IMG/VR virus record: IMGVR_UViG_3300005917_000010
Location: 1-40,814 of that record
Length of the DNA stretch: 40,814 bases
Strand: one strand, 5' to 3'
Source of the DNA: a virus
Made by a program: the position numbers and the translations under genes. The notes beneath the pieces are model-generated. The model ran no database searches. It worked only from the letters and a program-made list of their open reading frames with translations, and had not been told where the DNA came from. Shown here piece by piece: positions 1 through 40,814 of the stretch. How positions within the stretch are numbered: the first letter of the stretch is position 1; every line of letters starts with the position of its first letter.

Positions 1-436
1 ATGTCGGTCCGCTGGATACGATCAGCTTTACCGCGACAGATACCATCACGATACCTGGTGACCAGACCGGCGAGTTCGCGGAGGACCAGCGGATTGACGT
101 ATCTGGGAGTGCATTGAACGACGGGGAATACACCATTGTCTCAGCGGTCTATGACCTCACGAATACGACCGTCACTGTAGTTGAAGCAATTGCGACCGAA
201 GGCACGGGGGAAGATGTGACAATCACGGTGATCTGTGACCACAGGCTCGTGACCTGCCGGGCGAATGACAACGCCGCCCGATACGGAGGTTCGCCCGGTA
301 TGGAAGGCCGTATGTATGCCTGAACTGTCGCACCTTCTCCGCGTGCCGTATTTGTACCTTGGCCGTGACATCAACACCGGACTCGACTGCTACGGCCTCT
401 TGATGGAGGTCTTTCGTTTGTACGGGATCGTGATCC
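1..436. repeat. Imperfect terminal redundancy, left copy (matches 40379-40814)
   Basis: Seen directly: these 436 bases align with the last 436 bases of the window without a gap. Positions 1-112 are identical to 40379-40490; after that there are scattered substitutions, mostly synonymous or conservative, and both reading frames (gpL-like and NlpC/P60) stay open. A true direct terminal repeat would be identical. The pattern fits a circular or circularly permuted genome whose contig ran past closure into a second strain's allele. Confidence 0.9.
3..323 (+). CDS. gpL-like minor tail protein, 3' fragment (variant allele of 39877-40701)
   Basis: An open frame enters from the window edge and encodes the last 106 residues of the gpL-like protein that is complete at 39877-40701. 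The two align without gaps. Differences cluster after the first 37 residues, in the beta-rich stretch between the cysteine pairs and in the C-terminal tail. The second cysteine pair (C-x6-C) and the final GGSPGM motif are kept. The 5' part is missing only because the window starts here. It overlaps the following NlpC gene by 8 nt, exactly as the right-hand copy does. Confidence 0.85.
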   Translation, partial: VGPLDTISFTATDTITIPGDQTGEFAEDQRIDVSGSALNDGEYTIVSAVYDLTNTTVTVVEAIATEGTGEDVTITVICDHRLVTCRANDNAARYGGSPGMEGRMYA

Positions 437-696
437 CGGATTACCTGCCGCGCGGTCGCGTTGTAGGCGACGCTGGGCGTATGGCTGAATTACTGGGCTG
501 GACAGAGACGTGTCCAGAGTTCTCGGACCCTCCGCTAGCCGTTCTGATGTCGAGAACGTGCGGAGGGCACCACGCTGGTGTATATATCGGTGAAGGACGT
601 ATCATCCATACAGGCGCGGAGACTGGTTGCGTTATCGAACGGCGTGCCAAGTTGAAACGGGATATCATCGGATTCTACGCATGGAGCGAACAATGA
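316..696 (+). CDS. NlpC/P60-family tail peptidase (lambda gpK-like)
   Basis: A 126-residue NlpC/P60 cysteine peptidase. The nucleophile is Cys25 in GLDCYGL, and the histidine region is HHAGVYIG (His85/86), followed by His98 in IIHTG as the probable third polar residue. In lambda gpK and in gene transfer agents such a domain sits at the tail tip and cleaves peptidoglycan cross-links during DNA entry. The start at 316 is chosen because it matches the other copy (40694) and overlaps the gpL-like gene by 8 nt; an upstream in-frame ATG at 265 would lie deep in that gene. The stop overlaps the gpJ-like start by ATGA. The JAB/Mov34 domain found in full-length gpK is absent. Confidence 0.85.
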   Translation: MPELSHLLRVPYLYLGRDINTGLDCYGLLMEVFRLYGIVIPDYLPRGRVVGDAGRMAELLGWTETCPEFSDPPLAVLMSRTCGGHHAGVYIGEGRIIHTGAETGCVIERRAKLKRDIIGFYAWSEQ

Positions 697-3600
697 ACAC
701 GTTTACAATGATCGTCAAATACGACCCGTTCGAGTCTGGCAACCCGAAGATATTCCGTGATGAACCTCGTGGCGTGGTCCTCCGGGAGCATCTTGAACCC
801 GGTGAATGGGTCGCGGTATCGGGGGATTACGTACTGGATGTAGATGAGTATATCCCGGTAGCTGGTGATACGATCTACGTGGCGCGGCACATCACTGGCA
901 AGAAGACAGCGACGAGGCTAGTGACCATCGCGTCGGTCGCTTCATTATTCATCCCATCCGCCGGTCCGTTCGTTAGTGCAGGAGTCTACCATTACGGTAT
1001 GAAGGCTATCAACCAGTGGTGGCCTATCAGGACGAAGGAGGACGACTCATCTCAGTCATATAAGTGGGGATACAGCCCGAATGAGAGCGCGGCTCATGAG
1101 ATACCAATGCCCATCGTGTGCGGTGTGGCTCGCATCGTACCTGTTGTCAAGCAGCAATACGTCAAGATCACCGGCACCAGCCAAGAGCTGAATGTCCTCT
1201 ACGGCCTGACTTGTCACGAGGTGAGTAGTATCACGGGCGTTCGAGTCAACGACAATCCCATCGCCAATATCACTGACGCGACGATTGCGACACGGCTCGG
1301 GACGAACTCCCAGACGGTCATTGATGCATTCCAGGAGACGTTCTCGAACAACCCTGAAGGTGTCACACTTGTCGAAGGTGCAGCATATCAGACATTCACC
1401 GCCTCTGGAGAGTTCGCCGACGGTTTCCAGCTTGACTTCGCTTTCCCCGGAGGTATGTACGGTGCCACTATAAGCTCCGGTGGACACGTAAAAATCTTCG
1501 TCGAATACAGCACCGACAACGGGGCGAATTGGAATGCCCCTGTCCAGAGCACAACTGTAATGGTTGCGGGAGCGAACGGGTTCCATTCTGGTGACGCGGC
1601 ATGGGTAGAAACCGATGCTACCGGGACGGCGTTCTGGGCGTGGAAGACCTCGACGGAAGCCGTGTATCTATCTCTAAGGACGGAACCTGGCGCAGAGTTT
1701 TCACCGGTAGCGACTCACCCTCTGAAGGTTCGCGTCCGTAGCGGGACTTCATCTCTCAACGAAGACCTTCCCGTGATCCTCACAAACTTCTCGACCATCG
1801 TCAACGACCCGTTCACCTATCCGAACGAGGCGTTGCTTGGTATTTCAGCACTGGCGACGGAGCAGGTTTCTGGAAGCCTCAGAACGACCGTGATTATAAC
1901 CCGTGGAGATATTAGCGCATACAACACAGGCACACTGGCATGGGATTCTGTTGCCTCTTCAACTCCTGCGTGGATCATCTATGACTTGCTGACGAACGGA
2001 AGCGCGGACCATCCGACATACGTATCTGACGGCGTGGCGTATGGTGCTGGGGTTTCCAAAGACGATCTCGATTATGATTCGTTCAAGTCAGTCGCTGATT
2101 GGCAAGAGGATACCGGCGAGACCCACGGAGGTCTCGAATGCAATCTGGTGCTGGACGGCTCATCGACCATCTGGGATCAGGTCATGCAGGTCTGTCAGAT
2201 CGGACGTTGTATGGTCGTAGTCGATGGGACCACGTTCAAGCTCATCGCGGACAAAGCTGAGAGCGTGAGTCAGCTATTCACCGCCGGGAATACCGTGGCC
2301 GGAAGCTACCGGACGGAGTGGGCAAATACAGACGACTTCGCGAACTCGCTAGAGGTCACATACTGGCCTGCCGATCAGAACTACGATCCCCGGACCGCTC
2401 TCGTTCTTACTGACGGTCTCGACGACCTGAACGAGTACGGAACCCCGGCGCGGGTCCAGCTTCGTGGAGTGACCAGTTTCGCGCAGGCATACAAACACGC
2501 GAAGCATATTCTCCGGTCTCAGGGACCAGCATCTCGTATCACCACGTTCAAGGTCGGTGTGGATGCGTTGGCCGCCGAGATAGGGGATGTGGTTGCGTTC
2601 TCCGCTGAGGTTCCGCAGTGGGGATTCGGTGGCCGGATCGTTTCATACAATTCGGAAACTGAGAACGTACTGAACTGGGCACTGACTGGTGTGGATTACT
2701 CATGGTCATCATCGTACACATATTCCGCCGGTGATACTGTCCTGTATGGTGGAGGTATCTGGACGAGCTTGGAGGGCGCGAATCTCAATAATCCACCGGA
2801 TTCTACACATTGGGAATCCTTCTATTTGCGAGACGGGACGACGGCGTTTGCCTGCAGTGAATACAACGCTGGTACAACCTATGACTCTGGTGACGGGGTG
2901 CTCTACGAACGGGTGCTCTTCATCAGTAAGGCGAACGATAATAGCGAGAATACTCCGCCAAATGAGACATGGTGGGAATACTACACCAGAGAGGTAGTAC
3001 TGGACCGCTCCGTGACGATGGTTCCGGGGACTGATTATGTCATTTCCGTCCGGGATGCAGATGATGAACTGGAGACTGCTACCGTCTACTCGGTATTCAC
3101 CGAGACTACAGGGACTCAGGTGTTTATAGCTGCATTTTCGACGGCCTCTCCGACTGCCGAGGACGTTTATGCGTTCGGTGAATTGGATGAGCAATACGAA
3201 ACCCTCCGCATCCTGAATATCTCGCAGGAAGAGGACCAGACCAGACTCGTCACAGCACAGCAATACAACGCGACGGTATACGAAAAGGTGTACGTCCCAG
3301 CGGATGATACGTCGGCTCTGGAACTGTATAACCGGGCACTGTCTCCGCAAGTCTCGGAGGTTCGTGCCGACAACTTTGCGGTGGATCTTCGCGTTGACTG
3401 GACCGCTACAATACCGAGTCAGCATGGTGCGTGGACAACCGTGTGGCGAGACGTGACTGAGAACCAGTTTGACTGGGCTATCAGCGGGGCAAGTTACGCA
3501 TGGGACACCGGCAAGACATACTCCGTAAATGAGACGGTGCTGTATGGAGGCTATGCCTACAGGAGTAAAACGGATTCGAACAGCGCGAACACTCCCGCCG

Positions 3601-6023
3601 GAGCATATACCACGTACTGGATCAGGGAGTATCCTACGGCTGCTGGTGCGCTTGGTGTCGTGGCATACGCCGCGGGTTCCACGTATGCCGCTGATGACCT
3701 CGTGCTGTATCTGGGAGTCGTCTACTATAGCAAGGCCGGAGGTAACATTGGGCATACACCACCTGACGGCGAGTATTGGGCATACTATCTACCTGGTAAA
3801 CGGCACTGGCCTCCACCGACTGACTTACTGTCGTCCACGATTAAGTCCACATCATTCAGAATCGGAAGCATAATCGAGATTGCCGTGCTCGCTATGTCTC
3901 TCACGCGGAACTCGGAATCGGCGGACGTGTCTCCGTTCATCCGGCACACAATTACCGGCGTTCCCGGTGCCCCGAACCCTGCCACCACGTTCACCGCGAC
4001 GGCTGAGGTTCTGAATAACAAAGCAGTCGTCAATCTCGGATGGACTGCTACTCCGGCATATGACTTCTACGCATATGAGATACTGGTCGAGGCGACTTCC
4101 GGCGGGATTGATTATGCCAACATCTACACGATCACGGACCCGCTTCAGCTTACAATGACGTTCACGGACCTCGTGAGTGAGGTGGAGTTCGACTTCGATA
4201 TACGCATCCTGAACCGCCAGTATGCAAGCAGCACATGGCTCGATTCGACTCCTGCGACAATCACACCAGCACGTCCGCTCGCTCCAGCGTGGACCATTGG
4301 CGTGGGTGGCTCTGAAGAGGTTGCCGACGGAAGCCGGACCGTCATTCATCTTGTATGGACTGAGCCGGTGGCGAACTTCGTCCTCGACCAGTATGAAATC
4401 CGGGTCCAGCATGACGGTGATGATACGGACTGGTTCGACCAGTGGACCGTGGACGCGGACACTCTCGTTTCGGAGTTCAAGGACTTCACGACTGGCCGAC
4501 TCCACCGGTTTCAGATCAGGTCACGGAATACCCTCGGTGAACTGAGCGACTGGACGACCGGTGCGGATGACTTTGAGATCACGCCAACCGGGACACCGCT
4601 CATCATCGGGATCATCGGGATTGAGGACGGTGCAGTTACAAATCCCAAGCTGGCAGCATCTGGTCTCGATGCCTCAAAGATGACCGCCGGAAAGATATCC
4701 GGGATAAATGTAGAGACCGGAGCAGCCAATCAGCGGGTCATCATGGACGCATCTGCCGCGCAACTGGAGTTCTATGATCCCGACGATAACCTTATCATGG
4801 AGGTCGGTGATGAGGTTTATGATACGTACCCTGGGATGAAGATATACGCGGATGATGGTGGTGTAATTCACGTCATGACAGCCGGTGGAAACGGGACAGT
4901 GATTGACGCGAACGGCATAGCTATTACGTGGGCGAGTGGTGTAATTGCTCACGAAACGACAATCGATGACGGGAAGATCACACTTGCGTCAACGATAGGT
5001 ACCGTCAAGGGAATGATTCTCGTTGCGAATGATAGTAGTACCAGGGTTAGCGTATTCACCGTGAATAACGACGGTGACGTTCACATGGAGGGCGACGTTG
5101 ACGTTGACGGGGCGTTCGATGTTGCTGGGGACATAGATGTTGCCGGTGAGATCCGCGTGACTGACAGCGGGCACTTCGTCGGGTTCTCCGCTCCCACGCT
5201 GGCAGAGGACACGTCGTACACATGGCCTGCTGCTGACGGGATTGAGAACGCGAAACTACAGACTGACGGTGCGGGAACGCTGTCATGGGAACAGCACGAC
5301 GAGCATTGTGTCCAGTGGTCATTCTCGTCAAAAGCTGACGGTGGTGGCGATTACATTCCGGGTTCTGGGTATTACCATCATTCGGGAACCATCAACGACT
5401 TCGATTCGGCGGTCACATGGGGATCGGCAGACAAAGCCGAAGGAGCGCATTTTTACATCGTTACGAGTGCTGATCCGGGTGTCGCGACTACCTTCACCGT
5501 GACCGGAACATCGTTCACCGATGCCGGAGTCAGAGTTGAAACCGATACCGAAGTCATTGTGGTCGCTGACGGAGACCCGGCCAGCACGTATTATGAGACG
5601 ACGAAGAAGTGGATCGGGCAGATTTCCGTAGTTGCAGACATTGCTCTCAACTGTAACTACGGCTGGGCGGCATACTGGGATTCGGATAATGAAGACTTCA
5701 CGATTACGGGACTGTTGGCGGCGTGGCGTGGCGGTGCAAACGACTCAACGTGTGACATAGAACTTATCGTACACAATACTACCGGGTGGACGTACAACGC
5801 GGGTGCAGCCGCCACCCCTCCAACTGCAAGCGAGTCTTTACAGGGATCATATGATACCGAGTTCAAGACGGTGAATGACGAATACCACCGATGGAAGCTA
5901 TCCGGACTGGATATAGCGGTAGAAGGTTCAGGCAGCGAGGGAGTGATTGTGCAAATTACCGCTGGTGGTGCTGACAAGACCTTTGATGCGGCGGACTTCT
6001 CTATGACATATACACACGAATAG
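693..6023 (+). CDS. Tail-tip host-specificity protein (gpJ/TipJ-like), 1776 aa
   Basis: The largest gene, coupled by ATGA to the NlpC gene. The first ~650 residues look like the tail-tip J/TipJ region of siphoviruses and gene transfer agents. Residues ~666-770 and ~930-1036 hold four short aromatic repeats of the pattern Y..G..VLY.G..Y.S...N....P....YW, which resemble ChtBD3/CBM5/12 carbohydrate-binding repeats. Two fibronectin-III-like domains follow (~1085-1300). A repetitive Gly/Asp/Val stalk (~1310-1530, with short repeats such as VDVDGAFDVAGDIDVAGE) leads to a ~240-residue C-terminal domain, the likely receptor-binding or chaperone part. The protein should sit at the distal tail and determine adsorption. 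The ATG at 693 is chosen over 627 because it gives the usual coupling. Confidence 0.85.
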   Translation: MNTFTMIVKYDPFESGNPKIFRDEPRGVVLREHLEPGEWVAVSGDYVLDVDEYIPVAGDTIYVARHITGKKTATRLVTIASVASLFIPSAGPFVSAGVYHYGMKAINQWWPIRTKEDDSSQSYKWGYSPNESAAHEIPMPIVCGVARIVPVVKQQYVKITGTSQELNVLYGLTCHEVSSITGVRVNDNPIANITDATIATRLGTNSQTVIDAFQETFSNNPEGVTLVEGAAYQTFTASGEFADGFQLDFAFPGGMYGATISSGGHVKIFVEYSTDNGANWNAPVQSTTVMVAGANGFHSGDAAWVETDATGTAFWAWKTSTEAVYLSLRTEPGAEFSPVATHPLKVRVRSGTSSLNEDLPVILTNFSTIVNDPFTYPNEALLGISALATEQVSGSLRTTVIITRGDISAYNTGTLAWDSVASSTPAWIIYDLLTNGSADHPTYVSDGVAYGAGVSKDDLDYDSFKSVADWQEDTGETHGGLECNLVLDGSSTIWDQVMQVCQIGRCMVVVDGTTFKLIADKAESVSQLFTAGNTVAGSYRTEWANTDDFANSLEVTYWPADQNYDPRTALVLTDGLDDLNEYGTPARVQLRGVTSFAQAYKHAKHILRSQGPASRITTFKVGVDALAAEIGDVVAFSAEVPQWGFGGRIVSYNSETENVLNWALTGVDYSWSSSYTYSAGDTVLYGGGIWTSLEGANLNNPPDSTHWESFYLRDGTTAFACSEYNAGTTYDSGDGVLYERVLFISKANDNSENTPPNETWWEYYTREVVLDRSVTMVPGTDYVISVRDADDELETATVYSVFTETTGTQVFIAAFSTASPTAEDVYAFGELDEQYETLRILNISQEEDQTRLVTAQQYNATVYEKVYVPADDTSALELYNRALSPQVSEVRADNFAVDLRVDWTATIPSQHGAWTTVWRDVTENQFDWAISGASYAWDTGKTYSVNETVLYGGYAYRSKTDSNSANTPAGAYTTYWIREYPTAAGALGVVAYAAGSTYAADDLVLYLGVVYYSKAGGNIGHTPPDGEYWAYYLPGKRHWPPPTDLLSSTIKSTSFRIGSIIEIAVLAMSLTRNSESADVSPFIRHTITGVPGAPNPATTFTATAEVLNNKAVVNLGWTATPAYDFYAYEILVEATSGGIDYANIYTITDPLQLTMTFTDLVSEVEFDFDIRILNRQYASSTWLDSTPATITPARPLAPAWTIGVGGSEEVADGSRTVIHLVWTEPVANFVLDQYEIRVQHDGDDTDWFDQWTVDADTLVSEFKDFTTGRLHRFQIRSRNTLGELSDWTTGADDFEITPTGTPLIIGIIGIEDGAVTNPKLAASGLDASKMTAGKISGINVETGAANQRVIMDASAAQLEFYDPDDNLIMEVGDEVYDTYPGMKIYADDGGVIHVMTAGGNGTVIDANGIAITWASGVIAHETTIDDGKITLASTIGTVKGMILVANDSSTRVSVFTVNNDGDVHMEGDVDVDGAFDVAGDIDVAGEIRVTDSGHFVGFSAPTLAEDTSYTWPAADGIENAKLQTDGAGTLSWEQHDEHCVQWSFSSKADGGGDYIPGSGYYHHSGTINDFDSAVTWGSADKAEGAHFYIVTSADPGVATTFTVTGTSFTDAGVRVETDTEVIVVADGDPASTYYETTKKWIGQISVVADIALNCNYGWAAYWDSDNEDFTITGLLAAWRGGANDSTCDIELIVHNTTGWTYNAGAAATPPTASESLQGSYDTEFKTVNDEYHRWKLSGLDIAVEGSGSEGVIVQITAGGADKTFDAADFSMTYTHE

Positions 6024-6130
6024 GTGCAGAACGGGGCCTTGGCGTTCGTAGCTGGTATCGGGCATTCATTCAAGGTAGGTTAGAGGGTCCGGCAATTCGA
6101 CGGTCTCTCCGTTCATCTCTGGAGGTTCCT

Positions 6131-6550
6131 GTGCCGTACGTCGATGGGGTCTTTGTGCAGACTGAGTGGCTCGATAAAAGCATCCCGCAGAGGATCGATC
6201 CAACGAGATTTGAGGAACTCGGAATCGTGGGGAAGCCGACGGAAGACTACGGTAAGAACAATCTTCCGTATATCGTCCCTGCTGGTGTTCGCGATGAGAT
6301 TCGGAACGTTCCAATGCTGGCCGGAAAGAAGTGGACGAACAGATCCGCGAAATGCCGCAGATGTGGGAAGGGCTACGAGCAGAAAGGCGGCCACCATTTC
6401 TACTGTTCTGAAGACTGCAAGAGGCGGGACCGGTTCGGTGAAAGGACGTGCCCGGTATGTAAAAAGACGTTCGGTCCGAAGACGGCAACAACGACGTTCT
6501 GCTCGCGGAAGTGTTACACTGAATCAGGTGTTCCAAGGAGATGGAAATGA
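6131..6550 (+). CDS. Zinc-ribbon protein with two CxxC...CxxxC modules
   Basis: 139 residues with a GTG start 6 nt after a good GGAGG site. The C-terminal half has two treble-clef/MYM-like modules: CRRCGKGYEQKGGHHFYC with a following C-K-R-R segment, and CPVCKKTF with FCSRKC. These resemble the zinc fingers that read mixed-up metal sites in phage HNH-associated or DNA-binding proteins. The N-terminal ~75 residues have no motif I recognise. It follows the tail-tip gene after a 107-nt gap and is coupled by ATGA to the DUF5675-like gene. Function unknown; nucleic-acid binding is inference from the zinc modules. Confidence 0.7.
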   Translation: MPYVDGVFVQTEWLDKSIPQRIDPTRFEELGIVGKPTEDYGKNNLPYIVPAGVRDEIRNVPMLAGKKWTNRSAKCRRCGKGYEQKGGHHFYCSEDCKRRDRFGERTCPVCKKTFGPKTATTTFCSRKCYTESGVPRRWK

Positions 6551-6969
6551 ATCGCTGCATGATGGAACTGATGAGGCTGGAATCGTGGCAGGGTGCTACC
6601 GTCGGAGTGCTGTCGATCGACGGTGAGGTGACGTGCTTCACGCTGGAACCACCCAACGCCATGAACATGAAAAACTTCTCATGTATCCCAACCGGTGACT
6701 ATCTGTGTGAGCGTCGTCCGGCATCGGCAAATCTGGTTGGTGAGGTTGGTGAAACGTGGGAAGTAATACGCGTCCCTGGTCGTAGCAACATCCTGATTCA
6801 CATAGGGAACACCGGTAGGGACACCGAAGGGTGTATCCTGCTCGGTATGTCACCGGGATACCTGCGTAACCACCAGCGTGCTATCTTGTCCAGTCGGGAT
6901 GCTTTCGGTATCATGATGCTGAAGACCGAAGGGTACGATGAAGCCATACTGAGGATCACCGAGAGATGA
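6547..6969 (+). CDS. DUF5675-like protein, possible lysis or cell-wall enzyme
   Basis: About 140 residues, starting at the second ATG (6547) because AAGGAG lies 6 nt before it; the ATG at 6541 would touch the ribosome site. The hallmark is ILIHIGNTGRDTEGCILLG, with a histidine and a cysteine in a layout like the His...Gly-Cys motif of L,D-transpeptidases. Proteins of this look in phages are annotated DUF5675. The placement, after the tail genes and before a small membrane protein, is where lysis genes usually sit, and no other endolysin is evident in the window. A cell-wall role is therefore an inference, not a demonstrated activity. Confidence 0.65.
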   Translation: MNRCMMELMRLESWQGATVGVLSIDGEVTCFTLEPPNAMNMKNFSCIPTGDYLCERRPASANLVGEVGETWEVIRVPGRSNILIHIGNTGRDTEGCILLGMSPGYLRNHQRAILSSRDAFGIMMLKTEGYDEAILRITER

Positions 6970-7274
6970 GTCAAGTGGTACCGGAGAAGCGAAGCGTCCG
7001 GGATATGGTCATGCGGACGTTCCTTATCGCGCTCGTCACCAGCCTTGTCGGTGCTGGAACAACTACGGCGTTCATGGTCCTGAAGGTTCTCCCGACGTTC
7101 GAGATTCGGATGAAACAGATGGACGAGAGGATCAAAACGCTGGTTATCACTGATAGGCATATCTCTCATGTCCTCGATGGGAATGCGAGACCGGGTTTGA
7201 AGTCTCAGGTCGCGAAACTTCAGGAACAAACCCGGTCCCTTCAGAGGCAGGTGGACGCGACGAGAAAGGATTGA
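6966..7274 (+). CDS. Small one-TM protein with coiled-coil tail (holin or spanin-like)
   Basis: 102 residues. A basic N-terminus is followed by a hydrophobic segment (about residues 17-42) and then a charged helical tail rich in Lys, Arg, Gln and Glu with heptad spacing, typical of an inner-membrane spanin or of phage holin-like proteins. It is coupled by ATGA to the DUF5675-like gene and ends 5 bp before a convergent minus-strand gene. Role in lysis is inferred from topology and position; no holin family signature is visible. Confidence 0.55.
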   Translation: MSQVVPEKRSVRDMVMRTFLIALVTSLVGAGTTTAFMVLKVLPTFEIRMKQMDERIKTLVITDRHISHVLDGNARPGLKSQVAKLQEQTRSLQRQVDATRKD

Positions 7275-7279
7275 CTATC

Positions 7280-7642
7280 TCAGGCTGTTAAACCTTCGAT
7301 AATCGCGCAGAATAGAACATCCTTCGCCTTCAGCTCTGGTGTCAGGTCATTCCACTCAACAAGACACGGGTGCTGTTTATTCTCAGGGTCAAGCATATCG
7401 CCGTACCCCCATCCGTCATCACGTTTTGCCTTCATCCACTTCTCATGTTGATCACACGGTGTCAGAGGCATAACGATATAGTCCTGGACGAGGCCCTCCC
7501 ACATCTCACGTGTGGACTCTTCCAGTATGTCCCATTCATCCCTCGGTAGTGCGTCGCTCCAACGCCGCGGCATCCCGTCGAAGTCGTCCACAGTACTCTG
7601 CGCCGTGTAGATGATCTGTGCGATCTGTCGATTCGTTAACAT
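7280..7642 (-). CDS. RyR-domain protein
   Basis: About 120 residues. The C-terminal half carries a clear RyR repeat: HEKWMKAKRDDGWGYG, then HPCLVEW, then L.PELKAKD near the end. The RyR domain (named after the ryanodine receptor) also occurs in bacterial and phage proteins, often next to nucleotide- or signal-related genes; its ligand in phages is unknown. The start at 7642 is preferred over 7648 because it leaves 7 nt after AAGGAG. It is the last gene of the minus-strand early region and converges on the lysis-like cassette. Confidence 0.75.
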   Translation of the reverse strand: MLTNRQIAQIIYTAQSTVDDFDGMPRRWSDALPRDEWDILEESTREMWEGLVQDYIVMPLTPCDQHEKWMKAKRDDGWGYGDMLDPENKQHPCLVEWNDLTPELKAKDVLFCAIIEGLTA

Positions 7643-7663
7643 TCTCATTCTCCTTGTGGACTG

Positions 7664-7678
7664 TCCGGGATTCCCGGA
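7664..7678 (-). terminator. Small GC-rich inverted repeat (possible weak terminator)
   Basis: A perfect 6-bp stem (TCCGGG/CCCGGA) with a 3-nt loop lies between the gene ending at 7688 and the RyR gene. No T-run follows on the minus strand, so it may be a processing or attenuating hairpin instead of an intrinsic terminator. Confidence 0.3.
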
Positions 7679-7687
7679 TAGTTGCGT

Positions 7688-7933
7688 TTACACTCTGGTC
7701 ACTCTGGTCACTGTATCATCAGGTTCGTCCTTCCATTCGAGTAACGGTATCAATTGATCCCACATATCCTGCCAATCATCCCTGTGTGTGTGTAGATAGA
7801 ACCCGGTTTTCGCATCCCCGATCCGAAGGCCGATAACCCGGTCACCAGCCTTAAGCCCGGCAAGATCATTATCCTCCGTAAGGATCGTCTCCTCAAAGCC
7901 AACCACGGTACCGGACTTGAATTGATACGGCAT
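7688..7933 (-). CDS. Hypothetical protein, 81 aa
   Basis: The start at 7933 follows AGGAG by 5-6 nt; a longer in-frame extension upstream would overrun the lipoprotein gene. The protein is acidic and looks like a small beta-rich domain (SGTVVGFEETI, GLKAGDRVIGLRIGD) followed by a helix with several Asp and Trp. KAGDRV is common in small beta-barrel domains, but I cannot assign a family. It lies 8 bp after the lipoprotein gene in the same direction. Confidence 0.6.
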   Translation of the reverse strand: MPYQFKSGTVVGFEETILTEDNDLAGLKAGDRVIGLRIGDAKTGFYLHTHRDDWQDMWDQLIPLLEWKDEPDDTVTRVTRV

Positions 7934-7941
7934 AGTTACTC

Positions 7942-8205
7942 CTATTCCCCTGCCTTCTCTTCTGCTGATTTCAGGATCAGGGCGGCATCCAGCGCACTGA
8001 TCGTACTGTCTCCGGTCATGTCTGCGGCGGCGAACACTGCCGCACTGAGTGAATCCCCTCTCAGTATGTAGGTGACGACCAGAGCCGCGTCCGTGGAATC
8101 CACGGACCCGTCGAAGTTCACGTCTCCGGGTATGAATGGATTCGCTGACCCGCACGACATGACCGCCGTGCAGGCCAGAAACAGAAGGACCGTCCCGATC
8201 TTCAT
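7942..8205 (-). CDS. Small lipoprotein with dockerin-type I calcium-binding repeats
   Basis: 87 residues from the ATG at 8205, which has GGAG 8 nt upstream. An N-terminal hydrophobic stretch ends in AVMSC, a lipobox. The mature part starts with GDVNFDGSVDSTDAAL and repeats as DMTGDSTISALDAAL: two EF-hand-like loops with the Asp/Asn ligands of type I dockerin. Dockerins bind cohesins in cellulosomes and other surface complexes; a free dockerin lipoprotein in a phage early region is unexpected. The frame stays open upstream to an ATG at 8418, which also has GGAG and an ATGA overlap. A 158-residue form, in which the signal peptide would be internal, is therefore possible. Confidence 0.7.
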   Translation of the reverse strand: MKIGTVLLFLACTAVMSCGSANPFIPGDVNFDGSVDSTDAALVVTYILRGDSLSAAVFAAADMTGDSTISALDAALILKSAEEKAGE

Positions 8206-8418
8206 GGCATTCTCCAGAAAGTTCGTTTTTGCCGGGTAGACTAGCCCGTGGTGTGGCTTGCAGAAGTCGTCCGGCGGCGGTGGCAGAAGCCCGGTATACC
8301 CTTCGTGTTCCGGGTGCGGTAGCAGGCCGGTGTATTTATTCATCATCGTCTTTGCCTTTCCGGTGCGCGTCGATCGTGGCGCGTGCGGCAAGTCCGTGTA
8401 GATACGTGGAGGTTTCAT
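8206..8418 (-). other. In-frame extension upstream of the lipoprotein (possible own gene without stop)
   Basis: The 71 codons between an ATG at 8418 (GGAG site, ATGA overlap with the gene ending at 8415) and the lipoprotein start have no stop. They encode a Pro-rich segment with a doubled YTGLLP motif that looks nothing like the dockerin part. Either this is the N-terminus of a 158-residue protein or a small gene that lost its stop and now reads into the lipoprotein. Confidence 0.4.
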
Positions 8419-8768
8419 TTCTGATTCTCCGGTACTGGGAATGTTTCATCTGTGCCATACGTCCACTGGAACGCTGGTGCATCTTCGCGGACTACCGGGA
8501 CGCAGGCCGTGACTTCTCGCCCTGTCTTTTTCACGTGTGCTTTCATTAACTTCAACGCTTCCGTCATCTCAGTCCGGCAAACCTCGTAGCTGATGTAATA
8601 GTCACGGTCTTCCTTCCACGTTCTGACCTTCCGCCTGGAGTCTCTCAGTTTCATCGCGAAGTCACTCCCAAGATCATCCGTGACCATCATCAGGGCTTGT
8701 GCGTTCCGTTTCCCTCGTGCGTTCTCCCGTACAAGGAATACGATCTGGTCATTCTTACGCTTGGGCAT
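8415..8768 (-). CDS. Hypothetical basic protein, 117 aa
   Basis: Start at 8768 with GGAG 7-9 nt upstream. The N-terminus is strongly basic (MPKRKNDQ; RENARGKRN), the middle has a Lys/Arg-rich helix (KLRDSRRKVRTWKEDRDYY), and the C-terminus is proline-containing. No recognised family; nucleic-acid binding is possible from charge alone. It overlaps the 36-residue upstream ORF by 14 nt and the next start by ATGA, so it is translated as part of the same unit. Confidence 0.6.
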   Translation of the reverse strand: MPKRKNDQIVFLVRENARGKRNAQALMMVTDDLGSDFAMKLRDSRRKVRTWKEDRDYYISYEVCRTEMTEALKLMKAHVKKTGREVTACVPVVREDAPAFQWTYGTDETFPVPENQK

Positions 8769-8865
8769 ATTTGTCTCCGATTGAGATGAGGTGGATCCCG
8801 TTGTTCTCTTGGGAGTAGAGGGGTGGCAGTAGCTTGCGGAGTTCCGTGGTCATCAGTGTGTTCAT
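8755..8865 (-). CDS. 36-aa ORF resembling the N-terminus of DUF2958
   Basis: A tiny ORF begins at an ATG preceded by a strong GGAGG. Its core ELRKLLPPLYSQEN closely resembles the opening motif of DUF2958 proteins, whose usual length is about 100 residues or more. Here the frame stops after 36 residues, overlapping the next gene by 14 nt. It may be a degraded DUF2958 gene whose leader and ribosome site are kept because they feed the downstream gene. It is the first ORF after regulatory module A. Confidence 0.55.
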   Translation of the reverse strand: MNTLMTTELRKLLPPLYSQENNGIHLISIGDKYAQA

Positions 8866-8880
8866 GTCTGGTCCCTCCGT

Positions 8881-9003
8881 AGTCAGAGTAAGGCGGGATG
8901 GCGCGTTGCCCTCCCTGTCTCGTGATCGCTTATATACAATATACTACCAAGGACCCTGAATGAACCGGGGTTGAAAGAAGATTGTTCACTTATTTTCAAC
9001 CCC
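8881..9003 (-). promoter_or_regulatory. Early regulatory module, copy A
   Basis: 123 bp, gap-free match to 11302-11424. On the minus strand, in order: an inverted repeat GGGGTTGAAA/TTTCAACCCC (8994-9003 with 8967-8976), 21 nt, then AGTATATTGTATATAAG and GATCA (8923-8945), then a GC-rich hairpin-forming leader and the ribosome site of the 36-aa ORF. The AT-rich core is promoter-like, but no standard -35 is placed 17 nt upstream, so a phage-directed or activator-dependent promoter is possible. Confidence 0.65.
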
Positions 9004-9058
9004 TTGATAATGCCGAAAAAACAACAAGTATGGCGAGTAAACCGATCAAAGTTCTCAT
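8996..9058 (-). CDS. Putative 20-aa hydrophobic peptide
   Basis: The ATG at 9058 overlaps the stop of the gene ending at 9055 (ATGA). It encodes MRTLIGLLAILVVFSALSRG, almost entirely a membrane helix. The stop lies in the first arm of the regulatory inverted repeat. GAGG lies only 2-3 nt upstream, so translation would depend on coupling. May be a real small membrane peptide or chance. Confidence 0.35.
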   Translation of the reverse strand: MRTLIGLLAILVVFSALSRG

Positions 9059-9435
9059 CCCTCGTCTCTGGTTTCGGTGCACGTGCCAGGCGATTCGAGT
9101 GCTTGCTGTATCCGCTTGGCGATCACCTTCGCACACACCGGCGGATCGTAATCGCATGGGGCACCCAGCAAACCAATCCATTTCACGGTGAAGTTTCCCC
9201 GCCCGCGTTTCAACAGCTTCCGGGTAATACGACAACAGGGCATCTTTTGGGTCGCGTGGTTGTAAGGGGACAGGTAGTCCACTGTGTAATCGTACGGTTT
9301 GTCCGCATAGTAAGACTTACTAGGTTCATGTAGTCGTGACTTCGTCAGCGTCACCGCGGGGAAGCTCAGGGATACAGGGAGCTTCGCGGTCGGCTCTACC
9401 TTGAACGCCAGTTGGTATTCTCTCAATTTCGGCAT
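9055..9435 (-). CDS. Hypothetical protein, 126 aa
   Basis: Start at 9435 preferred (GGGAG 7 nt upstream) over 9441. A beta-rich N-terminal half is followed by a Lys/Arg-rich segment with cysteines (MPCCRITRKLLKRGRGNF) and WIGLLGAPCDYDPPVCAKVIAKRIQQAL. The last part resembles the C-terminal portion of small RusA-like Holliday-junction resolvases (D..N..K.l.D.l in that family), but the expected acidic residues are not convincingly present, so I leave it unassigned. It is the last full gene of its unit, just before module A. Confidence 0.6.
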   Translation of the reverse strand: MPKLREYQLAFKVEPTAKLPVSLSFPAVTLTKSRLHEPSKSYYADKPYDYTVDYLSPYNHATQKMPCCRITRKLLKRGRGNFTVKWIGLLGAPCDYDPPVCAKVIAKRIQQALESPGTCTETRDEG

Positions 9436-9437
9436 CT

Positions 9438-9614
9438 TCATTCTCCCGTGTTAAGACCGGTAAGCTTCTTGAGATACCGCCTTCGTGCGCGGCGAGTCAC
9501 CTTCTTGTAATAACGTTTTGCCCTCATTGGGCTACCGCTGAGATACCTCTCTTCAAATAGGGAGATTGCTATGCAGGATGCGGTTTTCGTTTCAGGTTTC
9601 ACTGTCTTACTCAT
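9438..9614 (-). CDS. Hypothetical very basic protein, 58 aa
   Basis: Start at 9614 with GAGG 7 nt upstream. The C-terminal half is a run of Arg/Lys (MRAKRYYKKVTRRARRRYLKK), suggesting nucleic-acid binding. No family recognised. It lies 8 bp after the methyltransferase remnant and 2 bp before the next gene, so it is probably cotranscribed with both. Confidence 0.55.
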   Translation of the reverse strand: MSKTVKPETKTASCIAISLFEERYLSGSPMRAKRYYKKVTRRARRRYLKKLTGLNTGE

Positions 9615-9622
9615 TGGGAACC

Positions 9623-10345
9623 TCAAGGACCCGTAGACTCGTCGGGGGTGTCGTGCTTCTTGCGGTATGCGAGTAACTCTTCGTTATATGTGTCGATTAG
9701 CGCGGAAAAAGCCATTGCCATCTGTACAGGCACCTGACCGTTTCCGAGAGCCTTGAGTCTGTTCGCGCGGTCTGGAACCTTCCCAGTCAGTCGTGGTATC
9801 ACACCAATATCTGCCGGATCGGTTGCCCACCATGTGCCGTCCATCACGGAACGTTCCCACTTCTCAACATCCGGGGTGGCGTTCAGATCAGTCCAGCCGA
9901 CCGGCCAACCCATCAACCAGGCAACCCAATCGGGGTTCAACGAGCCCCAACGATGCCCATCAAGACCTTCAGGTATAACCTTTTCGATCGGTGGGCTCCG
10001 CCCATTATACCCGAGGCAATCACGGATCAAATCGCCGCGACCGCCATGTTCACCTTCGCTTGCACAAGGCGTCCGCCACATCCGACGGCCAACAACCGTT
10101 GTGCGGTGCACCATGTTGAGAAACCATGATCCATAACCTTTCCCGCTTGTGGTGTGCACCTGCTTCGGCAGCACTGAACACACCCCATTCTGCATCATAC
10201 CCCATTTCGGCCAAGTCGCCGAGAATGCATCCGAAGTATCCGTGAGACCGGGCAAGCAAGCCTGTAACGTTTTCCAACCACGCGAATCGTGGTCGTATTC
10301 TGCAAATGGTGTCCCTTGTCGCTGGCCACATATTTCTTTCGTCAT
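9623..10345 (-). pseudogene. Cytosine-C5 DNA methyltransferase, C-terminal fragment
   Basis: The frame contains the target-recognition region and the C-terminal signature of C5 methyltransferases: MWRTPCASEGEHGG (the usual W.TP.ASD block), WVAWLMGWPVGWTDL, and RLKALGNGQVPVQMAMAF (motifs IX-X). Meaningful homology starts near 10130. The N-terminal ~70 codons of this open frame are the out-of-frame shadow of the central fragment. Catalytic motifs I, IV, VI and VIII are on separate frames upstream, so this part alone cannot be active. Confidence 0.8.
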
Positions 10346-10382
10346 TCTCTGTCTCTTGTTTCCCTGCTACGCTAAACGGCTG
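10050..10382 (-). pseudogene. Cytosine-C5 DNA methyltransferase, central fragment (motifs IV, VI, VIII)
   Basis: Reading from 10382 gives QPFSVAGKQ (the continuation of motif IV, whose PC is split by the break), then RPRFAWLENVTGLL (motif VI, ENV) and HHKRERLWIMV (motif VIII). The frame then stops at 10050. It is separated from the N-terminal fragment by 7 extra bases at 10384-10390 (between two copies of cac) and from the C-terminal fragment by a further one-base shift between about 10130 and 10080. A start codon at 10331 exists but would omit motif IV. Confidence 0.75.
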
Positions 10383-10389
10383 GCACAGT

Positions 10390-10857
10390 TCACGGGAATC
10401 CAGCAGTGATCATATCTGCATCACCACTAGATTCCTCAGCGTCCTTCCGTTCGATTGGGGTGTTTGTTTTGTGCCACTCATGGTGGCACTTCTGGCAAAG
10501 CCATTGGACTTCAAGTGGATTATTGTAGTCGGCATGATGGGCCTGTATTGCTGATCGTCCGTCAGCAAACGATCCAGAATCTCCGCATGTCTCGCATTTG
10601 TCAGGTTTAGTAAGTAGCCCCTTCTCTAGTGCTTTTTCACAAAGATTCTGTGCCCTATCTGATGACTTCAGTCCACCGCGATAGAAGTGGTTGTCTGCAC
10701 CGTATCGAACATTTGGCCTGAATGAGACACTCCGTCTCTTGAGGATGTAATACATTGACTGGCGCGTGACATTGTGGATGTCCGCAACGTCACCAACCGA
10801 CAGCCCTGCCTCGTATTGACGGACCGCTTCATCGTAGTCCTTTCTATGTGCTGGCAT
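10390..10857 (-). CDS. HNH homing-type endonuclease nested in the methyltransferase
   Basis: About 155 residues from an ATG with its own strong CGGAGG site, as is usual for homing endonucleases living inside other phage genes. The N-terminus has a helix-turn-helix (GLSVGDVADIHNVTRQSMYYILKRR). The C-terminus has the HNH core with a zinc-binding pair: CETCGDSG, then IQAHHADYNNPLEVQWLC, then CHHEWH. It would cut DNA at the uninterrupted methyltransferase allele or a nearby site. The 9-mer GCAGATATG occurs at both edges of the insertion. Its stop comes from the 7-bp insertion in the methyltransferase. Confidence 0.8.
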   Translation of the reverse strand: MPAHRKDYDEAVRQYEAGLSVGDVADIHNVTRQSMYYILKRRSVSFRPNVRYGADNHFYRGGLKSSDRAQNLCEKALEKGLLTKPDKCETCGDSGSFADGRSAIQAHHADYNNPLEVQWLCQKCHHEWHKTNTPIERKDAEESSGDADMITAGFP

Positions 10858-11106
10858 ATCTGCCTCCGTATTAGAGTTACTCCTAAAATACGAAAGGCTG
10901 ACAAACTCTGCAATGTCTTCGTCTGTAAGTTCTCGAATGTCCCCATAAATCGGCGCATCGTGTAGTAATCCATCACTGATGCGCTTCTTAAGGAGGTGTT
11001 GGCAGTAACCATCGGATTCCACATATGCAATAGTGTCCCACCCAAGGAGGTGTTGACTTGCGAGTTCGCCACCACCGGCACCAGAGAATAGAGATACGAC
11101 GTTCAT
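10390..11106 (-). pseudogene. Cytosine-C5 methyltransferase N-terminal fragment read through an HNH insertion
   Basis: The frame opens with the classic motif I, VVSLFSGAGGGELASQ, followed by YVESDGYC and YGDIRELTDEDI, then runs without a stop into an HNH endonuclease, and ends with GDADMITAGFP just before the Cys of the catalytic PC motif. Removing 10384-10390 restores GFPCQPFS. The segment from about residue 68 to 222 is foreign to the methyltransferase. The start at 11106 overlaps the upstream stop by ATGA. Confidence 0.8.
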
Positions 11107-11288
11107 ACTGTCTCCGCCTCATCTACCTTGTGGAGAAACTTCGGGATATCCTTCTCCGGCAGTTCAGAGACCGGGCGAGGTGACCACGGGTCTTCGAGTT
11201 CCAGCCGGATGACTCTACCGGACCGGACACTCTCGCTGGCCGCGATTGGGAGGCTGAACTCCGGGATGACCATGGTGTCGTTTTGCAT
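11103..11288 (-). CDS. Hypothetical protein, 61 aa
   Basis: First gene after regulatory module B, with GGAG 7 nt before the ATG. Small and acidic, with several Pro; no motif recognised. Coupled by ATGA to the methyltransferase start, so it may be a leader protein of that unit. Confidence 0.6.
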   Translation of the reverse strand: MQNDTMVIPEFSLPIAASESVRSGRVIRLELEDPWSPRPVSELPEKDIPKFLHKVDEAETV

Positions 11289-11301
11289 CGTGAATCTCCG
11301 T

Positions 11302-11424
11302 AGTCAGAGTAAGGTGGGAGGGCGCGCTGCCCTCCCTGTCTCGTGATCTCTTATATAGAATATACTATCGGAATACCCAAATGAACAGGGGTTGAAAGAA
11401 GATTGTTCATTTATTTTCAACCCC
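11302..11424 (-). promoter_or_regulatory. Early regulatory module, copy B
   Basis: Aligned base for base with copy A at 8881-9003. It contains the inverted repeat GGGGTTGAAA (11388-11397) / TTTCAACCCC (11415-11424), the AT-rich core AGTATATTCTATATAAG with GATCA (11344-11366) and a perfect hairpin GGGAGGGC/GCCCTCCC in the leader. It drives the 11288-to-9623 unit and separates it from the gene ending at 11449, so the inverted repeat may also end upstream transcription. Confidence 0.65.
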
Positions 11425-11448
11425 CCTGATAAGGTGGCTTACGTCAAG

Positions 11449-11871
11449 TCAATCCTTCAATACCGTAAACTCATCCGGTAGTTGTTTACGTGGGTTCCGC
11501 TTGCTCCACATCCTCACTGCCTCGAATGGAGTCTCACACAGCTTGTGACCCCACTTCGGATCGTAGACGACGGTGTGCAGTGTCCCGCTGTCGTGCATCA
11601 GGTAGACTGAACCTGGGCATTCTTCCGCGAGGTGGTGGAAGTCTTCGTGTGGTTCAAACACGAGCAACTTCACCTTGATGTGTTTCCACTCTTCGCGTGC
11701 CGTCTGACCATCGTCTGCGTTGAAGCACACACCGTCGTCTCGGAAAACTTCGATGTATTCCAGTGCGTCTTCAGGGTCGTGATCCCCTTCTGCAATAACA
11801 CAGAACAGATCGTCATTCGTCAGGTTCAGAACTTCCCATGTCAACCAGCGGTCTATCGTCTCAATGCTCAT
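11449..11871 (-). CDS. Hypothetical protein with one copy of a novel HDSGTLHTV domain
   Basis: 140 residues, acidic, starting after an AGGAAAGAGG site. The whole protein aligns with two successive segments of the protein at 13006-14076. Shared features are an N-terminal L/I-x-x-I-x-x-G block, a central Trp, then HDSGTLHTV followed by about 12 residues and A-V-x-x-W. No enzyme motif is recognisable; His and Asp in HDSG are conserved in two copies. Function unknown; see the finding on the three-copy domain. Confidence 0.6.
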   Translation of the reverse strand: MSIETIDRWLTWEVLNLTNDDLFCVIAEGDHDPEDALEYIEVFRDDGVCFNADDGQTAREEWKHIKVKLLVFEPHEDFHHLAEECPGSVYLMHDSGTLHTVVYDPKWGHKLCETPFEAVRMWSKRNPRKQLPDEFTVLKD

Positions 11872-11908
11872 TTTGTCCTCTTTCCTAAACTATGACCGAT
11901 GATGGATG

Positions 11909-12340
11909 TTACGTCAAGTCAGATTTACTTTTCCGTCTACCGCCACACTCATGGACATCACGTATGTTCCAGTGGTTGTCAGCTAGTTCTGTGTACCAAT
12001 CCCTGGATTCACCTATTGCCGTCTCGCCCCACTGCTTCTTGTCCATCTTGCTCGACGATACAGTATGTACCCCGGTCGTTCTGCGATCCTTTACCTTTCC
12101 ACATAACACATGGCAGTGCATCTTACCACTCGATCCTATCACCCAGACAACGAAGCAGTATATACGCTTCGGCAGACGGGTAACTGCTACCAAGCGCATT
12201 GACCTGATTGTGTGCTGATCTTTGGATGGAGTAACGAAGAAAGACACCGTAGATTCTATCTCCGCAAAGACCTGCTCAGGGATATCCACATCCCACCCAG
12301 CGTGGTAAGCGTAAAGTCTGAGTTTTTTCATTTTTCTCAT
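11909..12340 (-). CDS. Hypothetical protein, 143 aa
   Basis: The ORF has a basic N-terminus (MRKMKKLRLYAYHAGWDVDIPEQV), a beta-rich middle, and a charged C-terminus with His, Cys and Lys. The start is uncertain: 12340 has only a weak AAGAAGG site 8 nt upstream, and an ATG at 12331 is an alternative. No family recognised. Codon use seems more AT-leaning than its neighbours, as also for 16400-17056 and 17957-18454, which may mark more recent arrivals. Confidence 0.55.
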   Translation of the reverse strand: MRKMKKLRLYAYHAGWDVDIPEQVFAEIESTVSFFVTPSKDQHTIRSMRLVAVTRLPKRIYCFVVWVIGSSGKMHCHVLCGKVKDRRTTGVHTVSSSKMDKKQWGETAIGESRDWYTELADNHWNIRDVHECGGRRKSKSDLT

Positions 12341-12373
12341 GGAGCCCTTCTTAAACTAAGACCAAAATGAATG

Positions 12374-13009
12374 TTAGGGAAACCGACACCACGGGAGACT
12401 TCTCTTGATTCGCTTCATCAGACGCTTCCACCACGTCGGGTGGTCTTCATCCCATACCCGGTTCAGGCTGTCGATGGTCGCTGGTCCGAGGTCGTAACAG
12501 ATTGCCTCGTTTGGAGGTATCGTGTAGCCTGCATCGATTGACCACGAATGGCTCCCGGTAATTCTCGTGACGCTGGCGACCGCGCCGTTAGATGTCAGGA
12601 GTCGCGGGTTTGTTTCCGGGTTGCCTATCCGACCGGTCCCCTTCGCCTTCCAGAGGGTTGAAAACAACGCCATCTGAGATGTGATTACAGGACTAAGAAA
12701 TAACAGGACGGATGACGGTGTGAACGCATCCGCGTGACCCTTCGACGTGGCAAGGAGTTCGGATGTATCCCGGACCTCATGCAATTCCTCCTTCACTTCC
12801 TCGTCTGTCAATTCGACAAACCCGCGTCTCACAGCGTCGATAAGCATTGCGCGGATATACGACCACACCCGTTCTACATCCGGCTTCACCCTCGGCGGGT
12901 TGGCAATGACTACGTGGAGAATCGGGTACGTGATTTCGTAGCTTCTCAGGTTTGTGTCAGGGTCGCAGAAAGTCTCTTCCGTGAAGTCTTCGGGTCTCCA
13001 GATATTCAT
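12374..13009 (-). CDS. Hypothetical protein, 211 aa
   Basis: Coupled by ATGA to the gene upstream. The N-terminal half is acidic and helical (ELTDEEVKEELHEVRD), the C-terminal half is beta-rich with GSHSWSIDAGYTIPP, and the end is strongly basic (WWKRLMKRIKRSLPW), which could be membrane- or nucleic-acid-associated. The EICYDLGPATIDSL-like stretch near residue 170 suggests a phage structural or regulatory fold, but I have no assignment. Confidence 0.55.
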   Translation of the reverse strand: MNIWRPEDFTEETFCDPDTNLRSYEITYPILHVVIANPPRVKPDVERVWSYIRAMLIDAVRRGFVELTDEEVKEELHEVRDTSELLATSKGHADAFTPSSVLLFLSPVITSQMALFSTLWKAKGTGRIGNPETNPRLLTSNGAVASVTRITGSHSWSIDAGYTIPPNEAICYDLGPATIDSLNRVWDEDHPTWWKRLMKRIKRSLPWCRFP

Positions 13010-14076
13010 GTCTGTTCCTCCTCAAATATGTCATTCTGGTTGGTCTCCGGTTCCGCGCTCATCTCGAACCAATCCGCGAGACGTTTCAGCATGTATTCCG
13101 CGTCAATGACGTTGAACAGTGAAACCTCCATCCCATTAATCATTCCCTCTGCGTAGTCCCGGACCTCCGAGTCTGACGGGTACTCGTCGTCCACCTCAAT
13201 CGTCCGGTCAGGGACGGCCACGTTGACCGCCCACTCTCCGCTCTCCGAACGTTTGCAGGTTACTATCGCCGGTGAACTCCAGAACGCCGTCTCGACAGAC
13301 TGGAGAATATCAGCGATCAGTGATTCCCGGTACGTCATCTCGCCTCCTTTGCAGCGATCCATGGGTATCTGGTGATTTGTCCAGCATCTCCAATTCTGGA
13401 CAGCTTGCACAGCATGCTGTGAATAGACCTTCGGGGATGAACTGAACACGGTGTGCAACGTTCCGTCCGGGTGTGTGAAGTATTCCGTCACATCCTCATC
13501 TCTAGAGAAGTCTGGACGCTGTTGCGCCGGGAGTGTAAACGTCTTGAGGTACTGAACGACGGTAGTCCAGTCGGTGTAGACCACACCGTTCTCATCATCG
13601 TATGAATCACCGAAAACCTCTTGCACAGCGTATTCACAATCGGCACGGGAGAACGTTCCGGCCTTGATGATCCCGACCAGTTCATCATCGCTGTGGAATG
13701 GAGTCCAGCCGATAGCATCAGCGGTCCGGAGTGCCAGCAGTTCCTCCGGCGGGTTCAGGTCGGATAAAGCAGACCACAGTTCACAGGCATCAGCAGACCC
13801 GTCAGCGTATGGCATGAACTGCTCATCCCGCAGGATTGTGTACAGTAGCCCGGAGTCGTGCCGGACAAGCATCGCCTCATCGTGTCCGGCAGGTGGCGCA
13901 AAGGATACGAGCGGGACTATCTCGTGTACCCAATGTCCGATGGGTATAGTTTCCCCTCCTGTCTCTTTCCAGACGCTCTCGGTCTCTGTGAGGGACTGGA
14001 GGACGGTTTCTCGGCTATGCTCTCCCGGTAGAATTACCGAGATAATATCGCCGTCTGGGTTTCTGATGATCTTCAT
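13006..14076 (-). CDS. Hypothetical protein with two tandem HDSGTLHTV-type domains
   Basis: 356 residues from the ATG at 14076 (AGGAG 9 nt upstream, in the GGAGAACCAGAC context shared with other starts here); a longer form from 14154 would overlap the loader gene by 82 nt. Residues ~1-115 and ~125-230 are tandem copies of the domain also found at 11449-11871: RHDSGLLYTI and THPDGTLHTV, each followed by a conserved Trp helix. The last ~120 residues are different, acidic and partly helical. It sits directly after the DnaC-like loader (ATGA overlap), so a link to replication is conceivable but unproven. Confidence 0.6.
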   Translation of the reverse strand: MKIIRNPDGDIISVILPGEHSRETVLQSLTETESVWKETGGETIPIGHWVHEIVPLVSFAPPAGHDEAMLVRHDSGLLYTILRDEQFMPYADGSADACELWSALSDLNPPEELLALRTADAIGWTPFHSDDELVGIIKAGTFSRADCEYAVQEVFGDSYDDENGVVYTDWTTVVQYLKTFTLPAQQRPDFSRDEDVTEYFTHPDGTLHTVFSSSPKVYSQHAVQAVQNWRCWTNHQIPMDRCKGGEMTYRESLIADILQSVETAFWSSPAIVTCKRSESGEWAVNVAVPDRTIEVDDEYPSDSEVRDYAEGMINGMEVSLFNVIDAEYMLKRLADWFEMSAEPETNQNDIFEEEQT

Positions 14077-15107
14077 GTCTGGTTCTCCTGTTTGTCGAGG
14101 TCGAGGAACCCATGCGCCCGGTAGTCGGGTGCGTTTACAGTTATGTACGCGCACGCCTTCGCAAGGCGCGATCTCGTCCGGTCATCTTCTAAAAATGGCG
14201 TACGTTCGAGGATTCGGATCTGTGCCTCAATCGCCGCGCGGTCGTCACCTGTTGCTGACCCAAGCCTCCTCTGTGCCTCTGCAAGTTTGGTCTCACGTAT
14301 CTCGTCTGGGAGCATCTCATGCTTCGGTGCGTTGGTGGTGATAACCAGGCGCACGTCTCGTGCGTCTGCCCAGTTCAGTAGATCGCGGAGCGTGTCCTTT
14401 TTCGCGTCAGTCAGGCGTGATGCTCCAAGGTCATCCAGCACCATCGCAAGCGGTGGGACGTTCCCGCTGCTGCCCTTCAGTATTGACAGGTTCTTCCACG
14501 TACTGTCATCGTACTCGGCTTCTTTCGCATATCCGGCGGTCGCGGAGCAATTCGCGAGGAATGCACCCAGATCGACAAAGCAGGTGCGTCTCCACTTTGA
14601 CGGGGTCCGCTTCTTGAGTTCTGCCAGTATAGCAATGGCAAGGTGTGTCTTGCCCGATCCAGCGGCTCCGCACATCAACAACCCTTGACCGTTTATGATC
14701 TTCCCATCATCGTCAGTCCGGGTCCGCCAGATGCCTTTTTCCAGATACCGGATAATCGTTGCGTGGACACTCACCAGACCCGGGTGTGGTTCCCCGTTAG
14801 GTGTGGACGTTGCGAAGTTCTCCAACGTACAACCACGGTATGCAGTCGGGATTTTGGCATAATCTTTAGCAACCTCTTCCCTTGACTTGTCATCATCTTC
14901 CTGCATACGTCTGGCTTGCTCTTCTTTCGACCGCTTGGCTTCTGCCTGTGCCTTCTCAGGATCGGCCCTTACCTCATCCAGCGCTGCCTGTGCTTCGCTG
15001 GATTCAAAGGTCGGAGATGAGTCTGTCTTCTTCGGCATAGGCTTCTCGTGCGATTGGGAGGACTTTTCCGTCGGAGTGTCCTCTATCACCCGTATTACTT
15101 CGTCCAT
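14073..15107 (-). CDS. DnaC-like AAA+ helicase loader
   Basis: 344 residues. A long charged N-terminal region (~1-85) precedes an AAA+ ATPase: Walker A GAAGSGKT at residues 147-154, Walker B LAMVLDDLGA near 219-228, and sensor-like LVITTNAP. This is the DnaC/IstB-type arrangement used by phages to load the replicative helicase at the origin. It follows the O-like initiator, overlapping it by 104 nt. An internal ATG at 15038 would give a shorter protein but still overlap. Coupled by ATGA to 13006-14076. Confidence 0.85.
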   Translation of the reverse strand: MDEVIRVIEDTPTEKSSQSHEKPMPKKTDSSPTFESSEAQAALDEVRADPEKAQAEAKRSKEEQARRMQEDDDKSREEVAKDYAKIPTAYRGCTLENFATSTPNGEPHPGLVSVHATIIRYLEKGIWRTRTDDDGKIINGQGLLMCGAAGSGKTHLAIAILAELKKRTPSKWRRTCFVDLGAFLANCSATAGYAKEAEYDDSTWKNLSILKGSSGNVPPLAMVLDDLGASRLTDAKKDTLRDLLNWADARDVRLVITTNAPKHEMLPDEIRETKLAEAQRRLGSATGDDRAAIEAQIRILERTPFLEDDRTRSRLAKACAYITVNAPDYRAHGFLDLDKQENQT

Positions 15108-16095
15108 TAGATTTCCCCTTACGGCTTTGTGCTTTCAGCATGTTGCGGAGATACGTTTCGTGATTATCCAATGTGCATCCGTCTACCGGATCACTCGCCC
15201 GTTCGAGATGTTCCTGTATCCCGTCGAGGACGGTCTGTGTCTTGTATTGGTCCTGCAGGCCACCGACCAGCTTGCAGATTGTTTCACCATTCCACTTGCG
15301 GAGTTTGTCTTTCTTCTGGTCCCGCCCCTCGATGACGACAAGCTCCTGATACAGTACCCAGACCCAGTATGCGAGTACGTATTCGGCCTTCGACCCGAAT
15401 CGGTCATCCAGCTTCTTTTTCGCACGATCCGTGCAGAGCCGTTTGCGTATTCGCTGCGCCTCCGGGTTGATTTCTGATACGTCTGTGAGCCGACGTTCCT
15501 TGTCCGTCATATTGGTCAATACCTCTGTTGTATTTGTTGTGGTGTCCTGTGCGGGTTCGGGAGCACTCCTACTCCTTCCTTTGTTCTCTTCCTTGTTCTT
15601 TTCCTTGTTCTCTGTTCTAGGCTCTAGTTCTATGGGACAGTGTGTCCCTTGAGGGGTGTCGTCATGGGACGGTGTGTCCCTTGAGGAGTTATTAACCGGA
15701 CAGTGTGTCCCTTGAGGGGTGTCGTCATGGGACAGTGTGTCCCTTGATACATCTTCTGTCATGGGACAGTGTGTCCCTTGAGGGGTGTCACTCACTTCCT
15801 CGGGTAGAAGGATGAGGTACTGGTTGTGCTTCCATTTCTTCGTCGTCACGACCAGTCTAGCAGAGACGAGTTCCCGGACATCTCGACCGGCTTGTTTCGT
15901 AGACCTTCCAAGATCAATCCCGATAGTCTCCTCAGTCGGCCAAGCATCACCACCACCGTCCGACCGGAAGAGCAGATACATGTATGCCGCCCGTGCCGTC
16001 GCGCTCAATGTCTGATAGACCGGGTGGTCGAATATCATGTATGGCATCCTGTAGTTATGCTGTTGACTATCCGGGAGTGATTCGGTATTTTCCAT
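15004..16095 (-). CDS. Replication initiator (lambda O-like) with winged-helix N-terminus
   Basis: 363 residues. Residues ~17-100 look like the winged helix-turn-helix of phage replication proteins (YLLFRSDGGGDAWPTEETI, then STKQAGRDVRELVSARLV). Residues ~105-155 are a low-complexity repeat (DTPQGTHCP and variants) that exists because the DNA here is an array of iterons. A Lys/Glu-rich linker follows (~160-175), then a C-terminal part likely to contact the loader or helicase (~225-345). The start at 16095 has GGAG 9 nt upstream. Followed by the DnaC-like gene, the order is that of lambda O and P. Confidence 0.8.
   Translation of the reverse strand: MENTESLPDSQQHNYRMPYMIFDHPVYQTLSATARAAYMYLLFRSDGGGDAWPTEETIGIDLGRSTKQAGRDVRELVSARLVVTTKKWKHNQYLILLPEEVSDTPQGTHCPMTEDVSRDTLSHDDTPQGTHCPVNNSSRDTPSHDDTPQGTHCPIELEPRTENKEKNKEENKGRSRSAPEPAQDTTTNTTEVLTNMTDKERRLTDVSEINPEAQRIRKRLCTDRAKKKLDDRFGSKAEYVLAYWVWVLYQELVVIEGRDQKKDKLRKWNGETICKLVGGLQDQYKTQTVLDGIQEHLERASDPVDGCTLDNHETYLRNMLKAQSRKGKSNGRSNTGDRGHSDGKVLPIAREAYAEEDRLISDL
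15565..15632. other. Asymmetric pyrimidine/purine tract beside the iterons (possible unwinding element)
   Basis: About 68 bases that are nearly all C/T on the plus strand (A/G on the minus), made of repeats of ccttgttct. It lies on one flank of the iteron array inside the initiator gene, where lambda has its AT-rich unwinding region. Unwinding function is inference. Confidence 0.45.
15634..15777. repeat. Five iterons with ~32-bp period; probable replication origin
   Basis: Five copies of a 15-bp palindrome gggacaGTGtgtccc start at 15634, 15666, 15697, 15729 and 15763 (spacings 32, 31, 32 and 34 bp, close to three helical turns). Copy 2 has g for a at position 6; copy 3 has c for g at position 1. 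Most are followed by cttgaggggtgtc. They lie inside the O-like initiator gene, as the lambda origin lies in O. Confidence 0.8.
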
Positions 16096-16113
16096 GTGTC
16101 TGGTTCTCCGTTT

Positions 16114-16145
16114 GGCTCCGGTGGTCTCACACTTCCACCGGGGCC
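16114..16145 (-). terminator. GC-rich inverted repeat between the RHH and initiator genes
   Basis: An 11-bp stem with one mismatch (GGCTCCGGTGG/CCACCGGGGCC) and a 10-nt loop lies in the only gap upstream of the initiator. No T-run follows on the minus strand. It could attenuate transcription into the replication genes or be a protein-binding palindrome. Confidence 0.4.
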
Positions 16146-16153
16146 ATTTCTTT

Positions 16154-16333
16154 TCATGTCACCCTCGGTTTCAGCTTCCTTCGGTCTGCCTCGTCACGAA
16201 TCAGCATACGAATGACAGCAGAGTTGTTGGCATTGTCGGTGACGAACTCCGCGATTTGGCACAGGCGGTCAAACGTGGCCGGATCTACAACGTATGACCT
16301 CGTGAGGTCTTTTTCCTTCTTTTCCCTACCCAC
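16154..16333 (-). CDS. Small ribbon-helix-helix-like DNA-binding protein
   Basis: 59 residues, starting at a GTG exactly 6 nt after AAGGAG; the ORF extends upstream to 16378 but lacks a site there. A basic start (GREKKEKDL) leads to TRSYVVDPATFDRLCQIAEF and then NNSAVIRMLIRDEADRR: beta strand, helix, turn, helix in the Arc/MetJ (RHH) pattern. A likely transcriptional regulator of the early region or of the neighbouring origin. It has a promoter-like AT-rich block just upstream. Confidence 0.65.
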   Translation of the reverse strand: MGREKKEKDLTRSYVVDPATFDRLCQIAEFVTDNANNSAVIRMLIRDEADRRKLKPRVT

Positions 16334-16370
16334 GTCAATCTCCTTATGGTGTGAGGTGTCTATCCAGAAT

Positions 16371-16392
16371 CTATACAATCACTATATACTAT
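16371..16392 (-). promoter_or_regulatory. Promoter-like AT-rich block
   Basis: On the minus strand it reads ATAGTATATAGTGATTGTATAG, sharing ATAGTATAT with the core of the four early modules but lacking their CTTTCAACCCC element. It lies 38 bp upstream of the RHH gene start. Confidence 0.35.
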
Positions 16393-16399
16393 GTCCAGT

Positions 16400-17056
16400 C
16401 TACTCCCTGTAGCTACTGGCGTCAAGCCACTGCGTCGCGGACTCTACGGCGTCACGAGATAGGCCGTTGAATATGATCTGCGGGACAACACGGCCATTCC
16501 ATCCACTGTCTTTTTGATCTGTCCCGGTTCGCTCCATGATCTTGTTACACGTCACCGTGGAATCAATGAGGTGATTGAGTGCGTTCACGGCAATACCCCG
16601 CAGGTCGTAACTGGTAGGGACACCGCACCGTTCAAGAAACGCCTGCATCCTTCGTATACCATCAATCTCACACTGATGCAAGCTGTCCCCAATCTCCCAG
16701 AATGAGACGAACCCTTGCCTATCGGAGTATATGATTTTGATTGTAACGTCTGTGTCTATATCATCGTCAGGGTCTTCGGCTGGGTTTTTTACTAGCTCAA
16801 CTCCGGGGGGCAGATCATGGGCCCACCTTACATCAATAAGTTCACAGTCAGGAGCGTCACTGCTACGGCCGAAAGAGATTAGCAGATCGTCGTCTTGTTT
16901 ATTGATCTCTATGCAGAGACGTTCATCAATCACGATACGACAGCATGAGCCAGTGCCTGGTGCGTCAGGATTGATAACAGAGACCGTGTGAGGTTCATCG
17001 TTGATGAGTATATCATCAATCTCCACGTATGACCCGGTGTTCCGTACGACCTTCAT
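16400..17056 (-). CDS. Hypothetical acidic protein, 218 aa
   Basis: Starts after GGAGG of the small upstream gene. The N-terminal ~85 residues are beta-rich (YVEIDDILINDEPHTV; CRIVIDERLCIEI), the middle is very acidic (AEDPDDDIDTDV), and the C-terminal half is helical with several Cys. No recognised family. DNA seems more AT-leaning than the adjoining genes. Confidence 0.55.
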   Translation of the reverse strand: MKVVRNTGSYVEIDDILINDEPHTVSVINPDAPGTGSCCRIVIDERLCIEINKQDDDLLISFGRSSDAPDCELIDVRWAHDLPPGVELVKNPAEDPDDDIDTDVTIKIIYSDRQGFVSFWEIGDSLHQCEIDGIRRMQAFLERCGVPTSYDLRGIAVNALNHLIDSTVTCNKIMERTGTDQKDSGWNGRVVPQIIFNGLSRDAVESATQWLDASSYRE

Positions 17057-17057
17057 A

Positions 17058-17147
17058 TCATCCTCCGATGACTTTCAGGATCATGAGTATCATCAGCGCG
17101 GTGCCGATGACCACGAGTGCCAGTCCCACTTTCGTTTTCCCGTTCAT
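17058..17147 (-). CDS. 29-aa single-TM membrane peptide
   Basis: Begins at an ATG 8-9 nt after GAGG and encodes a basic start (MNGKTK) followed by one uninterrupted hydrophobic helix of about 20 residues (VGLALVVIGTALMILMILKV). Its last codons form the ribosome site GGAGG-A of the next gene and its stop lies 2 bp before that start, a typical coupled arrangement. May be a small inhibitor or membrane anchor; function unknown. Confidence 0.55.
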   Translation of the reverse strand: MNGKTKVGLALVVIGTALMILMILKVIGG

Positions 17148-17196
17148 CTCGTAAATCCTCTGGTGTCCGCGCCGGTTCCAGCGCGGATGTATCCCG

Positions 17197-17964
17197 TTAC
17201 ACTGGTGCGTCGTCCCCAAGGTGTCGCCGTAGGTTCATGAGTGCGGGTTTCGACATCGAATCATATGCCATCTTGTATTTGGTCTGGCATGTCGCACGAA
17301 CATATTCCATCGTCATGTCGGGGTTGGTCTTCGCTCTCTCGGCCACGAACTCCTCAATCCGCGTACGTACCTTGATTACATCTTCGGTGGCGTTAGGGAC
17401 GCTCCCAGCAGGTACTGCGGTGGTTCCGTTGCGCGGTGCCTGTCCGTCCGGGTCAGTTCGTCCGGGGTTCCTTTCTGGTCGTCGGGAATTATCTCGCTTC
17501 TGATCCTTGCTATCCTGGCTAGCTTCGGAATCCTCAGAAGCACCGGGCATGTGGATGCAGAAAACCTCATTAGCCATGACCTTGTATGCGGCGGTATGGG
17601 CCATGTTCGCGGATTTGTCCCCGGTATCGGAACCCTGACCGAGGACGGTGCAGGTTGTTTCACTACCATCGGGCGCGGAAAACGTGAACTTGACGAGCAT
17701 CTCTGTCAGGGTCATAGCTATCCCCTTGCTCGTCTCAAAGTCTACGTGCCGGATGCTATCAGGTTGAACCTCAGGCATGATCGCCACGCCGTTCTTACTG
17801 AGCGCGTCATGGATGCCTGCCATGATATCGTCAATACCCCGGAAGGGATATTTTTGATGATCGTTCCAGCCGTCTTTTCCAATTCCTGGTATCTCTGCGG
17901 AGACCTTCGCCAGCAGTGCGTAGATTTGCGGTGCGGCGTTGGTGGTCGGTTCCTCTTCAGGCAT
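17197..17964 (-). CDS. ERF-family single-strand annealing protein
   Basis: 255 residues. The ERF core is clear in the N-terminal ~140: WNDHQKYPFRGIDDIM, then HDALSKNGVAIMP, and GSDTGDKSANMAHTAAYKVM, the conserved GDK...A.T.A.K block. A charged, disordered linker follows (~145-185) and a small helical C-terminal domain (~195-255). ERF proteins of phage P22 type anneal complementary strands for recombination and genome circularisation, which suits a circularly permuted genome. Overlaps the upstream gene by 8 nt. Confidence 0.85.
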   Translation of the reverse strand: MPEEEPTTNAAPQIYALLAKVSAEIPGIGKDGWNDHQKYPFRGIDDIMAGIHDALSKNGVAIMPEVQPDSIRHVDFETSKGIAMTLTEMLVKFTFSAPDGSETTCTVLGQGSDTGDKSANMAHTAAYKVMANEVFCIHMPGASEDSEASQDSKDQKRDNSRRPERNPGRTDPDGQAPRNGTTAVPAGSVPNATEDVIKVRTRIEEFVAERAKTNPDMTMEYVRATCQTKYKMAYDSMSKPALMNLRRHLGDDAPV

Positions 17965-18454
17965 TGTTTTCTTCCTTCAGTCTTCTCGTGGCCCCTTCCT
18001 CGGGGAATACCATCTCGTAAAGATCATCTTCGATCACACTGGGATTATCCAAATACGAACCGTGACCTCCGGTCCATTCACCAACGAGATCGATAACAAC
18101 AGCAGACAAGAGCTGGTGATCAAACCTGGCCACCGAAATATCAGGACCACTGATGCACTCAGTAACAATGCGACCAAACGCATTGCCAAGACGACTCAAT
18201 CCAACCTCGGCATGGTCATACATTAGTGACCCTATTTCAAATGGACCATGAAATGTCCACACCAATGCACCGCGACCGATTCTATCACTCCACCAGTCGC
18301 CACTCTCGCCGCCCTCACAGCAGTCCTTCGGATTGATAAGGGACGGGCCAACCATGATTACATGACTATCACGAGGCCCATTCAGTGCAAGAATAGCCTT
18401 GCACATTTCAAGGTCCACACGTACCAACTCAGGTATCTCGCCATGCTTATACAC
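17957..18454 (-). CDS. Hypothetical protein, 165 aa
   Basis: GTG start with GGGGAG upstream; overlaps the HTH gene stop by 8 nt. It is acidic with several Cys/Gly motifs (NPKDCCEGGESGDWW) and Trp residues, and has no recognised fold. Synonymous positions look richer in A/T than in the adjacent ERF gene. Confidence 0.5.
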   Translation of the reverse strand: MYKHGEIPELVRVDLEMCKAILALNGPRDSHVIMVGPSLINPKDCCEGGESGDWWSDRIGRGALVWTFHGPFEIGSLMYDHAEVGLSRLGNAFGRIVTECISGPDISVARFDHQLLSAVVIDLVGEWTGGHGSYLDNPSVIEDDLYEMVFPEEGATRRLKEENNA

Positions 18455-18791
18455 TGCAACTCCCCTTCTTTCGTCTGTTCTCGAATTGTAGACCCTCTTC
18501 CGTCATTCGTACGCGGACCGTGTTGTATGACAGTCCTGTTTCTGCCGCGATCATGACCGGCGAAAACTCCTGTGCGATGAGTGTCACCAATCGCGCCCGT
18601 GGCAGTTTCCGTATCCGGTAGACCTGCGCCTCTTTGCCATCCCTCCGGGGTATCCCGTGCTGGATCAGTGCGTTCCTGACTGAGGTCGTCGGTGCGGAAC
18701 ACTCTGAGGCGATGGACAGGGTGGATCTCAATTCGACCACGTATTGCTGATACAGCCAGTCGCGGTCTTGGTACTGATTGTTCCGGTTCAT
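18447..18791 (-). CDS. HTH DNA-binding protein, 114 aa
   Basis: Two helix-turn-helix segments are visible: LSIASECSAPTTSVRNALIQHGI (~25-47) and MIAAETGLSYNTVRVRMTEEGL (~80-101), in a layout like phage homeodomain-like recognition proteins. The C-terminus is basic. A likely regulator. The start at 18791 is preceded by a weak site; the next gene upstream is only 8 bp away. Confidence 0.6.
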   Translation of the reverse strand: MNRNNQYQDRDWLYQQYVVELRSTLSIASECSAPTTSVRNALIQHGIPRRDGKEAQVYRIRKLPRARLVTLIAQEFSPVMIAAETGLSYNTVRVRMTEEGLQFENRRKKGSCSV

Positions 18792-18799
18792 GGTGTCCC

Positions 18800-19051
18800 T
18801 CAGTCTTGCGGGTGGAGTCCGCGTGTCTTGCCAACCAGGACAGCGGCTTCACCGAACATCCGGTGCGTGGCCCAAACCTCTCCGCAGGTACAGTTACGGA
18901 TGCCGCACACTGCTCGGTTCAACTTGTTGGCGATTCTCATGCTGACGACGTAGACCGGAATCCCGGCGGCATCTTCCGCTATCCTGCGCGGTCGTATGGT
19001 CTCTGTCTTAATCCCGTGGAACCCGTTGTGGGTGATCTTAACTGGCTTCAT
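18800..19051 (-). CDS. Hypothetical protein, 83 aa
   Basis: Starts 5 nt after GGAGG in the context ACGGAGGACCAG used by several early genes here. Contains a C-x5-C-x-C cluster (AVCGIRNCTCGEVW) that could bind metal. No family recognised. Its 5' leader contains a tRNA-3'-end-like hairpin (19085-19124). Confidence 0.6.
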   Translation of the reverse strand: MKPVKITHNGFHGIKTETIRPRRIAEDAAGIPVYVVSMRIANKLNRAVCGIRNCTCGEVWATHRMFGEAAVLVGKTRGLHPQD

Positions 19052-19084
19052 CTGGTCCTCCGTAGTGTGTGTGAGGTCGTATGC

Positions 19085-19124
19085 CGTGGGAGGGGATCGA
19101 ACCCTCCCGGAGACTCTAATCCGG
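19085..19124 (-). other. Hairpins resembling a tRNA T-arm and anticodon arm (no complete tRNA)
   Basis: On the minus strand a 7-bp stem GGGAGGG/CCCTCCC closes the 7-nt loop TTCGATC (19088-19108), exactly a tRNA T-arm, and is followed by ACGGCA as in an acceptor strand. A second stem CCGGA/TCCGG (19107-19124) lies 5' of it. The matching 5' acceptor strand and D-arm are absent, so this is at most a tRNA remnant or mimic in the leader of 18800-19051. Confidence 0.4.
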
Positions 19125-19135
19125 CGGTGGTCTGG

Positions 19136-19507
19136 TCAGTTGTCCAGTTCGATTATCCTGACTGCATGGTCTTCGATCATCGAGACCAGATCGACTACGT
19201 TGACGGTCATCTGGTCCAGATCGTCCATTCTCAGAGTGAGGCCGAAGGCGTTCATCCTGTGGAGTATGTCCTCCGCTTCTCCGCTCTCGTCGATGGGTGG
19301 GGCGTATTCGATGTCGAATACCTTGAGATGTGGTTCCTCCGTGGTCAGCTTGGTGCCGTAGAATGAAATGTTGAGGAGTCCGCCACTGACCAATGGTTTG
19401 GCCGTGTGGATTATCGGGTGCTGTCCGCTGAGGTAGGCACCTGAGAACTGGTTGCTCTTGATGAGTTCGCCAGCTATCGCCTGAAGGGTCTTTTCTGCCT
19501 TGGTCAT
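19136..19507 (-). CDS. Hypothetical protein, 123 aa
   Basis: First gene after module C. Mixed alpha/beta with ISFYGTKLTTEEPHLKVF and acidic C-terminal half (MDDLDQMTVNVVDLVSMIED). No recognised family. The start context is a weak GAGAACGC. Followed by the hairpin region and the 83-aa gene. Confidence 0.55.
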   Translation of the reverse strand: MTKAEKTLQAIAGELIKSNQFSGAYLSGQHPIIHTAKPLVSGGLLNISFYGTKLTTEEPHLKVFDIEYAPPIDESGEAEDILHRMNAFGLTLRMDDLDQMTVNVVDLVSMIEDHAVRIIELDN

Positions 19508-19539
19508 CGCGTTCTCCGTTCGTTGTGTCCATCTGTCCC

Positions 19540-19594
19540 TGATCGCTTATATACAATATAGTATCGGATACCCTGAATGAATAGGGGTTGAAAG
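19540..19594 (-). promoter_or_regulatory. Early regulatory module, copy C
   Basis: CTTTCAACCCC (19584-19594) is followed after 21 nt by ACTATATTGTATATAAG and GATCA (19540-19562), as in A and B. The other arm of the inverted repeat is missing because the upstream gene ends at 19597. So the promoter-like half alone is conserved, which argues it, rather than the hairpin, is the core. Confidence 0.6.
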
Positions 19595-19596
19595 GG

Positions 19597-20286
19597 TTAA
19601 GGGGTGGGAATCTCAATCGCCATCGCAACAGTCCCGGAGGCGTGCTTGAATGCCGGGCTGTCGTTGTTGTGGTCCCACGGGATCGCCCACCCGTAGCATC
19701 CCATCTGAGCGTTGATATCTGTGCCGATAGTCCGGTCAATGACGCAGTATGTGGCTCCGTCATGTTCGACTGTCTTGAGTGGTTTTACCACCGCCGTGAC
19801 CGCTCCGAACTCCGTATTTCGTTTGAGCGTGACTACTGACATCTTGTCCTCCGTAGGTGTAGGATAGGTTGGTCGCGCGTCCCTCGCGGCTCGTGTGGTC
19901 AGCTTGTCCGCTGTCTTGAAATGCTCACTACAGAACTCGCGGAGATGCGTGAGTATCGCCTTGCGGACGGATGCCGGTGTTCCACTGAGTTCGACGCGGA
20001 AGTTGTCCGGGTACGCGAGCCATCCAGGATTGACTGAGGATATCTGGAATACTGCGGTTTGGGAATCCTCCGGGATCACCACTGACCCTCCCGCGTACAT
20101 GTCGTTCCCTCGGTTCGTGAACATCATCCTCACGGCCATGACCTTAGTCCTCCAGTTGATCGGGAACATGTCGAATCCCATGCTGACCATCATAATCCCG
20201 TCACATTCGACCGCAGATATCAGGCTCCGCTTCAGACACTTCATGAAGTCTTCGGCATCGCTCTTGATTACGTAGTACTGTTTCAT
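19597..20286 (-). CDS. Hypothetical protein, possibly two genes fused in frame
   Basis: 229 residues from the ATG at 20286 (ATGA overlap with the gene upstream). The first ~140 residues are beta/alpha with many Met; the last 81 begin at an internal ATG (19842) preceded by ACGGAGGACAAG, the same strong ribosome site found before most early genes. The linking residues (RPTYPTPTEDK) look like translated intergenic DNA. Either a recent fusion through loss of a stop or two overlapping products. No family recognised. Confidence 0.55.
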   Translation of the reverse strand: MKQYYVIKSDAEDFMKCLKRSLISAVECDGIMMVSMGFDMFPINWRTKVMAVRMMFTNRGNDMYAGGSVVIPEDSQTAVFQISSVNPGWLAYPDNFRVELSGTPASVRKAILTHLREFCSEHFKTADKLTTRAARDARPTYPTPTEDKMSVVTLKRNTEFGAVTAVVKPLKTVEHDGATYCVIDRTIGTDINAQMGCYGWAIPWDHNNDSPAFKHASGTVAMAIEIPTP

Positions 20287-20657
20287 GATTCGATACCCCA
20301 CTGCGTACGGAAGTACTCAGTTCGTGCGGCGGCGTGCGACCAGCCGGGATGTGAGAGGAGATAGATCAGGTCGTTGTTCTCGTCGGGTCTTTTGTCGATG
20401 TCGATGATGGGGACGATCTCCATGCCCTGCTTGTATGTTTGGCGTGTCTCGATCATGATGATGCTGTGGTCTGTCGTCATCTGGTCGATGAATACAGATA
20501 CAACCCAATACTCATCATCTGAGTAGCCGAGATATCTGAGGTGGGTCCACTTCCCACTGTCCTGCCATGACTCGGGGTTGATCTGCACATAGTCAGATTC
20601 GCACTCATACAGGGTGATCCCGTTCCGTGTGATGTGGGTCAACTTCTTTCCGCTCAT
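20283..20657 (-). CDS. Hypothetical protein, 124 aa
   Basis: Starts 5 nt after GGAGG (GGAGGACCAG context). Beta-rich N-terminus (ITLYECESDYVQI; YWVVSVFIDQM) and a Trp/Tyr-rich end (PGWSHAAARTEYFRTQW). It shares general size and a PGW feature with its downstream neighbour but not clear homology. Coupled by ATGA. Confidence 0.55.
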   Translation of the reverse strand: MSGKKLTHITRNGITLYECESDYVQINPESWQDSGKWTHLRYLGYSDDEYWVVSVFIDQMTTDHSIIMIETRQTYKQGMEIVPIIDIDKRPDENNDLIYLLSHPGWSHAAARTEYFRTQWGIES

Positions 20658-20680
20658 CTGGTCCTCCGTGGTGTGTGTGA

Positions 20681-20959
20681 TTAACTTGCGGCCATAATCT
20701 CCGCGTGGATATCATGGTTTCGTGTTCCTACGGCCAGTACGTGCTCGTCTGACTCGAGTCCCCAGCTGTTCGGGTTTGGGTAAGACATCGGATGCCCGAT
20801 AGCTTCCGCGATCCTTTGTGCAGATAGGGTGTCAATCAGAAAAATCATCCCAAGCCCATATGTCTTTGTGGCACGGATGATTGATACCTCAACATCTACA
20901 GGGGTTCGATTCCCTCCCAATGCGTCAAATCGCATGTAGGTCAATGTCCTTACGTACAT
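20681..20959 (-). CDS. Hypothetical protein, 92 aa
   Basis: The start at 20959 is chosen for GGAGG 5-6 nt upstream. Beta-rich with GLGMIFLIDTLSAQRIAEAIG. No family recognised. Its leader contains an inverted repeat and the sequence TATACGACC also found in the leader of 18800-19051. Confidence 0.55.
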   Translation of the reverse strand: MYVRTLTYMRFDALGGNRTPVDVEVSIIRATKTYGLGMIFLIDTLSAQRIAEAIGHPMSYPNPNSWGLESDEHVLAVGTRNHDIHAEIMAAS

Positions 20960-20994
20960 GGTGTCCTCCGTTCGTGGTTGGTCTAAGGTCGTAT

Positions 20995-21038
20995 ACCGGC
21001 GGCGGTCTCGAAACACGCTAAAAGCCAATCTCGCCGGT
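20995..21038 (-). repeat. Inverted repeat in the leader of 20681-20959
   Basis: ACCGGCG and CGCCGGT (7 bp) are separated by 30 nt that contain TTCGAGA, another T-loop-like heptamer. The element is placed like the one at 19085-19124, directly before TATACGACC and a GGAGG site. Could be a leader structure that protects or regulates early mRNA. Confidence 0.35.
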
Positions 21039-21049
21039 GGAGGCCTGGT

Positions 21050-21421
21050 CTACATTCCTAGTGCTTTCTCTGCGCTGATCTGCTTGCGGACTGCCAGTGC
21101 CTCGCGTGCCTCGGCGATCACGTCTGGTGTCACGGTATCGGCGGCGTCCAGTATCCTGATGCACTCCTTGGCGGCGGCGGCTCTGCCGATGTGGTAGTCG
21201 TTCATGCCTGCTCTGTCCGCTTGGCGGGCGGCATCGAAACGCAGGGCTTGTTCCGGGTTGGCATCGCGTGAAAGGTCCAAGACCGCCTTGGCCCGTTTCA
21301 TAGTCTTTCGTGCCTGATCGACTGCGTATGTGTCTTCATCGTCCTTGATCCGGTCCCACGCTGTCCGTGCATTGTTGTAATCTCTGGTTGCCGTTTCGTG
21401 GGTCGTCGTCGTATCCTGCAT
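21050..21421 (-). CDS. Hypothetical helical protein, 123 aa
   Basis: First gene after module D. Start 21421 has GGAG 8 nt upstream; 21433 is the longer option. Almost entirely charged helix (ARTAWDRIKDDEDTYAVDQA; AKAVLDLSRDA; REALAVRKQI), coiled-coil-like. Unknown function. Confidence 0.55.
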   Translation of the reverse strand: MQDTTTTHETATRDYNNARTAWDRIKDDEDTYAVDQARKTMKRAKAVLDLSRDANPEQALRFDAARQADRAGMNDYHIGRAAAAKECIRILDAADTVTPDVIAEAREALAVRKQISAEKALGM

Positions 21422-21454
21422 GATGTTCTCCATTCTCTGTGGCCCTCTATCCCC

Positions 21455-21508
21455 TGATCTCTTATATAGAATATACTATATTCCAGCCAAGAAAACAGGG
21501 GTTGAAAG
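21455..21508 (-). promoter_or_regulatory. Early regulatory module, copy D
   Basis: CTTTCAACCCC (21498-21508), 20 nt, then AGTATATTCTATATAAG and GATCA (21455-21477). The upstream arm is only partly matched (TTTTCAA near 21536). It leads the 21421-to-19597 unit. Confidence 0.6.
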
Positions 21509-21565
21509 AAGAAAAGTGAAGTATTTTCGATTTATTTTCAAATACAGGAAGGGAAGGAACTGGGT

Positions 21566-21862
21566 TCAGGGCGAGACGGTCACACCTCTCCGGGAGATAC
21601 GGACAGACTCGGTATCTGTCTCAATCCACGGCTTGCACGTCGTTCCCTTCAGGGGGTCGATCCCGGAGCCGACTAGGAACCCGTTCACGAACGTGGCGAC
21701 ATCCGCATACGTCTTCATTTCGCGTGAGCCTCCGGGGTTGATCCCATCTTCCCACTCCGCGACGGCGTGATACTTCATGCCTGAAGCTTCGGAATCAGTG
21801 ATACGGATGATGATGGAATCCAGAGCATCGTCACGGGATAGCTTGATTGACAGGGGTATCAT
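21566..21862 (-). CDS. Hypothetical protein, 98 aa
   Basis: Starts after GGAGG 5-6 nt upstream. Mixed alpha/beta with YHAVAEWEDGINPGGSREMK and TYADVATFVNGFL. The most upstream gene of the minus-strand region, divergent from the ParB-like gene. No family recognised. Confidence 0.55.
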   Translation of the reverse strand: MIPLSIKLSRDDALDSIIIRITDSEASGMKYHAVAEWEDGINPGGSREMKTYADVATFVNGFLVGSGIDPLKGTTCKPWIETDTESVRISRRGVTVSP

Positions 21863-21985
21863 GCTGGCCTCCGATATGTGATGTGGTCACCCGTTGAATC
21901 TACCCGATCTATAGAGACTATGCAACGTGGCCTGATCCGTTCGTATATTCGGGTGGAATCCAGAAAGCCACACAACGGAGGAACT
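21863..21985. promoter_or_regulatory. Divergent intergenic region, early/late boundary
   Basis: 123 bp between the leftward early genes and the rightward late genes, so promoters must face both ways. On the plus strand I see only weak candidates (TTGAAT at 21894 with ACTATG 17 nt on; TATATT near 21943). None of the module A-D motifs is present, which fits a different control for late genes. Confidence 0.35.
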
Positions 21986-22855
21986 ATGCCAAAGGCGAAG
22001 GCACCGAAACCCGAACAGACGGCACCGGAGAACACCGGTCCAGAGATCGCGATCATCGAATACGGCGAGAAACGTGCATCCGAGTTCAAGGGCAACCCGA
22101 AGAACTGGCGAAGGCACCCGGAGGCGCAGAAGGACGCTGTCCGTGGATCGCTCCGCGAGCTGGGGTGGATCTCGCCTGTGATCGTGAATATCCGGACCGG
22201 AAACCTGATCGACGGTCATGAGAGGCTGGCACAAGCTATGGAGGCTGGGCAAGACTCGATGATCCCGTATATCACCGTGGACCTTCCGATCCACAAGGAG
22301 GCACTTGCGCTGGGTGTGTTCGACGTAATTACCGGGATGGCCGAAGGGGACAAGGATATACTGAACTCGCTCATGGAGGATATCAGGACAGATGACCCGG
22401 ACCTACAGGCATTGCTCGCTCAGGTGGCAGAGGATGAAGGATTGTTTGGAGACCCGGAGGAGCTCGACCCGGAAGAGCAGGAAGCCAACTACAGCCGGAA
22501 GATCAAGGCACCGATCTACGAAATCAACGGAGACGAACCTCCTGTATCTGACCTCTACGACGGGACCAAGGCCGCTACGCTTCGTAAGGAGATTGAGGCT
22601 GTAGAACTACCAGATGAGGTCCGAACGTTCCTGAATGCCGCCGCTGACCGCCACACAGTATTCAATTTCCGGAACATCGCGGAGTACTACGCACACGCGG
22701 ATGCGCCAACGCAATCCCTTATGGAGAAGTCAGCACTCATCATTATTGACTTTGAGAAGGCCATCGAGGGCGGGTTCGTAAGACTCAGTGAGAAGATGCT
22801 GGAATACGCCGGGATGAGTGAGCGGGCGGCTGCGGAGGAAAAGGATGAGGTCTGA
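21986..22855 (+). CDS. ParB/Srx-like N-terminal domain protein
   Basis: 289 residues from an ATG after GGAGG. Residues ~20-95 match a ParB/Srx N-terminal fold: NPKNWRRHPEAQKDAVRGSL, ELGWISPVIVNIRTGNLIDGHERL, the GxxR/H-type motif that in the family binds nucleotide and sometimes cleaves DNA. The C-terminal half is acidic and helical. No helix-turn-helix or plasmid partition partner is seen, so a phage-specific role such as DNA processing or modification is more likely than segregation. First gene of the late strand; its end overlaps the first glycosyltransferase by 11 nt. Confidence 0.8.
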   Translation: MPKAKAPKPEQTAPENTGPEIAIIEYGEKRASEFKGNPKNWRRHPEAQKDAVRGSLRELGWISPVIVNIRTGNLIDGHERLAQAMEAGQDSMIPYITVDLPIHKEALALGVFDVITGMAEGDKDILNSLMEDIRTDDPDLQALLAQVAEDEGLFGDPEELDPEEQEANYSRKIKAPIYEINGDEPPVSDLYDGTKAATLRKEIEAVELPDEVRTFLNAAADRHTVFNFRNIAEYYAHADAPTQSLMEKSALIIIDFEKAIEGGFVRLSEKMLEYAGMSERAAAEEKDEV

Positions 22856-23729
22856 CACCTGCGTGTTGATCGTCACGCACGGGAGGCCGGATAATCAGTT
22901 GACGACGAAGTCTCTTCGCAGGCAAGGATATACGGGTCGTATCATCTACGCGCTCGATGACGAAGACCCAACCCTGCCTGAATACATAGAGCAGTTCGGG
23001 GATGACGTGGTAGTCTTTTCAAAGGCTGAGGCGATAGCCCGAACCGACGACGGGCACAACTGGGCGGATCGCGCCTCCGTCGTCTACGCTCGGAACATGC
23101 TGTGGGACATAGCCCGAGAGGCCGGGTATCAGTATTTCATCGCGCTCGATGACGACTATTTCTGGTGGTACTACCGGTTCCTCAGTAACGGAACGTATGG
23201 GAATGTGAACATCGCGTCGCTCGACCTGCAATTCACAGCCATGGTCGAATACCTCTCGGAAACTCCGTTCTACTGTATCTCAATGTCTCAAGGTGGAGAC
23301 TACATCGGAGGCGGTGGGGAACGAAACAAAAAAAGTAACAAAAGTTCGATCACAGGGATACGGAAGGCAATGCAGGTCTACGTATGTGACGTGGATAGAC
23401 CTTACCAGTTCCGGGGCAAGTTCAATGAGGACGTAACCGCGTATTCGCATGAGTCGAGGATTGGGGTCTCATTCCTGACGCTTATGATGTCACAGGTTCT
23501 CCAGAAGCCAACGCAGGTGATTGAAGGGGGAACCTCCGAGCAATACAAGAAGTGGGGAACCTACGTGAAAACGTTCTTCACCGTGATGTATGCACCGTCG
23601 TGTTGTAAGGTGTCGATGATCCGAGACTTCAAGGACGGGCACGAAGGCGATTCACGTATCCACCACATAATCCTCGGAGACCACGCGCACCCGAATATCA
23701 TATCTGACAAATGGCGAAAGGAATCATGA
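22845..23729 (+). CDS. GT-A glycosyltransferase, GREB1/TAGT-like, copy 1
   Basis: 294 residues; ATG after GGAGGAAAAGG. Opening CVLIVTHGRPDNQLT, then IIYALDDEDPTLPEY, VVYARN, and YFIALDDDYFWWYYRF with the metal-binding DDD at 102-104. This is the pattern of the TET/JBP-associated (GREB1-like) glycosyltransferases that add sugars to hydroxymethylated pyrimidines in some phages. A close paralogue follows directly. The nucleotide-sugar donor and acceptor are unknown, and no TET/JBP oxygenase or hydroxymethyl-nucleotide synthase is visible in the window, so the acceptor might come from the host or another route. Confidence 0.75.
   Translation: MRSDTCVLIVTHGRPDNQLTTKSLRRQGYTGRIIYALDDEDPTLPEYIEQFGDDVVVFSKAEAIARTDDGHNWADRASVVYARNMLWDIAREAGYQYFIALDDDYFWWYYRFLSNGTYGNVNIASLDLQFTAMVEYLSETPFYCISMSQGGDYIGGGGERNKKSNKSSITGIRKAMQVYVCDVDRPYQFRGKFNEDVTAYSHESRIGVSFLTLMMSQVLQKPTQVIEGGTSEQYKKWGTYVKTFFTVMYAPSCCKVSMIRDFKDGHEGDSRIHHIILGDHAHPNIISDKWRKES
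22896..23025 (+). repeat. 130-bp block nearly identical to 23780-23909
   Basis: The two glycosyltransferase genes share this block with only two mismatches, without gaps, while sequence on either side is well diverged at the DNA level. It encodes LTTKSLRRQGYTGRIIY and DDEDPTLPEYIEQFGDDVV. The sharp edges suggest recent gene conversion. Confidence 0.85.
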
Positions 23730-24571
23730 TGAGGCTGGATACCTGCGTACTAATCCCGACGCATAAGCGACCCCACGCCCAGTTGACGACGAAGTCTCTT
23801 CGCAGGCAAGGATATACGGGTCGTATCATCTACGTGGTCGATGACGAAGACCCAACCCTGCCTGAATACATAGAGCAGTTCGGGGATGACGTGGTAGTCT
23901 TTTCAAAGGAGGATGCCGCCACACAGACGGATGATGGTCATAACTGGGGTGATCGTACCTCCGCTGTCTATGCCCGGAACTTCTCTTTCCGGGCGGTGAA
24001 AGATGCAGGTTATCGCTATTTCATCATGCTGGATGACGACTACTCAATGTGGTACTACCGGTTTCGGGAGGACCGGACGTATGGAGTCACGAGGATTAAG
24101 TCGCTTGATCTACTCTTCGCGTCGCTGGTCGAATACCTCTCGGAGGCTCCACTCAGATGTATATCAATATCACACTCTGGAGACCACGCCGGGGGCGGTG
24201 CGGGCAAGACTGAGATTGGGGCGAACCGGAAGGCACTCAGTGTGTACGTGTGCGATGTAGAACGTCCGTATCAGTTCCGGGGGATGATGGAGGATTATAT
24301 TACCCACATACACGAGCAGTCGCGTGGGAACACTATGCTCTCGGTGACGATGGCTCAGTATGTCTGTAAGGAAGCACTGCACCAGAACGAGGGCGGCCTG
24401 CATGACGTATACGAATCACGTGGCATGTATACCTCGTGCTTCTTCACCGTGATGTATGCACCGTCATGCTGTCGGGTAGACGCGCAGAGTCCAGACAAGA
24501 TGTATCACGCGATCAACGGGCCTGCTGCATATCCAAGGATCATCCACGAACAGCACAGAAAGGCACGATGA
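23726..24571 (+). CDS. GT-A glycosyltransferase, GREB1/TAGT-like, copy 2
   Basis: 281 residues, ATGA overlap with copy 1. Same motif order: CVLIPTHKRPHAQ, YVVDDEDPTLPEY, YARN, YFIMLDDDYSMWYYRF with DDD at 103-105, and the shared tail FFTVMYAPSCC. Outside the converted block the two proteins differ at many positions, in particular in the region after the DDD motif that usually shapes the acceptor site, so they may act on different sugars or in sequence. Confidence 0.75.
   Translation: MMRLDTCVLIPTHKRPHAQLTTKSLRRQGYTGRIIYVVDDEDPTLPEYIEQFGDDVVVFSKEDAATQTDDGHNWGDRTSAVYARNFSFRAVKDAGYRYFIMLDDDYSMWYYRFREDRTYGVTRIKSLDLLFASLVEYLSEAPLRCISISHSGDHAGGGAGKTEIGANRKALSVYVCDVERPYQFRGMMEDYITHIHEQSRGNTMLSVTMAQYVCKEALHQNEGGLHDVYESRGMYTSCFFTVMYAPSCCRVDAQSPDKMYHAINGPAAYPRIIHEQHRKAR
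23780..23909 (+). repeat. 130-bp block nearly identical to 22896-23025
   Basis: Second copy of the converted block, in the same place in the protein. The two mismatches (at the A-L versus V-V codons) change residues just before the DDEDP motif. Confidence 0.85.
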
Positions 24572-25299
24572 CAGCGAAGAAGGCACCGAAGATTGGACTA
24601 AACAGGACAAGAGTTTCGATAAAAACAGGCAGCCCTCCTGCGACGACCAGATTCTTACCACATGCCGATGCGCGTGCTGCTGTATTCGGATTAGAGTCAG
24701 GGTCGCGGATTATTGGGCTGACAAAGGGGCAGTTCTCGATGCTCGACTTGGTCGTGGCGATACTGAGGATTACTGGTCCAGCGGATGTGGTTATCTCAAC
24801 ATGGACAACTGGGATGCGAGACGTAGAAACCGTAAGGTATATGAGAGAAATCGGCAAGATCGAGGATTTCCGTTTCTTGACCGATCGCTCATTGCTGGCC
24901 CGTCATCCTGATTATATCGAAGGTATGATAGATGCGTTCGGGAGTGAGCGTATATGGTGCACGAGGACACATGCAAAGTTCGCGATGATCCACAGCGATG
25001 AATGGTCGATAGTCTGCCGTGGGTCTATGAACCTCAATCGGAATACGCGGTTTGAGCAGTTTGACATTGACACCGACCCTGCTATATATGCGTTTTATTC
25101 GGAGCATGTGAACGACGTATGTTCATCCCAGCAGAGTGGAGTCCTGCGGTCTACGAGTGATGTGGATGCATCATTCGGGATGTCGATGGATATAGGCGAG
25201 GATGGAGATACAGATGTCGAGGATGATGGCGATAGCATAGGTAGCATCCTCGCACGGTCAGAAAACGAACTCGAAAAATTAATGAGTGATGAAGTATGA
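24568..25299 (+). CDS. Phospholipase-D-like (single HKD) protein
   Basis: 243 residues, ATGA-coupled to glycosyltransferase 2. THAKFAMIHSDEW followed by GSMNLNRN is a single H-x-K-x4-D-like motif with the G.S.N.. block of the PLD superfamily; single-motif members act as dimers and are often nucleases. A hydrophobic strand (DVVISTW) precedes it, and the last ~45 residues are very acidic. Position between sugar transferases and terminase suggests DNA processing; nuclease function is inference. Confidence 0.7.
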   Translation: MTAKKAPKIGLNRTRVSIKTGSPPATTRFLPHADARAAVFGLESGSRIIGLTKGQFSMLDLVVAILRITGPADVVISTWTTGMRDVETVRYMREIGKIEDFRFLTDRSLLARHPDYIEGMIDAFGSERIWCTRTHAKFAMIHSDEWSIVCRGSMNLNRNTRFEQFDIDTDPAIYAFYSEHVNDVCSSQQSGVLRSTSDVDASFGMSMDIGEDGDTDVEDDGDSIGSILARSENELEKLMSDEV

Positions 25300-25796
25300 C
25301 ATTGAAGGAACCTGAAAAGGACAAGACGAAGCGCGGAGGTCGTCCACGTATCGAGTTTTCGCCAGGTCTAGAAAAGGAGATACGAAGTCTTGCCATGATC
25401 CAATGCTCGGTGGAGGAAATATCCATCGTGACTGGACAGTCACAGACTACGCTCCGTAGGCATTTTGGCGTAGCTATAAAAGAAGCTCGTGAAGGTGGCA
25501 ATAACTCACTCCGGCGCGCTCAGTTCAAGGCGGCACTCAAAGGGAACTCCGCAATGCTGATCTGGTTGGGGAAACAGTGGCTCGGCCAGAAGGATAAGCA
25601 AGACCTCGAACTGAGCGGACCCGACGGTGGACCAATCCAGACGCAGACCCGCGAACTCACGGATGAAATGCTGGTGAAACATGAGGAGTCACTCAAGAGG
25701 ATCGCCAGTCGATACGGCGGAACAGAACGCGGCATCAGTAGCGAAGTCGATGAGACAGGGGTGGATCAGGAGCAACCCGACCCCGAAGCAGCTTGA
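25296..25796 (+). CDS. Terminase small subunit
   Basis: 166 residues, ATGA-coupled. The N-terminal half has a helix-turn-helix (SVEEISIVTGQSQTTLRRHFG) and the middle has the usual small-terminase helices (AALKGNSAMLIWLGKQWLGQKD). It recognises the packaging site and recruits the large subunit. The 3' end overlaps the large-subunit ORF by up to 116 nt. Confidence 0.75.
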   Translation: MTLKEPEKDKTKRGGRPRIEFSPGLEKEIRSLAMIQCSVEEISIVTGQSQTTLRRHFGVAIKEAREGGNNSLRRAQFKAALKGNSAMLIWLGKQWLGQKDKQDLELSGPDGGPIQTQTRELTDEMLVKHEESLKRIASRYGGTERGISSEVDETGVDQEQPDPEAA

Positions 25797-27024
25797 CTTT
25801 CTGCTCGAACCGGAACGTGAATCCCTGTACGGTGGTGCTGCTGGTGGCGGGAAGTCTGAAGCACTCCTGATGATCGCCTTGCAGTATATCGACGTACCCG
25901 GACACGCCGCGATGATCTTCCGACGCACATACCGCGACCTTGCCTTACCTGGTGCCATGATGGACAGAGCGCACGAGTGGCTGGGACCGACATCCGCACA
26001 CTGGAGTGACACCGATAAGCGGTGGACATTCCCATCCGGTGCGACACTCTCGTTCGGATACCTGGACGGACCACGCGACCACTTCCGCTATCAGGGTGCC
26101 GAACTCCAGACAATCTGCTTCGACGAACTCACCCAGCTGCGGGAAGAGCAGTATACATATATGTTCTCACGTCTCCGTAGGCTACAAGACAGTGACGTAC
26201 CGCTCAGAGTCCGTTCCTCCTCTAATCCCGGCGGCGTTGGCCATGACTGGGTAGCACGTCGGTTCGGTCTCGGTGAATACGGCACAAATGCACCCATGAG
26301 CACCGTCAGACCATTCCACGCTGCCAGCCTAGATGACAACCCCTACCTGGACCGCGACAGCTACCGCGAGACCCTCATGACCCTCGACCCGGTAACACGC
26401 GAACAACTCCTGAACGGTGACTGGTCGATCCGTCCCGCCGGGACCATGTTCAAGTTGGGGTGGTTTGTATTCACGACGGAACGACCGAAGCGCGCGAAGT
26501 GGGTGCGGTTCTGGGATCGTGCCGCGACTGAAGCGAAGGCTGGCAAAGACCCCGACTACACATGTGGTGCGTTGGTTGCTGAAGCGGAAGGGATATACTA
26601 CGTTTCTGACATACAGCGATTCCGTGAGTCACCGCGTGAGAATGAGATACGGATTCGTGCCACCGCAGAAATGGACGGCGTGGAGGTTCCGATCAGGATG
26701 GAACACGAAGGCGGTGCTGGTGGCAAGGACATGATCGACACATACGCCAGAAGGGTTCTCATTGGATATGATTTTCGTGGTGACAGGCCGTCCGGTTCCA
26801 AGGTCGAACGTGCGGCGATTGTCGCATCCGCTGCCGAACAGGGCAACGTCCACATTGTCAGAGGGCACTGGAATACAGCATACATCGGTGAGGCCACGGC
26901 GTTCCCGTCAGAGGGTGTGCACGACGATCAGGTCGATGCTGTCAGTGGCGCGGTCCGGTTCCTCTCGTCACAGAACGAGGGACGCGCAGGTGGTCTCTCA
27001 TACAGCGCAATTCCGGGGAGATAG
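25681..27024 (+). CDS. Terminase large subunit (packaging ATPase-nuclease)
   Basis: 447 residues if started at 25681. Walker A GGAAGGGKS at 51-59, Walker B LQTICFDE at 142-149, motif III-like RSSSNPGG at ~178-185, and nuclease acidic residues in VRFWDRAAT (Asp279) and HDDQVDA near 420. It cuts and translocates DNA into the prohead. The start is uncertain: 25681 and 25750 (MRQGWIRSNPTPKQ) both lack a clear ribosome site; the second fits the typical N-terminus better. Confidence 0.9.
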   Translation: MRSHSRGSPVDTAEQNAASVAKSMRQGWIRSNPTPKQLDFLLEPERESLYGGAAGGGKSEALLMIALQYIDVPGHAAMIFRRTYRDLALPGAMMDRAHEWLGPTSAHWSDTDKRWTFPSGATLSFGYLDGPRDHFRYQGAELQTICFDELTQLREEQYTYMFSRLRRLQDSDVPLRVRSSSNPGGVGHDWVARRFGLGEYGTNAPMSTVRPFHAASLDDNPYLDRDSYRETLMTLDPVTREQLLNGDWSIRPAGTMFKLGWFVFTTERPKRAKWVRFWDRAATEAKAGKDPDYTCGALVAEAEGIYYVSDIQRFRESPRENEIRIRATAEMDGVEVPIRMEHEGGAGGKDMIDTYARRVLIGYDFRGDRPSGSKVERAAIVASAAEQGNVHIVRGHWNTAYIGEATAFPSEGVHDDQVDAVSGAVRFLSSQNEGRAGGLSYSAIPGR

Positions 27025-27027
27025 AGC

Positions 27028-28341
27028 ATGAAGTTCAATCTGAGGACGTTGTTCGGGAACGTCATGCACATGGCAACGGACCCGCTGGTCGGTCCAGGAG
27101 CGCAGGAATCCTCTACACTATCCTCAAGCCCAATCCTCACGTATGACCAGCAGGTCGCCGCGATCAACGCCATGTTCAACGGGACATCTGCATACGGTTC
27201 TCCGCTCATGCGGAATATCGTTGCCGTCCGGTCAGTGCTTGCTATCGGTCAAGGTATCAAGGTGACGCTGGCACCGGACGTGACCCCGGAGATGGCGGCG
27301 CGTGAACTCGACTGGGTTCATAATTTCCTGAACATGAACGCGCTGGACGAAGAGGTTCCGCAGCAGTGGGCAGAGGAATCGAACATCGAGGGGAAGTGTC
27401 TTGCACGTCTCCTGCCGAACGATGACGGTACGGTACGTGCCCGGTTCGTCAGCTACACGTCACGGAAGTATAAGATTCACACTGACCCCGATGATTACGG
27501 GATATACACCAAGGCGACGTGGAAAGATGCTGACGGTCAGAACCCCGTTATGATCCCGCCGGCAGAGTTTGCGTATGGACGGTTCGGTGGACGGTCTGAC
27601 AACCCCAATATCACGCCTCCGAGGATCGGAGCGGTCGTGCAGAACATTGAGAACGTAGGGAGAGCCTTGCAGGATTGGAGGGTCATCAATCACCTCTACG
27701 GCTCACCTACACCGTTCTTCCATTGCGAAAATGAAGCAGAGGTCAAACGAATACTCGCAGACCTTGCGGGTATGAAGTGGCAGCTGGGGCAGACTATCGC
27801 GTCCACGACCGGATTTGAACTCGTTACGATGCCTGCCGGAGCGGTCGAGTCAATCAAGGAGGAACTGGTCAACAACGTCCAGATCATCTCCGGATCAACA
27901 GACGTTCCAGTCCACCTTCTCGGCTTCCCGAACCTTATGTCAAACAGATCCACCGCTGACTCTGTTATGGAGATGTCACAGACCACCATCGGGAAGGACC
28001 GCCACGTCTGGCACGGGTTTTACGAGGAACTGGTGCACAAGGCAATGCGAATGGCGAACCTGAAACAGGCCGGTCTCATCCCGGAGCGGATCGCCATTCA
28101 GATCACTGAGACCAGCGATGCGAAGATGAAGGAACTCGGAGAGGTCTGGTTGCCGATGCTGGTTGCAGGTGCTATATCTCTTGAAACGTTCCTGTCTCAC
28201 GTACCGGAGGTTGACCCGCCGGAAGAGATGGAGCGGATCGAGAACGAGAACGATGCCGGACTGGAACCTCGGAACGTGGTCCCGGAGGATGAAGACGAGC
28301 CGGAGCCGTTGGTCGTAGTTGAAGGGGGTGCTGCAGCATGA
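27028..28341 (+). CDS. Portal protein
   Basis: 437 residues, 3 bp after the terminase stop. Typical portal content: N-terminal MRNIVAVRSVLAIGQGIKVTL, central EEVPQQWAEESNIEGKCLARLL, and the long C-terminal helices with SGSTDVPVHLLGFPNLMSNRSTADSV. Forms the dodecameric DNA gate of the head. The C-terminal 40 residues are acidic. Coupled to the tiny ORF that follows. Confidence 0.85.
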   Translation: MKFNLRTLFGNVMHMATDPLVGPGAQESSTLSSSPILTYDQQVAAINAMFNGTSAYGSPLMRNIVAVRSVLAIGQGIKVTLAPDVTPEMAARELDWVHNFLNMNALDEEVPQQWAEESNIEGKCLARLLPNDDGTVRARFVSYTSRKYKIHTDPDDYGIYTKATWKDADGQNPVMIPPAEFAYGRFGGRSDNPNITPPRIGAVVQNIENVGRALQDWRVINHLYGSPTPFFHCENEAEVKRILADLAGMKWQLGQTIASTTGFELVTMPAGAVESIKEELVNNVQIISGSTDVPVHLLGFPNLMSNRSTADSVMEMSQTTIGKDRHVWHGFYEELVHKAMRMANLKQAGLIPERIAIQITETSDAKMKELGEVWLPMLVAGAISLETFLSHVPEVDPPEEMERIENENDAGLEPRNVVPEDEDEPEPLVVVEGGAAA

Positions 28342-28427
28342 TGGCAAACATCTACTGGTGGTTATTCAGTCACAACCTCATATCATGGGATACGCTGGAG
28401 CTGCTGATCGGACGGAGGAAACCATGA
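28338..28427 (+). CDS. 29-aa ORF, Trp-rich
   Basis: ATGATG start overlapping the portal stop by ATGA; encodes MMANIYWWLFSHN followed by an amphipathic helix and ends RRKP. The end contains the GGAGG of the next tiny ORF, with which it overlaps by ATGA. Could be a small structural or regulatory peptide; alternatively only a translational coupler. Confidence 0.45.
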   Translation: MMANIYWWLFSHNLISWDTLELLIGRRKP

Positions 28428-28522
28428 CGGAGAAACAGACGCACTGGCAGTCATGGCTCGATTGGATAGATTGGATTATCTCGCTGGACCTGCCAACAGA
28501 CACATCGGAGATTGAACGATGA
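28424..28522 (+). CDS. 32-aa ORF, Trp-rich acidic helix
   Basis: Start has GGAGG 5 nt upstream. Encodes THWQSWLDWIDWIISLDL, an amphipathic helix. The stop overlaps the protease/scaffold start by ATGA. Together with the previous ORF it forms an unbroken chain of coupled frames from portal to protease. Confidence 0.5.
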   Translation: MTEKQTHWQSWLDWIDWIISLDLPTDTSEIER

Positions 28523-29637
28523 CCATGACAACGATCACAGCCAATATCATGCACATGGCAGACGTGGACGTGAACGCGATGGTCCCGCCGGATATCATGG
28601 AGGCCCTCAAGGCGAAGGAGGAGCACCCGGAGATTCGCGTATATGCGATCGGGCATGAGGCCGCAGTCGGTGCGGACCTGAAGCACATGGGTCTCGGAAA
28701 CCGGGTACTCCACTACATGAAAACAGCCATTACGAAGATCAACGCCGCGGTCCAGCATGGCGTGAAGTTCTTCGATGGGCATAAATCAGATCCAGATGCC
28801 AGCGATACCGGGAGAACTCCTCTTGGTGAAGTCGTGGGTAAGGCCATCAAGACGATAGATTCCAAGCTGACGGCACTGGTCGCCGCGTATATCTATCCAG
28901 AATACCGTTCAAGGACGCTCGACATGGCTTCATTCGAGGCCAATCTGTCGATGTCTTGGAACGGGGACGACTTGCTGGTACAGGACGTGCCAGCCATTAC
29001 CGGGATCGCCTTGGGTGATTCACGGGAAACAAAACCCGCATTCAGTGGGGCAACATTACTCGCGACGGTTCAGCACTTTTTGCCGTCCGAGGAGGTAACT
29101 GTCATGACTATCGCAGAGATCATTGCAGAGATGAAGGCCGGAACCCTGACCGTAGCACCAACCGACCTGTTCGATGACAAGACGCTTCTCGCCATTCCGG
29201 TGGTGAAGCAGAAGATCGACCAGACTGGAGTTGAAGCCGCACGGAACGTTCAGGCAAAGGCAACGCTTGAGATCGACAAGCTGACCGCTGATGCAGTCCG
29301 AAAGGATCAGGAATTGGCAACCGCCAACGGCACGATTCTGTCTGCAACGCGAGGAGATATGTTCGGTGCACTCGCCACCGAGAGGAAACTGACGGACCCT
29401 CAGAAGGCGTACATGGCCAAAAATCTCACCAGTTTCACGACTGAGGAGACTGAGGAGCCGAAGGTGAAAGCTGCGTTGACCATATGGCAGGACGCACAAC
29501 TCGTGGAATACCGAGAATTAGCAACCCTGATGGGCGTGAAGGAAGAAACCCCGGAGACTCCACCGAACGCTGAAGGCGATGGTGCTGAACCCGGCGGTGA
29601 TCTTACCGTGCCCAAAAACAACCCGATGATCCCGTAG
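28519..29637 (+). CDS. Prohead protease-scaffold fusion
   Basis: 372 residues. The first ~190 are a mixed alpha/beta domain at the place where phages encode the head maturation protease; FDGHKSDPDASD and GEVVGKAI with EYRSRTLDMASFEANLSMSW are consistent with such a domain, but no certain catalytic set can be named. The last 177 are helical, acidic, coiled-coil scaffold-like (EEVAE-type, AKATLEIDKLTADAVRKDQEL), and carry an internal start with its own ribosome site. Lies just before decoration and capsid genes. Confidence 0.65.
   Translation: MTMTTITANIMHMADVDVNAMVPPDIMEALKAKEEHPEIRVYAIGHEAAVGADLKHMGLGNRVLHYMKTAITKINAAVQHGVKFFDGHKSDPDASDTGRTPLGEVVGKAIKTIDSKLTALVAAYIYPEYRSRTLDMASFEANLSMSWNGDDLLVQDVPAITGIALGDSRETKPAFSGATLLATVQHFLPSEEVTVMTIAEIIAEMKAGTLTVAPTDLFDDKTLLAIPVVKQKIDQTGVEAARNVQAKATLEIDKLTADAVRKDQELATANGTILSATRGDMFGALATERKLTDPQKAYMAKNLTSFTTEETEEPKVKAALTIWQDAQLVEYRELATLMGVKEETPETPPNAEGDGAEPGGDLTVPKNNPMIP
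29104..29637 (+). CDS. Nested scaffold protein (internal in-frame start)
   Basis: An in-frame ATG at 29104 is preceded by GAGGAGG with 7 nt spacing, far stronger than needed by chance, and opens exactly where the scaffold domain begins (MTIAEIIAEMKAG). This is the lambda C/Nu3 and P2 O arrangement in which a free scaffold is made from inside the protease gene. Size would be 177 residues. Confidence 0.7.
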   Translation: MTIAEIIAEMKAGTLTVAPTDLFDDKTLLAIPVVKQKIDQTGVEAARNVQAKATLEIDKLTADAVRKDQELATANGTILSATRGDMFGALATERKLTDPQKAYMAKNLTSFTTEETEEPKVKAALTIWQDAQLVEYRELATLMGVKEETPETPPNAEGDGAEPGGDLTVPKNNPMIP

Positions 29638-29667
29638 GAAGCGGGACCACGGAGAAGGAACGAGGAC

Positions 29668-30435
29668 ATGACTGCTACAGTATATAAAAATCACGAACTG
29701 GAGATGTATTCGGAAACACCGTTTACAGCGGCTGCCGACTATACCGCCGGTGATGTGATTCTGGTGAACAACATCATTGGTGTGGTGGTGGCGGATGTCG
29801 TTACCTCCGCTGTCGGTGTGCTTGTCTACAAGTCCCGCCGGATCACCGTGCCGTGTGTGGCGAATGGTGGCGGCACGCACTACGATATCGGTGATACGGT
29901 CTATCACGACGCAAGCAACGAACAGGTGACGTATGACAGTAACTCTGGGGCGAATACCGCCTGCGGAACCACGGTCTATGCACAGCCCGGAACCGGTGCC
30001 ACTTCCGTCATGATCGAACTGACCGGTGCACCTCAGTTGGACACTACTCCGGGGCTGGTCTACAGCGTCGAAGGTTCGGCAACCCAGGCCGAGATTGAGA
30101 CCGGGGTAACGGTGGTCGCTGCTGTTGCTGGTGTCACTCTCCGTGTGGTTGGGTACCGGTTCCTCGTGGACGGCGCATTTAACACCTCTGCCGGAACGTC
30201 GATCAACCTTCAGGACGATAACAGTTCTCCGGTCATCGTGACGGCTATGGACATTGCCGCATTGACTACCGGAGCAGTCATCGGTTCGCACGGTATCGCG
30301 ATAGCGAATACTGACGACGGACCGGGGGTGGGCACGGACCTTACTGCAAGCAAGGGGATTGACCTCATTGCTATCGGCGCAACGCTGGATGCCGGAACGA
30401 AAATCACGTACCAGGTATTCTACAAATCTGTCTAA
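29668..30435 (+). CDS. Head decoration protein (DUF2190-like N-terminus)
   Basis: 255 residues, beta-rich and Gly/Thr/Ala-rich. The N-terminal ~110 (ADYTAGDVILVNNIIGVVV; YDIGDTVYHDASNEQV) look like the DUF2190/gpD-like capsid decoration fold. The C-terminal half is a second beta domain (GVTLRVVGYRFLVDGAFN) often seen as a beta-sandwich in structural proteins. Just upstream of the major capsid gene, as lambda gpD. Confidence 0.65.
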   Translation: MTATVYKNHELEMYSETPFTAAADYTAGDVILVNNIIGVVVADVVTSAVGVLVYKSRRITVPCVANGGGTHYDIGDTVYHDASNEQVTYDSNSGANTACGTTVYAQPGTGATSVMIELTGAPQLDTTPGLVYSVEGSATQAEIETGVTVVAAVAGVTLRVVGYRFLVDGAFNTSAGTSINLQDDNSSPVIVTAMDIAALTTGAVIGSHGIAIANTDDGPGVGTDLTASKGIDLIAIGATLDAGTKITYQVFYKSV

Positions 30436-30456
30436 CCGCAGGAAAGGAGCACGATC

Positions 30457-31473
30457 ATGTTGAAGCCTAATCAGGGACGGATCATCAAGGACTGGTCACT
30501 GGTCGATCCCGCAAAGCCCGAATCTATCGCTCAGTTCTACGGTGCGATGGATTACTTCATGAGAGCACCGGAACTTCCAGAGATCAAGGGCGCGATTCAG
30601 CACTACGCACTCGAGGGTGACTTCCCCGATGCACAGCGCGAAATCCTGCTCAAGACTCTCGTGGCCCCCGGTGACTATGACACTGCATACGAAGAGGTCT
30701 TCGCCATCCGTGACTACACGGGGACAAGGGCTTCCGGTATGGACCTGCTGGACGTTACCAGCGGAGCGGCAATCGCCAAGGTCGAAAAGGGTAGTCGAGC
30801 CATCATCAACAAGGTCTCAGGAGCAAAGGTCACCATCCCGTTTGTCGATTACGGTGGTGGTCTCGGCTGGGACAAGAACCTGATGTCTGACGGTGACTAC
30901 TGGTCGGTCGAGGATACCGCTATCGCGTTCAGAACTGAGTCGATGCAGGCACGCTCACAGGCGTACTATGACATCATCGACGACCAGACGAACGGTGTCA
31001 CATCAGGACAGGACCTGGCATGGCAGGCTGTTACCCCGGCGTCATACGCGAGCACCAACCGTGATTACAACGCAGTCCGCGATGTGAACACGATCAACGC
31101 CGCGTGTGAAGAGATCATCAGTGACCTCAAAAGTGGCTTCGGTATCACACCGTCGTCTCAGTTCGTTATCCTCGCGCCGAACACGCTTAAGGTGCGTTTG
31201 ACGCAGGCTCTCGGAATCACCAATCAGCAGTTGGCTGGTGCCGCCACGTATCTCGGATACAACGTCAAACTGGTCACCAGTCTCATGCTTGCTGAATCTG
31301 ATGAATACTACGTGTGTCTGCCCGGTCGTAAGACCGTCGGTGGATACCGTCAGGACCTTACCATGACTCCACTCGCTGATCCTCTGGCGAACCTTGAGGG
31401 TGCCGTGGGATGGATGCGCTTCGCTGGCGCAATTGGCGAGGAAAAGCAATTCCAGCGTTGCTCGATTTCGTAG
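30457..31473 (+). CDS. Major capsid protein (HK97 fold expected)
   Basis: 338 residues after a strong AGGAAAGGAG site. Contains an acidic N-terminal arm, a spine-helix-like region, VTIPFVDYGGGLGWDKNLM, and a C-terminal PLADPLANLEGAVGWMRFAGAI. The usual order protease/scaffold, decoration, capsid supports it. No obvious delta-domain cleavage site is seen. Followed by a strong hairpin. Confidence 0.8.
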   Translation: MLKPNQGRIIKDWSLVDPAKPESIAQFYGAMDYFMRAPELPEIKGAIQHYALEGDFPDAQREILLKTLVAPGDYDTAYEEVFAIRDYTGTRASGMDLLDVTSGAAIAKVEKGSRAIINKVSGAKVTIPFVDYGGGLGWDKNLMSDGDYWSVEDTAIAFRTESMQARSQAYYDIIDDQTNGVTSGQDLAWQAVTPASYASTNRDYNAVRDVNTINAACEEIISDLKSGFGITPSSQFVILAPNTLKVRLTQALGITNQQLAGAATYLGYNVKLVTSLMLAESDEYYVCLPGRKTVGGYRQDLTMTPLADPLANLEGAVGWMRFAGAIGEEKQFQRCSIS

Positions 31474-31498
31474 ACGCTGACCTGTCCTGATTGAACGG

Positions 31499-31521
31499 GG
31501 GAGGCACAGCCCGTGCCTCCC
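31499..31521 (+). terminator. Strong hairpin after the capsid gene
   Basis: Perfect 9-bp stem GGGAGGCAC/GTGCCTCCC with loop AGCCC, 26 bp after the capsid stop. There is no T-run, so it likely reduces read-through or stabilises the upstream capsid mRNA rather than fully terminating. Confidence 0.55.
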
Positions 31522-31544
31522 TCAATATCCCCGGAGGATACCTC

Positions 31545-31793
31545 ATGTTCGGAACAATTTTCAAGCTCGCCAAGACCGCCATCCGTGGTAAGAAAACGAT
31601 CATCACCGCCCTCAGTCTCGTTGGCCTCGGTGGTTCCGTTGCAACCGATGTGGTCTCTATTCACGACCCGTATACTCAGGCGGTCGCGTTGATCCTCGTC
31701 GCCCTCTCGTTCATCTTCCAGCGTCTCGGTGCGAAGAACGAGAAACGGGATATCTTCGATGCCCTGGCAGAGGCCCTGAAACCCAAGGAGTAA
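31545..31793 (+). CDS. Small membrane protein, 82 aa
   Basis: Start at 31545 chosen for GGAGG 6 nt upstream. Two hydrophobic helices: ITALSLVGLGGSVATDVV and AVALILVALSFIFQRL, with positive residues between and at the ends, then an acidic helix. This two-TM hairpin resembles class II holins, yet it sits between capsid and connector genes. Could be a holin displaced from the lysis cassette. Confidence 0.6.
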   Translation: MFGTIFKLAKTAIRGKKTIITALSLVGLGGSVATDVVSIHDPYTQAVALILVALSFIFQRLGAKNEKRDIFDALAEALKPKE

Positions 31794-31799
31794 CTACCC

Positions 31800-32249
31800 A
31801 TGTCACTGACCGTCGGAACGAATACGTGGCTATCTCTCGCGGACGCGGAAACGTACATGGTCTTGCGTCTCAATGCGGATGCCGTGTGGAGTGATACCGT
31901 TACGGACGCGACCAAAGAGGCCGCACTGGCAACGGCGTATTTCCAACTGACGAACGATGACCGGTTCGGGTTCCCTGACACCGCCGTGCAGGTGATGGAA
32001 GACGGCCAGTGTGAGCAAGCGTTGTTCCTCCTCCAGAATCAAGGCGACATGGATGCTCGTATGGGCCTCCGTGCACAGGGCGTGAAGTCGTCCACTGTCG
32101 TAGGTGAATCCTACGCGGATACGGACGGGACGTTGCCGGTCCCGGTCTCTCCACGTGTGCAGAACCTTCTCAAGGATTACGGTACGCAGAATAGCGTCAT
32201 GGGTTCGGTGAACCTGCTAGGTGCTTGGAATACGGATGAATTGTCATGA
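31800..32249 (+). CDS. Head-tail connector (DnaT_2-like / gp6-like adaptor)
   Basis: 149 residues. SLADAETYMVLR and AYFQLTNDDRFGFPDT, then EQALFLLQ, match the helical phage head-completion proteins that databases call DnaT-like or gp6-like. Located directly after the head genes and coupled by ATGA to the minor capsid gene, as expected for a connector that docks under the portal. Confidence 0.65.
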   Translation: MSLTVGTNTWLSLADAETYMVLRLNADAVWSDTVTDATKEAALATAYFQLTNDDRFGFPDTAVQVMEDGQCEQALFLLQNQGDMDARMGLRAQGVKSSTVVGESYADTDGTLPVPVSPRVQNLLKDYGTQNSVMGSVNLLGAWNTDELS

Positions 32250-33067
32250 ATCAGACAGACAGGGCGGTCTCGGAACTTCATAAAGCATACCGGACATCCC
32301 GGAGACGGCTTGCTAAGATCGCCGCGTCTGCTGACAGTACACCGATCAAGGTCCAGCGGAGCCGTGAACTGATCCGGCAGATCAACGTGGAGGTGCGGAG
32401 GCTCAATGATGTTTCCGCTGTCGTGTCGAAGGCCGCAATCTCTGACGCATACGGAGTAGCAGCAGCGAAGACCGCACGGGTTGTCAGTGAGACGGCCAAC
32501 ATGGGTGCCCGGATTCATACCAGTGCGGTTAGCAATCTGGTCCTCGGTATGACTGACGACCTGACGGAAGCGAACGCCGCCGTCGGAAGATTTTACAAAG
32601 GCGCGGTGCGGATCAGTCAGCAGAAGATCGTCACGGACAAACTACTCAGTCAGAAGGTGGCGCAGGGCCTTATCGAAGGCGAGACCCGCAAGGGCGTTTC
32701 CAACTCCATCTATGATGCCATGAAAAAGCGTATAGGAGCTGGACAGACGCTCAGGATCAACGGAAGGAACTATAACCCGTATAAGTATTCAGAGACGGTA
32801 GCGAGGACGCGAACACGTGAGGCATCCAGCAACGGGACGATCAACACGGCACTTGAATTGGGTATGGACCTCGTGCGGGTCTCGGACCATGAGAATCCAT
32901 CTGATATATGTGTCCCGTTCGCCGGGAACATCTATTCAATCAGCGGGTCAAGTAAAGAGTATCCGAGATTAACCGAATACCCTCCATACCATCCTAACTG
33001 TAAACACACAGTTAGTGCTATTGATGAAGGAACGGAACGAGAACGCGAGAAAGAGGCCGCCAGATGA
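32246..33067 (+). CDS. Minor capsid / head morphogenesis protein (Mu gpF-like)
   Basis: 273 residues. Mostly helical, ending in CVPFAGNIYSISGSS...YPPYHPNCKHTVSAI, the signature His/Cys cluster of the phage head-morphogenesis (SPP1 gp7/Mu gpF) family. Present in a few copies inside the head and needed for DNA ejection or assembly. ATGA-coupled on both sides. Confidence 0.8.
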   Translation: MNQTDRAVSELHKAYRTSRRRLAKIAASADSTPIKVQRSRELIRQINVEVRRLNDVSAVVSKAAISDAYGVAAAKTARVVSETANMGARIHTSAVSNLVLGMTDDLTEANAAVGRFYKGAVRISQQKIVTDKLLSQKVAQGLIEGETRKGVSNSIYDAMKKRIGAGQTLRINGRNYNPYKYSETVARTRTREASSNGTINTALELGMDLVRVSDHENPSDICVPFAGNIYSISGSSKEYPRLTEYPPYHPNCKHTVSAIDEGTEREREKEAAR

Positions 33068-33378
33068 TGAAGGTCTATATGCAGGACACGGTGACGCTCC
33101 TGGATACCGCGACTGATAAATACGGCGAACCGGGTGTGGTGACGGAAACGACCGCGGATGCCCGTGTCCAGTATGAGCAGAAACTGGTCCAGCTTGCTAC
33201 CGGGGAGAAGGTCCAGTCGATGGCAGCAATTCACTTTGCGGGAGATCCAGCGGTCACGTTGAATACCCGCGTCCTCCTGCCCGGAGAAACAACCACGGAT
33301 GGGAACGGTCACCAGATACTCCAGATCACCAAGCGTGCAGACTTTCAGATACGCGGTATCAAGGTGCGGATCGCATGA
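33064..33378 (+). CDS. Head-tail stopper/neck protein
   Basis: 104 residues, beta-rich (KVYMQDTVTLLDTATDKYGEPGVV; TRVLLPGETTTDGNG). Size, fold content and position match the SPP1 gp16/HK97 stopper family (head-tail connector II). ATGA overlaps on both sides. Assignment rests mainly on order. Confidence 0.6.
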   Translation: MMKVYMQDTVTLLDTATDKYGEPGVVTETTADARVQYEQKLVQLATGEKVQSMAAIHFAGDPAVTLNTRVLLPGETTTDGNGHQILQITKRADFQIRGIKVRIA

Positions 33379-33806
33379 GCAAGGACGTTATGGCCGAAGC
33401 CATGAAGGGTCTCGACCGTGCTGAAAAGGCGTTGTGGAAGGAACTCGAAAGAGGTGCCGCGATTGCCGGTATGCAGTGGATTGATGACGCGGTGAACAAA
33501 CAGCCGTCCGTCCCGCTCAAGGAAGGCACCCTGAGAGGCTCCGGGAGCGTCCACGTCAAAGGCAAATACATCGGCGGTATAAAGGGCGAGAAGGACGGAA
33601 CACCGAACCTCGGAAACGTCCCGCACCCCAAGGTTCTCCTGACCGTTGGGTTCAATGCTCCGTATGCTGCACGACAGCATGAGGGTGTGTCATTCAACTT
33701 CACGGAACCGGGTTCCGGCGCGAAGTTCCTCTCATCCAAAAAGACCATGTACGAAAAGCAGTATATCAAGATCATGTTACGCCCAGTCGTGAAGAGGTTC
33801 AAATGA
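33375..33806 (+). CDS. HK97 gp10-like tail-completion protein
   Basis: 143 residues. N-terminal amphipathic helices (AEKALWKELERGAAIAGMQW), then a basic, beta-rich centre (LRGSGSVHVKGKY) and the common PYAARQHEG motif of HK97 gp10/tail-completion proteins. Lies between neck and tail terminator genes as expected. Confidence 0.75.
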   Translation: MSKDVMAEAMKGLDRAEKALWKELERGAAIAGMQWIDDAVNKQPSVPLKEGTLRGSGSVHVKGKYIGGIKGEKDGTPNLGNVPHPKVLLTVGFNAPYAARQHEGVSFNFTEPGSGAKFLSSKKTMYEKQYIKIMLRPVVKRFK

Positions 33807-35566
33807 TCAAATACCTCGGCAGATTCCTTGAAGATGGTCTCAGTCTGACGGTCGGAACGGACCTGTTCCTCGGGTTCCGTCCCGACGATGCTCCGGTGGA
33901 CTGCGATGTCCTCCTTGAGCGTGAAGGTGGGAGAGCGGAAGCAGCCCCGTTCACGGATCATATTGACTGGCGTGTCCAGATACTCTCACGGGCTGAATCT
34001 TACTTCGTGGCGAAGGCACGTTCACAGGCTGCATTCGACCTGATGCACAGCCAGTGCGGCGTATACTTCCCGGATCCGGATACCAATGAGTTGACGTATC
34101 GATGCAACACGATGTTCGCGGATTCGATACCGCAATTCATCGGGCAGGAGAAACCGGGCGGCGCGTATGAGTGGAGTCTGAACTTCACGATCGGAATTGA
34201 GAGATGGGATCGATCTATTGCTCCGACTCCCCTGCCTCCTGTTACCGAGTTCATGCGGTTGACGTTTGACACGTCCCTTGGTGACGGAACTGTCGTTCTT
34301 CCGCTCCGTGGTACCGTGGATGTGCTTGTGGATTGGGATGATGGGGAGACATCGACGTGGGATACCTCCGCAGACCTGACCCACACCTATGCGGTCGAGG
34401 GTGAATACACCGCGAAGATTCGCGGAACGCTCTCTCAGTTCGGGAAGACGACGGCGTGGACCGGAGTGGAGCAGTTGACGGAATGCACGACGTTTGGCGG
34501 TCTTGGTCTCGTCGCCCTTCCGGGTGCCTTCCGGGACGCTGTGAACCTGACCGTTATCCCAGACTCGACCGCCTCCACTAGTCTCTACTCGATATCGTAT
34601 ATGCTCAACGGTGCGACGGCGTATAACGGCGTGGAAATGGCATCGTGGGATATTTCACCTCTGTCTGACGCAACGTTCTGCTTGGACGGCTCAGGAGTCA
34701 CCACGGCAAGCTGGAACCAAGTCCTCATCGGCTTTGCTAATCAGGCGTATATCGCGGGCGGGGTCCCGGCAAGTGTCACGTTTGGTGCGTTAGGGATCAC
34801 GAGCGACTGGACTACCTACCCCGGCAGTGGGCAGTTTACGAATGCGGTCGATGCACATAACTATCTAGCGAATACGGCCTTGTGGACCCTGACGGATACC
34901 GTTAGTAGGTTCTACAGCCTCACATTCGATGGTGACGACTACGTGGTCACATCTGATATCTGGCCTGGTGCCGCAGATGGCACGGCCCTCTCAGCATTCG
35001 CGTGGGTGAAAGCGACCTCCGGTATACTGATGGCACAATACACTGACCGAGCATGGTTAATATCTGATACCTACGTTATTATCTCAGACAATGGGGATTA
35101 CGCTGGCCACGCCAAGCGGTATAATTTTGCTACCTCATACCAAGATGGAGATTGGCATCATGTGGGCTATACATGGGGTGCCAGTACGCTCACCTTGTAT
35201 ATAGATGGGGTTGACGCGACCGGTGAGAAGGTTTTGGATGCGGCAATAAGCGTCGTGAACGTTACACCGCAGGTCTTGGTCATTGGTGGGCAAACTCTAG
35301 CAGGAGTTAATTTTGTTGGTACGGGCACTGCCGTTAACATATTCCCGATCTCATTGACACAAGTGCAGGTACAGACACTTATGGTAGAGACCGATCCAAC
35401 AGGTACGTCCGTCTCATATCCCATGCTCCCCGGTTCCGGGCAGACGTGCACCGACAAGTCCGGTAACGGCAATGATGGGCAACTTGGTTCAACCGACGGA
35501 GCGGACAGCAACGATCCAACGTGGGAAGGACCATACACCGAGATCACGAGTGGAGGTCCGCAGTAA
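33803..35566 (+). CDS. Tail terminator fused to PKD-like and LamG modules
   Basis: 587 residues. 1-136 look like a tail terminator/minor capsid fold (HIDWRVQILSRAESYFVAKARSQAAFDL). 150-220 carry VDVLVDWDDGETSTW ... HTYAVEGEYTAKIRG, a PKD-like sandwich of the kind found before BspA-type repeats; 220-365 are an irregular beta region. 370-560 are a LamG/concanavalin-like lectin (DGDWHHVGYTWGASTLTLYIDG). The LamG DNA (about 34910-35530) is more AT-rich with different codon choice. Terminators are normally ~140 aa, so the lectins would decorate the head-tail joint. Confidence 0.75.
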   Translation: MIKYLGRFLEDGLSLTVGTDLFLGFRPDDAPVDCDVLLEREGGRAEAAPFTDHIDWRVQILSRAESYFVAKARSQAAFDLMHSQCGVYFPDPDTNELTYRCNTMFADSIPQFIGQEKPGGAYEWSLNFTIGIERWDRSIAPTPLPPVTEFMRLTFDTSLGDGTVVLPLRGTVDVLVDWDDGETSTWDTSADLTHTYAVEGEYTAKIRGTLSQFGKTTAWTGVEQLTECTTFGGLGLVALPGAFRDAVNLTVIPDSTASTSLYSISYMLNGATAYNGVEMASWDISPLSDATFCLDGSGVTTASWNQVLIGFANQAYIAGGVPASVTFGALGITSDWTTYPGSGQFTNAVDAHNYLANTALWTLTDTVSRFYSLTFDGDDYVVTSDIWPGAADGTALSAFAWVKATSGILMAQYTDRAWLISDTYVIISDNGDYAGHAKRYNFATSYQDGDWHHVGYTWGASTLTLYIDGVDATGEKVLDAAISVVNVTPQVLVIGGQTLAGVNFVGTGTAVNIFPISLTQVQVQTLMVETDPTGTSVSYPMLPGSGQTCTDKSGNGNDGQLGSTDGADSNDPTWEGPYTEITSGGPQ

Positions 35567-35835
35567 TGGTCATATGGCACAAGACCAGCAAGTATGAGAA
35601 CGTCGCGTCGCGGTACAGGAATGACGCTATGGACTGCGTTGTCCCGACGGGGTGCGTAGTATCCCTTGGGGTTCCGAAGGTCTACACGAGGCCCGATGGA
35701 GTTCTCATGGCGGTGTACGCAGACAGCCGGTTCCTACCACCGCGACCCGGTCCTGAATACCTTCAGCTTGCCCACGGGGAAGATATTCCCGATGATTGGG
35801 TGGAACAGATACCTGACGAATACGACATAGACTGA
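35566..35835 (+). CDS. Hypothetical protein, 89 aa
   Basis: Start at 35566 chosen for GGAGG upstream and TAATG overlap with the previous stop. Small, Pro-rich C-terminus (PPRPGPEYL) and acidic end. No family recognised; likely a small virion or assembly protein from position between tail terminator and tube. Confidence 0.55.
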   Translation: MVIWHKTSKYENVASRYRNDAMDCVVPTGCVVSLGVPKVYTRPDGVLMAVYADSRFLPPRPGPEYLQLAHGEDIPDDWVEQIPDEYDID

Positions 35836-35849
35836 AAAGGAGGTCCATC

Positions 35850-36437
35850 GTGGCATTCTACTTTTACGACGCTGGACAGGCCGATCTGATTCTCGACGAC
35901 GTGACGACCATCTCCTGCATGGGGGAGATTGAGTTCGAGACCTCCGAAAAGGAGACTCTGAAGATCAAGAAGAACGCCAGCGGAGATACCCCGACTGACA
36001 GCATCGCTCAGGGCACTGAAGCGTGGATGCGGTTCAATATGATCGCCTCCGCGACTATTGCGGCTCCGACGGTGGATACTACGCTGGAAACGCTGGCGAA
36101 GTTCGGTGCGGCTGGAGTGTTCAGTGCCACCGCTGCTGAGACTGCGTACATCCATGCAAATGCGGCGGGGGTCAAGGATTCCAGCAGGACGTTCTCATTC
36201 ACGCTCAAGCCTTACGACAACGGGGTGGTGACTCCTCTGAACGCCGATGCTGAAACCACGCAAGAGGGTCTATCGTATAAACACATCATCATCCCGACTG
36301 GAGCGGTCCGTGTACTAGACCCTATCGCGTTCAAGATCGATGAACAGCGTGGACTCCGGGTCGAAGTGCAGGCACTACTGAGTACCTCAACGGGATTCAT
36401 CTGGACAACCGGGGTTAACCCGGCTGCAGAAGAGTAG
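35850..36437 (+). CDS. Major tail tube protein, paralogue 1
   Basis: 195 residues from GTG after AAGGAGG. Beta-rich; N-terminal FYDAGQADL and later TAAETAYIHANAAGVKDSSRTF, IIPTGAVRVLDPIAFKI, and VEVQALLS...WTTGVNPA. Follows the tail-terminator gene, before the assembly chaperones. A second gene of the same family follows, so either one is the tube and the other a minor variant, or both mix in the tube. Confidence 0.75.
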   Translation: MAFYFYDAGQADLILDDVTTISCMGEIEFETSEKETLKIKKNASGDTPTDSIAQGTEAWMRFNMIASATIAAPTVDTTLETLAKFGAAGVFSATAAETAYIHANAAGVKDSSRTFSFTLKPYDNGVVTPLNADAETTQEGLSYKHIIIPTGAVRVLDPIAFKIDEQRGLRVEVQALLSTSTGFIWTTGVNPAAEE

Positions 36438-36449
36438 GAGTAACAGTAT

Positions 36450-37070
36450 ATGGCCAATTTTCATTTCTTTGATGCTGGAACGGCTGACCTGTCTGTCGTC
36501 GCACTGTTCGGCGAAGCGGAAACGCCTGTCGCTCATAACATATTCATGGCGAATGATAGTGAGATATCGTTCGAGTATGACGACGTTCTCGCCGGTGAGA
36601 TTGAGCAGTACGAACACGGGAAGACCGCCGTGGACCGTATGTATGCGGGATCAACCTGCAAGCTCACATTCAAGATGCGCGAGGTGAAACTCGTGCTTAC
36701 ACCGTTCACCGACAAGACACTGGAAGCGATAGCAGAGATGTCCGGGAAAGCCACAGTCAGTGCGGTCGCGGAAGAAACTGCATACACGCAGCAAAATCCG
36801 GCGGGCGTTTCTGGTCTGGCCCGTAAGCTTGCATGGACGCTCACACCGCGTGACGAGGGCGCAGCATCCGACGTTGCCAACAAGACCATTATCATCCCTC
36901 GTGGTGTCCCGAGGATCATAGGGTCTCCCATGCAGTTCATGGCAGACACCGTGGCAAATCGGGGCATTGAAGTCGAGGTCGAAGGCTTGCTGATGAGCGA
37001 ATTGCTCACTATCGGCACCGTGGAAAGCACGTACAACTATCTCTGGAAAACTGGAGTAAACGCAGCATGA
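36450..37070 (+). CDS. Major tail tube protein, paralogue 2
   Basis: 206 residues; starts with NFHFFDAGTADLS and shares with paralogue 1 the order AEETAYTQQNPAGV, LTPRDEGAA, TIIIPRGVPRIIGSPM, and VEVEGLL...WKTGVNAA. Protein identity is moderate, so the duplication is old. Coupled by ATGA to the chaperone gene. Confidence 0.75.
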   Translation: MANFHFFDAGTADLSVVALFGEAETPVAHNIFMANDSEISFEYDDVLAGEIEQYEHGKTAVDRMYAGSTCKLTFKMREVKLVLTPFTDKTLEAIAEMSGKATVSAVAEETAYTQQNPAGVSGLARKLAWTLTPRDEGAASDVANKTIIIPRGVPRIIGSPMQFMADTVANRGIEVEVEGLLMSELLTIGTVESTYNYLWKTGVNAA

Positions 37071-37450
37071 CTGATACTGTATTCAATGCGAACGAATTGG
37101 CCGAGAGCGTTACGGAGCCAATCCAGCTACTCATCGACGGGACGGTCTACACCGTCGGCAAGATCAATGACGCGACACTCAAGCGCAACGCGAAGGATGA
37201 GGACGCAATCCTCGCGGCAGATGACGCTGAGGAGGCTGGTCTGCTCCAGCGGTCCATCGCTCGTCTCGTCAACGTGGACCCGGTAGTATTTGCGGAGACG
37301 GAGGTCTTCACGCTACGGTGTGCGTTCCTGTTCATTATGGGAGATACGGAACGGCAGATGACGTGCGTTTCTGAAGCAGTAAAAAAAAGACTGCACAGAT
37401 CGGATTCATCTGCACCAATCTCCCTGGACTCTTCAGATACAAAGACCTGA
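37067..37450 (+). CDS. Tail assembly chaperone G (zero-frame product)
   Basis: 127 residues, acidic, alpha-rich (ESVTEPIQLLIDGTVYTVGKI; LKRNAKDEDAILAADDAEEAG), ATGA-coupled to the tube gene. It ends with a serine-rich tail after a run of A residues. Position directly before the tape measure and the frameshift signal near its end mark it as the lambda G counterpart. Confidence 0.8.
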   Translation: MTDTVFNANELAESVTEPIQLLIDGTVYTVGKINDATLKRNAKDEDAILAADDAEEAGLLQRSIARLVNVDPVVFAETEVFTLRCAFLFIMGDTERQMTCVSEAVKKRLHRSDSSAPISLDSSDTKT

Positions 37451-37644
37451 TCGACATGGAGTACCGAGAGGTCGCTGCGTGGGAGCGTGAAGCGAATCTG
37501 GCGTTCCTGCGGAGCCTCGCGCATGATGCGTCTATGGCCGGTGACCAGAGGACGGCTGCGTTGACTCAGTTCAAGATCCGAAAGCTGGAAGTGGGAGCCG
37601 CAACCGCCAACCTTGAACAGTCTGCCTCGATAGGGAGTGAATGA
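37067..37644 (+). CDS. Tail assembly chaperone GT (product of -1 frameshift)
   Basis: Slipping one base back on the A-run at 37381-37387 joins the G frame to the -1 frame and gives a 192-residue protein ending at 37644. The -1 frame is open across the join: after AVKK the product continues KTAQIGFICTNLPGLFRY into DMEYREVAAWEREANL, and the T part has no good ribosome site of its own. GT binds the tape measure and recruits tail-tube subunits; a ratio of G to GT is set by the frameshift in lambda and many siphoviruses. Confidence 0.85.
37381..37412 (+). promoter_or_regulatory. Programmed -1 ribosomal frameshift signal
   Basis: Zero-frame codons read gtA AAA AAA aga, matching the heptamer A AAA AAA (37381-37387). 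After an 8-nt spacer comes a small hairpin CAGAT/ATCTG (37396-37412, 7-nt loop). Slippery run, spacing and hairpin all fit. Confidence 0.85.
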
Positions 37645-37645
37645 C

Positions 37646-39508
37646 ATGGCCTTTTTCGCTGGTGGGATATATCAGGAACTCGACCTGAAAGGCAACTGGA
37701 AAAAGGAGTTCAAGAAAGCTCGCGCAGAGGGGAAATCTTTCGGGTCAGTCATCAAATCGAACACGAAACTGGTCAAAGGTCTCGGAGTCTCACTGGCCGC
37801 AATGGGCACCGCCGCGCTGGTCGCCCTCCGCAAGATCGCACTTGATACCGCCGCCATCGGTGATGACTTCGACAAGATGGCTGGACGGACCGGAGAGACG
37901 GTCGAAACGCTCTCTGCTCTCGGATTCGCGGCTACACAATCCGGTGCCTCACTCCAGAACCTCGAACAAGCATTCATCCGCATGACCTCCCGTATGGACA
38001 TGGCTCGGCAGGGGACAAACGAAACGTCCAAGGCGTATGCGAAACTTGGCGTTGATGTCGTTGATTCCGACGGCAAACTCCGCAAGGCTTCCGACGTGCT
38101 GCTGGACGTTTCAGATGCCCTCGTGAAGATGACCAGCGAAGCGGAGAAGGCCGCGATGGCTGGCCTGACCATCGGTCGTCGGATGGGTCCACAGCTTCTC
38201 CCAATGCTGAATCAGGGTTCCGCCGGGATCAGGGAGATGATGGAGCGTGCGAAGGAACTCGGCTCTGTCTGGTCAACGCTGGACGCGAAGACCGCCGCAA
38301 AGTTCGTGGATTCCATGGATGAACTGACACGCGCAACGGACGCGATGAAGGTCTCCGTTGGGCTGAAGCTACTCCCGACAATGACCGACTTCGTGGATGT
38401 CCTCACAGACCTCGCAACCGTGTCAGACAAGATCGACGTGAGTTGGATGACTGCGTTCGCATTGTTTGACCCATTTGTCAGTGTTTTTGATGCAGCCGGT
38501 ATCACGAAGGCTCTTGCAGAAGCGAAGAAACTGCGTGAAGACAAGGCTTTCGCGGCATTGGATGATGTCGGGAAACTACAGAAGCAGATTCAGGATACAC
38601 GAGAGGACGAAAGCAAGGCATTCAATAACCTCATGACTGCGGTTAAAGCTGATGATGCAAAGCTGATCGCCAGCTACTCCCAGAGTATGGTTGATGCCCA
38701 GATACTCCGCGACGGATTGACGAAACTCCTTGAGTTCAAGCAGGAAGACGTGGTAAAGGAACCGGTTAAGCTTGTCAGCGGCCCATTTATCTATGACCAA
38801 GACAAGCCCGGAGACCTCAGTGACAAGGCATACGCGGCTCAGGAGTTCGCAACGGCAGTCCGCGATATCACAACGGCTCAGAAGGAACTCGGAGCGTCCT
38901 CCGATGACCTCAGAGACACCCCGCTGTTCGCTATTGATGAGACACTGCCACGCGCAGAATTGCTTGAGTTCCCCCAGACGTTTGGTGATGAGTGGTTCAA
39001 GGCTCTGAAGAGGGTCCGCAGTTCCCTCCCGACGTTCGAGGATGATATCGCGATGACTATGCAGGGCGTGAGGATGGATGCCGGGCAGAACTTCAGGACC
39101 ATGTTCGATGATCTGATCGCCGGTGAGAAGTCAGCGACTCAGATTATGCAGGATATGTTCAGTCGGATGATCGACAGTATGATATCCCGTATGCTGGACC
39201 TTCAGGCGTACCGCATGGCAGACTGGATGTTTGGTGAGGGGCCTGGATTGTTCGTGAAAGGTTTGACGGCCTTCATACCGGGGGCAAAGACTACTGAACC
39301 TGCCCCAGAACCTGAACAAGACGTAAGATATAAAAGACCCGCCAGAGGTGGGACATCCCCAGTGAATATCAACGTCACGGTCAACAACAGCACAGGTGAA
39401 CCGATGACAGCCGAAGTTTCACAGGTCGGGCCAGAGGATTATATCATCACGGTTGTTGCTGGTCGAATAGCAACCGATCCACGTTTCAGACAGATAGTCA
39501 GGGGATAG
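37646..39508 (+). CDS. Tape measure protein
   Basis: 620 residues from ATG 37646 (GGGAG 8 nt upstream; GTG 37637 is possible). Begins with a Lys-rich amphipathic helix, one hydrophobic stretch (GLGVSLAAMGTAALVAL, ~47-63), long charged coiled-coil regions with GDDFDKMAGRTGE and AGIREMMERAKELG, and a C-terminal INVTVNNSTGE block and DPRFRQIVRG end. Length would set a tail of roughly 90 nm, using 0.15 nm per residue. Confidence 0.85.
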   Translation: MAFFAGGIYQELDLKGNWKKEFKKARAEGKSFGSVIKSNTKLVKGLGVSLAAMGTAALVALRKIALDTAAIGDDFDKMAGRTGETVETLSALGFAATQSGASLQNLEQAFIRMTSRMDMARQGTNETSKAYAKLGVDVVDSDGKLRKASDVLLDVSDALVKMTSEAEKAAMAGLTIGRRMGPQLLPMLNQGSAGIREMMERAKELGSVWSTLDAKTAAKFVDSMDELTRATDAMKVSVGLKLLPTMTDFVDVLTDLATVSDKIDVSWMTAFALFDPFVSVFDAAGITKALAEAKKLREDKAFAALDDVGKLQKQIQDTREDESKAFNNLMTAVKADDAKLIASYSQSMVDAQILRDGLTKLLEFKQEDVVKEPVKLVSGPFIYDQDKPGDLSDKAYAAQEFATAVRDITTAQKELGASSDDLRDTPLFAIDETLPRAELLEFPQTFGDEWFKALKRVRSSLPTFEDDIAMTMQGVRMDAGQNFRTMFDDLIAGEKSATQIMQDMFSRMIDSMISRMLDLQAYRMADWMFGEGPGLFVKGLTAFIPGAKTTEPAPEPEQDVRYKRPARGGTSPVNINVTVNNSTGEPMTAEVSQVGPEDYIITVVAGRIATDPRFRQIVRG

Positions 39509-39511
39509 GCA

Positions 39512-39877
39512 ATGGCTACGTTTCCAACACTCAGTGCCGATCCTACAATTCGGCCTCCTCCTGTTCCGGTGAATCCTGCAATCATCACCGATTTTGAGGC
39601 GGGATACGTCCAGTCACGGCCACGTTTCACCCGGAGCGTCCGTAGGTGGGAAGTTACATACGACGCGATGACCGGGACTGACTACGCACTGCTGGAGACG
39701 TTCTACCGGGAGACGGTCCTCGGTTCATCCGAACGGTTTGACTGGACGGATACGGAGGCAGGAAACCACACGGTCCGATTCACACCCGGAACCCTTCTCG
39801 ATGTTTCCATGGTTGTGAGCGGACCAGCAGCAGCTACAACGTGGTATGCGGTCGTATTCGAGCTTGAGGAAGCATAA
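39512..39877 (+). CDS. gpM-like / DUF2460-like tail-tip protein
   Basis: 121 residues, beta-rich. ITDFEAGYVQSRPRFTRSVRRWEVTYDAMT and SERFDWTDTEAG...VRFTPG match the small lambda gpM-type tail-tip proteins that follow the tape measure. Shorter than the ~200 aa of DUF2460 proteins. Overlaps the gpL-like gene by one base (TAATG). Confidence 0.7.
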   Translation: MATFPTLSADPTIRPPPVPVNPAIITDFEAGYVQSRPRFTRSVRRWEVTYDAMTGTDYALLETFYRETVLGSSERFDWTDTEAGNHTVRFTPGTLLDVSMVVSGPAAATTWYAVVFELEEA

Positions 39878-40701
39878 TGAAAACGCTCGATTCGGCAATT
39901 ATCACAGCGAAGAATGCGCTGTCCGTTGACGCTCCGTGGGTGATCCTCATTGAACTCACGCTGAAGGATACGACCGTCATCAGGATGGCACGGGAACGGG
40001 ACGACGTGAGGTATGATGGAGAGGACTACACGGCACTGCCGATGGCGTTCGGGACGGTCAACCAGAGCAGTGACGGGAGACTCCCATCGCTGACCATGAA
40101 GGTCGGGAACCCTTCCCGCGTGCTAGAACCCTATCTGCATACTACCGACGGTCTGTCAGGCTGTGCGGTCACCATGCTCCTGATATATGACCCGGCCAGT
40201 CCAGTACTCGCGGATCAGTGGCGGTTCATCATCAACAAGATTGCGTCCGATGAGGATTGGCTGGATGTTGAATTGGGATCACTGAACCTGTACCAGAAAA
40301 GGATTCCACGCGACCGGTATATTCCCGGATTCTGCCGTCACGTATTCCGGGGTGCAGTCTGTCAGTTTGCGGATGGAGATGTCGGTCCGCTGGATACGAT
40401 CAGCTTTACCGCGACAGATACCATCACGATACCTGGTGACCAGACCGGCGAGTTCGCGGAGGACCAGCGGATTGACGTATCTGGGAGTGCTGATAATGAC
40501 GGGGAATACACCATCGTCTCGGCTGTCTACTCCGCACCGAATACGACCGTGACCGTTGTGGAAGCAATCGCGACCGAAGCCGCCGGGGAAGATGTGACAA
40601 TCACAGTGATCTGTGACCACACGCTCCTGACCTGCCGGGCGAATGGCAACAGTGCGAGGTTCGGAGGTTCTCCCGGAATGGACGGTGGGGTATATGCCTG
40701 A
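39877..40701 (+). CDS. gpL-like minor tail protein with four cysteines (hub)
   Basis: 274 residues. N-terminal ~140 resemble tail-tip hub protein (WVILIELTLKDTTVIRMA; MKVGNPSRVLEPYLH). C-terminal part has FCRHVFRGAVC (Cys153, Cys162) and CDHTLLTC (Cys246, Cys253), the four-cysteine pattern that in lambda gpL binds a 4Fe-4S cluster. Between the cysteine pairs lies an ~80-residue beta insertion (TISFTATDTITIPGDQTGEF...). It ends in ARFGGSPGM. Overlaps NlpC by 8 nt. The order M-L-K-J is that of lambda. Confidence 0.8.
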   Translation: MKTLDSAIITAKNALSVDAPWVILIELTLKDTTVIRMARERDDVRYDGEDYTALPMAFGTVNQSSDGRLPSLTMKVGNPSRVLEPYLHTTDGLSGCAVTMLLIYDPASPVLADQWRFIINKIASDEDWLDVELGSLNLYQKRIPRDRYIPGFCRHVFRGAVCQFADGDVGPLDTISFTATDTITIPGDQTGEFAEDQRIDVSGSADNDGEYTIVSAVYSAPNTTVTVVEAIATEAAGEDVTITVICDHTLLTCRANGNSARFGGSPGMDGGVYA

Positions 40702-40814
40702 ACTGTCGCACCTTCTCCGCGTGCCGTATTCGTACCTTGGCCGCGACCTCAATACCGGGCTGGACTGTTACGGCCTCCTTATGGAGGTCTTTCGTTTGTA
40801 CGGAATCGTGATCC
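40379..40814. repeat. Imperfect terminal redundancy, right copy (matches 1-436)
   Basis: Right partner of the left-end copy. Position x here corresponds to x minus 40378 in the left copy with no insertion or deletion, and the unique genome length implied is 40378 bp. Confidence 0.9.
40694..40814 (+). CDS. NlpC/P60 tail peptidase, 5' fragment (variant allele of 316-696)
   Basis: The first 40 codons of the gene that is complete at 316-696, cut by the window end. Includes the catalytic Cys25 (GLDCYGL). Differences from the left copy include Tyr-Ser versus Tyr-Leu near residue 13 and Leu versus Ile at 19; others are silent. Confidence 0.85.
   Translation, partial: MPELSHLLRVPYSYLGRDLNTGLDCYGLLMEVFRLYGIVI

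Follow-up and report, generated by a model that had tools for sequence, protein, structure and literature searches.

The locus examined here raises the question of whether a DNA methyltransferase gene that is interrupted by an HNH endonuclease, and by a stop codon just ahead of its catalytic cysteine, can still make an enzyme. It lies in a viral record of IMG/VR (IMGVR_UViG_3300005917_000010, positions 1 to 40,814), and the whole stretch of 40,814 nucleotides is referred to below as the window.

Anatomy of the Interrupted Gene

Positions 9623–11106 of the minus strand encode an interrupted C5-cytosine methyltransferase, in which the N-half, the HNH protein, GFP, a short insert, and CQPFS follow one another. 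The features are as follows, in the order in which they are read.

10903..11106, minus strand: alpha N-half, C5-methyltransferase as far as DIRELTDEDIAEF, with motif I FSGAGGG (PF00145 profile 1–62; phrog_363)
10440..10857, minus strand: HNH endonuclease (HTH plus Cys4/HNH type), in frame with the methyltransferase N-half (phrog_2340, phrog_8446)
10395..10435, minus strand: 5′ stem-loop, GGAATCTAGTGGTGAT...ATCACTGCTGGATTCC (−24.9 kcal/mol, z −6.05)
10393..10395, minus strand: proposed take-off codon CCG, Pro of GFP (CCG, CCT, or CCA, never CCC, in 89 interrupted alleles)
10386..10392, minus strand: 7-nt insert TGAACTG, proposed to be bypassed (conserved in relatives)
10050..10385, minus strand: alpha C-half from the catalytic Cys codon TGC, motifs IV–VIII (PF00145 profile 71–164, E 2.5e-19)
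9623..10345, minus strand: beta ORF in the +1 frame, with motif IX (LNPDWVAWLMGWPVGWTDL) and motif X (LKALGNGQVP) (phrog_1008)

The methyltransferase N-terminus starts at ATG 11106 (minus strand), and the HNH protein also has a GGAGG and ATG of its own (10867–10855). Its gene matches phrog_2340 (endonuclease, 5.9e-19) and phrog_8446 (HNH endonuclease, 2.4e-12), and Pfam recognizes only the HTH. The frame shared by the N-half and the HNH protein ends at TGA 10392–10390, immediately past GFP. This stop, an A, and the proposed landing codon CTG (10388–10386) make up the insert, and CQPFS begins after the 7 nt in a different frame, with its Cys codon TGC at 10385–10383. Aligned with M.HhaI, the C-half begins at residue 81, the catalytic cysteine of that enzyme; the earliest in-frame ATG of the C-half is at 10331. 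The codons for ITAGF lie in the 3′ arm of the stem-loop, which also takes in base one of the Pro codon. The beta ORF matches phrog_1008 (DNA methyltransferase) at 5.9e-24.

A preliminary description of this DNA had already recognized motif I, the HNH gene with its own ribosome site, and the splitting of GFP from CQPFS by 7 bases, all of which we see on the minus strand. The extra bases are real, and their position moves by two bases, from 10384–10390 to TGAACTG at 10392–10386. The hairpin at 10435–10395, which adjoins the stop, had been overlooked, as had the conservation of the stop and spacer in about 100 relatives. GCAGATATG had been described as bounding the HNH insert on both sides. It is present twice (10863–10855 and 10419–10411), with the second copy in the loop region of the hairpin, and the printed flanks of the relatives show no apparent repeat of this kind; on these grounds we do not take it for a target duplication.

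Several other features of the window were observed. The methyltransferase region lies between the two copies of a 129-nt intergenic repeat (8875–9003 and 11296–11424, 88% identical, core TGATCNCTTATATANAATATACTA...GGGGTTGAAAG), of which shorter copies occur at 19540–19594 and 21455–21509; this is possibly a promoter or regulatory repeat. An imperfect 300-nt repeat near the ends (1–300 and 40379–40678, 88% identical) suggests that the contig may be a near-complete circular or terminally redundant genome. Tandem paralogues at 22844–23319 and 23728–24203, with proteins of approximately 290–300 aa, are at best 81% identical. A second IMG/VR contig (L086, 1–3251) is 100% identical to window positions 10607–13857 and ends inside the HNH gene, short of the junction, possibly at an assembly break caused by strain variation at the locus.

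A Methyltransferase Encoded in Two Frames

The C-terminal motifs had been described as following a one-base slip. What is seen instead is an overlapping alpha/beta gene pair: relatives have two long overlapping ORFs, with motifs I–VIII, and often X, in alpha and motif IX in a beta frame shifted by +1. As this layout is general, a frame slip or sequencing error was ruled out for the C-terminal part. It is seen in L002, L003, L082, and L083, of which the first two are the nearest relatives, Stenotrophomonas phages S72 and SOVA965, with motifs I–VIII and X in alpha. Overlap is the rule, since 90% of interrupted and 88% of intact relatives have a +1 frame that stays open over 100 codons or more.

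Motifs I–VIII in alpha and motif IX in an overlapping second frame are the arrangement of a two-subunit C5-methyltransferase. M.EcoHK31I and M.AquI are likewise divided, with motifs I–VIII in alpha and either motif IX (M.EcoHK31I) or motifs IX–X (M.AquI) in beta (PMC3404938). The window, whose beta ORF holds motif X as well, resembles M.AquI, and the two Stenotrophomonas phages have the M.EcoHK31I layout. Unlike in either known enzyme, alpha in the window has two additional interruptions, the HNH domain and the stop cassette.

A Stop-Bearing Insert at One Position in Many Relatives

When IMG/VR was searched for relatives of the window HNH, most close matches were found to sit within or just upstream of C5-methyltransferase genes, nearly all of which carry 6–10 nt between GGFP and CQ, with a stop first. 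A pattern scan blind to the HNH returned 104 stretches, of which 88 distinct alleles (TTC type) were retained, and its TTT variant added 12 more, including a divergent SFP-CQ family. The insert thus occupies a single position in 88 TTC-type and 12 TTT/SFP-type alleles and in the window, which amounts to approximately 100 IMG/VR C5-methyltransferase alleles with 6–10 nt between GGFP and the catalytic Cys codon. This conservation rules out an assembly error as the source of the 7-nt insert. The scan pattern demanded CQ, S, and AG, so the conservation of those residues partly reflects data selection; the HNH-based set, picked without the pattern, agrees with it. Viral contigs from IMG/VR, mostly metagenomic, account for all of the loci except one, L167, which is a bacterial MAG.

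The inserts are 6 nt (71 alleles), 7 nt (8), 9 nt (8), 10 nt (1), or 11 nt (1) long, the 11-nt case (L263) being a chance match that was excluded from later counts. They begin with TAA (42), TGA (33), or TAG (14), and since all three are used, it is the stop itself that selection acts on, at translation. Tandem stops are present in five long inserts, and the base after the stop is C in 59 of the 71 6-nt inserts. When the pattern was left unrestricted at the insert, every genuine insert-bearing methyltransferase began it with a stop, except L292 (the same as L088), which reads CGA TGA; the other stop-less matches were non-methyltransferases. Two further loci, L111 and L112, are without an in-frame stop. 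In L112 (3001–3387 and downstream) the stop-less insert is AGAGAGCG, the frame returns about 40 nt on, and the CQ motif reads CKG, which makes it a candidate decayed allele. A separate methyltransferase family with SFP-CQDLS (L437, L439, L440, L446–L449, and L451) has the same stop insert, together with a hairpin whose sequence is unrelated.

Interrupted alleles are often related, so the counts are not independent; on a poorly resolved tree we estimate about 42 changes of scar state, at least eight of them forced. The insert is present in one of 80 methyltransferases that were chosen solely for their resemblance to the window enzyme. No cassette was found among the GenBank phage and plasmid matches examined, and the site is uninterrupted in KT997847 and in the Porphyromonas phage BK068099.

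A Hairpin and Biased Codons Flank the Stop

No shuffle out of 200 folded as well as the window hairpin. Across the alleles, the 45 nt ending at the Pro codon were folded and compared with shuffles, giving a mean z of −4.6 for interrupted and −0.2 for intact alleles; z falls below −2 in 91% of the former and 6.5% of the latter. The 3′ arm extends to TTCC of the Phe-Pro codons in 86 of 89 alleles and stops short of it in three (L182, L191, and L195). Position −7, the synonymous third base of a Gly codon, is paired in 71 of 71 cases (C-G 36, G-C 31, U-A 3, U·G 1). In two gap-free alignments, compensatory double changes are more frequent than in any of 500 shuffles or any slid control, and in the SFP family the arm sequences differ while pairing is retained. 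G·U pairs (88) far outnumber A·C (20), which favors structure and selection at the level of RNA. A shorter hairpin, pairing position −10 with the third base of the Pro codon, was tried and rejected, as it shows no covariation and the true stem is longer. There was no signal of a 3′ hairpin downstream of the site, and a take-off stem-loop containing the stop was not found (z for the spanning fold −0.3, against −0.4 in intact genes).

The Pro codon before the insert is never CCC in the 89 interrupted alleles and is CCC in 35 of 77 intact ones; after thinning, the contrast is 0/47 versus 25/52 (P = 3e-9). This avoidance is consistent with the use of a particular tRNA-Pro isoacceptor. One allele, L092, has CAT as its take-off codon. 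At the other end, the last three nucleotides of the insert are YYN in 83 of 88 alleles, whatever the insert length, and ACN or GCN in the remaining five. Inserts of at least 7 nt end in YYN in 15 of 17 cases, and in these the base after the stop has no C bias. As C and U can both pair with the two G's of the anticodon, YYN is able to pair with tRNA-Pro. An exact CCN occurs in under half of the landing codons; the CTG of the window is a wobble match, pairing with tRNA-Pro only through U·G at position 2.

The Frame beyond the Stop Is under Selection

Past the insert, the frame is open in every matched locus except the chance match. Over codons 1–22, change by codon position is 0.16/0.11/0.47 in interrupted and 0.15/0.12/0.46 in intact alleles. 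Because interrupted and intact alleles recombine at the insert, the selection test was repeated on 15 pairs in which both halves are equally diverged; pN/pS is 0.18 in these pairs, and differences fall 36/26/115 by codon position. Selection on the beta frame alone would make first positions the most variable, which they are not. Purifying selection thus acts on the downstream frame, starting with the Cys codon.

No usual start codon is placed so that the Cys could be expressed from it. In the 6-nt alleles, the sole codon from the stop to the Cys is the landing codon, which is a non-start codon; no ATG, GTG, or TTG separates the two, and the first in-frame ATG typically lies 22 codons on.

Linkage to HNH Endonucleases and Movement as a Block

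An HNH gene is found within, or a short way upstream of, 54 of 89 interrupted alleles and 1 of 77 intact ones. These genes are of two types, that of the window and an HTH-HNH_3 type (PF13392) directly upstream; no HNH was recognized for 30 interrupted alleles whose upstream sequence extends over 700 nt or more. The HNH is essentially absent from plasmids. Interrupted alleles and their intact kin have a mean identity of 83% just downstream of the insert and 53% upstream, compared with 85% and 74% for intact and 84% and 77% for interrupted control pairs. The N-half and insert therefore travel together, and the breakpoint falls at the insert, as would be expected if homing is started by a break there. 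Interrupted and intact alleles may share 96% identity downstream, and some insertions are thus recent. The preliminary description had entertained a homing endonuclease, and both the linkage and the transfer as a block speak for that idea.

In two loci (L104 at 3644 and L168 at 3649), an HNH lies upstream of a methyltransferase with no insert and a substituted site (GGYPCQ and GGFPCGD), possibly another escape from cleavage.

A Possible Stop-Hop Mechanism

We put at roughly 0.7 the probability that a mobile homing-endonuclease element sits here in the gene of a two-subunit C5-methyltransferase, under the protection of a miniature programmed bypass, or "stop-hop," cassette; the "broken" gene probably still works. 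The ribosome would translate the methyltransferase N-half, here together with the in-frame HNH domain, as far as GFP. At the Pro codon, with a stop in the A site and a strong hairpin refolding just behind the ribosome, the peptidyl-tRNA-Pro would let go, the mRNA would slide by about 7 nt (6–10 in relatives), and the tRNA would re-pair on a Pro-like codon (CTG in the window), so that reading restarts at the catalytic Cys codon. Going from CCN to YYN in this way would yield an exact GGFP-CQPFS at any gap length, and in the product GFP would directly adjoin CQPFS, as in the native active-site motif. The window is predicted to give a methyltransferase that carries an HNH domain in the loop ahead of motif IV. 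Ribosomes that terminate would release an MTaseN-HNH protein, in addition to the HNH made from its own start. In the DNA itself, the HNH target would be split by the insert, leaving the cassette-bearing allele immune, and homing into intact alleles would carry the N-half and cassette along.

This reading draws on the sequence evidence of a conserved insert, the stop, hairpin covariation, landing-codon bias, HNH linkage, the breakpoint, and selection on the downstream frame, from which we infer the bypass event, HNH cleavage at the site, immunity, and enzyme activity.

Alternative Explanations

A selfish element might simply have killed its host gene, as the preliminary description proposed, with the stop insert serving only to guard against HNH cleavage and the methyltransferase recently inactivated. 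The high downstream identity of some interrupted and intact alleles does point to recent insertions, and phage methyltransferases are often dispensable. Nonetheless, nearly all alleles retain an in-frame stop though its identity varies, the hairpin is preserved through compensatory changes, the codons past the stop are under purifying selection in pairs diverged on both sides, and no decayed copies are seen, with the possible exception of L112; we regard loss of the gene as unlikely. Readthrough of the 6- and 9-nt inserts, or +1 frameshifting on the 7- and 10-nt ones, would add two or three residues where GGFP meets CQPFS. It would accord with the preservation of frame by 6-nt inserts and with the C that mostly follows their stops. 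It would require two mechanisms for the two length classes, pass tandem stops in five long inserts, and place the added residues in the catalytic loop, and the YYN ending at all lengths and the gene 60-like hairpin 5′ of the site also weigh against it; we consider it quite improbable.

That the N-part with the HNH, the C-part, and beta are separate proteins that assemble has a precedent of sorts in the two-polypeptide enzymes M.AquI and M.EcoHK31I. A split enzyme working in parts had been offered as the other possibility at the outset, and conservation of all parts in relatives as an observation that would speak against a broken gene. The parts are in substance so conserved. No ordinary start yields a fragment with the catalytic Cys, the first ATG in the 6-nt alleles being too far downstream, and the −1 frame from NTG has a median of 15 codons, which makes a split enzyme very improbable. 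An in-frame HNH in a conserved gene resembles an intron- or intein-borne element, and excision of the insert by RNA splicing or by an intein was considered. There is no Rfam match to group I or II intron RNA in the window and no intein Hint or splicing domain, Pfam giving HTH, methyltransferase, and weak zinc-finger matches only. Moreover, the stop insert is only 6–10 nt long and occurs also where the HNH is upstream of the gene or absent, so excision is scarcely credible.

Comparison with Known Systems and Implications

The stop-hop cassette invites comparison with T4 gene 60, in which a stop follows the take-off codon, structures refolding behind the ribosome favor a forward slide, and landing is on a matched codon; the gene 60 insert may protect against a linked homing endonuclease (MobA) encoded 5′ of it (PMC5009743, PMC11194080). 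Both have a stop directly after take-off (TGA 10392–10390 in the window, and a stop in nearly all alleles), a 5′ stem-loop, which here reaches the take-off codon in nearly all alleles and covaries, and a landing codon, putative here, just before the codon at which reading resumes. The cassette differs in its gap of about 6–10 nt rather than 50, its use of tRNA-Pro rather than tRNA-Gly, its often wobble-only landing match, a hairpin that adjoins the take-off codon, the failure to find a take-off or 3′ stem-loop, its location at the catalytic Cys codon of a C5-methyltransferase, and its roughly 100 alleles; bypass here is inferred from sequence.

Stop-hops in laboratory-made constructs (Weiss et al. 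1987, as related in PMC5009743) share, by that account, matched or near-matched codons around a stop, with 9 nt specifying one amino acid, and in 2016 the same review knew of no natural in-frame stop hopping (PMC5009743). The ShiLan domain is also an HNH inserted in a phage DNA methylase without an intron or intein, and has a disjunct distribution (PMC11855218). It is out of frame in an open methylase frame and has no stop insert (PMC11855218), whereas the HNH here is in frame with the methyltransferase and the frame is closed by a stop.

It seems likely that short stop-hop cassettes made up of hairpin, Pro codon, stop, 0–4 nt, and Pro-like landing codon form a widespread natural family, which allows phage C5-methyltransferases to bear an interruption at the catalytic codon that renders them immune to HNH homing endonucleases from at least two families. 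Gene callers break such genes into apparent fragments. Phage programmed bypassing rests almost wholly on T4 gene 60; if the stop-hop reading is true, about 100 natural variants in gap, stop, and take-off and landing codons would provide a family for comparative and experimental study, and would show how homing endonucleases can colonize a gene at its most conserved codons and still leave it working.

Follow-up and report, generated by a model that had tools for sequence, protein, structure and literature searches.

Few phage origins have been mapped experimentally. Lambda O, with iterons inside the gene and an AT-rich tract, is the textbook case of an in-gene origin (PMC7466680). In 80alpha, ORF20, an initiator with an annotated internal origin, and the DnaC-like ORF21 are necessary and sufficient for replication, and loss of ORF20 cannot be complemented in trans (PMC5499656). 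Rep of plasmid pSK41 uses its winged helix to bind four boxes that lie within rep, where they encode a dispensable linker; the chimeric Rep of pPR9 has a PF13730 HTH_36 N-terminus from a phage-like protein (PMC5703833).

The window analyzed here is a 40,814-base virus record taken at full length, and coordinates refer to the whole stretch. One of its genes probably encodes a replication initiator and bears five near-identical palindromic repeats within its coding sequence. We consider it very probable (about 0.87) that this array is a lambda-type in-gene iteron origin bound by the initiator it encodes, where binding, melting and origin activity are what we infer from the repeats and their surroundings. 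The lambda ori design had been proposed in an initial annotation of the sequence, and its elements are present: in-gene iterons beside a winged helix, an AT-leaning asymmetric tract and a neighboring helicase-loader gene.

As in lambda, the initiator gene lies beside the helicase-loader gene, the iterons follow the DNA-binding part and use several reading frames, an AT-rich tract adjoins them, and the palindromes have an odd-centered axis (TCCCTCA-AAA-CGAGGGA in lambda). The two systems differ in their half-sites and in that lambda has four annotated iterons inside O that are 20-24 bp apart, whereas the window has five at 31-34 bp. The 80alpha ORF20-ORF21 module is likewise an initiator with an embedded origin followed by a DnaC-like loader, although its repeats are of the TGGAAAAACCGTTA type rather than GGACA palindromes. 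RepA_N plasmids such as pSK41 share with the window a winged-helix N-terminus, boxes inside rep and an origin-encoded linker, whereas the pPR9 repeats differ in sequence from the window iterons and the window protein scores below the curated RepA_N cut-off (PF06970, 16.7 versus 30 bits). Streptomyces pWTY27 was also considered and set aside, as its iterons lie outside the gene and are unrelated. The features of the locus are as follows.

14073..15107, minus strand: DnaC-like helicase loader gene, directly downstream of the initiator gene, predicted P-like role (phrog_50, E 1.8e-19; phrog_3277, 1.1e-11)
15004..16095, minus strand: replication initiator gene, 363 aa, matching phrog_270 and phrog_186; N-terminal winged helix, iteron-bearing linker and C-terminal domain
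15566..15633: putative unwinding tract adjoining iteron e; pyrimidine-rich on the plus strand, purine/A-rich on the coding strand
15634..15648: iteron e (GGGACAGTGTGTCCC), the last copy within the gene, read in frame 0 as GTHCP
15666..15680: iteron d (GGGACGGTGTGTCCC), read in the other frame as RDTPSH
15697..15711: iteron c (CGGACAGTGTGTCCC), read in frame 0 as GTHCP
15729..15743: iteron b (GGGACAGTGTGTCCC), read in the other frame as RDTLSH
15763..15777: iteron a (GGGACAGTGTGTCCC), the first copy within the gene, at codon 107, read in frame 0 as GTHCP
15778..16095, minus strand: predicted winged-helix DNA-binding domain segment, residues 1-106, core about 25-95

The palindrome array and its gene

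The five iterons lie where they had first been reported, starting at 15634, 15666, 15697, 15729 and 15763, and all are internally palindromic as claimed, each a 15-bp site of the form GGGACA-N3-TGTCCC. Three are perfect copies of GGGACAGTGTGTCCC, and the remaining two carry one change each (GGGACG at 15666 and CGGACA at 15697); on the coding strand, the palindrome arms of two copies reach 10 bp with one mismatch (TCAAGGGACA-CAC-TGTCCCATGA). Sites with at least 11 of the 12 arm bases number five, against 0.13 expected per shuffled window; all five fall within 144 bp, and no further such site was found elsewhere in the 40.8-kb window. The spacings of 32, 31, 32 and 34 bp correspond to 3.05, 2.95, 3.05 and 3.24 helical turns at 10.5 bp per turn. 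The proposal of a 31-34 bp period that places the copies on one face of the helix thus holds in that the spacings are near three turns, but the final spacing departs from this by roughly a quarter turn.

The array starts at codon 107, directly after the winged-helix domain, and spans codons 107-154. A near-identical second contig, IMGVR_UViG_3300023297_000134, bears the same array, and the comparison within this phage covered these two records. That contig, otherwise 99.9% identical, lacks about 290 bp at 16757-17048, within the ORF at 16400-17056.

The iterons alternate between two reading frames, with a, c and e read as GTHCP and b and d as RDTLSH and RDTPSH. The array had initially been described as encoding DTPQGTHCP repeats; QGTHCP does occur, but in only three copies, and those at 15666 and 15729 are frame-shifted and give RDTPSHD and RDTLSHD. 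It is therefore the DNA that is conserved and not the peptide, and correcting the frames strengthens the case for DNA-level selection that had been made for the array. Shuffling synonymous codons of the initiator gene gave a mean of 0.73 sites and a maximum of three in 2,000 runs, versus the five observed, and agrees with that claim.

The initiator matches phrog_270 (replication initiation protein; E 7.5e-6, residues 25-178, across the domain and linker) and phrog_186 (DnaD-like; E 4e-4), families that, as PHROGs, have no curated cut-off, and it scores below the curated cut-off of PF13730 HTH_36 (E 6.7e-5, 23 versus 25 bits). When residues 1-106 were aligned with 13 other initiator N-termini (14 in total), AlphaFold2 predicted a confident winged helix with a mean pLDDT of 82 and core blocks at 84-97; a full-length single-sequence model (pLDDT 36.7) was left out of the analysis. 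The phrog_270 match and this model identify the gene as one encoding a replication initiator with a DNA-binding domain. Structural neighbors of the model are mostly winged-helix regulators but also include the RepA_N initiators 4pt7, 4pql and 4pta (TM 0.57-0.60), and neighbors among viral models include several proteins named replication initiator and, as a weak match (E 1e-3), O of phage Min27. These matches speak for the predicted fold and not for function. Protein relatives sought with a protein-only search were limited to the near-identical contig and one weak match to another phage, the latter from tblastn of phage records, lambda included; that search found no sequence match to lambda O, and a sequence search of solved structures gave only chance matches. 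The family evidence is therefore by analogy.

Downstream of the initiator gene, the phrog_50 match marks a DnaC-like helicase-loader gene, and an Erf-type recombinase gene lies upstream (17197-17964). The pyrimidine-rich flank noted initially is real, the 60 bp from 15566 being the most pyrimidine-rich of the window (87% on the plus strand). The tract beyond the last iteron is also the most strand-asymmetric 60 bp in the window, and positions 15574-15633, with a GC content of 0.40, are in the lowest 0.8% of windows, which is consistent with an AT-rich unwinding tract beside the iterons. GC skew, which had been suggested as a check, is uninformative at the array; it tracks gene direction and switches near 7 kb and 19 kb.

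Elsewhere in the window, the ORF at 10390-11106 combines the beginning of a C5-cytosine methylase with an HNH endonuclease, the ORF at 9623-10345 matches the end of DNA methyltransferases, and the region 9623-11106 looks like a methylase gene split by a homing-type endonuclease. In the rightward gene cluster, the neighboring stretches 22896-23319 and 23780-24204, each about 430 bp, share 77% identity and look like the product of a gene duplication.

The palindrome in other phages

IMG/VR was searched by DNA motif alone, with GGACA-N3-TGTCC as the motif and gaps of 10-38 bp within triples. Triples were found in 35 stretches versus none for the reversed motif, and pairs in at least 119 stretches versus 13 for a scrambled control. 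Among 86 ORFs around the arrays, 37 match phrog_270, 27 match phrog_428, 27 match the O-like phrog_678 and 25 match HTH_36, counts that overlap since one ORF may fall in several families. Because the search used no protein, it independently supports the assignment of the repeats to initiators. Some of the arrays selected in this way either fall in no long ORF or occupy ORFs without demonstrated initiator identity. The window repeat had been called unrelated to that of lambda; the half-site does differ, but the GGACA-N3-TGTCC core is not private to the window and recurs in the initiator genes of many unrelated phages.

Once near-duplicates were removed, 104 loci provided 191 spacings, 75 of them at 21-23 bp, with smaller peaks at 33-36 and 42-46 bp. 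The clear two-turn peak touches the lower bound of the search pattern, and helical phasing at larger spacings is modest (p 0.004-0.16, varying with range and period). Within ORFs, 61 of 92 arrays span more than one reading frame, one and the same palindrome being translated in two or three of them. The initial annotation had proposed looking in relatives for conserved repeat phase and not for conserved amino acids; in these phages the encoded peptides vary, whereas palindromes and spacing persist. The array starts at median residue 112 in 54 initiator-length ORFs (residue 107 in the window initiator), and the 70 bp that follow it in these ORFs have an AT content of 0.538 versus 0.457 in the rest of the gene (p 5e-7). 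A direct search of the window initiator against the other 85 array-ORF proteins found no detectable similarity, and the shared site is therefore either very old or convergent.

Palindrome pairs in species genomes were also considered and were set aside as mixed loci, those at L008-L010 and L012 lying in repeats without a clear initiator. Genome bins of Tannerella and Silicimonas have same-core arrays with 23-bp steps outside a clear initiator gene (L008:330-388, L009:2771-2851 and L010:5347-5449). Winged-helix genes of Brevibacterium (L011:2559-2711 and L013:1792-1911) contain GGGGACA-N3-TGTCCCC arrays read in all three frames, and no close plasmid relatives of these genes were found in the collection searched. 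GGACA palindromes are absent from the rep genes of Tuc2009 and TP901-1.

Covariation in a sister family and a possible common grammar

A sister winged-helix family of 42 distinct genes was gathered by protein and not by motif; a separate family scan, which yielded nothing beyond close E. coli relatives, was excluded from the tests. Recurrent gapped palindromes with a three-base center occur in 30 of the 42 genes, versus 3.0 expected from synonymous shuffling. Only odd center lengths are enriched, which points to one symmetry axis. The sites have the form NNNNCA-N3-TGNNNN, are mostly 21-24 or 42-46 bp apart and often begin at gene offset 332 (0-based), followed by copies at +22 and +44/45. Of 33 arrays, 21 extend over more than one frame.

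The first half-site base covaries with the variable residue of the recognition-helix motif T-x-[R/K/E]-R: R occurs with T or C (18/18), K with G or A (12/12) and E with C (3/3). The R/K association is concordant in 30 of 30 cases (Fisher 1.2e-8). On the tree of the family each trait changes nine times and the label is not clustered; independent pairs on well-supported branches number only three, all of them concordant (3/3). The covariation was spotted by inspection and tested afterwards, in a winged-helix family different from that of the window initiator, and is the strongest evidence here that initiators of this kind read their own in-gene sites.

Many O-like and DnaD-like initiators of lambdoid, staphylococcal, Geobacillus and Listeria phages also have NNNNCA-N3-TGNNNN arrays in the linker, as the window does, although these are mostly at two-turn multiples and the winged-helix family and half-sites differ from those of the window. 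The window itself has an odd-centered CA/TG palindrome repeated in the linker after the winged helix. A further possibility, to which we give even odds, is that winged-helix phage initiators share one in-gene grammar, in which NNNNCA-N3-TGNNNN sites with two-, three- or four-turn spacing come right after the winged-helix codons and have outer bases set by recognition-helix residues. Origins and specificity groups would then be readable from sequence in diverse phages, and the GGGACA type of the window would be one widely recurring specificity. No earlier description of a cross-phage iteron grammar was found in the open-licence literature; it is apparently undescribed so far, a provisional statement because the search was limited to open-licence papers. 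A second iteron type is found in 80alpha (L329:1757-1800) and pPR9 (L331:17972-18060), where direct repeats that contain CCGTT, without the CA-N3-TG palindrome, occupy the same place in the initiators and are followed by AT-rich repeats. Since these repeats are of other sequence, the design is wider than the CA-N3-TG grammar.

Alternative roles of the palindromes and a proposed mechanism

What else might the palindromes do? One possibility is that they serve as operators and not as an origin, with transcription of the replication genes under the control of the initiator or of a different phage regulator. A palindrome recognized by a winged-helix dimer is typical of operators as well, initiators often autoregulate, and regulators predominate among the fold neighbors of the window winged helix. 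The array, however, lies more than 300 bp inside the gene, away from the promoter, no iteron copy occurs upstream of the gene, and the arrays of other phages retain the position in the linker, so we regard an operator role as improbable.

A functionless recent tandem duplication would account for the linkers b-c and d-e, which are identical, and for a 50-bp unit that recurs at 98%. Given the identical linkers, part of the array may indeed stem from a recent duplication. Yet the linkers a-b and c-d have diverged and are at best 42% alike, whereas the iterons are on average 95% alike, and same-core arrays are present in the initiator genes of unrelated phages; duplication as the whole explanation is very unlikely. 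Selection at the protein level for a repeated low-complexity linker (DTPQGTHCP), with the DNA repeats as a by-product, would explain the identical peptide from three copies, but it is already contradicted by the frame data, in that two copies give a different peptide via the shifted frame and other phages read the palindrome in two or three frames; protein-preserving codon shuffling, moreover, destroys the sites, and we give this explanation hardly any credence. We give as little credence to mRNA hairpins that, for example, slow translation or end transcription. Each palindrome could form a 6-bp stem with a 3-base loop as read from its sequence, but such hairpins leave the near-helical spacing, the coupling to winged-helix initiators and the residue-base covariation unexplained.

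The palindromes are most likely the initiator's own binding sites and would therefore mark a replication origin. Winged-helix dimers would bind the palindromes encoded in the linker of the same protein, and initiator molecules on sites about three turns apart would come together in an O-some-like complex. Melting would take place in the neighboring purine-asymmetric, AT-leaning tract, and placement of the replicative helicase would fall to the C-terminal part of the initiator together with the DnaC-like loader that the next gene encodes. This would make the array the likely origin of theta replication, which, as in lambda, is retained within the initiator gene.

Should the grammar hold, sequence alone would suffice to predict an origin together with its cognate initiator. 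The residue-base covariation would offer a direct and cheap way of testing how initiators of phages select their origins, and it would also bear on which phages and plasmids would interfere with one another in replication.

Follow-up and report, generated by a model that had tools for sequence, protein, structure and literature searches.

The gene block studied here has a conserved core of two genes, one for a ParB-like protein with a distinct C-terminal domain (CTD) and one for a TAGT-family glycosyltransferase (GT) of GT-A fold, which co-occur at every locus where contig extent permits. We tentatively propose, at a little less than an even chance, that the pair is a two-component TAGT-type glycosyltransferase in which the GT works with a CTD/ParB partner, and that its most likely target is phage DNA at about the time of packaging. 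Within this proposal we infer the physical complex, DNA as the acceptor, the timing and a protective role.

The gene block and its conserved core

The window, i.e. the whole stretch of DNA analysed, is a virus contig of 40,814 bases from IMG/VR. Its last 436 bases are 89% identical to its first 436 (positions 40379-40814 and 1-436), and a second contig (G031) spans the junction of the two ends. The genome is thus essentially complete. No nucleotide-level relatives of the window were found among named phages.

On the plus strand, positions 21986-25299 hold four overlapping genes, followed by the small and large terminase subunits. The genes encode a ParB/Srx-like protein of 289 aa (21986..22855), a first glycosyltransferase, GT1, of 294 aa (22845..23729), its tandem paralogue GT2 (23726..24571, with 23711, 23726 or 23729 as the start), and a NucT-like nuclease of the PLD family (24568..25299). 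The terminase small subunit (25296..25796, +) overlaps the stop of the PLD gene and clusters with proteins located immediately 3' of the pair in 20 loci. The large subunit (25681..27024, +, start uncertain) was taken from the ORF list, and its relatives also lie 3' of the pair. The overlaps between the block genes measure 1-19 nt, and most starts are preceded by Shine-Dalgarno-like purine runs. The first-pass annotation had described these four genes as coupled by short overlaps directly before the terminase, which is confirmed. Its grouping of all four into one cassette did not hold up, as only the ParB/CTD and GT genes are conserved together, GT2 having arisen by tandem duplication and the PLD gene being unlinked elsewhere.

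The PLD-family protein (phrog_16945 endonuclease, 2.8e-46) was considered as a core member and rejected. Its homologue is absent from all other pair loci, and its relatives are annotated as 'NucT-like nuclease' in Gordonia and Arthrobacter phages. It is a lineage-specific neighbour and, judging from these comparisons, probably lies outside the module.

To count the pairing, IMG/VR was scanned with GT and CTD as separate queries, built from closer-subset alignments in place of one overly diverse first alignment. Both genes were present in 160 of 162 loci, the remaining two being cut off by contig ends. In a divergent branch related to Porphyromonas phages, both were found in 61 of 70 loci, and in the other nine the GT sits at a contig edge. 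GT was also present at all CTD loci in the bacterial genomes of GTDB (39/39), carried by Proteobacteria, Bacteroidota, Firmicutes, Verrucomicrobiota, Kiritimatiellota, Cloacimonadota, a Gastranaerophilales MAG, Patescibacteria and others. All 28 CTD-bearing records among named phages were likewise GT records; all of these counts describe best-scoring samples and need not hold for very distant relatives. The GT start lies at most 25 nt from the stop of the CTD gene in 130 of 132 unique pairs, and the two genes overlap in 119 of them. No natural CTD-GT fusion was seen among the same 132 pairs, and no GT was found in plasmids.

The hosts of the viral carriers span many bacterial phyla and one haloarchaeon. 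In E. coli phages, Lactobacillus delbrueckii phage c5, L. gasseri phage jlb1, Nocardia phage NTR1 and Porphyromonas phages, the ParB-like gene overlaps the TAGT gene, usually just 5' of the terminase. The pair is also upstream of the terminase in the haloarchaeal virus HHTV-2, with several small genes in between. Vibrio jumbo phages keep the CTD and lack the ParB part, and one of them, pv27, has a stand-alone CTD beside the GT. This ParB-less version is placed among DNA replication genes. A scan with a single Vibrio CTD protein returned two spurious loci only. In a mirror-tree comparison, the correlation with GT was nominally higher for the CTD (rho 0.33) than for the ParB N-terminal domain (rho 0.16), with a bootstrap interval that includes zero.

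Terminases of mutually unrelated classes (Terminase_6, Terminase_3, HK97-type TerL and one GpA) made up most of the genes in the two positions 3' of the GT at 66 non-redundant loci. The genes upstream of the pair in the non-redundant loci had no common theme. Surface-glycan genes are, as a rule, not neighbours of the pair. Iyer et al. 2013 (NAR), who reportedly defined TAGT and may already mention ParB neighbours, were outside the literature searched, in which no account of the ParB/CTD and GT pair was found.

The ParB/CTD protein and the glycosyltransferases

The ParB/Srx-like protein matches phrog_620 (9e-30) and the ParB part of phrog_498, 'DNA methyltransferase' (3e-19), and its AlphaFold model resembles ParB-N, Noc and sulfiredoxin, which places its N-terminal domain (22049..22480, +) in the ParB/Srx fold. 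In an alignment of the ParB proteins, the C-terminal 115 or so residues stood out as a second domain, the CTD (22481..22852, +), which is the invariant partner of the GT. It is much better conserved than the ParB domain, with 30 of 124 columns at or above 90%, versus 4 of 165. Its consensus core is RHTVFNFxxIAEYYAHA...SALVIIDFDKAIENGF, and it contains invariant Tyr, His and Asp residues. The CTD had no confident match in Pfam, NCBIfam or PDB, and the helices predicted by AlphaFold resemble nothing convincingly.

The N-terminal fold is shared with the CTPase clamps ParB, Noc and KorB, and with phage ParB-methyltransferase fusions. CTPase ParBs carry a GERR box, in place of which the ParB/CTD family has GHxR. 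The clamps further differ from the pair in that its CTD is without a PDB fold match, the Vibrio phages do without the ParB part, and no ParA was seen in the pair neighbourhoods.

Both GTs belong to the TAGT family, as first annotated. They match Pfam TAGT PF20691 with 95.2 bits (GT1, 6.7e-27) and 83.1 bits (GT2, 3.4e-23), against a curated cut-off of 27.5, and also match phrog_842. The AlphaFold model of GT1 has a GT-A fold (pLDDT 89), and the PDB matches listed for it are GT-A enzymes, including GalNAc-T2, COLGALT1, LARGE1 and glucosyl-3-phosphoglycerate synthase, at fold level only (TM about 0.45). D103 and D104 are invariant, the DxD-type motif is present with its DDD intact, and GT1 retains 62 of 69 conserved columns, including DDDY.

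GT2 is sister to GT1 in the tree (support 0.999) and, on these sequence comparisons, is a diverged tandem copy of it. It retains DDDY and deviates at 23 of the 69 conserved columns, most of these deviations falling in the C-terminal half. Identity between the two copies is 71% in the N half and 45% in the C half, a pattern that would fit either decay or a change of acceptor while the donor stays the same. The codon differences at positions 1, 2 and 3 (87, 75 and 135) suggest ongoing constraint. Tandem GTs are also found at three other loci (L029, L087 and L114) and in several Firmicutes.

The host surface had been considered as one possible destination of the sugar. Phages often carry serotype-conversion glycosyltransferases, and sugar genes lie near the pair in a few relatives (L038, L096 and L114). 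However, no membrane-segment-like stretch was found in the GT, which appears soluble, no flippase or lipid-carrier genes are listed beside it, and the carriers face completely different host surfaces, that of an archaeon included. The expectation that homologues might pair consistently with surface-glycan genes was not borne out either: the partners are the CTD protein and, usually, a terminase on the 3' side. A host-surface glycosyltransferase is therefore very improbable.

Some loci are more elaborate. In two relatives, a gene resembling RGP/UDP-arabinopyranose mutase lies immediately 3' of the GT (L038 10867-11664 and L096 1776-2558), which hints at arabinofuranose as the donor sugar in some relatives. 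Locus L114 (9440-14997) contains in order a ParB-CTD gene, a GT, a radical-SAM/SPASM protein, a second GT, an NAD-dependent epimerase, and then another ParB-like gene. At L129 (13535-15253) a class I SAM methyltransferase domain is fused to the GT, and the CTD gene is about 3 kb away. A Lachnospiraceae prophage-like locus (L272 3227-6213) has one CTD gene with three GT copies nearby. The elaborated loci, with their tandem GTs, mutase-like genes, radical-SAM/SPASM protein with epimerase, and methyltransferase fusion, support a real glycan product.

Acceptor pathways and the possible targets of the sugar

The T6 TAGT has been reported to put glucose onto glucosylated hmC in DNA (PMC13216743, PMC13390438), and a GT-A fold has been reported for the T6/T2 enzymes (PMC13216743). 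The T6/T2 TAGT (beta-glucosyl-HMC-alpha-glucosyltransferase, ggt) is, like the GTs studied here, phage-encoded and a member of PF20691 (T6 1e-8), yet the T6 protein could not be aligned with the branch of the pair by BLAST or hhalign. It is encoded beside a dCMP hydroxymethylase and an alpha-GT, without a CTD partner, whereas nearly all pair carriers are without such genes. As to the comparison of both GTs with T4 AGT and BGT that had been suggested as a check, the T4 enzymes have a GT-B fold, unlike the predicted GT-A fold here, and were not among the PDB matches listed for GT1. TET/JBP-associated phage glycosyltransferases share the Pfam family name and the fold, but the pair carriers and hosts tested lack TET/JBP.

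TET/JBP was found neither in the window, an essentially complete genome in which no oxygenase had been visible at first sight, nor in 56 records of relatives, nor in 39 whole host genomes. The control search picked up the TET-like gene of mycobacteriophage Nigel at E 4e-8, which is under the Pfam cut-off, so that very divergent oxygenases could escape detection. Absence weighs less for the IMG/VR records, many of which are fragments, than for the complete phages and host genomes. The thymidylate-synthase family, to which dCMP hydroxymethylase belongs, was detected in the T6 control and, among the relatives, in one 191-kb Vibrio phage only. The homologues of the pair had been suggested as a place to look for either enzyme; no TET and this single thymidylate-synthase-family gene were the outcome.

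In the window itself, PHROG scans of the early region recognised a DnaC-like helicase loader, a replication initiator and an Erf recombinase. The same scans recognised no thymidylate-synthase-family or dCMP hydroxymethylase gene among the early genes, and no polymerase or nucleotide-pool enzyme in this small region, which suggests that any modification would have to be post-replicative.

The C5 cytosine methyltransferase of the window (9623..11106, -), which lies outside the module, is broken, as the first-pass annotation had recognised. An HNH-endonuclease-like segment, which carries a resolvase-like HTH, interrupts the gene in frame, and a frameshift lies at the catalytic motif. As a general maker of the acceptor such a methyltransferase was rejected, because only 7 of 57 records have one, and one of these is a near-identical contig of the window's own phage. 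A route from 5mC through 5hmC to glycosyl-hmC, with the oxygenase missing or broken, would draw on this broken gene and on the Pfam name 'TET-associated'. Against it stand the absence of TET from all relatives' records and host genomes searched with the Nigel control detected, and the rarity of the methyltransferase. We consider this route, in which the first-pass annotation had framed the block, hardly credible. Since the relatives with an intact pair have no TET, nearly all lack the thymidylate-synthase family and few have a C5 methyltransferase, the broken gene of the window is incidental. This TAGT branch thus lacks the pathways implied by its name. The sugar acceptor had been called unexplained in the window, with DNA modification as one possibility, and this view is supported, as acceptor pathways were not detected in the relatives either.

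According to the proposal of DNA as the target, the GT-A catalytic subunit would work only together with the CTD protein, translated just 5' of it via overlapping reading frames. The ParB/Srx-type domain, fused to the CTD in most phages, would recruit the complex to phage DNA. The complex would be made alongside the terminase and would add a sugar to replicated phage DNA while it is being packaged or shortly beforehand. This sugar would serve as an accessory defence against restriction or nucleases, and the duplicated GT2 of the window may attach a second one.

Several lines of evidence point to DNA. Both GTs are in the same family as the T6 TAGT, a reported DNA glucosylation enzyme, and their ParB-type partner shares homology with the ParB portion of DNA methyltransferases from phages (phrog_498). 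Furthermore, CTD and GT pair almost universally, the terminase classes 3' of the pair are unrelated, and in phage c5 the pair follows cos. The hosts are diverse and include a haloarchaeon, there is no membrane-like stretch, surface-glycan neighbours are not the rule, and the ParB-less Vibrio version sits between DNA replication genes. Arguing against DNA are the lack of any enzyme found to make a sugar-accepting hydroxyl base, apart from the one Vibrio thymidylate-synthase-family gene, the failure to align the T6 TAGT, and the protein glycosyltransferases (GalNAc-T2, COLGALT1, LARGE1) among the top fold matches, albeit at low TM.

These last matches would suit a pair that glycosylates a virion or packaging protein, such as terminase, portal, capsid or tail, with ParB/CTD recruiting the substrate. 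The predicted GT-A fold is closest to protein glycosyltransferases, and the pair heads the late/packaging operon. Glycosyltransferase genes also occur in mycobacteriophage head operons and have been proposed to modify the capsid (PMC4351075). However, the unrelated terminase types downstream leave no common protein substrate apparent, the partner is ParB-type, and the Vibrio version lies away from structural genes. We regard a protein target as the main rival, though a rather unlikely one.

The CTD/ParB protein could also be the acceptor itself, and once glycosylated, act as a DNA-binding protein on host or phage DNA. That CTD and GT occur almost strictly one to one, and that the CTD has invariant Tyr, His and Asp residues, is consistent with such self-modification, but a subunit or chaperone role explains the pairing equally well, and we find the idea quite doubtful.

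In RB69-type arabinosylation, DNA receives two sugars one after the other (PMC13390438), and the mutase-like genes adjoining the GT in two pair relatives recall this system. RB69 differs in making 5-hydroxy-dCMP via a thymidylate-synthase homologue, which nearly all pair genomes lack. A more speculative extension of the DNA proposal, which we think unlikely, is that CTD/ParB-TAGT would be self-sufficient in DNA glycosylation, either placing the sugar straight onto an ordinary base or using the CTD/ParB protein to create the acceptor, and would have spread in this form among viruses whose hosts include an archaeon and many bacterial phyla.

Natural losses and E. coli carriers

In Cequinquevirus, some 90 bases separate the pair from the cos end of the genome. 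Four closely related L. delbrueckii phages differ in its state. Phage c5 has an intact pair directly after cos, in LL-Ku (L288) a single deletion spans both genes and fuses them, in Ld17 (L294) the pair is shortened and ParB is absent, and in phiLdb (L293) the GT is frameshifted. Repeated loss in the viable phages LL-Ku, Ld17 and phiLdb fits an accessory role.

The pair, counted where at least 80% of it was present, occurs in 905 of 5426 complete E. coli genomes (about 17%). There it resides in Rac-family prophages, as in locus L003 (7217-8933), and is known from annotation as ynaK and a GREB1-related protein. The K-12 copy, ynaK/ydaY, is a truncated remnant. The closely related intact and broken copies (c5 versus LL-Ku, Ld17 and phiLdb), together with the 905 E. 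coli genomes, make the question of function testable.

A 2026 survey found TAGT without an alpha- or beta-GT in 288 of 753 phage genomes, and termed its function undefined (PMC13216743). Pairing with the CTD defines a likely large class of such orphan TAGTs, for which no acceptor pathway was found, and which are marked by an obligate partner and a usual place before the terminase.
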